Source of the DNA: a virus
DNA: 33,339 nucleotides
Reading direction: 5' to 3' (one strand)
IMG/VR virus record: IMGVR_UViG_3300027896_000133
Location: 1 to 33,339 of that record
Shown: positions 1 to 33,339 of the stretch, piece by piece
How positions within the stretch are numbered: position 1 is the stretch's first letter
Layout: each line of letters begins with the position of its first letter
Notes under the pieces: generated by a model
What the model saw: the letters and a program-made list of their open reading frames with translations, nothing else
The model's database searches: none
What the model was told of the DNA's origin: nothing
Program-made: the position numbers and the translations under genes

Positions 1-2107
1 CCAATGCCGAGGGCGAACCTCTTGTATATAAAACTCCGGCATAATCGGTACGCAAACTTTGATTAACCCAACAGGCGAAAGTGATTGCCGTTGCGCCGTT
101 ATAGAAGGAAGTTCCACCGCCTACCGTTCCTGACTGGTTTGAGAAGACTCCAGAATACAAAGCATCACCCGGCACCAGTACCTTATTGAATATGGACGCA
201 ACATTATTGCTTTGATTCTTATACCATCGGGAGAAATTATTAGTGTTGTACTGTTGTGACACCTTAATCTCACCGGCTGTAACATAAGGGAAGAGCCCAT
301 CTATGTAGACTTTATTCACAGCATCGTTCGTAGAGACTGGGTTTCCTACCTTCAGATTGTTTATGGTAATTTGACGAGTAAGTTCGGTAGGCTGTACAGA
401 ATTAGTGGCATCTATGCGGGCGGTGGGGTCTGTCGCGCCACCGGAACTAGACGCTATTGCAGCACCATTGTACGTAAGAGAACCATCTGCGGCCTGCGCC
501 ATCTTACCGTTCCCGATGTAAATAGAATTACTGCCGACGACGTATATACTCCTGAACGGGAAGTTGGAAGAGCCCAGGTCCACTGTATTACTGGAGGTTG
601 GGATTATACTGCCCGCAACGCTAAGCGTTCCGTTACTGATCAGTACATTGCCGAACAATCGAATCCCGCCACCAGCATCAACGGTGAACTCTCCTATGAT
701 CGAACTCGTGCGATAATTACCAGATGACCACACGTAACTATTATCATGTGCCGCGTGCGCATTCCATCCTCCAGCATGTGACGCTACTCCGCTCGCGGTA
801 GTAGAATAGCCCTCTGCGTGCGACCCATAAGCTCCGCTGGCTACAGTAAAAAGCCCCTCGGCGTGAACACCTACATCACCACTTGCCGTAGTTGAATATC
901 CTTCTGCGTGGGATGATGAACCGCTCCCAATACTTCGGTATCCTTCTGTGTGAGACGACATGCCGCTGGCTACAGTTGCATACCCGTGCGCTGTCGCATT
1001 GTCCTGGCTGGCTGTTGATATTCCCATCGCGAACCGTACCACATTTGTAATGTGCATCCCACCCATATTCAGATTGCCAGTCATCTTGTTGCCACCGTTC
1101 ACCTGCAGGAAGTTGTTGCTCACTGCCGCCCCTGTAATCAGCCCCGCACCCTCTAACAATCCAACTCTTCCCTGAGCATTCGTTCCTGCTATATATGCCG
1201 CTTCTGTTCTGTTGCTTGTGGCAGTGTTCAAGGCTATACTTGCCGTATTAGTCTCAACTATTCCAACACGACTTTGAGCATTTGTCGCGGCAATGTAGGA
1301 GGCCTCTGTGCGATTACTTGTTGAGGTGTTCTGTCCTACTGTGGCAAAGCCATTGGACACTGAAGAGCCTGTGATCAAACCCAGCAGGCTTGCAGACGTT
1401 GCCGCCCTTTCGTTTGTCAATGTCACCTGAACAGCTGGCGACAGTTTTCCAGAATCTATCGTACCATTGACAATGTTAGATCCATTCAAAGTTGTTGCCA
1501 GATTAAAAAGATTAGTGTTGACCCAGTTTGTCACAGAGGTGGCATCTATAGAAGCCTGATTCCATTTCTGTGTCTGGTTCTCGACACCCACAAGACGGGT
1601 GTTAAGGTTGGTCACGTCGTTTGTAGAGGACCATGGCACCAGCACTCCTGGCATAACAGCATAGGTCGATTGAAAATCATTGGAGTACCAGACATTCGTT
1701 CCAACATCTGTCCAGTTGGTAGAAGCAACAGCCACAACCAGCCAATTCGTCCAAGTGTCTTCAGCATCATAACTTTTCTCAATGATGTAACTCATTACAC
1801 CATCTTTGGGAGTCCAATAGACTTTCACAGCATTAGTCTTGCTTACTCCCCCAGTCCAGTTAATCCAAGTAGAAGATGACACCGGAAGGCGTCCCTGCAG
1901 ATTTGTTCCACTGACACGATACCATGCTTGATAGGAACCATTAGTATAAGTGCCACCATTCGTGTTGGCAGAATTGATGCCTGAAATGGCAGACCAAGTG
2001 CCCACACTCACATCATTGTAGAAGACCGTTTTGGAATACGTTCCTGCCCCAGCAAGAACCGAAAGACTGATTCCCAACACCAGAAAGAAGGCCATTATCT
2101 TTTTCAT
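1..2107 (-). CDS. tail fibre / adhesin-like protein with signal peptide, YadA-like repeats and lectin-like domain (C-terminus cut by window edge)
   Basis: I translated this frame from the ATG at 2107 down to base 2: 702 codons without a stop, continuing past the left edge. The start overlaps the preceding stop by ATGA. Residues 1-19 look like a Sec signal peptide (KK, then a hydrophobic core, ending SVLA). Two 34-residue repeats follow at about 263 and 297 (core SNRTEAxYIAxTNAQxRVG). About 374-448 holds five roughly 14-residue repeats of the SHAEGYSTTASG type, as in YadA-like trimeric adhesin heads and phage fibres. A STNDAVNKVYID segment near 595 is typical of fibre stalks. From about 650 the chain resembles a LamG/concanavalin-like lectin (ITFACWVN, then YAGVLYTRG). 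Role inferred: trimeric receptor-binding fibre at the end of the tail module. The signal peptide is odd for a protein assembled in the cytoplasm. Confidence 0.82.
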   Translation of the reverse strand, partial: MKKIMAFFLVLGISLSVLAGAGTYSKTVFYNDVSVGTWSAISGINSANTNGGTYTNGSYQAWYRVSGTNLQGRLPVSSSTWINWTGGVSKTNAVKVYWTPKDGVMSYIIEKSYDAEDTWTNWLVVAVASTNWTDVGTNVWYSNDFQSTYAVMPGVLVPWSSTNDVTNLNTRLVGVENQTQKWNQASIDATSVTNWVNTNLFNLATTLNGSNIVNGTIDSGKLSPAVQVTLTNERAATSASLLGLITGSSVSNGFATVGQNTSTSNRTEASYIAATNAQSRVGIVETNTASIALNTATSNRTEAAYIAGTNAQGRVGLLEGAGLITGAAVSNNFLQVNGGNKMTGNLNMGGMHITNVVRFAMGISTASQDNATAHGYATVASGMSSHTEGYRSIGSGSSSHAEGYSTTASGDVGVHAEGLFTVASGAYGSHAEGYSTTASGVASHAGGWNAHAAHDNSYVWSSGNYRTSSIIGEFTVDAGGGIRLFGNVLISNGTLSVAGSIIPTSSNTVDLGSSNFPFRSIYVVGSNSIYIGNGKMAQAADGSLTYNGAAIASSSGGATDPTARIDATNSVQPTELTRQITINNLKVGNPVSTNDAVNKVYIDGLFPYVTAGEIKVSQQYNTNNFSRWYKNQSNNVASIFNKVLVPGDALYSGVFSNQSGTVGGGTSFYNGATAITFACWVNQSLRTDYAGVLYTRGSPSAL

Positions 2108-2679
2108 ATTCTACTCCATCTCTGTGCTACTGATCCATCAGGGAAGTAAAGCACAACGTCACTCCCGTCAAACTTCAACATGTTAGTGTCTGTGTAAATT
2201 AGATTCGCGTCAGCTCCTACATCACCGACGATGTTCTTAACAAGAATGGAAAACTGAATAACTAGCGAAGGATCTCCGCCAATAGGAAGCATCCAAATTT
2301 CACCAGTCATCTCCTTACTGGCTGAAGATCCCATTTCTGTAGTCAACTGAGCTGTTGCCGTGTTCACCCTGAAGCAAATCTTTCCATTTGCCACATCCAT
2401 ACTAGCCCAGTCGCCAGCCACATTAAATTGGGCATTGTCACTGACAACCAGATCCGGATGAAGGGGTTCATAAGAGTTGTCTATCATAAAGACCCACTCT
2501 GCTCCGACAGGAGGAGTGAAGTAGGTAGATCCGTCAGCAAGTCTCAAGTGCACCTTAAAGATCAACTGACTTTTCCTGTACACGATTATTGGTGTATGTA
2601 CGATGGAGTTATTCACGTCCACTAATTGCGGAGTGTCAACATCCACATATATCTCAGACACTTTTCTTGGATCACTCAT
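2104..2679 (-). CDS. tail/baseplate-associated protein, possibly fibre-anchoring (BppU-like)
   Basis: 191 aa, with a strong RBS (GGAGAGGAAG) a few bases before the ATG. The stop overlaps the fibre start by ATGA, so the two are translationally coupled. No motif gives a firm assignment. The pattern of a long beta-rich domain (FKVHLRLADGSTYF, then GKICFRVNTATAQLTTEMG, then EIWMLPIGGDPSLVIQFSILV) resembles the N-terminal Ig-like domain of BppU-type baseplate proteins that carry receptor-binding proteins. The position just before a fibre gene fits that. The C-terminus (LYFPDGSVAQRWSRI) is short and also beta-like. Family assignment is inference. Confidence 0.6.
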   Translation of the reverse strand: MSDPRKVSEIYVDVDTPQLVDVNNSIVHTPIIVYRKSQLIFKVHLRLADGSTYFTPPVGAEWVFMIDNSYEPLHPDLVVSDNAQFNVAGDWASMDVANGKICFRVNTATAQLTTEMGSSASKEMTGEIWMLPIGGDPSLVIQFSILVKNIVGDVGADANLIYTDTNMLKFDGSDVVLYFPDGSVAQRWSRI

Positions 2680-2708
2680 TTTCTTCCTCTCCTATTGACT
2701 TCCTATAC

Positions 2709-2779
2709 GCCTCTATAAAGCGTCGAGCAGTTTATTAACACAAGTGCCCGTTCTATTCATTGCGACCTCGTATAGAGGC
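2709..2779 (+). repeat. dispersed intergenic repeat, copy A (inverted relative to the other copies)
   Basis: Bases 2717-2779 are identical, as reverse complement, to 17992-18054 (63 of 63 by eye). The copy is bounded by a perfect 9-bp inverted repeat, GCCTCTATA at 2709-2717 and TATAGAGGC at 2771-2779, so it can fold as a closed stem with a 53-base interior. It fills the 134-base gap between two late genes and lies opposite in strand to copies B, C and D. Confidence 0.85.
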
Positions 2780-2813
2780 CAGGCAGGCGGACTGACAACA
2801 CGTCTAACCCTTG

Positions 2814-3227
2814 TCAGACTTCGCCCACAATATATTTCTTCCAATAGTTCCTGATTTTGTCATTCTGGCGACTCTTGGCACAAGGTGAAAGTCCCTTTGT
2901 GTTGTCTCTCGTATCCACACACTGTGTCACCATTGAAATTATCCACATGTTCTTTTCACTGTCAGGCTGAAGTTGTTTCACCTTGTCTTCAATCTCTGCC
3001 ACGGGTGTTCTGTCTAGCGGAATGAGTCGCTGTGGTTTCTTTTCTGTTATAGCAGAAACGACTTTAGGCTCCGACTCCTTATCCAGCCACGGAAGATTTC
3101 TAGGGCAGGAGAAGTCAACATCGTCAGGAGACATTGCTGTCCTGAACTTTCTTCCACCAGCTTTGTCACGACACCTTCCACAGTGAGCACCAGACTTACA
3201 ATGAAATGTCTCTGTAAATTTGTTCAC
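2814..3227 (-). CDS. small cysteine-containing tail-module protein, GTG start
   Basis: An upstream GTG at 3275 would give 153 aa, but the GTG at 3227 overlaps the previous stop as GTGA, the overlap style used through this operon. I prefer that start, giving 137 aa. The N-terminal region has a CxxxxxCxxC motif (CKSGAHCGRC) followed by DKAGGRKFR, which looks like a small metal-binding or disulfide knot; more cysteines come later (FSCP, TQCVD, SPCAKS). The middle is charged and probably helical (PVAEIEDKVKQLQPDSEKN). It follows the 42-cysteine tail protein directly, so the two may work together. Function unknown. Confidence 0.65.
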   Translation of the reverse strand: MNKFTETFHCKSGAHCGRCRDKAGGRKFRTAMSPDDVDFSCPRNLPWLDKESEPKVVSAITEKKPQRLIPLDRTPVAEIEDKVKQLQPDSEKNMWIISMVTQCVDTRDNTKGLSPCAKSRQNDKIRNYWKKYIVGEV

Positions 3228-4807
3228 GAAATCACCAGCGTTCCTGATGTACAGCCACCGGCTCCACCAGAGCACGTATCACCTGTTAGGGTGTATGCCT
3301 GCTCCCCTGTTGGATCACAAGGGGAGTACCAAGAGACAACATTGATGTCACAGCTGTTTTCACAGGCGGAAGGACAATGAGTGCATTTTGCAAGTAATCC
3401 TGTCAAAGTCCAATATCCTGTAGCTGGAATATACGTTAAAGATACATTAACATGAGTAGTGCTGTCTAAACATCCAGAGATAAACCATGTACACTCCTCA
3501 GTAACATTAGTGACTGTAAGTGCCGACAGCACCATACAGTCAAAAGTTATATTGTAATTAAGTACCAGCGGCTCACAGCAGTCATCTGTACAGAGTTGAC
3601 TTGTGGTGCAATCTCCCTCGTCACAAGCTGTACCTGTACTTGCCGTCACTCCACTGAAATGATCTGCTACTTCTGCTGTTAGTTTGTGAGTGCAGTAACA
3701 AGCTCCTCCGTACTTAACACACAAATTTGGGGTGGTGTAATCAGTGCAAACACTATGATCAAAAAGAGTAATGAACAACGCCTGCGAAATGATAAGATGA
3801 CAAGTAGGATCGTCGCACTTGGTAAACTTGTGGTTAAGCCCAATACCGTCATCGTCCCAAACAGCTACGTTCATGGCATAGTTTTCATAATAAGGTAAGT
3901 CGGGTTCAGTAAAAGGATACTCGCCCGTAAATCCTACATCACACACTTCTTGATCTATGTGAGCGCTTCTGCTGTTGATCGCAATAAATGGATAGTGACT
4001 AGTGACCCACTCTGGGCCTTCAAAGGCGTATCCACAAGGTTGAAAGGAATCAACTACGTAGTCGCCAGCACCGGCAGTGACAGTTATTACATCACCACCA
4101 CCTCTATCCAATGTGCCTGTCCACGTACAGCAGTCAGCATGACACTCATGGCTTTCTGTAGGTTCTGACTTTGTCAGGCATATAGTAATCGCGGCCTCTA
4201 TTAAAGCACCAGTAGTGTCGTACCAGTCAAAGGTGACGAGTACCAGACTTGGCCCCACTCCGGGATCGTCTGAACCACACCAGCAACAATCACGAGTAAA
4301 CTCACAACCTTCACTTAAAGTGGTCGCTTGTCTGTCGGAGTTCATCGAAGTAGGATTTATGTCCATCAATTCGTAGCAGTGAACACCATCATTTACTACC
4401 AGTCCCTCTATCACTGTAATTCCATAAAACGCTAATACGGATGCCGGTATGGCCAGAACATTTCCATTGTCGCAATTACAAACCATAAAGCAGTAGTAGT
4501 CTTCTACGGCATCCTCACAACTAGCGGGAGGAGCCGCTATCTCAACAGTCAGACCGGGAGTGATTGTTTCGTTTGTCGGCTCAAAGTAGTAACACCACCC
4601 GCTCCATCCATTGTAGTGCACTCGAATAATTGGACTAAATTCATTCGGGACAATGAAACCACTTCCCATACGAGGGTCAGTCCAGTCGGTCATGCCACAA
4701 GGCTGTACGCAAGGGATGTAGACACTCCTACAGCAACAAGCTCCCATCAACTCACCACTGGCTGTTATGGCCAGAAGTTCACCAGCACTATTAGCCTGTA
4801 AGGTCAT
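3224..4807 (-). CDS. cysteine-rich distal tail protein
   Basis: The longest frame opens with TTG at 4813, but the ATG at 4807 overlaps the preceding TGA (ATGA) and is the better start: 527 aa. I count 42 cysteines, about 8 percent, in pairs and clusters (GACCCR, CFMVCNC, DCCWCG, HADCCTW, DDCCEP, CTHCPSACENSC). No enzyme motif is visible. The sequence between clusters is rich in T, V, Y, G and D and looks like beta-sandwich modules. The spacing suggests many disulfides or several metal sites. Position after the tape measure and two other tail genes, before the fibre, supports a distal tail or baseplate role. Many disulfides would need oxidation outside the cytoplasm, or assembly after lysis. 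Confidence 0.72.
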   Translation of the reverse strand: MTLQANSAGELLAITASGELMGACCCRSVYIPCVQPCGMTDWTDPRMGSGFIVPNEFSPIIRVHYNGWSGWCYYFEPTNETITPGLTVEIAAPPASCEDAVEDYYCFMVCNCDNGNVLAIPASVLAFYGITVIEGLVVNDGVHCYELMDINPTSMNSDRQATTLSEGCEFTRDCCWCGSDDPGVGPSLVLVTFDWYDTTGALIEAAITICLTKSEPTESHECHADCCTWTGTLDRGGGDVITVTAGAGDYVVDSFQPCGYAFEGPEWVTSHYPFIAINSRSAHIDQEVCDVGFTGEYPFTEPDLPYYENYAMNVAVWDDDGIGLNHKFTKCDDPTCHLIISQALFITLFDHSVCTDYTTPNLCVKYGGACYCTHKLTAEVADHFSGVTASTGTACDEGDCTTSQLCTDDCCEPLVLNYNITFDCMVLSALTVTNVTEECTWFISGCLDSTTHVNVSLTYIPATGYWTLTGLLAKCTHCPSACENSCDINVVSWYSPCDPTGEQAYTLTGDTCSGGAGGCTSGTLVIS

Positions 4808-5856
4808 GCGCAATTACTCGCTGTGGTTATATCAACCCAGTCCGTTGAAGCGTCTGCCGGGTCAGGTTCAGTCAAGAAGGTATATTGTAATTTCAGAGTG
4901 GTTGTGTTGTATCTGAATCCACGTATAGGCCACTGAATATCTCCACCTTTCCACAGAGCTTCTATGCTTCCAATGTGGGCAGGAACAGCACCAGCAGTAG
5001 GAACCCAAGTCACATAAGCGAGTGGATACATTCTGTCGCCTTGAGCATCTGGATATAAGGCATGGAATATGGCAGTGACAGCAGACGGAGCACTTGCTGA
5101 ATCAAGTTCAATGCAAATATATCCCGAGGCTGTGATTGTAATTTCAGCACTCTTGCCGGAGTACATTGCTCCATCACCAGAGGCTACTGTCAACGGAATA
5201 ATAGCTCCACCAATCAACGTCCTTCCACCACGCACTATGATATTGTTCAGATCCTTCTGTGTGACATTGTAATGTCGTGAGGAATCTCCACCTCCTGTGA
5301 CAATGTCTCCTCCATACCAAAGAGGTTCCAAACTGGAGATGATGGAAAGATCGGTATCCCAATTCACTTTTATCAAAGGAAAGTAAACCGTCCCAATTTG
5401 AGAAGCGTCCGGGAACGTAGTCAGGAACACGGGCTCTACTGTAACAGCACTTTCATCCCTCTTGGCCATTATCCAACCATCAGCATTGACACCGGTGACT
5501 TCAAAAAGATCCTCATACAATTCAGATATTCCGGTGACTGCTCCTGTCTTCCCTTTGTTGCACAGAATAGAAGCGATGTCATTTGACCACCGGCCACAAT
5601 GTACGAAAACAGAATAGTCTGGACTGGCATTTATGGCATAGCCTGTGAAGTGATGAAAGTACTCCTCGACATCTGCCGCATAGGGAACAGAAGTATTCAG
5701 GTTGCCTGAAGTGTGCTTGCTGGTAGTGCCCTGCCCATCAACAGCAATGGCCTGCAGACCGTTTACAACCTTTACCATTCGGTTGTATTGTGTCACACTG
5801 ACCTTACTCTTGGTGGAGTTCAGTCCTTTAATAGGTTGGAATACTTGTCCACTCAT
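4804..5856 (-). CDS. distal tail protein with internal duplication
   Basis: 350 aa. The start shares one base with the upstream stop (TAATG). The N-terminal part (NSTKSKVSVTQYNRMVKVVNGL) looks like a helical segment of the kind found in phage tail and collar proteins. Two copies of a 60-residue unit can be aligned by eye: 127-185 (GWIMAKRDES, then VYFPLIKVNW, then SSLEPLWYGGDI) and 245-307 (GYICIELDSA, then MYPLAYVTWV, then GSIEALWKGGDI). Repeated beta modules of this kind are common in tail appendages. The specific family is not recognised. Confidence 0.65.
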   Translation of the reverse strand: MSGQVFQPIKGLNSTKSKVSVTQYNRMVKVVNGLQAIAVDGQGTTSKHTSGNLNTSVPYAADVEEYFHHFTGYAINASPDYSVFVHCGRWSNDIASILCNKGKTGAVTGISELYEDLFEVTGVNADGWIMAKRDESAVTVEPVFLTTFPDASQIGTVYFPLIKVNWDTDLSIISSLEPLWYGGDIVTGGGDSSRHYNVTQKDLNNIIVRGGRTLIGGAIIPLTVASGDGAMYSGKSAEITITASGYICIELDSASAPSAVTAIFHALYPDAQGDRMYPLAYVTWVPTAGAVPAHIGSIEALWKGGDIQWPIRGFRYNTTTLKLQYTFLTEPDPADASTDWVDITTASNCA

Positions 5857-6653
5857 TAGCGTCTCATCAAGTTCTTCAAGTCAGCTTTCTCATACAAGTA
5901 GACATGCCCTGCTTGGCCGTCGGCAAAAGGCTTGTCCCACATATTCTTCACAGGACGCATGACATACTGCCAGTCATCCTTTGTGATGGCTCCATTGGCG
6001 TCTTCTCCTTGAATCAGCTTCCAAGAGAATTGGCACTCCAACACCCAAGTCCTGACACCCCACTTGTCATATTGCGCTCCACCATTTGCTCCGGTGAAAA
6101 GAACACTTCCTATCCTGAAGTTCTCAAAGATAGCATCATTCACTTTACCCACAGAAGGAATAAACTTAGTAAGAAACCAAGTGTTCTTTGAAGAGTCTCC
6201 TGACAACTTTATGCTTCTGGTAAAAGTCCCGGCAGGAACAATCTTGGAGATGTGTACATCATTGGCTGAGTTTCCATCACTTTTCCACATCCAAGTAGGC
6301 ATAAAGACATTCTTGCTTTTTGAAGGAGCAGGAATGGAAACAACTTCAGCCCCAGCTTGAAAGTTCCTCTGCTCTGGATCAGGAGTCCACGTCTGTTCTG
6401 CTCCCTGGAGTCCTTTGGTGTTGAAAGTGCAGGACAGTTTCTTTTTGTTGTCTGTGCCAGAAACGTGATAGAGTTTGGCATCTATGGAACGGCACAGACA
6501 ATAAGCATCTGTTGGATCAGTGCTGAAGGGATCCAGAATGTCGGGCAAAGAGTCATTTCCGGCAGCGTCCTCTATGAAAGAACGTACTCCGTTGATGCCT
6601 GCATCTGTTTCCGTTCTCGACCAGTCTTCTCTTAATTCTCTATAGCCAGCCAT
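5856..6653 (-). CDS. tail protein downstream of tape measure, unknown family
   Basis: 265 aa, with RBS AGGAGCATAAT formed by the end of the tape-measure gene; only one base separates the two. In siphophages this slot usually holds the distal tail protein (Dit) or its equivalent, but I see no sequence signature that proves it. Composition is beta-rich with several Trp (TWMWKSDG, KWGVRTWVLECQFSWKL), and the C-terminus is helical and charged (EKADLKNLMRR). The next gene starts on the last base of this stop, so expression is coupled. Confidence 0.6.
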   Translation of the reverse strand: MAGYRELREDWSRTETDAGINGVRSFIEDAAGNDSLPDILDPFSTDPTDAYCLCRSIDAKLYHVSGTDNKKKLSCTFNTKGLQGAEQTWTPDPEQRNFQAGAEVVSIPAPSKSKNVFMPTWMWKSDGNSANDVHISKIVPAGTFTRSIKLSGDSSKNTWFLTKFIPSVGKVNDAIFENFRIGSVLFTGANGGAQYDKWGVRTWVLECQFSWKLIQGEDANGAITKDDWQYVMRPVKNMWDKPFADGQAGHVYLYEKADLKNLMRR

Positions 6654-6654
6654 A

Positions 6655-8184
6655 TTATGCTCCTAAAGTTTCTTCCTGATCCTGTCCATCAATGGCCTTT
6701 GTTGTCTTGTCCTGTGCCTCTTTTATCTCTCCAAGTTTCTCCAGTTGGTCTTTCTGGATTTCAAATAGAGAGCCTTGTGCTTTGGCTTGGATTTCAGTGA
6801 CAGACTTGAGGACTTCACTCTTGTCCTTCTTCTGCTTCTCAATGCCTCCACCTGCTGCCTTTGCCGCCTCAGAAGCATCTCCTCCACCAAGAAGATCTTT
6901 TTTAACCTTGTCAATAAGTGGGTCAATTATCTTTGACAGTTTGTCCTCTGACGCCTTGGAAGAGAAGGCATCCTCTGACCCCATAGCATCCCCAAAGGCA
7001 GCGACCGTTTCCTTCCAAACACCTTTGGCATCCGATCCCGTTGCTATATTTTCAAGTCCAGCATTGATATTATTTCCAGCAAACTCTGCTGTCTCTTTCT
7101 GCCAACCACCCATACCCATAGCCGCTATGATTGTCTTGAACACTTTGGAGCCTTCAAGGATCTTCAGCAATCCAGAAGCCACACCGGCAAGAGCACCGAT
7201 AATTAACTGCAACACTCCCGTCCAGAAAGTAGCACTGGTGATCGTGTTGAATGCGGCCTTGAGAGATATTTCCAGCATAGAGGCAAGGAATTGGAATATC
7301 TTAATGCCGTAGTTGAGTATCTTGGTGAATCCTATCTTGATGCTCAACCACAAGGCCTCGCCAATCTGACCAGTCTTGAACAGTTCAATAATCACTCCAA
7401 TAATGATGCCAATCTTCTGGCCCCATGCCGCAATATTGAAAGACTCCAACATCTTGGTTCCCATCTTCAGCAGTGGAGTCAAACCACTGACAAGGCCAGC
7501 CCAAAAGCCTGTCATCTTACTCTTGAACATACTTAGAGCATCGCTAAAATCGTCAAACAGTTTAGCATTCCTTTGCATTATGTCTGGCATGTCGCCCAGA
7601 CCTGCTTTGGCTTTTCCTACAGCATCAGGATCAGAGAACAATCCTTTCAACATGTATCCACTACGGCCAAATACCTTCATTGCCGCAGCCGTTCTCTCAG
7701 CAGGATCTTTAATGTTGTTGAGTGACTTGCCGATCAATTCAAATTGCTCTGTCACACTCTTGCCTGCAAGTTCCTTTGTATCAATGCCAAGTTTACCAAG
7801 TTTCCCGCCGGCAATGGCCTGCTGCATTTTCATCAACGTGCGAGGAAGAGCACTAGCACTCACTCCAGCATTCTCAAAGGCTTGTCCTAGTATTGCCAGA
7901 TCCTTGACAGCAACTCCTGTTTGCTGGGATATGTCGTAAAGTCCACCACCCTTTTTTATAGCTCCCATCATTCCTGTAAAGACGGAATGAACAGTCATGC
8001 CTATTCCAACTACACCGGCAAGAGCACCTCCTATTGTCAAAAGGGAGTCTGTAACAGCACCACCTATCTGGGTAGCACTGCTCAGGGCTATGCCTCGTGC
8101 CTTCTCAAAGCCAGCACCAAGACCACTGGTGTCTGCCAGCACATTGATGTAAGCATCGCCTAAAGTATCGCCTGCAGCGGACAT
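6655..8184 (-). CDS. tape measure protein
   Basis: 509 aa with RBS GGAGG. It begins with the usual tape-measure pattern (LGDAYINVLADTSGLGAGFEKARG), followed by a Gly/Ala-rich hydrophobic region, a conserved stretch (ISQQTGVAVKDLAILGQAFENAGVS, then FGRSGYMLKGLFSD) and several hydrophobic segments between about 240 and 360 that probably serve DNA channel formation. The C-terminus is charged coiled coil (EIQKDQLEKLGEIKEAQDK). It sits immediately after the frameshifting chaperone pair, as in lambda-like tails. At the usual 0.15 nm per residue it predicts a tail of roughly 75 nm, short for a siphophage. Confidence 0.92.
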   Translation of the reverse strand: MSAAGDTLGDAYINVLADTSGLGAGFEKARGIALSSATQIGGAVTDSLLTIGGALAGVVGIGMTVHSVFTGMMGAIKKGGGLYDISQQTGVAVKDLAILGQAFENAGVSASALPRTLMKMQQAIAGGKLGKLGIDTKELAGKSVTEQFELIGKSLNNIKDPAERTAAAMKVFGRSGYMLKGLFSDPDAVGKAKAGLGDMPDIMQRNAKLFDDFSDALSMFKSKMTGFWAGLVSGLTPLLKMGTKMLESFNIAAWGQKIGIIIGVIIELFKTGQIGEALWLSIKIGFTKILNYGIKIFQFLASMLEISLKAAFNTITSATFWTGVLQLIIGALAGVASGLLKILEGSKVFKTIIAAMGMGGWQKETAEFAGNNINAGLENIATGSDAKGVWKETVAAFGDAMGSEDAFSSKASEDKLSKIIDPLIDKVKKDLLGGGDASEAAKAAGGGIEKQKKDKSEVLKSVTEIQAKAQGSLFEIQKDQLEKLGEIKEAQDKTTKAIDGQDQEETLGA

Positions 8185-8185
8185 G

Positions 8186-8898
8186 TTATATAACCTCCCA
8201 CAAATCTAGAGACTTTTTACCAGTGGCCTTTTTCATCTTCTTTACTCTGTTTTCCAAGGCCTCTGTGTCGTCAACAGTTGACGCCTTTGTGTCATTCACT
8301 TGAGCACCCATAATAGAGGCCTTCATTTCCCATCGTCTTTGCACTGCCTTCTGTATGGCCATAAATTGAACATCTGTGAATCCGGCTACCACTTCAAAAG
8401 GCAAGCCAGTGTCCAAGACCATGTCAGACAGAACTTCTGTAAAGTTGACTGACGTGTTCTTTACTGGACTTGCAGAAAAGGGGCGATAGGCTTCTTGCCA
8501 GACCTCCCTGTCACATACTGGATAATGCTCGTCATGTTGTCAGCATCTTCTGTGACCAGTGAAGAGATGTCCAATTCCCTTTCAATGTTTGGCTGATCCT
8601 TTTTCAAGGCATCAATCAAAACCATCTTCACGCCACTGGGACTCTTCAAATAGTCCAAAGCCTTTTTGGACAATTCCCCACCAGCAGGAAGTTCAGTCAT
8701 CGCCTTGGCAAGGAAGGAAGTTTTGTCATTCCCTTCCATTTCATTTGCCATCTCCCGGATGTGTTTCATCTGTTCCGAAATGACTGCCGTCTCAGCCTTG
8801 CCAAAGATGGTGTCCAAAGAAACACGTCGCACTTTCAAAGTCTTCCCGCCTAATTGAACTTCTGTTGCTGTATTTGCTATCTCATTGAAGTCAGCCAT
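8186..8898 (-). CDS. tail assembly chaperone, GT-like -1 frameshift product
   Basis: If the ribosome slips -1 at C CCT TTT (bases 8482 down to 8476), residue F141 of the gpG-like protein is followed by SASPVKNTSVNFTEVLSD and then directly, in the same frame, by the 78 residues that begin MVLDTGLPFEVV at 8422. I checked this base by base: no stop intervenes, and the product is 237 aa ending at 8186. In lambda the GT extension recruits tail tube protein while G coats the tape measure. The downstream frame has no good RBS at its own ATG (8422), which supports expression by frameshift. The extension ends two bases before the tape measure start. Confidence 0.82.
8461..8898 (-). CDS. tail assembly chaperone, gpG-like
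   Basis: 145 aa, located between the major tail protein and the tape measure, the canonical place of the G chaperone that binds the tape measure during tail assembly. The chain is largely helical and acidic (QMKHIREMANEMEGNDKTSFLAKAMTELP). Near its end a heptamer C CCT TTT lies in frame, and ribosomes slipping there by -1 enter the downstream open frame (see the GT-like entry). RBS AGGAGTGGGATT is close to the ATG. The assignment rests on context plus the frameshift layout rather than on strong sequence similarity. Confidence 0.8.
   Translation of the reverse strand: MADFNEIANTATEVQLGGKTLKVRRVSLDTIFGKAETAVISEQMKHIREMANEMEGNDKTSFLAKAMTELPAGGELSKKALDYLKSPSGVKMVLIDALKKDQPNIERELDISSLVTEDADNMTSIIQYVTGRSGKKPIAPFLQVQ
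8476..8482 (-). promoter_or_regulatory. programmed -1 frameshift slippery site, C CCT TTT
   Basis: Canonical X XXY YYZ heptamer in the zero frame (codons GCC CCT TTT), five codons before the zero-frame stop. The -1 frame is open on through the downstream chaperone extension. Frame arithmetic agrees: 8476 minus 8422 is 54, a multiple of three. Confidence 0.8.
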
Positions 8899-8943
8899 AA
8901 TCCCACTCCTGTCTAAACATTATCAACGTAAACCCACTGACAA

Positions 8944-9041
8944 GCTGTCTGCAAGGCTCTATACGAGGTCGAAAGACACTCAACAAGGCTTTGCCTATAT
9001 GAATGCCTCCGACCCTTTATAGGCCATCCTAGAGCGTTTTA
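8944..9041 (-). repeat. dispersed intergenic repeat, copy B
   Basis: Fills the gap between the major tail protein and the chaperone gene. Against copy D, the 28 bases at the left end (8944-8971) match 26 of 28, and the last 15 (TCCTAGAGCGTTTTA) are identical; the interior differs but has nearly the same length (70 against 69 bases between the conserved blocks). On the transcribed strand the copy starts at the TAA stop of the tail gene. An internal AAGGC-TTT-GCCT hairpin lies in the variable part. Confidence 0.8.
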
Positions 9042-9401
9042 TGAAATTGCTATAGAACCTGTGAACTTGCCATCAAAGTCGTACGTCACCACGCCATCAA
9101 CAGGATCGTTTATTCCAACCTTGCCGATGATTGCTGAACCTGTGAGAGTGATGCCACCAGTACTCTTGGTTTTGAGAGTAACGGCACTGAGTCCTCTTGT
9201 GGGCAGAACCGTTCCCTGGCAAGTGCCAGAGAAGGATGCTCCTTTGAGACCTTCAATGTATTCCTCATATCCAGCAGAAGACATACTGGTCGCATCAAGT
9301 TGCTTTACCGTTATGTCTGCTTTCCAATTCTTGACTTCCACCATACCAGATGGTCCAGTCACACTTCCGTCATGTCCACTAATCGCAGTTGTTGCCGCCA
9401 T
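9039..9401 (-). CDS. major tail (tube) protein
   Basis: 120 aa with a very strong RBS (AGGAGG). The beta-rich sequence (MVEVKNWKADITVKQLDATSMSSAGYEEYIEGLKGASFSG, then a YDFDGKFTGSIAIS end) has the pattern of compact tail tube proteins, in which a 'distinguish/target' strand is followed by 'G-x-S-F-S-G'. Genomic order (tail terminator, tube, G/GT chaperones, tape measure) matches siphophages. The gene is flanked downstream by repeat copy B, which begins at its stop codon and may separate or stabilise its mRNA. Confidence 0.82.
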   Translation of the reverse strand: MAATTAISGHDGSVTGPSGMVEVKNWKADITVKQLDATSMSSAGYEEYIEGLKGASFSGTCQGTVLPTRGLSAVTLKTKSTGGITLTGSAIIGKVGINDPVDGVVTYDFDGKFTGSIAIS

Positions 9402-9423
9402 TTGTCATTCCTCCTAGTTTTGT

Positions 9424-9846
9424 TTATCCACCGATTTGAAAACGATATTCAACATAAGCCGAATATCCTCTTGTCGCATCATCTCTTATTGGTCCCTGAT
9501 TGTTAATTCGTCGGGATACCAGCAAGGTGTGATTCGTCATAGAGAAAGTACAGAAATCAAAAACAGTCTCAAAAGCATTTACTGCCGCAAGCACATCACT
9601 GGCTGTTCCATTCAACGTGGACATAGTAAACTGTATGTCACAGTCCTGTGTGTACACCTTTGTGGCAGACGATCCCAAGACATAACTGACAGGAGCAACT
9701 ACCGGAGTCACTACAATGTAAACTCCTCCCGACTGTTGAGGAGCCTGGGACAGATACATCCCGCCTGTAGTTGCCGCTCTCAAAGCAATAGAGCTTGCTC
9801 CTGATCCAGCATACAACGTGAAGATAGCTTTTATCAACTCATCCAT
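9424..9846 (-). CDS. tail terminator/completion-like protein (DUF3168-like)
   Basis: 140 aa, RBS GGAGG. It opens MDELIKAIFTLYAGSGASSIALRAATTGGMYLSQAPQQSGGVYIVV, the typical start of DUF3168-type tail completion proteins, in which a helix is followed by 'P-x-x-x-x-Y-I-V'. The rest alternates strands and helices (QDCDIQFTMSTLNGTASDVLAAVNAFETVF) and ends YSAYVEYRFQIGG, again usual for the family. Placement immediately before the tail tube gene supports it. Role: caps the tail tube and joins it to the head. Confidence 0.72.
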   Translation of the reverse strand: MDELIKAIFTLYAGSGASSIALRAATTGGMYLSQAPQQSGGVYIVVTPVVAPVSYVLGSSATKVYTQDCDIQFTMSTLNGTASDVLAAVNAFETVFDFCTFSMTNHTLLVSRRINNQGPIRDDATRGYSAYVEYRFQIGG

Positions 9847-9847
9847 T

Positions 9848-10255
9848 TCAATCCTCCATCAACATCCGCTTGATCAAACCTTTGTTCTTGCGTAGGGCAG
9901 GACGCAAGTAAGGTCTTGCTGACAACTGACCTCCCGGACTTCCCATTTCCAACAGCCACGCATAAGAAGGCGTGCTTCCTTCTGGCTGAAGTGTGCTGCC
10001 GACAAGCAACTTGCTATGCCCTTCTCTCTGGAAAGTGATGCTCCTCCTAAGATTTCCAGTCTGAACATAAGGCGGTTCTCCCGGTTTGGAATGTACTCTA
10101 CCCTTTGTCCCACCAGAACCGGGAGTGCCGCCAGAACCAAAAGACATCACAATGTCACGTTGAAGCAACACACCGACCTTGTCCAGATTTCTTTCAAGCC
10201 TTCGATTGACTTTATCAATGACCTCTTTAGCTTTCCAAACAAGTTTAGTGATCAT
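9848..10255 (-). CDS. HK97 gp10-like head-tail/tail component
   Basis: 135 aa, start overlapping the previous stop by ATGA. The segment GRVHSKPGEPPYVQTGNLRRSI is the conserved signature of HK97 gp10-type minor structural proteins ('PGxPPxxxTGxLRxSI'). It is followed by a strand pair, YAWLLEMGSP and then RPYLRPALRKN, the other hallmark of the family. The N-terminal helix carries KVNRRLERNLDKVGVLLQRDI. The protein probably sits at the head-tail interface or helps tail assembly, next to the completion protein. Confidence 0.82.
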   Translation of the reverse strand: MITKLVWKAKEVIDKVNRRLERNLDKVGVLLQRDIVMSFGSGGTPGSGGTKGRVHSKPGEPPYVQTGNLRRSITFQREGHSKLLVGSTLQPEGSTPSYAWLLEMGSPGGQLSARPYLRPALRKNKGLIKRMLMED

Positions 10256-10581
10256 GCCGGCGTCCTCACTGTCATTGTCTTATGATGTGTCACGGCATCA
10301 GCAGCATTAGTGTCTAGGATGTTGACTACTCTGTAAGTCGCTCCCCCATAGACGACATTATTCTCAAGACCCACCACAGTATTTCCATCACAGAAGAACT
10401 TGTGTGTGGCCATGATACCAGACCGACTAAGTATGGCCTGCTGTTCGTTCGACAGTGTGTTGATCCGACAAGGGATATTCGATCCCGTAGTCGTCAAGGC
10501 AACAGACTGGCCTCCGTAGGCATCCACTGTAATTGTTCTGGACTGTATGTCCATCACACTATTGAGTAATCCGGTAAACAT
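10252..10581 (-). CDS. head-tail adaptor / head closure protein
   Basis: 109 aa, RBS GGGAGTCTT overlapping the end of the glycosyltransferase gene. It has the expected size and pattern of the phage head-tail joining family related to SPP1 gp16: an N-terminal MDIQSRTITVDAYGGQ strand pair, then CRINTLSNEQQAILSRSGIMATHKFFCDGN, then a final strand set with YRVVNILDTN and HHKTMTVRTPA. Neighbours on both sides are connector and tail proteins, which supports the call. Confidence 0.72.
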   Translation of the reverse strand: MFTGLLNSVMDIQSRTITVDAYGGQSVALTTTGSNIPCRINTLSNEQQAILSRSGIMATHKFFCDGNTVVGLENNVVYGGATYRVVNILDTNAADAVTHHKTMTVRTPA

Positions 10582-11726
10582 TAAAGACTCCCTTTAATCT
10601 GCTCAAGGACAGGCTTCCAATAGTTCTTGACAACATTATCTATCTGCCAAGGAATTGTTCTCCTGCTGATTTCTTTCCTGTCCACAGAAAGCCGATCAAC
10701 ATACGCTGTGTGCAGTTGATTCACCACATCGTCTGGATCAACCATAAACTGAAAGGCACCCGGGACGGTGGCATACATATTTCCCTTTGTGATCTTCCTG
10801 TAGAAGCCTATTTCATTTGCTGCCGCGAATGCTGGCACAATAGTTGGACAACCAGAAGCCTGCGCCTCCATGATAGGTAATCCAAATCCTTCTCCGTAGC
10901 AGCAGTTGAGATGAACGTCACTGGCATTGTAGGCAAGGTTGAGGTAGTCTTCCCCAAATTGTCCTGTGCTGTATTCCCACTGCGTGACGTAGAACACGCT
11001 GCCATCTTTCACTCCGTAAAGTTTGGCCATCTCTATCAGATCATTGCCACCTGTAAAGTATCCTGTGATGTCTGTGTGTAAATAAAGAAGAGTGTCTGGT
11101 TGTTGTTCGTGAAACTTCTTCCAAGCCTGAAATATAGCTTGATAGTTCTTTCTGCCACCGGCATTTGCTGAAACAACATTGACCAGAAATTTACCTTCAA
11201 GATCCTTGTTGATCAGTTTGCCAAACTCTTTCTTGGCTTCTGCTACACTGCCCATTGGAAAGAACATTCGAGAGTCGTAAGCACAAGGCATCAAGAAAGG
11301 ACTGAGTCCAGCGTCCTGCAACATCTTCACACCCCAGTTAGTCGGAGCCATCGTCCACTTGCAGGCTTGAAGAGGCTTCACATTCCTAACCATCATTGGA
11401 TCACTGTCAACAGGAACCCAAGCACACCAGTTTAATTTGGAAGCTATTTCTGGTGCTATGGAGAAGGCATCAATCCAAGAAATTACTAGATCAGCACCCC
11501 AGCGATCAGCGTGAGTCTTGACCATGTCAATTCCATACTTGCCGTGATGTCCAGAGTCGGGGAACAGTTTAATTCCTTCCCAGACAAGGGTGGTCAAAGG
11601 AGCTCCTGTCACGCAACTGACTGCAACCTCATGGCCGAGTTGCTGAAAACGACGCAACAGGAGCTTTGTCTGCGAGCCGTAACCTGTAGGAACCATAGGC
11701 GGAACACTGTGCCAGAGTATTTTCAA
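10581..11726 (-). CDS. GT4-like glycosyltransferase in the head-tail module
   Basis: 381 aa. The start is TTG: it overlaps the upstream stop as TTGA and has AGGAG eight bases before it. The N-terminal Rossmann half carries a Gly motif (MVPTGYGSQTKLLLRRFQQLGHEV), and the C-terminal half has NAGGRKNYQAIFQAW and the GT4 nucleotide-sugar motif YGEGFGLPIMEAQASGCP with the E-x7-E pair. It should transfer a sugar from an NDP-sugar with retention of configuration. Lying between connector and adaptor genes and co-translated with them, it more likely modifies virion proteins (or host wall) than DNA. Related enzymes occur in structural modules of some actinobacterial phages. Acceptor unknown. Confidence 0.88.
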   Translation of the reverse strand: MKILWHSVPPMVPTGYGSQTKLLLRRFQQLGHEVAVSCVTGAPLTTLVWEGIKLFPDSGHHGKYGIDMVKTHADRWGADLVISWIDAFSIAPEIASKLNWCAWVPVDSDPMMVRNVKPLQACKWTMAPTNWGVKMLQDAGLSPFLMPCAYDSRMFFPMGSVAEAKKEFGKLINKDLEGKFLVNVVSANAGGRKNYQAIFQAWKKFHEQQPDTLLYLHTDITGYFTGGNDLIEMAKLYGVKDGSVFYVTQWEYSTGQFGEDYLNLAYNASDVHLNCCYGEGFGLPIMEAQASGCPTIVPAFAAANEIGFYRKITKGNMYATVPGAFQFMVDPDDVVNQLHTAYVDRLSVDRKEISRRTIPWQIDNVVKNYWKPVLEQIKGSL

Positions 11727-12688
11727 ATGCTAACTCTCCTGTACTGATTCAAGTCGTATTTGTGATTTTCAATGGCAGACATGACAACACCCTTGGCTGT
11801 TGCGCGTAAAGAATAACTGTAGTCGCCTATGCTCTCACTCCGTAGATTGCTGTTGAGTTTTGTACTGGCAAGGCAGTCCTGTATAACCTGATTTGCTATC
11901 AAAGCCAAACCGGCAGGAAGTGTGCCATCTGAAGCAGGGCTATCAGAAGGCATCGTGTAGCCAGCTGTGAACCAAACAAAGATGTTCTTGGAACCAGGAG
12001 GAAATCCATAGCTAAATGTCGGAGGTGTTGTCCCAGGCTGTACTCCACTCATTCTGTTAGGCTGTTGGCTTTGTGGGAAGATGTCCCAGCTAGGGAATTG
12101 TTCGCTGTTGATAATCTCTATCTGATCCTCAAACAGAATCTTGACAGGGACAGGCGAACTAGGGACGACAAGGTCAGCAGAAGAATTGCCAAGAGCATCC
12201 AGACCGTACAAGGGTCTCAGCATAGATGTTGGCAGAATGGAATAGTCAGCACTGAGCACAGTACAATTCCATCCAGTCACCGCATTGATAGCCATGAGCA
12301 TTGTGCCAATCGTTTTGTAAGTAGCAACGGGAAGCGTTGTCTGTGTCTCAATTCCCAATATGGAGACTTCTGTCAAGATGATATTTGTACCATCCACAGA
12401 CACCGTAGCAAAGGCCACAGTAGAAGAAGGATTGCTGATCGTAGCAACAGATCTCGTCCCAACGCTGACCTGGACTAAGGCTGTCACAGGATACTCATTC
12501 AGTCGGAGGACAGGAGAACCTAATCCGTCAAACCACATCTTGTAAGAAGTGGTAGTAAGAGTGCGTCGTATGTAACGCTCTATTGCCGCACTGGCCTCTG
12601 TGATCAGAACAGAAATCAAAGCATCCTGACTGGAGTTGGTTATTCCAGCATACGCCTTGAATCTAGTTGTTGTGGTTAATGCGCTCAT
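11723..12688 (-). CDS. head-tail connector protein (gp6-like), enlarged
   Basis: The frame opens at 12715, but the ATG at 12688 has a proper RBS (GAAGGAGAACG) and begins MSALTTTTRFKAYAGI, the usual start of head-tail connectors; I take this start, 321 aa. The first helices (SSQDALISVLITEASAAIERYIRRTL) and the TTTSYKMWFDGLG-PVLRLNEYPV segment match the gp6-like family, as does the end (PAGLALIANQVIQDCLASTKLNSNLRSESIGDYSYSL). The family is often 100-200 aa; here a beta-rich insertion of more than 100 residues separates the two halves. It would form the ring below the portal. Confidence 0.82.
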   Translation of the reverse strand: MSALTTTTRFKAYAGITNSSQDALISVLITEASAAIERYIRRTLTTTSYKMWFDGLGSPVLRLNEYPVTALVQVSVGTRSVATISNPSSTVAFATVSVDGTNIILTEVSILGIETQTTLPVATYKTIGTMLMAINAVTGWNCTVLSADYSILPTSMLRPLYGLDALGNSSADLVVPSSPVPVKILFEDQIEIINSEQFPSWDIFPQSQQPNRMSGVQPGTTPPTFSYGFPPGSKNIFVWFTAGYTMPSDSPASDGTLPAGLALIANQVIQDCLASTKLNSNLRSESIGDYSYSLRATAKGVVMSAIENHKYDLNQYRRVSI

Positions 12689-12854
12689 CGTTCTCCTTCT
12701 TAATAGCCTTGGCAAGCCTCCTGACAGCCTCTATACGAGGTCGCAAGGAATTAACTACACCCTTGCCGCCACCGGACTCCTCCGAGCCTTTCTCGGTGGT
12801 TTTACAAGACGGGCAACTCTCTATCATCTTGCAGGCTGGAGGAGTCCGGATCAT
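12663..12854 (-). CDS. possible small CxxC protein coinciding with repeat copy C
   Basis: 63 aa (starts MIRTPPACKMIESCPSCK). It starts directly after the preceding stop, with GAGG seven bases upstream of the ATG, and ends inside the start of the connector gene, the overlap habit of this operon. A CxxxxxCPSC motif could bind zinc. Against it: the second half is encoded by repeat copy C, so the frame may be open by chance; the repeat family elsewhere is noncoding. Possible but unproven. Confidence 0.4.
   Translation of the reverse strand: MIRTPPACKMIESCPSCKTTEKGSEESGGGKGVVNSLRPRIEAVRRLAKAIKKENDERINHNN
12726..12804 (-). repeat. dispersed intergenic repeat, copy C (diverged)
   Basis: The left end (12726-12746) is identical over 21 bases to copy D, including GCCTCTATACGAGGTCGC. 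On the transcribed strand it begins TAAAACC, like copies B and D, but the 5' part has been replaced by a GC-rich segment with a CCGAG-AAAGG-CTCGG hairpin. It is somewhat shorter (61 bases between conserved blocks instead of 69-70). Confidence 0.7.
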
Positions 12855-12855
12855 G

Positions 12856-13101
12856 TTACTGCCTCATGGTTATGGTTACTGGTTTTCCTTTGATCAGATA
12901 AACGCGACGATTCTTCATTCCGTCATTGAAGAGGATAGCATTGCCAATGAGACGGATGCTCATTACTGCCACACCACCAGACAGAACTGCTGTGACGTTC
13001 AAAGGCTTCACTTCTTCAACAACAGGCTTCACTTCTTCAACAGCCTGCTCAACAGGTTTTACTTCTTCATCAGATATTTTGGTTCTTACCATCTTAGCCA
13101 T
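12856..13101 (-). CDS. small protein with EEVKP repeats, unknown function
   Basis: 81 aa, RBS ACGAGG ending three bases beyond the previous stop. Residues 12-33 contain three copies of an acidic EEVKPV unit, visible in DNA as a short tandem repeat near 13009-13072. The second half (NVTAVLSGGVAVMSIRLIGNAILFNDGMKNRRVYLIKGKPVTITM) looks like a small beta domain. Its place between head-decoration-like genes and the connector suggests a minor head component. No family recognised. Confidence 0.6.
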   Translation of the reverse strand: MAKMVRTKISDEEVKPVEQAVEEVKPVVEEVKPLNVTAVLSGGVAVMSIRLIGNAILFNDGMKNRRVYLIKGKPVTITMRQ

Positions 13102-13104
13102 GAT

Positions 13105-13560
13105 TTACCTCGTGTATATGATAATCTGTCCGCTCTTTGCGTTGCCTGTATTCGTAGCAGACAAAGTGAGCAGATCGTTTATTGCTACCTTTGAGACGTT
13201 CGTCACAGAACCGTCTGTGAATCGAATTGCCGGAACGATTGTCGTAACTGTATTGGAGGCAAGAAGTGCTCCCTGTCCTGCCAGTATGTCAATTCCACTT
13301 CCGTCTTTCAGAGTCGCTGTGTAGGAACCTGTCGGTGCGATAGTAATGCTCGGATTAAAGACAATCCGAAGGATCTCACCTTTAACATAAGTGTCACCAA
13401 CACCCAGCACAAAGTTGTTCGTTCCAGAAGTCCATGTGAACGTATTCTTCACCACTGGTCCAGAAGCGTCTTTTGTCTGAACCACTGTGCCAACGTCAGC
13501 AGACAAAGCCACTGAACTGGCAAGCACAAGGACTGCTATTGATTTGAAAAAAGTATTCAC
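13105..13560 (-). CDS. exported small beta-rich protein with signal peptide, head-gene cluster
   Basis: 151 aa. GTG start preceded by AGGAGG at a short four-base spacing. Residues 1-20 are a convincing Sec signal peptide (K at 6, hydrophobic IAVLVLASSVALS, small residues at -3 and -1). The mature part is rich in T, G, S, V and N, without cysteine, and beta-like (SGTNNFVLGVGDTYVKGEILRIVFNPSITIAPTG). It lies among capsid-associated genes. It could be a decoration or head-fibre protein, or a periplasmic/surface protein made late. Function unknown; the signal peptide is the notable feature. Confidence 0.7.
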   Translation of the reverse strand: MNTFFKSIAVLVLASSVALSADVGTVVQTKDASGPVVKNTFTWTSGTNNFVLGVGDTYVKGEILRIVFNPSITIAPTGSYTATLKDGSGIDILAGQGALLASNTVTTIVPAIRFTDGSVTNVSKVAINDLLTLSATNTGNAKSGQIIIYTR

Positions 13561-13577
13561 ACATCCTCCTAGAGTAA

Positions 13578-13607
13578 GTGGAGAGAAGGAGTCAACCTTC
13601 TCTCCAC
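13578..13607 (-). promoter_or_regulatory. perfect 12-bp intergenic hairpin
   Basis: GTGGAGAGAAGG (13578-13589) and CCTTCTCTCCAC (13596-13607) pair perfectly around a six-base loop in the 58-base gap between two signal-peptide genes. No U-run follows on the transcribed strand, so it fits an mRNA-stability or processing hairpin better than a terminator. The RBS of the next gene lies just downstream. Confidence 0.75.
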
Positions 13608-13618
13608 CTTGTTTTCAA

Positions 13619-14104
13619 TTACGGACTGGTTGTGACGCCAGTGAGAATGTACCTGCCTGTACCAAAAGGCGTGAAGACATACGTGTTGGTCTTCCCGTCT
13701 GCAGCGAGGCAAGTGTTGGTCAACTTAGCACCAGAAGAGACAGCCATGTTGTCCACTGTCAAGTTCGTGATCGCCGCACCGTTAATGGCAGATGCCGCAG
13801 TCCCAACTCTCAAGTTTGCCGCACTGTAATTTGTGCCAGCAAGCAAGTTGAGAGCGTTGATCGCAGTGCCAGATGGTGAAGCAGTGCCCGTGAGATTCGT
13901 CAACAACTCGCCGTTTCCAGCGATGTGGGTGATTGATCCATGGGCATTGATGACAAGACTAGTCTGTCCATTCGTCGGACAGTACCAGATCATGTCCCCC
14001 TGCCCACTCGGGCCAGAGTACTTGACGGCCACATCAGGACCGGCAAAACAAACTGACAAACCTGATATTAGGATTGCCAGTGTAAGCATTATTTTCTGGA
14101 ACAT
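13619..14104 (-). CDS. exported fibre-like protein with signal peptide, head-gene cluster
   Basis: 161 aa with a strong RBS (AAGGAGGAC). Residues 1-21 form a Sec signal peptide (MFQKIMLTLAILISGLSVCFA, cleavage predicted before GPD); the cysteine at 19 is not in a good lipobox. The mature part contains HIAGNGELLTNLTGTA and GAAITNLTVDNMAVSSGAKLTN, the 'GxGxxLTNLT' and 'ITNLTVDNM' style of trimeric phage fibres and decoration spikes. Located two genes after the major capsid gene, it may be a head fibre. Why it carries an export signal is unclear. Confidence 0.7.
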   Translation of the reverse strand: MFQKIMLTLAILISGLSVCFAGPDVAVKYSGPSGQGDMIWYCPTNGQTSLVINAHGSITHIAGNGELLTNLTGTASPSGTAINALNLLAGTNYSAANLRVGTAASAINGAAITNLTVDNMAVSSGAKLTNTCLAADGKTNTYVFTPFGTGRYILTGVTTSP

Positions 14105-14132
14105 GTAAATGTCCTCCTTAGTTTTCCTTCAA

Positions 14133-14170
14133 GGAGGCTGTCCGCATTAACCATGCTGTAGACAGCCTCC
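14133..14170 (-). promoter_or_regulatory. perfect 10-bp intergenic hairpin
   Basis: GGAGGCTGTC (14133-14142) pairs perfectly with GACAGCCTCC (14161-14170), loop 18 bases, in the 85-base gap after the head protein gene at 14190-14675. No T-run follows. It belongs to a series of similar hairpins between capsid-cluster genes. Confidence 0.75.
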
Positions 14171-14189
14171 CATCCAGAAATTGTTTTGC

Positions 14190-14675
14190 TTAGTACGCTG
14201 TGGGCATGTTTTCGGCACCACGAGCATAGCGAGGCTCATACAATTCGTATATGAGATTCGATACCTCCGTTGCCGTCGTGATGTCCGCCAAGTCCAAGCG
14301 AATGTACTGGTTCTCTGATTTGAAGGTGTCAGAGTCTAGCATGTCAGCACGGACTTCAAAGATGTACTGAGCTGTCTTGTTCTGAATGCCTGCCGAGCAA
14401 GTTGCCGCCGTGACTTTCGTCAGAGTGTCGCCTGCCAGAACATCCTCATTCTTCCAGTACTCGCTGTATGCCAGCGCCGTTGAGCAGGTCGCAGTCGTCC
14501 CTTGTTTCAGGGTGACAGCTCCACCGACCACAGCCGCATTACTGCAAGCCACGTTCAGTATAATTCTGCACTTAGCATAGTTGCGCATATTGACACCATT
14601 GGCGGCAGTCTGAAGACCACCAGTTGCATCAATCGCGTCCTTGATCGTAATCTTGGTATTTTCTACTAACCTCAT
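14190..14675 (-). CDS. head-associated protein next to the major capsid gene, possible decoration protein
   Basis: 161 aa, RBS AAGGAGATACG. It begins MRLVENTKITIKDAIDATGGLQTAANGVNMRNYAKCRIILNV and is beta-rich. The stretch VVGGAVTLKQGTTATCSTALAYSEYWKNEDVL and the end LIYELYEPRYARGAENMP have the look of small structural proteins that follow capsid genes in many siphophage genomes. No export signal. The family is not recognised with certainty; the decoration role is inferred from position and from the probable high expression signalled by strong RBS and flanking hairpins. Confidence 0.65.
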   Translation of the reverse strand: MRLVENTKITIKDAIDATGGLQTAANGVNMRNYAKCRIILNVACSNAAVVGGAVTLKQGTTATCSTALAYSEYWKNEDVLAGDTLTKVTAATCSAGIQNKTAQYIFEVRADMLDSDTFKSENQYIRLDLADITTATEVSNLIYELYEPRYARGAENMPTAY

Positions 14676-14700
14676 CGTCGTATCTCCTTGTGTGAAACTC

Positions 14701-14747
14701 CCTGCCTGAACCTACTGCTCCTATTTGAGCCGTCCATTTCAGGCAGG
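14701..14747 (-). promoter_or_regulatory. perfect 10-bp hairpin after the major capsid gene
   Basis: CCTGCCTGAA (14701-14710) and TTCAGGCAGG (14738-14747) are perfect inverted repeats around 27 bases that hold a smaller GCTC/GAGC pair. It sits in the 99-base gap downstream of the capsid stop. It could mark a processing point or partial attenuation that protects capsid mRNA. Confidence 0.7.
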
Positions 14748-14774
14748 ATAGTTTATTCTCTTTTACTGATTAAC

Positions 14775-16166
14775 TTACGCTGTCGCCTTGAACTGGACAA
14801 CAGGGCTGAGCGTCGAACCGAATGCCGGTGTCAACGGAGCAACGGACTCATTCTGACCATCAATGTACTTGGTCATACGGAAGGCAGTCTGCCCGAGGTC
14901 GAACTTCAGGTGAACGGACTGGGCAATCATCGGCCCGCTCTGATCATCCGCTATGCAATAGTCGCTGAAATCAACCAGCGATACGCAACCAGCCGTTCCA
15001 AGAGCCGGGACCTTTTCAGTCCAGACAATCGGATAGCCCCAAAGGGACTGACCGGGTTCGTTCTGTACGCCACCAGCGAACTGGTTGATGAACACCGGAG
15101 CTCCACCCGTGCCTGCCGCAATGTTGAACATTGGGAGCTGTGGGAACACCGTCTGGTTCATAATCCATGCAACGCTGTTCTTGTTCTTGATACGCAGACG
15201 GGCAAACATAGCCGTGCTGTTTTCGAGAACGAACGTAGTTGCATCCTGCCCTGACTGGAACGCTACCTGAATAAGGCACTTGGCGTTATTGATACCGACA
15301 GGCTGAGAAGCACCCTTGCCACTCAGGAATGTCAGATCTTCTTTCCAACCAATCGCTTCGCCGAACTTCGGAATGAGCCAGCTGCCGAGAGAAACAGGGG
15401 ACCACTTGATCCATTCTTCGCTGGCATAACCCATTGCCGTCATCTTCTTGAGTTTGAACTCAAGTTGTTCGAGCTTCGGCTTGCTTTCTGCACCGGCAGC
15501 ATTCTCATCATCAAAGTAAATCTTGATGCCACCGTATACCGTACCAGTGCTGTGATCAGTGTCACGCAGGTAAGGAATGCGGAGGAGCTGAGTGCCCATG
15601 GTTACACGATTCGCCCGAGGACGAACAATGCTGTTTTCAAGGCTGGTGTTCTGAATGAGCTGGCTTGCCGCTGAGAATATCAGATAGCCACCCGACTCAT
15701 CATCTCCGACCATCATGCCATCGCCTGCGGCTTTGGTGATCAGTTTCTCAGAACGCTCCCTTGCCTTCATCAACAGCTCCGGCTCACGTCCGCCACGAGT
15801 TGCCTTCTGAACATCAACAGCAAACCGGCCAAAGGCATAGTTTACTTCATCCTTGGACAGATCCTTCGCTGACTTGGTGTTGCCGGGAAGGTATCCGTTC
15901 GTAGGATCCTCGTCCGTCATATCCTTCAGGGAGATGTGAGACATCTTGCTCTTAATCTCGCCAATGTCTTTGAGTGCTGCTTCGACTGCCTTTGTTGCGG
16001 CTTCAGAAGCGGCCTTTTCGATGGCCTTGGTAGCAGTGTCATCTGACTCTGATACTTCCTGACCAACACCCTTGGCAACTATGTCCTTGGCAGTGTCATC
16101 GTCCACTTCAATCACAGTACCGACCGCGTGTCCCATCCAACTCTTCACAATTTTGAACTTCTTCAT
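14775..16166 (-). CDS. major capsid protein, HK97 fold
   Basis: The frame opens at GTG 16193, but the ATG at 16166 has the better RBS (AAAAGGAAAAG) and begins MKKFKIVKSWMGH: 463 aa. Residues about 35-75 are an Ala/Lys/Glu coiled coil (ATKAIEKAASEAATKAVEAALKDIGEIKSKM), as in the delta/scaffold domain removed by the prohead protease. The main part has the expected marks: GGYLIFSAASQLIQNTSLENSIVRPRANRV, LEFKLKKMTAMGYASEEWIKWS, WKEDLTFLSGKGASQPVGI, AWIMNQTVFPQL and VDFSDYCIADD. It follows the protease in the operon and is flanked by hairpins. Cleavage near the end of the coiled coil is inferred. Confidence 0.92.
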   Translation of the reverse strand: MKKFKIVKSWMGHAVGTVIEVDDDTAKDIVAKGVGQEVSESDDTATKAIEKAASEAATKAVEAALKDIGEIKSKMSHISLKDMTDEDPTNGYLPGNTKSAKDLSKDEVNYAFGRFAVDVQKATRGGREPELLMKARERSEKLITKAAGDGMMVGDDESGGYLIFSAASQLIQNTSLENSIVRPRANRVTMGTQLLRIPYLRDTDHSTGTVYGGIKIYFDDENAAGAESKPKLEQLEFKLKKMTAMGYASEEWIKWSPVSLGSWLIPKFGEAIGWKEDLTFLSGKGASQPVGINNAKCLIQVAFQSGQDATTFVLENSTAMFARLRIKNKNSVAWIMNQTVFPQLPMFNIAAGTGGAPVFINQFAGGVQNEPGQSLWGYPIVWTEKVPALGTAGCVSLVDFSDYCIADDQSGPMIAQSVHLKFDLGQTAFRMTKYIDGQNESVAPLTPAFGSTLSPVVQFKATA

Positions 16167-16234
16167 TTGCTTTTCCTTTTCTGTTTGTAGCACTCATCGT
16201 GGAGTACTAATTAGTTAGTTTGAACTTTCGTCAG

Positions 16235-16257
16235 CTCCTCTGTCTTTAGACGTGGAG
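16235..16257 (-). promoter_or_regulatory. imperfect hairpin upstream of the major capsid gene
   Basis: CTCC (16235-16238) with GGAG (16254-16257), and GTC/GAC around a TTTA loop, in the 116-base gap between the protease-Dps gene and the capsid start. Weaker than the other hairpins of the capsid cluster; it may be a processing or leader structure. Confidence 0.4.
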
Positions 16258-16282
16258 GATAGGTGATTACTGATTCACATCA

Positions 16283-17932
16283 TTACATCAACTTGCCTGT
16301 TTTCCTACTCAACGCTTTTTCTACTGCTTCGCTGATTCCCTTTGCCAACTGTTCTGCCGTCGGAGGGACGTACAGCACTTTGACACTGGGTGCTGGTTCA
16401 ACTACCTTGATAACAGGAGTGACTGATTTCTCTTCTTTCTTGGAAGAGTCTTTCTTCAGTCCCAAACTTGCCCTCAATTGCCAACCCCACTTAGCATGGG
16501 CGTCCTGTCTGTCAGCCAAGAAGTTTGCTATCCCCTGCTCCCTGTCCGCTGTGGCTACGTCGAACGCTGCTTTGATTTCGTCAATCAACTTCTCATTCAC
16601 CACCAACAGATCAACAGCCAAGGCTCTTGGGTCTGTAGCTGGGTCAGGAGTCTCTGTACTGGCTGACATCTGTACAAGGTTGGCAGGAACAGATTCCCCC
16701 AGCTTCCTTATGTTCTCAGCCATAGGGTCAATAGCATTCCAAGCGTCGTCGTATATTTCACCGAACAGGCTGTGCCATTCTGTAAAGTCGGGACCAACCA
16801 CATTCCAATGAGCTGTGTGGGCCTGAGCATAGAAGGCAAACGTGTTGGTGAGAACTCCTGTCAGAGCTGGGACAAGGCTGGATTCTTCTGTCACATCTTC
16901 CAATGCCTTCTCCTCTTTCTTTACAGGCTTCATCTTGCCCTTGCACCCTTCTGCCGAGCAGTCAGTCCCAGCAACAACCTTGCGCTTCATGTCACACACA
17001 GGACACTGACACATTTCAGCAACAGGCTTTTCCTTGGAATCAGAACCATAACCACCGTCTTCATCCTTGCCGTTCTCCATGCCCATGCCAAATTCCTTGA
17101 TGATGACTGGGTGACCATTCCTTGAGAGGACTGTAATAGACTTCAAATGCGTTTCTTCTTTCTTTTCAGAAGTCAGGTCAAACTTATCAATATGCTTCTC
17201 TTCAACCTTCTTCTCCTCTTCCTTCTTGTTGATCACTTCCGGTTCCCAGCCCAACTGCTTGATCACCTTGTCGGCAAGACTGAACCCTTTGACAACGTGA
17301 AGCATTTCAGCATCAATGTTGCAAGGAACAGAGACGAAACTATGCTCCAGCAAAACTCCGCCAGTGATAATCCGGATGCGAGACTTGGCTGCAACGTCTT
17401 TGCTGAACTCCTTCCAGCTTGACTGCAACTTGTTGGCTACGGTGTCCCAGTCACGGTGTCCAGGCTTGGTGAATGTAGTGGGAACAATTCCTATTGAGCT
17501 TGCCTTCATGTGGCCTTGCTCAACCAAGTGCCAGACCACGTTGGCAAGTGTGCCTTCGCCAGTGTTAGCGTGATTAGTCAGAGCCTTGATGCCAAAGTCG
17601 TCTGCTTCGATCATTTCGTCGGAGCCTATTGGAAGCAGACTGTAGTTGTGGTTGACGAGGACGTGCATGTACTTGCGAAATTCATTCAGGTTCAAACCTT
17701 TGGGCACGACGATCTCGTTGTCCCTGTCCATCGTCCTCGCTGAAACGTACTTCAACGATTGCCGCTTGGAGCTGTCTATCTGGTTGACTTTGCTCTTCTC
17801 ACTGTAGGTTGAGCGGTGCATTTCCAGATCGTCTGTTTTGATTCCTGAATCTTTTGCCACGTGTACAAAAGCATCCTTCAACCAATCCGGACTGAACTCT
17901 GCCATCTCTGCTATCTTTACTACCTTCTTCAT
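16283..17932 (-). CDS. prohead protease (S78-like) fused to zinc-ribbon and Dps/ferritin-like domain
   Basis: 549 aa with RBS GTGAGGACATG. Residues 50-225 are the HK97-family prohead protease: H95 in VLVNHNYSLLPIGSD, S145/S146 in MKASSIGIVP and E196 in LLEHSFVSVPCNIDA fit the expected catalytic sites. A charged linker follows. Residues 308-330 (CQCPVC, then DCSAEGC) look like a zinc ribbon. Residues 353-492 resemble Dps: AHTAHWNVVGPDFTEWHSLFGE, then AIDPMAENIRKLGE, then DRQDAHAKWGWQLRASL. H375, H387, D402 and E406 match the spacing of ferroxidase ligands of E. coli Dps; the Dps Asp at H387+4 is Gly, with Glu next to it. A Lys/Glu tail ends the chain. The usual protease is about 200-250 aa, so the fusion more than doubles it. 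Confidence 0.9.
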   Translation of the reverse strand: MKKVVKIAEMAEFSPDWLKDAFVHVAKDSGIKTDDLEMHRSTYSEKSKVNQIDSSKRQSLKYVSARTMDRDNEIVVPKGLNLNEFRKYMHVLVNHNYSLLPIGSDEMIEADDFGIKALTNHANTGEGTLANVVWHLVEQGHMKASSIGIVPTTFTKPGHRDWDTVANKLQSSWKEFSKDVAAKSRIRIITGGVLLEHSFVSVPCNIDAEMLHVVKGFSLADKVIKQLGWEPEVINKKEEEKKVEEKHIDKFDLTSEKKEETHLKSITVLSRNGHPVIIKEFGMGMENGKDEDGGYGSDSKEKPVAEMCQCPVCDMKRKVVAGTDCSAEGCKGKMKPVKKEEKALEDVTEESSLVPALTGVLTNTFAFYAQAHTAHWNVVGPDFTEWHSLFGEIYDDAWNAIDPMAENIRKLGESVPANLVQMSASTETPDPATDPRALAVDLLVVNEKLIDEIKAAFDVATADREQGIANFLADRQDAHAKWGWQLRASLGLKKDSSKKEEKSVTPVIKVVEPAPSVKVLYVPPTAEQLAKGISEAVEKALSRKTGKLM

Positions 17933-17980
17933 GTCATGTCCTCACTTGTTTGTTGAGTATGATGTTATCGCCTCGTTCTT

Positions 17981-18077
17981 GCTGTCTGTAAGCCTCTATA
18001 CGAGGTCGCAATGAATAGAACGGGCACTTGTGTTAATAAACTGCTCGACGCTTTGTAGCGCGTCCTAGAGCGTTTTA
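17981..18077 (-). repeat. dispersed intergenic repeat, copy D
   Basis: Best-preserved long copy. 17992-18054 is identical to copy A in inverse orientation (63 bases). On the transcribed strand it begins TAAAACGCTCTAGGA, in which the TAA is the stop codon of the head morphogenesis gene, and can form CTC-tag-GACGC / GCGTC-GAG, with a final CCTC/GAGG hairpin. Compared with copy B, the ends are conserved and the interior differs. Confidence 0.88.
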
Positions 18078-19466
18078 CTCTTTTGCTATAAATCCTTCTG
18101 CTTTAGCGTCTTTGAATGACATGCTATCAGAAGAGGAATACAGTGCCACCGGAATCGCTGTAGCTCCTTGATCTCTCATATAAGCAAAACGATGCCGGCC
18201 ATTGATGAACTGAAGACTTCCTCTTGGACTGTACTCACCCTTGCCCAGAAGCACTTCAGACACTTCTATGGACTCGTTGCCTTTGAAGTATTCCGCGAAG
18301 TCAGGGTAACGAGTCTTAATCCCACCCTCACCTTCTTTGCCTATATACTGCTGGTCATTCTTCTTGAAACCTTCTTCTGCCTTCTTGGTGTCCAGCCAAA
18401 CTAAGCGGACATCCTCACCATGCTTGATATCGTGGACAGCTCTCTTTGGAAGGACGAAAGTCTTTTCTGACATCGTCTTGTCGAAGTCCTTCTCAGGAGC
18501 AGAGCCATCACCTTCTCCACTGCCACCTACTTCTCCTGGCCTACCTTCGTGGCCAAAGTTGCCTGAGCCAGCACCACCCTTGACTGACTTCTCTTCCTCT
18601 GCCTGATCCCCTTCCTCTGTGTCATCATCAGCCACTTCAGCATCATCGAACAACTGGCCAACCAAAGCACATCTGCAGTTAGGATGGAGTGGCGGTCCAC
18701 CGACGTCTCCGTAGTTCTGCTCCATGCTGATTTCCTTGCCACCCCAGTCTATGTCCTGGGTGTCACCTTCCTCGAAGAAATTATCTTCCAACTCGACGAC
18801 TGTGCCATCCATGTCAAGACAAAAGGGACAAGCATCAGCTGCTGCCACCCACACCTTGTTCTTGACGACTCCTGTTGACTTCCACGCCTCGACATGTCCC
18901 TTGCTAAATGCTCTGGCTGATTCTGTTCTTGCTATGCGTTCAGCTCTGTAACCTTCCCAGCCATCGTAAAGTTCTTCAACTCTATCAGACAGCTCAGCTA
19001 TGGTCTCTCCGTTCTCCATTCCTTCAAGCAAGGCTTCCCTGAGAGTGTCAGCAGAAGTGGTGCTGATAGACTCTGCGAACAGAAACTCCTCTGCCTCCAA
19101 AGCGTCTAGCACATCCTGATCTTCTATCCACTCAGCGAAATCTATCTCGATCTTGCTGGCTTTTGCTTTGGTTGTTGGCTTGTGTGACTTCTTTGCCTTT
19201 GGCAACTTGACCACTTCCTTGAGTGCCTTGTCTCCACCAGCTTTGAAGATAGCCAAGATATCAGAGTGAACTGTCTTGACTATGTCCTTGTCCCACTTGT
19301 CACTGAGCTTGAACTTCTTCGCAGAGGCAGGAGTAGTAGGAAGACTGGAAAGTACTTCCTTCTTCTGCTTCTTGAAGATAGTCTTTATGGCATCACGCAA
19401 AGACTCTTCCTGCTTTGAAGGAGGAGTGCCTAACAGATGCTTGTGACTGTGGGTGTGATGGTTCAT
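18075..19466 (-). CDS. head morphogenesis protein (Mu gpF / SPP1 gp7-like) with ParB-like C-terminal domain
   Basis: 463 aa, starting on the portal stop (ATGA). The N-terminus is His-rich (five His in the first ten residues). Residues 100-270 are the minor head protein domain: RIARTESARAFSKGHVEAW, CPFC at 213-216 and HPNCRC at 261-266, the family signature. A Glu/Asp linker is followed by GAGSGNFGHEGRPGEVGGSG, a motif often found before extra domains in such proteins. Residues 330-463 form a separate domain with LQFINGRHRFAYMRDQGATAIPVAL; the GRHR at 423-426 and the 'IPV' ending match the ParB/Srx-type fold. The C-terminal domain may be a DNA-acting or nucleotide-dependent activity carried in the head. 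Its stop codon is the first codon of repeat copy D. Confidence 0.85.
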   Translation of the reverse strand: MNHHTHSHKHLLGTPPSKQEESLRDAIKTIFKKQKKEVLSSLPTTPASAKKFKLSDKWDKDIVKTVHSDILAIFKAGGDKALKEVVKLPKAKKSHKPTTKAKASKIEIDFAEWIEDQDVLDALEAEEFLFAESISTTSADTLREALLEGMENGETIAELSDRVEELYDGWEGYRAERIARTESARAFSKGHVEAWKSTGVVKNKVWVAAADACPFCLDMDGTVVELEDNFFEEGDTQDIDWGGKEISMEQNYGDVGGPPLHPNCRCALVGQLFDDAEVADDDTEEGDQAEEEKSVKGGAGSGNFGHEGRPGEVGGSGEGDGSAPEKDFDKTMSEKTFVLPKRAVHDIKHGEDVRLVWLDTKKAEEGFKKNDQQYIGKEGEGGIKTRYPDFAEYFKGNESIEVSEVLLGKGEYSPRGSLQFINGRHRFAYMRDQGATAIPVALYSSSDSMSFKDAKAEGFIAKE

Positions 19467-21130
19467 ATCTTCAAAAGTCTTGCCGTCTCTCTGTCTGTTC
19501 TGATCTTGTCAGCTCCACCACGATCGAACCTGCCACCTTCATTCCTGACCTTTGGCTTGACACTGATCTTGATAGGCAGACCAGCAAGTGTAGGATGTAT
19601 GTGATGTCCTGCCACTTCCATGTTCAGGTTCTTGTGGTTGAACTTCTTGCCAACGTCCAACGCCTCGTCTTCAGCGTTCTCTGTGTCTCTTTCGTCTTCA
19701 GAAGAAGAAGCACCACCAGAGGAGTCGGTCTGCTCTCCGTTCTGATTCACTTGTTCCTGTCCAGGGATGGCTGGCTTTTTCCCGCTAGCATCTTCCGGAG
19801 GAGTTGTCGTGCTCCCTAGTGGTGCAATTCCAAATGGAGCCAACGGCACATCACCCCAAGCTACTGGGTCTAGGCCGTCTCTGTGTCTGATCTCATTGAT
19901 TGTAGTCTGGTATGTAGCAAGCCTCTGTGTGTCTTCACTGTTCTGTAGGACCTTGTCTTTGGGAACAGGGTTGTCAAAGGCAAGGAACAGTCTGTCGTCG
20001 AACATGGGCGTCAACTGCTCATTTAACTTCTGCTCTATACGTGTACAACGTGGCAGTGTGTTGTACATCGCCATATACAGGTCAGACCCTTCCATGCCAG
20101 ACCTAGGAGCACGACTGATCTGTGAAGAGTCAATCAGTCCTAGTGGAACAGGGAACACGGCGCATATCTTTTTCAGAATCCAATCTTCACCTTTGTTGAA
20201 GTCCAGCTCATTGGGATTCCAACCAACCTTGTCTATCTCATAACGGAAGTCTGTGACCTTGACTTTGCCAGCGTTCTTGGCACCACGGAACATAGCGTTC
20301 CATTCACGTTCAACAGATGCTCTTTGCTGTGGGTCTAGTTCTCCCTCTGTGTACTTGACGATCAGGTCAGGCCTTGCCATGTTGTTCATTGTGGCGAGGA
20401 CAAACTTCTCTCTCAGCTCGTTTGACTCTATTGCGTATGCTGCCGCCTGTACTGGCCCCATGCCATACCAAGGGTCAAGAGGGTTAGGATACTTGAAATG
20501 GATTATTTCTTCAGGAGCAAGTTCCAGCCTTGTGTCTGTGCCCCAGCTGTTGTTGTAACCGTACCAGTAGCCCTTGATGAACTTCTCTTTATCTGGAATG
20601 ATCCTGACATACTGACTTCTGAGAACAAAAAACTTGGTAGGCACACCCATTCTGTCTTTCTCGATCATCCAGTAGGCATCGCCAGTAAGGTCGAGCATTA
20701 TGGAAGTGAGTTCTTTTACTTCAAAACCGTTTTCCTGATCATTAACATTCTGTAGCAAATCAAGCAGTGGATGCTCTTCGAGTTCTTCAAAGTCCTCAGA
20801 TCCAACTACGTGCTCAAGTGCCTTACACTGCTTGCGAAGTCTTTGAGTAGTGTCCTTGTCAACAGGCTTGGTTCTGAAGTTCTTGACAGTGGTCTCTCCC
20901 TTGCCTCTTGAAGCATACAGGCGAAGAGGGACAGAAGCGACACGAACGGCACTCACATTGGCACAGGCATACGTCCAACCAAAGTACTTTTGAGCCAGTG
21001 CTTGACGACTGACATCAGGCACCTTGCCATACCTTGTCATAAAGTCAATGACACCATTCGGCAGGGAGACTTCAGTCACCTTGCTGAACAGTTGACTGGT
21101 TGCGGCTTTGATTCGTCCAATTAGATTCAT
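19463..21130 (-). CDS. portal protein (HK97-type)
   Basis: 555 aa; the start overlaps the 39-aa gene's stop by ATGA. It shows the expected order of portal features: FGWTYACANVSAVRVASVPLRLYA near the N-terminus, then LTSIMLDLTGDAYWMIEKDRMGVPTKFFVLRSQYVRIIPD (wing), EEIIHFKYPNPLDPWYGMGPVQAAAYAIES, then PDLIVKYTEGELDPQQRASVEREWNAMFRG and KKICAVFPVPLGLIDSS, and RIEQKLNEQLTPMFD (stem/clip region). The C-terminus is extended by a low-complexity, Pro/Ser/Glu-rich tail (TTPPEDASGKKPAIPGQEQVNQNGEQTDSSGGASSSEDERD), then KVRNEGGRFDRGGADKIR. It forms the dodecameric vertex that terminase docks on. Confidence 0.92.
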   Translation of the reverse strand: MNLIGRIKAATSQLFSKVTEVSLPNGVIDFMTRYGKVPDVSRQALAQKYFGWTYACANVSAVRVASVPLRLYASRGKGETTVKNFRTKPVDKDTTQRLRKQCKALEHVVGSEDFEELEEHPLLDLLQNVNDQENGFEVKELTSIMLDLTGDAYWMIEKDRMGVPTKFFVLRSQYVRIIPDKEKFIKGYWYGYNNSWGTDTRLELAPEEIIHFKYPNPLDPWYGMGPVQAAAYAIESNELREKFVLATMNNMARPDLIVKYTEGELDPQQRASVEREWNAMFRGAKNAGKVKVTDFRYEIDKVGWNPNELDFNKGEDWILKKICAVFPVPLGLIDSSQISRAPRSGMEGSDLYMAMYNTLPRCTRIEQKLNEQLTPMFDDRLFLAFDNPVPKDKVLQNSEDTQRLATYQTTINEIRHRDGLDPVAWGDVPLAPFGIAPLGSTTTPPEDASGKKPAIPGQEQVNQNGEQTDSSGGASSSEDERDTENAEDEALDVGKKFNHKNLNMEVAGHHIHPTLAGLPIKISVKPKVRNEGGRFDRGGADKIRTDRETARLLKI

Positions 21131-21246
21131 GTCATCCTCATTCTTCTTTTACCTGCCATATACGGAATCCAGACAGCCCACAACCTTCTGTCAAAGTAGG
21201 TAAGCAATCTCACTGCCAGGAACACCTTGAACAAAAACACTCTCAT
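21127..21246 (-). CDS. 39-aa hydrophobic, basic peptide between portal and small gene
   Basis: Too short for usual gene finding. The ATG at 21246 overlaps the upstream TGA (ATGA), and its own TGA overlaps the portal ATG in the same way, so it exactly fills the 112-base gap. The product starts MRVFLFKVFLAVRLLTYFDR, continues through WAVWIPYM and ends with Lys/Arg, so it could be a small membrane-associated peptide. No strong RBS of its own; expression by coupling is likely. The double overlap is the main evidence. Confidence 0.65.
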   Translation of the reverse strand: MRVFLFKVFLAVRLLTYFDRRLWAVWIPYMAGKRRMRMT

Positions 21247-21431
21247 CGTATTGATCCACCACTATTGGGAAGTATGTTTGTCCTGTTGCCAAAACTGTCC
21301 CAGATGCTGTCATCATCCATCAGTCGTGCTTCTCTCTGTGCTTCCGACTCTTCTGCACCACGACTGACTGAAGGAGCCTTTGCCATATCAGCTAGTCTTG
21401 CTTTCATCTGTTCAATAGGTGACTCATTCAT
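21243..21431 (-). CDS. small charged protein between terminase and portal
   Basis: 62 aa, starting within the stop of the large terminase (ATGA) and ending within the start of the 39-aa peptide. Mostly helical and charged (SPIEQMKARLADMAKAPSVSRGAEESEAQREARLMDDDSIWDSFG). It resembles no family I can name. Tight coupling on both sides suggests it is real and used in packaging or head assembly. Confidence 0.7.
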   Translation of the reverse strand: MNESPIEQMKARLADMAKAPSVSRGAEESEAQREARLMDDDSIWDSFGNRTNILPNSGGSIR

Positions 21432-22981
21432 ACGACAACTCCTGAACTCCTGAGCAACTTCAACATCTCTTCGCGTTCTTCTGGTGTCTTTGCCCGATCA
21501 AGTAAATCCTTGAAGATACTCTCAGCGTGCTCTTCTGTACTAGGAGTACTGCCAGCGTGCGGTGCGATTCTCTTGTAGACTAATTTGTTGAAGGCTCCTG
21601 TACTGGCGTCTGTCTTGTCCCTGAACTTCCCACTAGGAAACAATTCCAATTCTTCCAAGTAGTCTTTAGTCCACGGACGATTGAGTATGGCCACGTTGCC
21701 GGCTTCGACTTGAGACGCAAAAGGCTCTGCCCTGCTGACCTTATCACCAGTGACGCGGTCTGCATTGACTGTGAAGCCTCTGAGATTGCGGACAGTGGCT
21801 TCTGCACTTTCTTTGCCTCCTGATCCCGGTTCCTGTTCGCACCAGATCCTGACAGAACGTCCATCTAGTCTTGCGGTTTGTGCTATCCTTGTTTCACGTT
21901 CAAGAGCACCCCACTGGCCGGCAACACAATCAGCTACCAAGTAAGTGTGGTCCTTCATCTCGTGTATTAAGACACCGGCAGTCAGACACCCTGAACCAAC
22001 TGAACCAGCCTTGTCCCAATAGCGAATAGACCTATTGATCATATTCACAGGCACATTATCCACCAGTCGGATGTGGGCTGTCTTGAACATATTGCCTGTA
22101 CGTGGAACTGGTCTTTGCTGATAGAGTGCTGCGAAGTTGAACTCACCCAACTGCTTCTTTATGCCGGCCATTGCTTGAGCATTGAACAGGGAGGGCCAAA
22201 GGGCATCGCCTGATTTACGCTTATCGTAGTCGCTGTAAGAACCGACTGCAGGTGACTCGCTATCTTTGACTGCCTCAAACTGCAGGACAGTCCATTCGTG
22301 CCTGTCTTTATCGGCATCGAGAAGTCTGCCAGCCAAATCGTCGTGATGCCAGCGAGTCTGAACTAATATGATTGCTGAATCGTCTGAGGCACGTCTTGTA
22401 TAGAACACCGCATTGTACCACTCCCACAGCCTCTCTCTATATGTGACACTGTCAGCCTCAAGACGGTCCTTGATCGGATCGTCAATTAGTCCAATATCAA
22501 AACCACGCCCAGTTATCCCACCCATGATACCGGAGCTCTTGTAGAGTCCCCTGCGTCCGACTACTTCAAACTCGTCACTGTTGCGAACACCGTCTTGCGT
22601 GGTTGTTCCGCCGATTCTTGTGTTAGGAAATATGAGAGGATATCTGTCTCCAACTATTATGCGCTGGATATCTCTGTTCGCTACTCTTGCCAAACCATCT
22701 GAATATGAAGTAGCGATTATGTTCTTGTCCGGGAGCTTACCTAATATATAGGCGGGAAACCTTTTGCTGATTAGTTCTGTCTTCCCATGTCGGGGAGGAG
22801 TGAAGACCATCAACCTCTTAATTTTACCCGCAAGCACGTTGTCAAGAGCTGACGCAATCGCCAAATGATGCCAGTTAATTCGGTATTCGGGAAACGTGTA
22901 CTCAGTGAAGCCGATAACTGAAGACATCGCTTTTACGCGACGTCTGAGTTCTTCAACTATCTGAGTCTTCTTCACCACCAT
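21428..22981 (-). CDS. terL: terminase large subunit
   Basis: 517 aa, RBS GGAGACC. ATPase part: Walker A-like TPPRHGKTE at 61-69, then TSYSDGLARVANRDIQRII, Walker B at about 163-168 (IGLIDDP) and a coupling motif SAIILVQTRWHHDDLAGRLL. Nuclease part: IRYWDKAGS near 320, where D323 is the expected first metal ligand, then VRIWCEQEPGSGGKESAEATVRNL. Order and length fit the Terminase_6C family. It cuts concatemers and drives DNA into the head through the portal. It overlaps the small terminase gene by 29 bases. Confidence 0.95.
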   Translation of the reverse strand: MVVKKTQIVEELRRRVKAMSSVIGFTEYTFPEYRINWHHLAIASALDNVLAGKIKRLMVFTPPRHGKTELISKRFPAYILGKLPDKNIIATSYSDGLARVANRDIQRIIVGDRYPLIFPNTRIGGTTTQDGVRNSDEFEVVGRRGLYKSSGIMGGITGRGFDIGLIDDPIKDRLEADSVTYRERLWEWYNAVFYTRRASDDSAIILVQTRWHHDDLAGRLLDADKDRHEWTVLQFEAVKDSESPAVGSYSDYDKRKSGDALWPSLFNAQAMAGIKKQLGEFNFAALYQQRPVPRTGNMFKTAHIRLVDNVPVNMINRSIRYWDKAGSVGSGCLTAGVLIHEMKDHTYLVADCVAGQWGALERETRIAQTARLDGRSVRIWCEQEPGSGGKESAEATVRNLRGFTVNADRVTGDKVSRAEPFASQVEAGNVAILNRPWTKDYLEELELFPSGKFRDKTDASTGAFNKLVYKRIAPHAGSTPSTEEHAESIFKDLLDRAKTPEEREEMLKLLRSSGVVV

Positions 22982-23426
22982 TGTTACTGGTCTCCTGTGC
23001 TAAAGCGATGATATCTGCGAGTGACATCTGGGATAAGTCTTCTTTATCGTGGCCACTGTTGAAGTTGATATTAGCTTGAGGAACTTTGCCTTCTGTTCTC
23101 TCAGCTACGAACGTTCTAGCATCTCTATCTCCACGAGCGGCATCGGCATAGGCTGCCATCAACATCGCTTCACGCATATTCTTCGGTTGATGTTTAGGTC
23201 CGTACTTCTTTCTCAGATCAGCCAGCAACCAGTCATTTACTTTGTTCTCTCCAATAGAACGCAATAGACCAGGAATGCATTTAACAGAAGGTGGTCTACC
23301 ATTGGGATTACCTGACTGGCCCTTTTCAAACTTCTTACTCTTACCATGGAATCTATCTGTAGGACTGTTATAGATCTGTTTTGGAGGCTCTTTGATCAGA
23401 GCTGTTCCTTTTATTGTTCTGACCAT
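22953..23426 (-). CDS. terS: terminase small subunit, DUF5681-type
   Basis: 157 aa. Residues 33-48 contain FEKGQSGNPNGRPPSV, the DUF5681 signature ('KGQSGNPxGRP') commonly found in small terminase-like proteins next to a large terminase. Then comes a helical region (KNMREAMLMAAYADAARGDRDARTFVAERTEGKVPQ). The C-terminus is acidic. The gene starts inside the previous gene's end and overlaps terL by 29 bases. It probably binds phage DNA to start packaging. Confidence 0.85.
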   Translation of the reverse strand: MVRTIKGTALIKEPPKQIYNSPTDRFHGKSKKFEKGQSGNPNGRPPSVKCIPGLLRSIGENKVNDWLLADLRKKYGPKHQPKNMREAMLMAAYADAARGDRDARTFVAERTEGKVPQANINFNSGHDKEDLSQMSLADIIALAQETSNNGGEEDSDS

Positions 23427-23653
23427 GATTGCCAGTCCTCTGCTTCTATTTTCTTAGATTTCTTTTGAGTAAGTAACTTTACTTTAGCATCTATACATGG
23501 TTGATGACGTTCCTGCCATTCATCTGATCTGACTTCTATTAGAAAGAGACGTCCTTGGTCGTCTGGAGATTGATCTTCATTGATATAGGACTCGGCGTCA
23601 TCTTCTAATTGAATAGAAGCTCCGCAAGGGCAATGTATGTTGATTGATTTCAT
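23411..23653 (-). CDS. first late-operon gene, small protein with CxC motif
   Basis: 80 aa. It starts MKSINIHCPCGASIQLEDD, with a His-Cys-Pro-Cys-Gly group that could bind metal together with C53, and is otherwise acidic and then basic. No Shine-Dalgarno is visible before its ATG; instead a promoter-like pair of boxes lies so close that transcription could start at or just before the ATG (see the promoter entry). It overlaps the small terminase start by 16 bases. Function unknown; as the first gene of the late operon it might help regulate or package. Confidence 0.62.
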   Translation of the reverse strand: MKSINIHCPCGASIQLEDDAESYINEDQSPDDQGRLFLIEVRSDEWQERHQPCIDAKVKLLTQKKSKKIEAEDWQSWSEQ

Positions 23654-23658
23654 AGTGG

Positions 23659-23687
23659 ATTGTATAGATTAATACAGCTTACAGCAA
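23659..23687 (-). promoter_or_regulatory. probable leftward late promoter, nearly leaderless
   Basis: On the minus strand: TTGCTG (23687-23682), 17 bases, TACAAT (23664-23659), with the ATG of the first late gene only five bases further on. The -10 box matches 5 of 6, the -35 only 3 of 6. If used, the first mRNA would have almost no leader. Confidence 0.4.
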
Positions 23688-23730
23688 CGTGAATAGCATT
23701 GCCTGATTTGCTGTGGTTGAAAATAACTTT

Positions 23731-23751
23731 CTTAAGAAGTCTCTTCTTAAG
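23731..23751. promoter_or_regulatory. perfect inverted repeat, possible operator
   Basis: CTTAAGAAG-TCT-CTTCTTAAG: two perfect 9-bp arms, each itself containing the palindrome CTTAAG. It lies in the divergent control region close to the leftward promoter, as an operator would. A transcribed hairpin is the alternative. Confidence 0.55.
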
Positions 23752-23799
23752 GACTTTGTGAAACGTGAGACTGGCATGTTCAAAACCCTTGTAAAAAAT

Positions 23800-23872
23800 A
23801 GATTAAATACTGTCTTTACTTTATTATATTTATTATATATATTATATTTTGTTTTAAGGTTACACTGTTCTT
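23800..23872. other. AT-rich tract in divergent control region
   Basis: More than 85 percent A+T by eye, with repeated TTATAT units. It separates the inverted repeat from the hairpin-dense segment. Could hold promoters for the rightward operon (several TATAAT-like hexamers) or a melting region of a replication origin; nothing decides between them. Confidence 0.4.
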
Positions 23873-23900
23873 TTACATACGTCAAGTCGGGGCAAGTGCT

Positions 23901-24190
23901 GAGGCCTGAGGAATCAGGCAATAGAAAAACAAAACGTCAGCTACCGGAATAGTGCGGGACACCTAGTCAGGGTGACAAGTTAGTAAACAGGCCACTAGAG
24001 CCGATGACTACTAGCCTCTGGATAAACCAACAAGGTAGACAAGTTTTCCGCTGTGAGTCCTTATATAAGGGCGAAGCCTGGGTGTACAGAAGTACAACAG
24101 TTTTCTGGGGGAGTGAAATTCTCCTCCATGGATTCAAAGTCACTGCCTCCACGTGGCGAATCTGGATGTCTGTCAAGTGACGGACAACTG
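23901..24190 (+). ncRNA. candidate structured noncoding RNA (or long structured leader) of about 290 nt
   Basis: No convincing gene, and base composition changes from very AT-rich to near 50 percent G+C. Hairpins follow one another: GCCTGA-GGAA-TCAGGC (23904-23919, GNRA loop), CACC-TAGTCAG-GGTG (23960-23974), CCTTATATAAGG (24059-24070), GGGC-GAA-GCCT directly after, TGTAC-AGAA-GTACA (24083-24096), GGGGGAG-TGAAATT-CTCCTCC (24107-24127) and GTCTGTC-AAGT-GACGGAC (24168-24185, 7 bp). Direction is presumed rightward, into the early operon. I do not recognise a known class (not tRNA, tmRNA or RNase P). It could also be an origin. Confidence 0.5.
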
Positions 24191-24228
24191 AAAGTGATAA
24201 ACCCTATAGCACAAGCAAAAGGAAATAC

Positions 24229-24459
24229 ATGAAAAGCAAACTAACACTAGCAGTCAAAATAATGGGAACAACAGTTGCAGGAGCGGCAGTCACAAGATAC
24301 TTTCTGCAAAACGCTGACTTCTCTACCATAATTGAAGAAGGTCAAGCATATAACATCTATAAGAGTCTGAAACCTGAAGTCACAGTGGACGACTACAGAC
24401 AGGCTCCACCAGTTCATTTAAGAAAAGCAAAAGCAGTGGCGTTCATGTTTTGGAAATAA
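24229..24459 (+). CDS. first early gene, small hypothetical with hydrophobic N-terminus
   Basis: 76 aa, RBS AAAAGGAAA seven bases or so before the ATG. Residues 4-26 (KLTLAVKIMGTTVAGAAVTRYF) could be a Gly/Ala-rich membrane segment; the remainder is soluble and basic (KPEVTVDDYRQAPPVHLRKAKAV). It is the first gene after the control region, a place often used for host-takeover proteins. Nothing in the sequence proves this. Confidence 0.62.
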   Translation: MKSKLTLAVKIMGTTVAGAAVTRYFLQNADFSTIIEEGQAYNIYKSLKPEVTVDDYRQAPPVHLRKAKAVAFMFWK

Positions 24460-24477
24460 ATCTAAGGAGAAAACAAA

Positions 24478-24666
24478 ATGGCAACTACATCATACGAGCA
24501 ACTGAATCGGCTGAGAGCTGTCTTGAAAGAGGTCAGAGAAGTTAGATGGGTCGTTTCTGATCTGAAGATTGAAAGGTCAGAAGCGGAGGACTTCCTGGGT
24601 GTGATAGATTTCTTACAATCGAATCTGGATGAAGTCCGGGCAAGTGTGATTCAAAATTCTAAGTAA
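24478..24666 (+). CDS. small coiled-coil protein
   Basis: 62 aa, strong RBS TAAGGAGAAAAC. Almost wholly helical and charged (SYEQLNRLRAVLKEVREVRWVVSDLKIERSEAEDFLGVIDFLQSNLDEVRASVIQ), likely a dimeric coiled coil. Function unknown. Confidence 0.65.
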   Translation: MATTSYEQLNRLRAVLKEVREVRWVVSDLKIERSEAEDFLGVIDFLQSNLDEVRASVIQNSK

Positions 24667-24723
24667 TGTGGGTGGACAACGGAGTGGGACTGCAAACCAC
24701 TCCTTTTTAATGGAGGAATGGAA

Positions 24724-24792
24724 ATGAGTTTGAATGAAGCAAGGAAGGATGTGAAGAATGAAACAAGGTGGCACCGGCATATCAGAAATTGA
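24724..24792 (+). CDS. possible 22-aa leader peptide
   Basis: ATG at 24724 with RBS TGGAGGAATGG; reads MSLNEARKDVKNETRWHRHI then RN and stops. It overlaps the start of the next gene (24758) in another frame, and translation of it could open that gene's weaker start. Only the RBS supports it. Confidence 0.3.
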   Translation: MSLNEARKDVKNETRWHRHIRN

Positions 24793-24940
24793 CAAACTAA
24801 GGATGCGACGGAGGAAACTGGAAATAGAACTGAAAGGTGTGGAAAGCAAATCTTTTCGACTGAATATATCCATCCAGACACTTACCGACATAATCAGCAT
24901 TCTGGAACATCCATCAACAGAGGAGAAAATAATAGTATGA
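24758..24940 (+). CDS. small coiled-coil protein
   Basis: 60 aa with AAGGATGTGAAG before the ATG. The segment ISEIDKLRMRRRKLEIELKGVESKSFRLN is a heptad-like helix. The stop overlaps the next start (ATGA). Function unknown. Confidence 0.55.
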   Translation: MKQGGTGISEIDKLRMRRRKLEIELKGVESKSFRLNISIQTLTDIISILEHPSTEEKIIV

Positions 24941-25176
24941 ACATATATGAAGCGAATGATATGTTGCATAAATTACATGGTCTGAACGTTTCTGTTGCTA
25001 TCGGTGAAGACACTTCCACCGGGATACTTCACGGAACAGATTGTTTCGGATTGTTCTCTATTAGCAATCCGCCTGTCAAAAAGGATGAAGTCCCTGTCCC
25101 TCCGAAAGTGTTTCGCACTAAATTCATCAAAAGCATTTCAGGCCGGAACGTGATTACACTGGAGTTCCCTTCATGA
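24937..25176 (+). CDS. small hypothetical protein
   Basis: 79 aa, RBS GAGGAG; overlaps neighbours by ATGA at both ends. A helix (NIYEANDMLHKLHG) is followed by a mostly beta chain (VSVAIGEDTSTGILHGTDCFGLFSI) and a final strand (NVITLEFPS). No family recognised. Confidence 0.65.
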   Translation: MNIYEANDMLHKLHGLNVSVAIGEDTSTGILHGTDCFGLFSISNPPVKKDEVPVPPKVFRTKFIKSISGRNVITLEFPS

Positions 25177-25400
25177 AACAATTCATCCGAACAAAGCACC
25201 ATGGAATAGATTACCACGCTGTCCATGCCAAATGGGAATACGATAGTGATGGAAACAGGCACTACTGTCTGGAAGTAGAAAACAGAACATATACAGGATC
25301 CATATCTGTAAGAAATGTTGTTGAATATCTGAATCGTGGATTGGGGGACATGGAAATGTCCTTGATCCACGCAAAACTAATAAAGGAGTGGTGGCAATGA
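25173..25400 (+). CDS. small hypothetical protein
   Basis: 75 aa, RBS GGAG eight bases before the ATG, ATGA overlaps at both ends. It has a strand-rich front (GIDYHAVHAKWEYDSDGNRHYCLEVENRTYTGSISVR) and a terminal helix (SLIHAKLIKEWW). No family recognised. Confidence 0.65.
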   Translation: MKQFIRTKHHGIDYHAVHAKWEYDSDGNRHYCLEVENRTYTGSISVRNVVEYLNRGLGDMEMSLIHAKLIKEWWQ

Positions 25401-25597
25401 AAATAGATGTATGGAAATGGGTTTACATTATTGGAATGGCTGTTGTATTTGGATTCATGTTCTTATGTGTGAACAAACCAAAACACCAGCAAAGATACCA
25501 GGCCAGTCTACACAAGGCTGAAGTTAAGTGGGCTGGAGCTATTCCTTATGCGAAAAACAAAGGTTACCTGACCTGTTCTAGGAGGCTTTCTAAATGA
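25397..25597 (+). CDS. small single-pass membrane protein
   Basis: A GTG at 25388 is in frame, but the ATG at 25397 has GGAG at eight bases and overlaps the preceding stop, giving 66 aa. Residues 5-24 (WKWVYIIGMAVVFGFMFLCV) form one transmembrane helix, probably with the N-terminus outside, followed by a basic cytoplasmic tail. Early membrane proteins of this size often alter host envelope or exclude other phages; here that is only a possibility. Confidence 0.65.
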   Translation: MKIDVWKWVYIIGMAVVFGFMFLCVNKPKHQQRYQASLHKAEVKWAGAIPYAKNKGYLTCSRRLSK

Positions 25598-25848
25598 CAA
25601 TAAAAGAAGCTTCCACTTTAGAACTGAAGGATCTGGTCTACTGGGACAAAGATCTGAATGACTGGGGCGTAGTCGTTGCTCGGTCGTGGGACTGTATTAC
25701 GATCCACTGGATGAACACGGGATGTCCCTGCGATAAACATAGAATAGCCTATGCTATCAGACGTCCAGAGGGGCCAGTGAGTTCCGTATTCGCATTTTCA
25801 ATGTCATTGTGGGAAAACATAAATAAAAGAGAAGTGAAAGGAATATAA
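25594..25848 (+). CDS. small hypothetical protein
   Basis: 84 aa, RBS AGGAGG, ATGA overlap with the gene before. The beginning (TLELKDLVYWDKDLNDWGVVVARSWDCITIHWMNTG) resembles small SH3/Tudor-like barrels. One CPC pair is present. Function unknown. Confidence 0.62.
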   Translation: MTIKEASTLELKDLVYWDKDLNDWGVVVARSWDCITIHWMNTGCPCDKHRIAYAIRRPEGPVSSVFAFSMSLWENINKREVKGI

Positions 25849-25851
25849 ATC

Positions 25852-26139
25852 ATGGCAAAGTCAGGATATGTAGAGTTTATTTGTAGGAAGTGTGCGCTCA
25901 AGGCAGAGAAGAAGGAACGGAACAAGACACGTGTACTGTGCTATTCATGTCAGCCCAAGTGTCAGGAGCAGCACTTCTTTGATGAGAGATCCATTGTCTA
26001 TCACGGAAGGCAAAGAAAGGAACGGATTACGAAAGAAGTAGAACTTCTGAAGAAGCATCAAGAGGAAGTGGAAAAGAAGAAGCAGGCTGAAATTCCAAAA
26101 GTAATCATCCCTCCACACTTGATAAAAAACATACTGTGA
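25852..26139 (+). CDS. small zinc-ribbon protein with basic coiled-coil tail
   Basis: 95 aa, RBS AAGGAATA. ICRKC and VLCYSC form two CxxC pairs about 15 residues apart, a compact zinc ribbon. The second half is a highly charged helix (ERITKEVELLKKHQEEVEKKKQAEIPK). The combination suggests a nucleic-acid or protein-binding accessory factor. Confidence 0.65.
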   Translation: MAKSGYVEFICRKCALKAEKKERNKTRVLCYSCQPKCQEQHFFDERSIVYHGRQRKERITKEVELLKKHQEEVEKKKQAEIPKVIIPPHLIKNIL

Positions 26140-26143
26140 AAAT

Positions 26144-26770
26144 ATGCGAAGAACAAAAAAACCTAGTATGAAATTCGTTCGCACCGTGAGGAAGGAAGTA
26201 TTTATCATCCCTCCCTATGCTGTCGGACAAATCCTAAGCAAACATCCTTCATGTGCCAAACTTCTCATCATAAAAGAAGGTGCTCCATGGGTGTTTGATA
26301 GGAAGGTTCTAGTACTCATGGATCTTGACTCACTTCAAATCCATGATAAAAAACCAGTGGAGCCGAAGATATTGGCTGTGTTCAGATATAAGATACTTCA
26401 AACCTTAGAAGAGGATGAATTTAATCTTCTGATAAAGAAAGCAGTCAACTACAAGACGTTCTTCAATATCAGAAATGAAGACAAGAGTATAGACCTGTCA
26501 CATCTATGTAATGGAGGAGATTCTATTCCTCTAAGTAAATGTGAAATCATTACGGGTGATGATCCTCGTAAATCACGTGAACTGAACATTGTGGGAAAGA
26601 CTGTTGTGGGTGTTCTAGCGAAATGTCCCTTCTGTGGCAGGAGAATGAAAGTCAAGTTGAACAAAAACGACAGGAACTTTTTTATTGGAAGGCATAGACC
26701 AATAGGTAAGGTGAAGAAAGAAATGAAGCAACTAAAAGAAAAACATTCAAAGATGAGGAGGACTAGATGA
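26144..26770 (+). CDS. hypothetical protein with C-terminal zinc knuckle
   Basis: 208 aa. RBS weak. The N-terminal 130 residues are mixed alpha/beta without a family I can name (FIIPPYAVGQILSKHPSCAKLLIIKEGAPWVFDRKVLVLMDLDSLQ). Near 160-180 is KCPFCGRRMKVKLNKN followed by a His (RH), a half zinc ribbon. The C-terminus is Lys/Arg rich. It overlaps the next gene by ATGA. It probably binds nucleic acid; this is inference from charge. Confidence 0.6.
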   Translation: MRRTKKPSMKFVRTVRKEVFIIPPYAVGQILSKHPSCAKLLIIKEGAPWVFDRKVLVLMDLDSLQIHDKKPVEPKILAVFRYKILQTLEEDEFNLLIKKAVNYKTFFNIRNEDKSIDLSHLCNGGDSIPLSKCEIITGDDPRKSRELNIVGKTVVGVLAKCPFCGRRMKVKLNKNDRNFFIGRHRPIGKVKKEMKQLKEKHSKMRRTR

Positions 26771-27006
26771 AAGGCATCATAAAACCGACAATTACAAAAC
26801 TAGATGAAGTGAAATCCAGACGACTGGACAGACCTCTGACTTCCTGCAACGTCAAGGAATTTCCATTAGAAGTCTGGCACCGGTTCGCCGCAATGGCAAA
26901 GATGAGGGGACTTAAGATCCCACAAGCAATGGAAGCAGCATTAAACAAGTGGATTCGTGATTGTGAAGCTGAAATGAAAGGTTCCTACAATTATGGAAAG
27001 GACTAG
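26767..27006 (+). CDS. ribbon-helix-helix-like small protein
   Basis: 79 aa, RBS GAGGAGG. The stretch CNVKEFPLEVWHRFAAMAKMRGLKIPQAMEAALNKWI has the length and pattern of an RHH fold (one strand, then two helices, with a turn at 'MRGL'), as in Arc/CopG-type DNA-binding proteins. The N-terminus is basic. It could regulate early or late transcription, for example at one of the inverted repeats in this window. Assignment by pattern only. Confidence 0.55.
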   Translation: MKGIIKPTITKLDEVKSRRLDRPLTSCNVKEFPLEVWHRFAAMAKMRGLKIPQAMEAALNKWIRDCEAEMKGSYNYGKD

Positions 27007-27535
27007 AAATCCCGCTGACTACCTGTATGACAAATACAGCGACATCGTAGCTTACAAAGTGTCAGCCTTTTCAAAGAAGACCGGACACGAGGCGAGTGAA
27101 CTGGAATCACTTGCTCTAGTAACATTCATGTCAGCCATAATCACGTGGCCTGGGAATGCCGGTGGTTCCTTCAAGTCATGGTTGTCTATGCGGCTGGATC
27201 GATCTTTCTGTGACTATGCACGGAAGAACAGGCCAATGTTCCACGGTAAGAACTTCACGAATGAAGACGGTGAAGAACTTCTGGTAAACTATCATCAGGA
27301 CTGGATTCCTGGGATAAAACTCATGTTCAAGGAAATGATAATGGATCTGTCTGAAGAAGGAAGATCTGTTGTTCTTATCCTACTAGACAGTCCGGGTGAA
27401 GTCCTGAAATTAAAAGGACATGAAACGCCAAAGGCGATAAGAGGGAAGATGGTCAAGCATCTGCGCCAGACAGGGTGGAGTTGGGTGGAAATCTGGAAAA
27501 CCTTCAATGAGATAAAAGAGGTATTGAAAACATGA
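26993..27535 (+). CDS. sigma-70-like protein (putative phage sigma factor)
   Basis: 180 aa, overlapping the previous gene by 14 bases. Residues 35-82 (ELESLALVTFMSAIITWPGNAGGSFKSWLSMRLDRSFCDYARKNRP) follow the ECF sigma region 2 pattern, where an acidic helix leads to 'G.F..WL.....  ..DY.R'. After a short acidic linker, residues 117-178 (LSEEGRSVVLILLD, then KAIRGKMVKHLRQTGWSWVEIWKTFNEIKEVL) could be the region 4 helix-turn-helix. If correct, it would redirect host RNA polymerase to the leftward late operon. Similarity is weak, so other helical DNA-binding proteins remain possible. Confidence 0.45.
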   Translation: MERTRNPADYLYDKYSDIVAYKVSAFSKKTGHEASELESLALVTFMSAIITWPGNAGGSFKSWLSMRLDRSFCDYARKNRPMFHGKNFTNEDGEELLVNYHQDWIPGIKLMFKEMIMDLSEEGRSVVLILLDSPGEVLKLKGHETPKAIRGKMVKHLRQTGWSWVEIWKTFNEIKEVLKT

Positions 27536-29190
27536 ATACAGCATGGGCTGGAACCACTGACTACGGGAGGAAAATCAAGATTAAATTGAGTTCCTTCAAC
27601 CCATACATGATTCGTATGGTCAGGACACTCAGTGGAAGACGGTGGGATAAGCCATCTAAATGCTGGATAATTCCCAACTGTGAAGCGAACTTAATGAAGC
27701 TAAGAATGATGAAGTCCTTTCAATTTGGAAACAGGTTGGCAAGACTTCTCCATGACACTTACAGCCATATCGTTTCAGATTCAGAGAAATACACTCTGAC
27801 AATAGTCCGTCCCATTGAAAATATCAAAGGGTTGAAAGGCGGGAAACTCCGGCCATTCCAAGCATACGGTGTTGGCTTCATTGAAAGTAGAAACGGCAGG
27901 GCATTGATCGCTGATGACATGGGTCTAGGTAAAACTGTTCAAGCGTTGGCTTGGATGCAACTTAGAAAGGCCCAAAGACCAGCGATCATTGTCTGTCCCT
28001 CCAGTCTGAAGATAAACTGGAAACGTGAAGCTAAGAAATGGATGTCCCAGGAAGTCCTGTGCGTTGTCGAAGGTATGTGTAAGGGTAAGGGTGTCAGTTT
28101 ACCTCCTGCGACCGTCTACGTGGTCAACTACGACGTACTGGCGTCCTGGGCTGGAACCCTGTTGAAACTTAAACCCAAAATCCTTATCGGAGATGAGATT
28201 CATTACATCAAGAATGCTTCTTCTGGAAGGACGATGGCTTTCAGAAAGCTGGCAAAGGAATGTGAGCATGTGATAGGTCTGTCGGGAACACCTATTATCA
28301 ACAGACCTATCGAGTTTTTTGTTCCAGTGAATGCCATAGATGAAACACTGTTCCCTTCTTTCTGGACTTATGCGCAGAAGTTCTGTGGAGCTAAGTTCAA
28401 TGGGTATAAGTGGGACTTCAATGGAAATATGAATCTGGATGAATTGCACGACATTCTCAAAAGATCTATCATGTTACGTCGAATGAAGAGTGAAGTACTA
28501 AAAGAACTTCCTCCAAAAGTCAGGTCTGTCATTCCTTTGGAAATAAGCAACAGAACTGAATACAGTAAGGCAGAAGAACACTTTGCAGAATGGTTGAAGG
28601 ATAGTGGACTGCCGGCTGAATCCAAGAATCAAATGGAAAAGCTGAAACAAATCGCTGTCGCTGGAAAGATGAAGCAAGTGGCTGAATGGATCAGTGACTT
28701 CACTTCTTCAGGTGAAAAGTTGATCGTGTTCTGCACTCACGTTTCTGCTGTCCATCAATTGTATGAAGCATTCAAACCCATTTCAGTCCTTGTGGACGGA
28801 AGTGTGACAGGTGACAACAGACAGAAAGCTGTAGATGCATTTCAACGTAATCCGAAAGTTCAATTGTTTTTTGGAAATATCAAAGCGGCTGGTGTGGGTC
28901 TGACTTTGACTGCGGCATCCAATGTATGTTTTGTGGAACTTGGATGGTCTCCACTTGACCACGACCAAGCTGAAGACAGAGCCCACAGAATGGGTCAGCG
29001 TGGCAGTGTGAATGTTTGGTACCTTGTTGCGGATAGAACAGTTGAAACTGACATATTGAAAATGCTGGATGCGAAACGATCTGTTGTAACACAAATACTG
29101 GACGGAAAGAATATCTCCAGCAATGACATACTGTCTGATATGTTGAAAATGTACCGGAGGAAATACAATGAAGGATATAAGAACAACTAA
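27532..29190 (+). CDS. SNF2-family DNA helicase/translocase, SMARCAL1-like
   Basis: 552 aa, start on the preceding stop (ATGA). The N-terminal 75 residues (KIKIKLSSFNPYMIRMVRTLSGRRWDKPSKCWIIP) look like a HARP-type domain. The SNF2 motor is complete: LRPFQAYGVGFIES, motif I DDMGLGKTVQ (K134), DEIH at 221-224, motif III GLSGTPIINRP, then VFCTHVSAVHQLYEAF, GVGLTLTAASNVCFVELGWSP and motif VI AEDRAHRMGQ (485-489). Relatives anneal or remodel DNA and are found in many phage replication operons. Length is usual for the family. Confidence 0.92.
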   Translation: MNTAWAGTTDYGRKIKIKLSSFNPYMIRMVRTLSGRRWDKPSKCWIIPNCEANLMKLRMMKSFQFGNRLARLLHDTYSHIVSDSEKYTLTIVRPIENIKGLKGGKLRPFQAYGVGFIESRNGRALIADDMGLGKTVQALAWMQLRKAQRPAIIVCPSSLKINWKREAKKWMSQEVLCVVEGMCKGKGVSLPPATVYVVNYDVLASWAGTLLKLKPKILIGDEIHYIKNASSGRTMAFRKLAKECEHVIGLSGTPIINRPIEFFVPVNAIDETLFPSFWTYAQKFCGAKFNGYKWDFNGNMNLDELHDILKRSIMLRRMKSEVLKELPPKVRSVIPLEISNRTEYSKAEEHFAEWLKDSGLPAESKNQMEKLKQIAVAGKMKQVAEWISDFTSSGEKLIVFCTHVSAVHQLYEAFKPISVLVDGSVTGDNRQKAVDAFQRNPKVQLFFGNIKAAGVGLTLTAASNVCFVELGWSPLDHDQAEDRAHRMGQRGSVNVWYLVADRTVETDILKMLDAKRSVVTQILDGKNISSNDILSDMLKMYRRKYNEGYKNN

Positions 29191-29635
29191 ATTCGCAGGG
29201 ATATGCCCTCAGTGTGACTGTATTCTATCTACTTGGCATGAACTATGGAAGGACTGTGACCGGCCGGAAGCTGAAAGACGAATGGAATGCCCAAAATGCA
29301 CTTTGGTCTTCAAGAAGTCCCTGATGAAAAAGAGGATCAAGCCAAAATACATTCGAACATTGTTCCCATGGCCTACGTACAATGACATGGTAGAAGAATT
29401 CAAACATCTGATAAACCTGTTCGGTGGTTTGAAGGATGAATTCATATTAGAAAGAAAGAACTTCTATCTGTCACATAAACAAATACATCCTCCAACAGTC
29501 TTCCAGGCGATCAAAGATGCTGCAAACAGAAGCAACTGGAATGACAATGAATATCTTGCTATGAGAGTGAGACATGACACCGGTAGAAGACCCTTTCCAA
29601 TGATAGAACAAAAGAAAAGGAGTATCATGGAATGA
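29168..29635 (+). CDS. zinc-ribbon protein in replication operon
   Basis: 155 aa, strong RBS GGAGGAAATAC, overlapping the helicase gene by 23 bases and the primase by ATGA. C13xxC16 and C41xxC44 form a zinc ribbon (ICPQC and ECPKC). The remainder is helical with a basic part (KKSLMKKRIKPKYIRTLFPW). No family is recognised; the neighbours suggest an accessory role in replication. Confidence 0.65.
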   Translation: MKDIRTTKFAGICPQCDCILSTWHELWKDCDRPEAERRMECPKCTLVFKKSLMKKRIKPKYIRTLFPWPTYNDMVEEFKHLINLFGGLKDEFILERKNFYLSHKQIHPPTVFQAIKDAANRSNWNDNEYLAMRVRHDTGRRPFPMIEQKKRSIME

Positions 29636-30555
29636 GTATCAACTTCCAGAAGTTCTGTGAGGATAACAATATTCCCTACGCCACAGAAGGACACAAGCAC
29701 TGCCGGCCAGGATGGGTTCAGGTGGAATGTCCTATCTGCACAGGAAATCCCGGAATGCATCTTGGCTATCAGATCAGCAAAGACAGATTCCACTGTTGGC
29801 GGTGTGGTGCTAAGAGTGCTGTGCAGGTTATCAAAGGGCTATTGAAATGTTCAGACCATGAAGCCTTACATGCACTATTCCAATACAAAGGCAGACCGGT
29901 TCTTTTAAATGGGAAAGAAGAAGAAGTCCGACATTCTGACAGTGTGAAGCTCCCATTTGGGTCTGGACCTCTTCAGGAGATTCACAAGGCGTACCTACGG
30001 CAACGTGATTTCTCGCCTAATAAAGTCACAAGGGCATGGGGATTGAAAGGCACAGGACCTATTGGGACGTATAGATTCAGGATAATAGCACCCATCTACT
30101 TCAAAGGCGAACTTATTTCTTACCAAGGACGTGATGTCACAGAGAAATCAAAACTGCGGTATATGGCCTGTAAGAAAGAAGATGAAGTCATGGATCACAA
30201 ACATGTTTTATATGGAATAGATCAGATAAAAGGTGACATGGCCGTGGTAGTTGAAGGAATCACCAAAGTATGGAGGCTGGGTATCGGATCTGTGGCTACC
30301 TTTGGAACAGCATTCAAAATGGAACAAGCATATATACTAGCTCATAGGTTCAAAAGACTCCACATACTTTTCGATTCTGAGATAACTGCACAAAAAGAAG
30401 CGAACAAACTCGCAAACATCATTTCACCATTCGTGGATGAAGTTCAAGTCGTGGAACTTGGAAATGTGAAAGATCCTGGTGATTTGGAACAGGATGATGC
30501 GGATGAATTGATGCAAGTTTTAGGATTTCAAACGGACTCCCACGATGTCCTATAA
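29632..30555 (+). CDS. DNA primase (CHC2 zinc finger plus Toprim)
   Basis: 307 aa. Residues 33-58 hold the zinc finger (ECPIC, then FHCWRCG: C33, C36, C55, C58). The Toprim domain follows: VVVEGITKVWRL with E208, ILFDSEITAQKEANKLA with D248 and E250 in place of the usual DxD, and VKDPGDL. Length is like that of T7 gp4-type and other phage primases without a fused helicase. It makes primers for the lagging strand, presumably working with the DnaB-like helicase three genes on. Confidence 0.88.
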   Translation: MSINFQKFCEDNNIPYATEGHKHCRPGWVQVECPICTGNPGMHLGYQISKDRFHCWRCGAKSAVQVIKGLLKCSDHEALHALFQYKGRPVLLNGKEEEVRHSDSVKLPFGSGPLQEIHKAYLRQRDFSPNKVTRAWGLKGTGPIGTYRFRIIAPIYFKGELISYQGRDVTEKSKLRYMACKKEDEVMDHKHVLYGIDQIKGDMAVVVEGITKVWRLGIGSVATFGTAFKMEQAYILAHRFKRLHILFDSEITAQKEANKLANIISPFVDEVQVVELGNVKDPGDLEQDDADELMQVLGFQTDSHDVL

Positions 30556-30727
30556 AGGGTCAGGAGTAAAAAAGCGGGTAAGGGCCGGTTCAACCCGTTT
30601 GGACAACGCAAAGGAGTTGGCAGGAAGGTTCTTGGACCTGTTGAAAAGATTTTGGGTTGCTGTTAAGTGTATAAAACTGTCAAATGGGAGGTTTTTAGAT
30701 GAAAAACAGTGTCTTGGGAGTTATTAG
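30545..30727 (+). CDS. possible small basic protein in the primase-loader gap
   Basis: 60 aa, overlapping the primase end by 11 bases and the loader start by 29. Rich in Lys/Arg (GVKKRVRAGSTRL) with one amphipathic helix (KELAGRFLDLLKRFWVAVKCIKL). No clear RBS. It would fill a 143-base gap in an otherwise compact operon, which is the only positive sign. The same stretch can form CGGGT/ACCCG. Confidence 0.3.
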   Translation: MSYKGSGVKKRVRAGSTRLDNAKELAGRFLDLLKRFWVAVKCIKLSNGRFLDEKQCLGSY

Positions 30728-31235
30728 ATCTGGTAGATTGATTGAAGGATCTTCTGGGAGGAAATCTTTGGTGCTAAAGATTGAGTTGGGAAGTGAGTTG
30801 ATTGATAGACTTTGTCAACATCCCCCTTTTTCAGGGAATGACTTAGTGAAGAACCTGAAGGGTTCTGAATCTAACGTGTATGCGATCACGCATAATGCGC
30901 ACACACCCGCTCGCGAGGCAATTCTAAAATCTAATCAACAAAACATCGGATTTCAATTGTTCTGGAAAGCATATCCACGTAAGGTCGGAAAGAGCTCAGC
31001 ATGGATATCTTGGAAAAAGGTTTTCAAATCATTGCCACCGATTGATAGATTAAAAAGGATTTTAGCAACTCAAACGGAATATCACGGCTGGGACCATGAA
31101 GACAAGGAGAAAATCAAGTTCATACCACATCCATCTACGTGGTTGAATCAAGGAAGATGGGAAGATGAATTGGAAATAAGAAGAACGGTCAGAAAACCTA
31201 TGGTAGACATGACCTCACAAGCATCAAAATGGTAG
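30699..31235 (+). CDS. replisome organiser / helicase-loader-like protein
   Basis: 178 aa, RBS GGGAGG seven bases before the ATG. The C-terminal half (FQLFWKAYPRKVGKSSAWISWKKVF, then KFIPHPSTWLNQGRWEDEL) is the conserved 'FWxAYPRKxGK...PxxxTWLNxxRWxDE' domain found at the end of many phage replication initiators and DnaC-like loader partners. The N-terminal 80 residues are not recognised. It lies between primase and helicase, agreeing with a role in loading the helicase at the phage origin. Confidence 0.82.
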   Translation: MKNSVLGVIRSGRLIEGSSGRKSLVLKIELGSELIDRLCQHPPFSGNDLVKNLKGSESNVYAITHNAHTPAREAILKSNQQNIGFQLFWKAYPRKVGKSSAWISWKKVFKSLPPIDRLKRILATQTEYHGWDHEDKEKIKFIPHPSTWLNQGRWEDELEIRRTVRKPMVDMTSQASKW

Positions 31236-31243
31236 GAGATACA

Positions 31244-32809
31244 ATGACATTAAAGATACATAAGAAGTTCAAAGTAGATAATGCGGACGAGGCTCAGATA
31301 CTTACAGGAATGATCGTGTCTGACAAGGTTCTGAGAGACCTTAGACCACATTACAAACCGGAGTATTTCAACACCACATACATCCGTCTTGTAGCAAACT
31401 GGTGCATGGCTTACTTTGACAAGTACAAGAAATCGCCAAAGGCTCACATACAGGATATTTTCAACAGTCATTCCCGACGAGGAATGGATAAAGTTCAGTC
31501 TGAAATAATCAGTGAGTTTTTGGTCAAAGTTTCTGAAGATTATACGAGGAAGAAGTATAATTCTCAGTATATTCTTGACAAAGCACACGAAACTTTCACA
31601 GCAAATGCTTTGAAGGCTTTGGCTGAGGATATTCAGACAGAAATAGCAAACAATAATACCAAAGCCGCACAGACACTTCTCGTCCAATATAAGAAAATTG
31701 AACAGACCCAAGTGGAAGGAATCAACCCTTTCACCGACGCGGAGGCTATCTACAATGCTTTTGAACATTCCAGAGTCCCACTGTTCACTTTTCCCGGTGA
31801 GTTGGGACGTCTGCTGAACGACTTCTTCACCAGAGACAGCTTTATATCTCTGATGGGAAAGGAAAAGATCGGGAAGACTTGGCTGTTGATGGAATTGGCA
31901 ATGCGGGCAAGGTTGGCACGGTGTAATGTTGCCTTCTTTGAAGTAGGGGACATGAGTCAAGATCAAATGACAATCCGTTTTCACATAAGACAAGCCGGTA
32001 GAAGCGATCGTGAAAAGTATTGCCAGCAAACATTCGTCCCTGTTCCTGATTGCGAGAATAATCAAGATGATACGTGTTCTAATAGAAAACGTAAATGTAA
32101 GATCGGATTGAATGGAGCTACTTCCTTGGAAGATGCTGATTCAGTTTACAAACCTTGCTGTAGATGTATGAAAAGAGATCCTAGGAAGTATCGGGGAGCA
32201 GTGTGGTATAAACGGAGAAATCAAGTCAAGCCTTTGACATGGAGGGAGGCACACCGACGAGGAGCACGTTCCTATATACGACTTAGAAGCAAGGGATTTC
32301 AGCTCGTCACAAAGCCAAATAATTCATGTAGTGTGACTGAAATCCGTAACATACTAGATTCTTGGGAACAGCTCAACGGCTTCATTCCTGATGTGATTGT
32401 GGTAGACTACGCAGACATTCTCGCATCTGAACCTGAAGATTCAAAGAAAGATGTCAGGCACCAGGAAAATGGAAAATGGAAGGCTCTTAGAAGACTGAGT
32501 CAGGAACGGCACTGTTGCGTTATTACAGCCACGCAAACAGATGCGGCAGCGTATGATAAACACGACATCGGTCTAGCTAACTTCAGCGAGGACAAACGTA
32601 AATATGCTCATGTGACAGTAATGCTTGCACTCAATCAAATGCCTGAAGAAAAGCAAGCCGGTTTTCTTAGAGCCGCAGTACTATTAGCCAGAGAAGAGGA
32701 GTTCAATAGTAATCATCAAGTCACGGTTTTACAATGCCTTCAAATGGGGAGGCCTTGTTTAGCTTCATTCAGAACACCTTTTAAAAAGAAGGTTGAAGAA
32801 ACTGAATAA
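31244..32809 (+). CDS. DnaB-like replicative helicase with cysteine-rich insertion
   Basis: An ATG at 31229 is in frame, but the ATG at 31244 follows RBS TAGGAG: 521 aa. The N-terminal helical part (NADEAQILTGMIVSDKVLRDLRPHYKPEYF) is DnaB-like. Walker A is GKEKIGKT with K211; Walker B is VIVVDYAD with D388, followed by LRRLSQERHCCVITATQTD. Motor spacing between the two is 177 residues, about 80 more than usual. The extra segment holds C260, C270, C278, C285, C305, C306 and C308 (PDCENN, DTCSNRKRKCKI, PCCRCMK) and then a Lys/Arg-rich part, suggesting a zinc-binding insertion in the RecA domain. It unwinds DNA at the fork. Confidence 0.88.
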   Translation: MTLKIHKKFKVDNADEAQILTGMIVSDKVLRDLRPHYKPEYFNTTYIRLVANWCMAYFDKYKKSPKAHIQDIFNSHSRRGMDKVQSEIISEFLVKVSEDYTRKKYNSQYILDKAHETFTANALKALAEDIQTEIANNNTKAAQTLLVQYKKIEQTQVEGINPFTDAEAIYNAFEHSRVPLFTFPGELGRLLNDFFTRDSFISLMGKEKIGKTWLLMELAMRARLARCNVAFFEVGDMSQDQMTIRFHIRQAGRSDREKYCQQTFVPVPDCENNQDDTCSNRKRKCKIGLNGATSLEDADSVYKPCCRCMKRDPRKYRGAVWYKRRNQVKPLTWREAHRRGARSYIRLRSKGFQLVTKPNNSCSVTEIRNILDSWEQLNGFIPDVIVVDYADILASEPEDSKKDVRHQENGKWKALRRLSQERHCCVITATQTDAAAYDKHDIGLANFSEDKRKYAHVTVMLALNQMPEEKQAGFLRAAVLLAREEEFNSNHQVTVLQCLQMGRPCLASFRTPFKKKVEETE

Positions 32810-32867
32810 ATCAAATCAAATGAATCACGAATATAAAGGTGTTCGGAAGGAGTATTAAAAAAGATTA

Positions 32868-32920
32868 AATTTGATTGTCATAAATCAGATTTTGATTTAT
32901 CATCAAATTACGGTTACAAA
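32868..32920 (+). promoter_or_regulatory. promoter with overlapping nested inverted repeat
   Basis: Perfect paired arms: AATTTGAT (32868-32875) with ATCAAATT (32902-32909), and inside them ATAAATCA (32880-32887) with TGATTTAT (32893-32900). A promoter-like pair TTGATT (32892-32897), 17 bases, TACAAA (32915-32920) overlaps the right arms. This fits an operator controlling the next gene. The 146-base gap (32810-32955) holds no other gene that I can support. Confidence 0.55.
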
Positions 32921-32955
32921 ACAGTTACACTGAAAAACAACAAAGGAGTCACATC

Positions 32956-33339
32956 ATGGCAAAGGTTACTACAGCAGAACTGGTCAACGCAGCGAAGGAA
33001 CTCACAAAGTCACTCGGTATCAAGCCGGCAATCGAAGTCGAAGTTAAGAACGTCACGGACAAGGATCTTATCGAATCCCTGACATCAGCTTCGGAGATGT
33101 TTGAGGCGGGGGACACCTTCTCGAAGGAAACAACAGCCACCCTTAAGAAGCTGAAACTTGAAGTGCCTTCCAAGGCAAAGGACGAGGAGTCTGACGACGA
33201 GGACGAAGTTGACGAGGACGAAGTTGACGAAGACGAAGTTGACGAAGACGAGGATGAGGAAGTCCCAGTCAAGAAGTCCAAGAAGCCTGCGAAGGACGAG
33301 GAGTCTGACGACGAGGACGAAGTTGACGAAGACGAAGTT
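32956..33339 (+). CDS. acidic-repeat protein (C-terminus cut by window edge)
   Basis: ATG at 32956 with RBS AAAGGAG; 128 codons open to the right edge. Residues 1-75 are a mixed helical domain (TTAELVNAAKELTKSLGIKPAIEVEVKNVTDKDLIESLTSASEMFEAG). From residue 74 an acidic unit, KDEESDDEDEVDEDEVDEDE, repeats after a basic spacer (PVKKSKKPAK), with three or more DEDEV tandems in each. Such tails can mimic DNA or act as protein contacts of ssDNA-binding and histone-like proteins. It has its own promoter and operator. Function unknown. Confidence 0.78.
   Translation, partial: MAKVTTAELVNAAKELTKSLGIKPAIEVEVKNVTDKDLIESLTSASEMFEAGDTFSKETTATLKKLKLEVPSKAKDEESDDEDEVDEDEVDEDEVDEDEDEEVPVKKSKKPAKDEESDDEDEVDEDEV

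Follow-up and report, generated by a model that had tools for sequence, protein, structure and literature searches.

A conserved pair of signal-peptide proteins, most likely late, Sec-exported and of virion type, encoded in the capsid gene block of a siphovirus lineage

Tailed phages normally complete their particles in the cytoplasm, and proteins such as T4 Hoc and T5 pb10, which are not known to carry a signal peptide, are made and assembled there as well. Virion coat proteins with cleavable signal peptides are familiar from filamentous phages, whose pIII and pVIII are exported by the host and whose particles are assembled in the membrane and extruded. In T4 Hoc the capsid-binding end is reportedly conserved and the outer domains vary (PMC10385173). 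T5 pb10 attaches in vitro to capsids that are already complete, with an affinity in the picomolar range (PMC5292684), providing a precedent for docking after assembly. Two further proteins represent exported products of tailed phages: T5 Llp, encoded next to a receptor-binding protein gene, acts from within the periplasm to block FhuA (PMC9586334), and lambda Lom is a signal-peptide protein encoded between tail genes that goes to the host membrane (PMC12309495). Thus, with Lom, exported phage proteins from late operons are already known; in the open-licence literature, we found no tailed phage described as dressing its particle with Sec-exported proteins.

The window analysed here, a stretch of 33,339 nucleotides, is a siphovirus contig from IMG/VR whose minus strand carries the late operon in the order TerS, TerL, portal, MuF, protease, MCP, deco, SP2, SP1, small charged ORF, connector, glycosyltransferase, tail genes and an end fibre-like gene. 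Since the gene at the contig end is cut off, the contig is incomplete. An earlier inspection had placed two signal-peptide proteins, here SP2 and SP1, two and three genes after the major capsid gene; both ORFs and this position, following MCP and deco, were verified, and the strand, which it had left out, is minus. The features of this block are as follows.

14775..16193, minus strand: MCP, major capsid protein of HK97 type (PF05065, 1.5e-35; phrog_10, 1.3e-37)
14190..14675, minus strand: deco, decoration-like, 161 aa, without signal peptide, MCP neighbour and cassette marker (homologues 47-69% identical)
13619..14104, minus strand: SP2, 161 aa, made up of a signal peptide, a segment conserved at the mature start and a variable fibre-like remainder (ATG start, SD AAGGAGG)
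14042..14104, minus strand: SP2 signal peptide MFQKIMLTLAILISGLSVCFA, predicted cut after residue 21 (or 22), from the n-h-c parse
13961..14035, minus strand: SP2 conserved mature start, [YW][ST]GPxxQGD segment (46% mean identity over 8 homologues, versus 21% for the remainder)
13105..13560, minus strand: SP1, 151 aa, signal peptide and predicted beta-sandwich domain (GTG start, SD AGGAGG)
13498..13560, minus strand: SP1 signal peptide MNTFFKSIAVLVLASSVALSA, predicted cut after residue 21, from the n-h-c parse
12856..13101, minus strand: small charged ORF, cassette member after SP1 (counterpart at the equivalent place in L002, L009, L012, L013, L016 and L018)
11723..12715, minus strand: head-tail connector, last cassette member (PF05135, 3.5e-06; phrog_442, 6.8e-21)

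Several other genes of the operon deserve mention in their own right. A glycosyltransferase gene (10581-11726, minus strand; phrog_2170, 7e-29) sits between the connector and head-closure genes, and virion or exported proteins might be its glycosylation targets. The head-maturation protease gene (16283-17932, minus strand) also encodes, at residues 357-491, a fused Dps/ferritin-like domain (PF00210, 8.8e-15); the protease counterpart in the related contig L002 had no match to phrog_3636, the family matched by this domain in the window. The MuF-type protein of L002 (L002:29-1405) carries an apparent intein exactly at the conserved HPNC|RC site, and the window's copy has none. In the tail region, 3224-4813 (minus strand) encodes a very cysteine-rich protein of 529 aa without signal peptide and without a Pfam or PHROG match. 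Two scans of bacterial genome contigs with MCP and deco alignments found no bacterial-genome relative. No integrase or repressor look-alike was present among the gene products examined from this incomplete contig, making lysogenic conversion unlikely.

A home-made n-h-c scorer, not SignalP, was used for the signal peptides and parsed SP2 into MFQK, IMLTLAILISGLSV and CFA^GPDV, and SP1 into MNTFFKS, IAVLVLASSVA and LSA^DVGT, the caret marking the predicted cut. Residue shuffles reached the real score 25 times in 20000 for SP2 and 251 times in 20000 for SP1. All 15 homologues (7 of SP1 and 8 of SP2, from 8 contigs) scored at least 30.6, and each had a basic n-region, an h-region of 11-15 residues and small residues at -3/-1 shortly before the conserved mature segment, so that the sequence hallmarks of Sec/SPase I substrates (basic n-region, h-region of 7-15 residues, small -3/-1) were found in every one; these proteins are mutually related and do not represent 15 independent events, and for some an internal ATG was picked as the start. 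By comparison, only 2 of 148 annotated structural-region genes from 11 reference viruses, a small sample consisting mostly of phages matched through MCP or TerL, scored 30 or more. One of these, a 142-aa signal-peptide protein in the head cluster of the Acinetobacter phage Abau_Attikon1 (Vieuvirus; L036:15957-16385), is convincing; the other, encoded after MCP in the Caulobacter phage Kronos, has a signal-like start with an unconvincing parse. Among the window's late structural genes scored, SP2 and SP1 were the only ones to parse from their own start apart from SP3 at the contig end, which scored higher. Both signal peptides of the original prediction were thereby confirmed, with cuts predicted after residue 21 (21 or 22 in SP2).

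Could these starts be chance hydrophobic N-termini, the product of wrong start codons, or the result of bacterial DNA joined to phage? The scorer does pass about 1% of SP1 shuffles; however, the contrast between homologues and controls, the good SDs and the presence of the cassette in contigs from many records argue against an artefact, which we regard as very improbable. Conservation pointed in the same direction. Mean identity among SP1 proteins was 20.8% in the signal region and 40.2% in the mature part, while among SP2 proteins it was 20.5% in the signal region, 46.2% over the next 26 residues and 20.6% in the remainder. The signal property is thus kept with little of the sequence being kept, and it ends just before a conserved mature segment, a pattern that gives good support for a functional signal under selection. 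Judged from these sequence features, SP1 and SP2 are very probably exported from the cytoplasm.

An uncleaved hydrophobic N-terminus could instead serve as an anchor, either in the inner membrane or buried in a virion assembled in the cytoplasm. Cleavage is a prediction, and in the SP2 proteins of L012, L013 and L014 the best parse has G, not A, at -1. Against this stand the signal-like composition of all 15 N-termini and the expectation that a buried segment should keep its sequence better than 20%, and we consider an anchor rather unlikely. Of the three outcomes originally envisaged, a late surface or periplasmic protein, a virion protein added outside and a virion anchor, the last fits worst, given the short h-region, the small -3/-1 residues and the conserved segment a few residues past the predicted cut in every homologue; the interpretation of cleavable Sec signals on capsid-cluster proteins, on the other hand, was strengthened by their conservation. 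Two other classes of exported protein were ruled out. A lipoprotein of the Llp, Cor or Ltp type does not fit, as SP1 contains zero Cys residues, and in SP2 Cys19 is preceded by L-S-V, with no lipobox [LVI][ASTVI][GAS]C at the cut; nor does a unimolecular spanin, no C-terminal membrane segment having been seen.

Used alone as queries, SP1 and SP2 gave nothing usable in viral contigs and reference phages, with no trustworthy reference-phage match, and neither had a trustworthy Pfam, PHROG or NCBIfam family. Relatives of the locus came from a search with MCP, which found contig L002 (64% best-segment identity), from one with deco, which found L009, L012, L013, L014, L016, L018, L020 and others, and from one with SP1, which found L027, a repeat of L012. 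In every contig extending past a deco at least 43% identical, the order deco, SP2, SP1, small charged ORF, connector was fixed as far as each contig reaches, and contigs belonging to numerous separate records carried the cassette. In L021, whose deco-like gene is far more diverged (25%), no signal-peptide gene lay at that place. Deco adjoined MCP in every relative whose contig reaches that far, and is from this gene position presumably a virion protein. A place beside MCP that is kept across the lineage, one mark of phage capsid decoration or cement proteins, was found for the genes of this cassette.

The SP2 homologues, from L002, L009, L012, L013, L014, L016 and L018, each had a signal parse, and G31, P32, Q35, G36 and G46 were invariant in the alignment. 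Beyond the conserved start the tail changes in length and kind, with whole proteins spanning 147-428 aa and fibre-like repeats in the tails of L013 and L014. This layout, a conserved end followed by a variable part, is comparable to that of T4 Hoc (PMC10385173), and both belong to tailed phages. Unlike Hoc and T5 pb10, to which no sequence match was found, SP1 and SP2 carry signal peptides; and unlike filamentous pIII and pVIII, they are encoded by a tailed phage with an HK97-type capsid that is filled in the cytoplasm.

SP1 homologues were 27-46% identical to the window's SP1, and the one in L002 likewise starts with GTG; their 7-sequence alignment was too diverged to support a pattern scan. 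An AlphaFold2 model from 2 sequences was unusable (pLDDT 39), so the 7-sequence version was used, which gave an N-terminal helix followed by a beta-rich fold (pLDDT 73, pTM 0.66). From this model of moderate confidence, mature SP1 is predicted to be a jelly-roll-like beta-sandwich. Its best match among viral models was the unnamed A0A516MPJ3 (E 2.7e-8, 29% identity, 125 aa), and against the PDB it showed general beta-sandwich similarity of sub-significance (top Z 7.9). Among phage capsid chains, KHP30 (Z 7.8), Pam1 (7.3) and GP4 (6.4) were sub-threshold and tied with unrelated beta-sandwiches. On this model, the resemblance to capsid proteins speaks for a docking role on the particle, and the failure of the cement-like fold matches to stand out from the background that common beta-sandwiches give speaks against it.

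A further candidate relative of SP1 is AZF89954 of the Methanosarcina virus MetMV, which was matched by the SP1 of L009 (E 0.1) and by an SP1-like protein of L023 (E 6e-3), and which scored 19.6 bits with the SP1 profile. The L023 protein is itself a lead: when 1761 ORFs were scored with the SP1 profile it reached E 0.85, and it is otherwise backed by the MetMV match only. AZF89954 lacks a signal peptide and lies directly upstream of the gene for a 522-aa protein that is a probable tail fibre. It resembles SP1 as a weakly similar beta-domain beside a probable fibre, and differs in being signal-free and in belonging to an archaeal virus and a different module. Since it was matched by two SP1-type proteins, the SP1 domain may exist signal-free in a structural setting, although the relationship, read from sequence, is weak to moderate. 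A match of SP1 to Stenotrophomonas QH16 (E 0.2), a protein without signal peptide, is probably due to chance.

Upstream of deco, SP2 and SP1 we found strong stem-loops.

14695-14754, minus strand: stem-loop just before the deco SD (z -5.0)
14132..14171, minus strand: stem-loop in the deco-SP2 gap, immediately ahead of the SP2 SD (z -4.6)
13576..13609, minus strand: stem-loop in the SP2-SP1 gap, immediately ahead of the SP1 SD, with a 14-bp stem (z -3.3 to -4.0)

When the 75 nt upstream of 26 late genes were compared, z fell below -3.9 only for deco, SP2 and SP1, the next value being that of the major tail protein (-2.6). Hairpins recur in the SP2 gap of L002, L009, L012 and L016 and in the SP1 gap of L002, L009 and L012, weakly so in L016 (z -1.7), with differing sequences in both gaps. 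In the window, the SP2 and SP1 hairpins lack a U-tract behind them and so are not plain terminators; they may serve mRNA processing or stabilisation. The restriction of very stable hairpins to these three genes makes the pair look regulated like high-copy virion genes.

The late operon ends with a third signal-peptide gene.

1..2107, minus strand: SP3, more than 702 aa, tail-fibre-like, with signal peptide, running off the contig end (MKKIMAFFLVLGISLSVLAGA^GTYS, score 50.9; phrog_25468, 5.2e-9)

A module of SP3 is 54% identical to the tail spike of Flavobacterium phage immuto and 50% identical to the tail fibre of Verrucomicrobia phage P8625, the latter being without a signal. The conserved-start and variable-tail layout of SP2, the lineage-wide cassette with deco and this signal-bearing fibre-like protein ending the same operon all go beyond the original prediction. 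Another signal-peptide protein gene, adjoining the tail-tube gene, was seen in L016 (L016:8364-8852) and L027 (L027:3308-3739). In the distant phage G002 (39.4 kb; L025:2095-5941, minus strand), four signal-peptide genes, one of 679 aa, lie in a row between a deco-like capsid region and lysis genes, and the tail fibres are signal-free and encoded elsewhere.

The G002 arrangement and the known exported phage proteins Llp and Lom favour a role at the envelope, and the position of the G002 genes beside lysis genes, with signal-free fibres elsewhere, suits such a role better than docking. SP2 and SP1, and SP3 with them, would then act late in the periplasm or at the cell surface, either masking or altering receptors, which would exclude superinfection and spare progeny from binding to siblings or debris, or as adhesins, and presence in the virion would not be needed. 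Exported proteins usually function at their destination, T5 Llp (PMC9586334) and lambda Lom (PMC12309495) are precedents, one signal-peptide gene also lies in the head cluster of the Acinetobacter Vieuvirus, and the variable SP2 tail could track variable receptors. Like SP1 and SP2, Llp is a small exported phage protein, but it is a lipoprotein with a lipobox. Lom shares with them a signal peptide and a gene in the late structural region, but it is an outer-membrane beta-barrel and an accessory gene product of the tail-fibre region, whereas SP1 is a predicted beta-sandwich and SP2 looks fibre-like; no Lom family appeared among the Pfam and NCBIfam matches, and the SP1 model, of moderate confidence, gives a sandwich where a Lom-type protein would form an 8-stranded membrane barrel. 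Neither SP1 nor SP2 showed a lipobox, a C-terminal anchor or a sorting motif, so nothing obvious would retain them at the envelope, and their presence in fixed order in all relatives extending past a close deco is unlike that of typical morons. The fibre- and decoration-type architecture and the stem-loops common with deco point to the particle instead.

Taken together, the core-gene behaviour of SP2 and SP1, the layout of a conserved start plus tip, the hairpins common with deco and the fibre-type SP3 favour the virion, and SP2 and SP1 are most likely late, Sec-exported, virion-type proteins. For the docking of these proteins on released virions we propose the following course; that they are exported and cleaved, what the SP2 start binds and that docking takes place are inferred. 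The host Sec machinery would export both late structural-operon products, signal peptidase I would trim them, and the mature forms would build up outside the cytoplasm in the late phase; at lysis, the conserved SP2 start and/or SP1 would bind the released particle through deco or the capsid, and docked SP2 would display its variable tail as a head fibre. We hold docking at lysis to be the leading though far from assured reading, and action at the envelope is nearly as likely. Still tentative is the broader proposition that a tailed-phage lineage routes its own fibre- and decoration-type proteins via host Sec and dresses its particles outside the cytoplasm at lysis, in a two-compartment assembly.

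What is new here is a lineage-wide, very probably exported pair of virion type within the capsid block that belongs to no family in Pfam, PHROG or NCBIfam and of which we found no description in the open-licence literature. An exported fibre-like pair at this place would mean either that the particle gains a component after export or that a dedicated envelope-acting pair is kept in the core structural operon; and unexplained signal-peptide genes of viral contigs would be worth considering for the role of SP1 and SP2.

Follow-up and report, generated by a model that had tools for sequence, protein, structure and literature searches.

A prohead maturation protease carrying a phage-type Dps domain in a variable middle slot, its recurrence among viral contigs and a possible role inside the capsid

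Introduction

Prohead proteases act inside procapsids. A gene in which such a protease is continuous with a Dps domain therefore raises two questions, namely whether the fusion is genuine and what a member of the ferritin family would be doing in an enzyme of capsid maturation. The gene considered here lies on a 33,339-base IMG/VR virus contig, the whole of which is referred to below as the window. A first-pass annotation, made from the letters alone, had proposed the fusion, suggested several uses for the Dps part and named a sequencing error joining two genes among the things that would undo its reading. We have examined the domains and their neighbours, asked how often the architecture recurs, and weighed the roles that the fused Dps may have.

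Results

The open reading frame at 16283..17932 runs from ATG to stop and encodes a 549-residue protein (P0001) with Pfam, PHROG and PDB matches, in the order prohead protease, zinc ribbon, Dps and C-terminal tail. The single continuous frame reported by the first-pass annotation is real, but it belongs to the minus strand, the plus-strand translation of 16283-17932 being riddled with stops. All the neighbouring head genes are on the same strand, and in the order of transcription they encode the terminase large subunit (21428..22981; PHROG 38, 5.5e-84), the portal protein (19463..21130; Pfam, 7e-48), a MuF-like minor head protein with an additional C-terminal region (18075..19466; Pfam Phage_Mu_F, 2.6e-16), the fusion and an HK97-fold major capsid protein with an N-terminal delta-like region (14775..16193; Pfam Phage_capsid, 1.5e-35). 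The position of the fusion gene between the MuF and capsid genes is the usual one for a prohead protease. Elsewhere in the window, the MuF-like protein contains a GGAGSGNFGHEGRPGEVGGSG linker and its extra C-terminal region is weakly PFIN-like (below cut-off), a group 1 glycosyltransferase gene (10581-11726, minus strand) sits within the head-tail connector block, and the contig end (about 33160-33339, plus strand) is a highly repetitive acidic coding sequence (DEDEVDEDEV). Rfam and tRNA scans of the whole window gave no matches.

Residues 1-235 (17228..17932, minus strand) form an S78/assemblin-like prohead protease domain. The PHROG head-maturation-protease profiles 80 and 617 match the protein at 3.7e-6 and 9.4e-7, and a Pfam search with it returned no S78 match, the S78 cut-off being passed by its relatives L093, L107 and L096. 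Across 14 aligned sequences D69-R70-D71, H95, S146, G148 and E196 are invariant, so that S146 is the likely nucleophile; of the catalytic residues annotated earlier, H95, E196 and S146 were borne out by this invariance, the assemblin fold and the PHROG matches, and the alternative S145 was not. The AlphaFold model of residues 1-239 has a mean pLDDT of 78, and among solved folds it is closest to T4 gp21 (Z 10.4, rmsd 3.0 over 128 residues), followed by the herpesvirus assemblins (Z 5-7).

The Dps domain occupies residues 351-491 (16460..16882, minus strand). Pfam Ferritin (PF00210) matches residues 357-491 at 8.8e-15 (55.3 bits against a cut-off of 24.5), PHROG 3636 matches residues 351-490 at 1e-20, and Dps chains in the PDB match the fusion protein down to 7e-14. 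The model of this domain (pLDDT 90, pTM 0.83) has helices at 13-37, 43-70, 79-83, 95-122 and 126-150, that is, the four long helices and the short BC helix typical of Dps, and it superimposes on solved Dps structures with Z of about 20 and rmsd 1.6-1.8 over 145 residues (2c41: Z 20.8). The Dps-like block originally placed at 353-492 therefore has the four-helix bundle expected of it. By homology, the ferroxidase positions are occupied by H375, H387, D402 and E406, the residues picked out from their spacing at the start, and these four ligands are unvaried in all 178 Dps domains compared (44 in protease fusions, 21 in other long ORFs and 113 stand-alone).

In Dps of the E. coli type, an Asp or Glu four residues beyond the second His provides a fifth ligand. 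The first-pass annotation had correctly read Gly (Gly391) at this position after H387, with Glu beside it at +5. Since Gly is found there in 69 of the best 80 viral Dps aligned, and in about half of the wider set, it is a trait of a viral Dps subfamily rather than a loss. The position is variable and the acid absent in many viral Dps, and it is therefore not taken as essential for membership of the Dps family.

Between the two domains lies a zinc-ribbon-like group of five cysteines (C308, C310, C313, C325 and C330; 16943..17011, minus strand), which follows the CxCxxC...C....C pattern noted previously at 308-330. Related ribbons are present in the Dps-less relatives L089, L090, L092 and L093, so the ribbon is common to family members with and without Dps. 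The linkers flanking the Dps domain are rich in Lys and Glu and contain two candidate self-cleavage sites, KEEK342/A343 on the N-terminal side (16898..16915) and EEK502/S503 on the C-terminal side (16418..16435), both on the minus strand and both predicted from sequence; they are the only two matches in the fusion protein to the pattern tested. The HK97 capsid protein is cut at K103/S104 (PMC10275583), and at the corresponding place the capsid protein of the window has an invariant K154/AAG, a candidate cleavage site. Cleavage at both linkers would free a Dps of normal size (160 residues), which is offered as a suggestion; type d fusions (see below) are without such candidate sites. A scar of insertion between flanking KKEEK repeats was also considered and discounted, the repeats being of low complexity. 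The protein closes with a conserved C-terminal tail (residues 497-549; 16286..16444, minus strand) ending in AVEKALSRKTGKLM, and a terminal GK-type motif is found in most relatives.

The closest comparison is provided by L089, an 8.6-kb contig whose capsid protein is 65% identical to that of the window. Against the window protein, its protease is 68% identical in residues 1-230 and 64% identical in the final 53, and its middle, with zinc ribbons, a segment reading GHEFHGNQH and a coiled coil, is devoid of Dps. The protease of L090 is 75% identical to that of the window, its ORF ending at the contig edge, and L090, L092 and L093 have other middles again, with a BRX-like domain in L093. Dps thus fills a swappable slot between conserved protease ends, and since L089 and L092, and L090 as far as its ORF reaches, have no Dps, the domain is dispensable in the lineage of the window. 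The same comparison bears on whether two genes have been joined artificially by an assembly chimera or a frameshift. The record is metagenomic, which leaves room for such an error, but the Dps of the window is bracketed by sequences that match both ends of the single L089 protein, and at least 43 further distinct protease-Dps ORFs occur on other contigs. We regard an artefact as exceedingly improbable, and the sequencing error feared at the outset as excluded.

Some features of these relatives are recorded here in their own right. The BRX-like domain (PF08381) is in the equivalent slot of two related prohead proteases (L093:6001-7758 and L096:2571-3698); elsewhere, BRX has been described as a regulator in plants. 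In L089 the MuF-like protein (L089:2-1405) is split by an intein/HINT domain within its HPNC-RC motif (Pfam Intein_splicing, 1.6e-11), and a glycosyltransferase gene similar to that of the window follows the connector gene. A linker of the kind seen in the window MuF (GGAGSGNFGHEGRPGEVGGSG) occurs in the protease slot of L090, whose MuF-like protein is 1178 residues long.

The first searches gave the impression of a singleton. A single-sequence scan of IMG/VR with the full-length window protein found no relatives, and in the first IMG/VR scan for Dps the best 80 matches were almost all stand-alone viral Dps. This reading was overturned by a structure search and by a second IMG/VR pattern. When the Dps model was compared with predicted viral proteins (BFVD) by Foldseek, the top matches were long and several were labelled 'Prohead protease' (A0A6J7WIS1, 432 aa; A0A6J7XDU5, 333 aa; A0A6J7WPK9, 763 aa), and A0A6J7XDU5 and A0A6J5N5R9 were matched by the protease model and the Dps model alike. 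Two further IMG/VR scans, with ORFs classified by local profiles, Pfam and PHROGs, yielded at least 65 distinct long Dps ORFs, at least 44 of which include a prohead protease (that of the window among them), alongside 113 distinct stand-alone Dps domains among the loci collected; as the Dps scans return the best 80 of at least about 600 matches, ranked by similarity to the window, these counts are biased. The profile search that had been recommended for other protease-Dps fusions was thus productive, and the architecture is no one-off: proteases of several diverged kinds are involved, and both domain orders occur.

Besides the window fusion (type a), there are type b, with S78 matches down to 9e-39 (at least 21 Dps-first and at least two protease-first), type d, in which protease and Dps are followed by an acidic/coiled-coil scaffold-like part (at least 10), and type e, a different protease-Dps-scaffold type (at least six). 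At least two proteins combine a PHROG 9427 protease with DUF6321 and Dps, at least one is of a PHROG 3270 type (a weak match, 2e-6), and at least one is a 1646-aa portal-protease-Dps protein (L240:2-4939), a single polypeptide whose protease is head-maturation-protease-like. Portal and capsid genes adjoin the fusions wherever neighbours were checked. Two other long Dps proteins are of different kinds: in L183:3587-5998, whose product matches PHROG 16619, a family of minor head proteins, Dps is joined to a zeta-toxin domain, and L032:3701-5434, from a different phage type, encodes 578 residues in which the long stretches on either side of the Dps domain are unannotated; a lysine-rich ORF of 757 aa adjoins it.

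No protease-Dps fusion was found in the isolate phage genomes searched, where L141 matched ordinary proteases only among the matches listed, or in the plasmids searched, and a narrow exact protease pattern had no match in 84,980 cellular species genomes. A KAHNYHWN-type Dps pattern, very common in viral contigs, was found in the same genomes on two contigs, both from a single Gammaproteobacteria MAG. Since viral contigs are rich in this pattern and cells are nearly empty of it, a phage-specific branch of Dps is suggested, the cellular absence being only suggestive with one narrow exact pattern.

The modules have also moved independently of each other. In a Dps tree of 146 columns, in which many forks are unresolved, the fused Dps mostly group together, and the labels for eight protease types change at least eight times among the fusions. 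Among the matches listed, the closest Dps to that of the window stand at the N-terminus of type b fusions (identity up to 59-60%), which have the opposite domain order and another protease. Similarly, L148 and L141 have Dps domains that are 71% identical and proteases that are 29% identical, in reversed order. Within a single ORF, L146:1075-2544 and L172:3333-4856 have nearly identical proteases (pS 0.03) but diverged Dps DNA (pS 0.35), a sign of recent exchange confined to the Dps module. Fused Dps pairs have dN of about 0.03-0.28 against dS of about 0.5-2 in the pairs that allowed an estimate, resembling the protease, and the fused Dps domains are therefore under strong purifying selection.

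Discussion

Since prohead proteases act inside procapsids, a Dps domain fused to one is expected to be found there as well. We propose, with a probability of roughly 0.55, that the Dps is a capsid-internal module loaded together with the protease and serves as a ferroxidase that protects the packaged DNA. The protein would be a prohead maturation protease with a phage-type Dps subunit in its variable middle slot, and the protease and C-terminal tail would bring the Dps in as the procapsid assembles. Self-cleavage at the flanking EEK/A and EEK/S linkers would perhaps then free the Dps, which may assemble in the procapsid and remain with the packaged genome. There it could bind and oxidise iron and consume peroxide, so shielding the DNA, or condense part of it, until infection. 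Both location and chemistry are inferred, the former from what prohead proteases are known to do. The invariance of the ligands together with purifying selection suggests that iron chemistry matters, and for the same reason an intracapsid ferroxidase or DNA-protecting role is favoured. It counts against this proposal that the nearest relatives of the window phage (L089, L092 and, over the length of its ORF, L090) do without Dps, that type d shows no candidate sites for cleavage, and that many viral Dps are stand-alone genes, which means that Dps can serve phages without being packaged.

We rank intracapsid protection ahead of the other roles considered. The Dps may instead be an oligomerisation or internal-scaffold module, gathering the protease beneath the shell by way of dimers or 12-mers, or seeding a core, the metal sites being simply inherited. 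Types d and e do place Dps between the protease and a coiled-coil scaffold-like region, and in L089 the slot of the window family holds a coiled coil instead; yet invariance of the four ligands in 178 of 178 domains is unexpected for a purely structural use and, with purifying selection, favours a catalytic or protective one, and other contents of the slot, such as zinc ribbons and the BRX-like domain, are not oligomer cages. A scaffold is therefore considered unlikely, and delivery of Dps into the host with the genome, lowering early iron and oxidative stress, slightly more so. A 12-mer Dps cage is about 9 nm across and too wide to pass a tail tube intact, which disfavours this reading. It gains from the joining of Dps to a zeta-toxin domain in the minor-head-like L183, from the proposal that polyvalent virion proteins are injected (PMC5512222), although that paper has no Dps or ferritin term, and from the frequency of ROS-defence genes in freshwater phages (PMC6802176).

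The Dps could also act in the infected cell before packaging, with fusion to a late protein setting only its timing and amount. Stand-alone phage Dps genes near nucleotide-metabolism genes, and the interpretation of phage Dps as host-protection genes (PMC8008677), agree with this, but late expression does not call for repeated attachment, in both orders, to one kind of capsid protein, and we rate the idea a little lower still. That the protease is gated by Dps when the latter binds metal or peroxide, which would make maturation sense iron or redox state, is quite improbable: the two domains do share one polypeptide with the ligands retained, but Dps precedes the protease in some fusions and follows it in others and the linkers differ, so conserved allosteric coupling is not suggested.

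Both domains are known, whereas their combination and its recurrence look new; a published protease-Dps fusion was not found in the open-access full texts searched, most subscription papers and bioRxiv preprints lying outside that scope. Virions are usually regarded as metabolically inert. If the intracapsid role is correct, some phages build control of oxidative damage into the particle by means of a ferroxidase tied to a procapsid enzyme, and the fusion would provide a natural means of bringing cargo into capsids. A wider and more tentative proposal, to which we give somewhat less than even odds, is that tailed phages carry intracapsid ferritin, in that Dps cages built in by way of the protease would manage iron and oxidants around the DNA as a viral counterpart of encapsulin-ferritin compartments, and would have originated when members of one Dps clade were grafted repeatedly onto capsid proteases of diverged types.

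In comparison with known systems, the window protein shares its fold, its H-S-E residues and its gene position before the capsid gene with the HK97-type S78 protease, T4 gp21 and the herpes assemblins, but adds the zinc ribbon, the variable cargo slot and Dps. Bacterial Dps (PF00210; T. elongatus 2c41, Listeria 1qgh, P. aeruginosa PA0962 8ff9) have the fold, BC helix, H-H-D-E ligands and size of the window Dps, which differs in lying inside a viral protease and in belonging to a viral subfamily whose fifth ligand position is often Gly. Stand-alone phage Dps are already known (PMC8008677, PMC6669764), and mass spectrometry of a Vi01-like phage has revealed one ferritin-like protein (PMC10892097). 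The stand-alone domains (PHROG 3636; Gratiaviridae, Lactobacillus, Cronobacter and Synechococcus S-SRM01 phages) are homologous to that of the window and have the same ligands, but they are separate genes, often near nucleotide-metabolism genes in the isolates examined, with no tie to capsid maturation. The polyvalent proteins (PMC5512222) are, like the window fusion, multidomain, with swappable modules and a predicted virion location, but in them an assemblin-like peptidase is invariably at the C-terminus. Encapsulins are HK97-fold shells with ferritin-like cargo (PMC9321382) and are thus analogous to the proposed intracapsid Dps, but they are without a packaged genome, portal, terminase or protease and load their cargo by a targeting peptide; as the window has portal, terminase and protease genes, it is not itself an encapsulin cargo system. 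If Dps is indeed packaged with the protease, the two HK97-fold stories, of phage heads and of ferritin-loaded encapsulins, would be joined.
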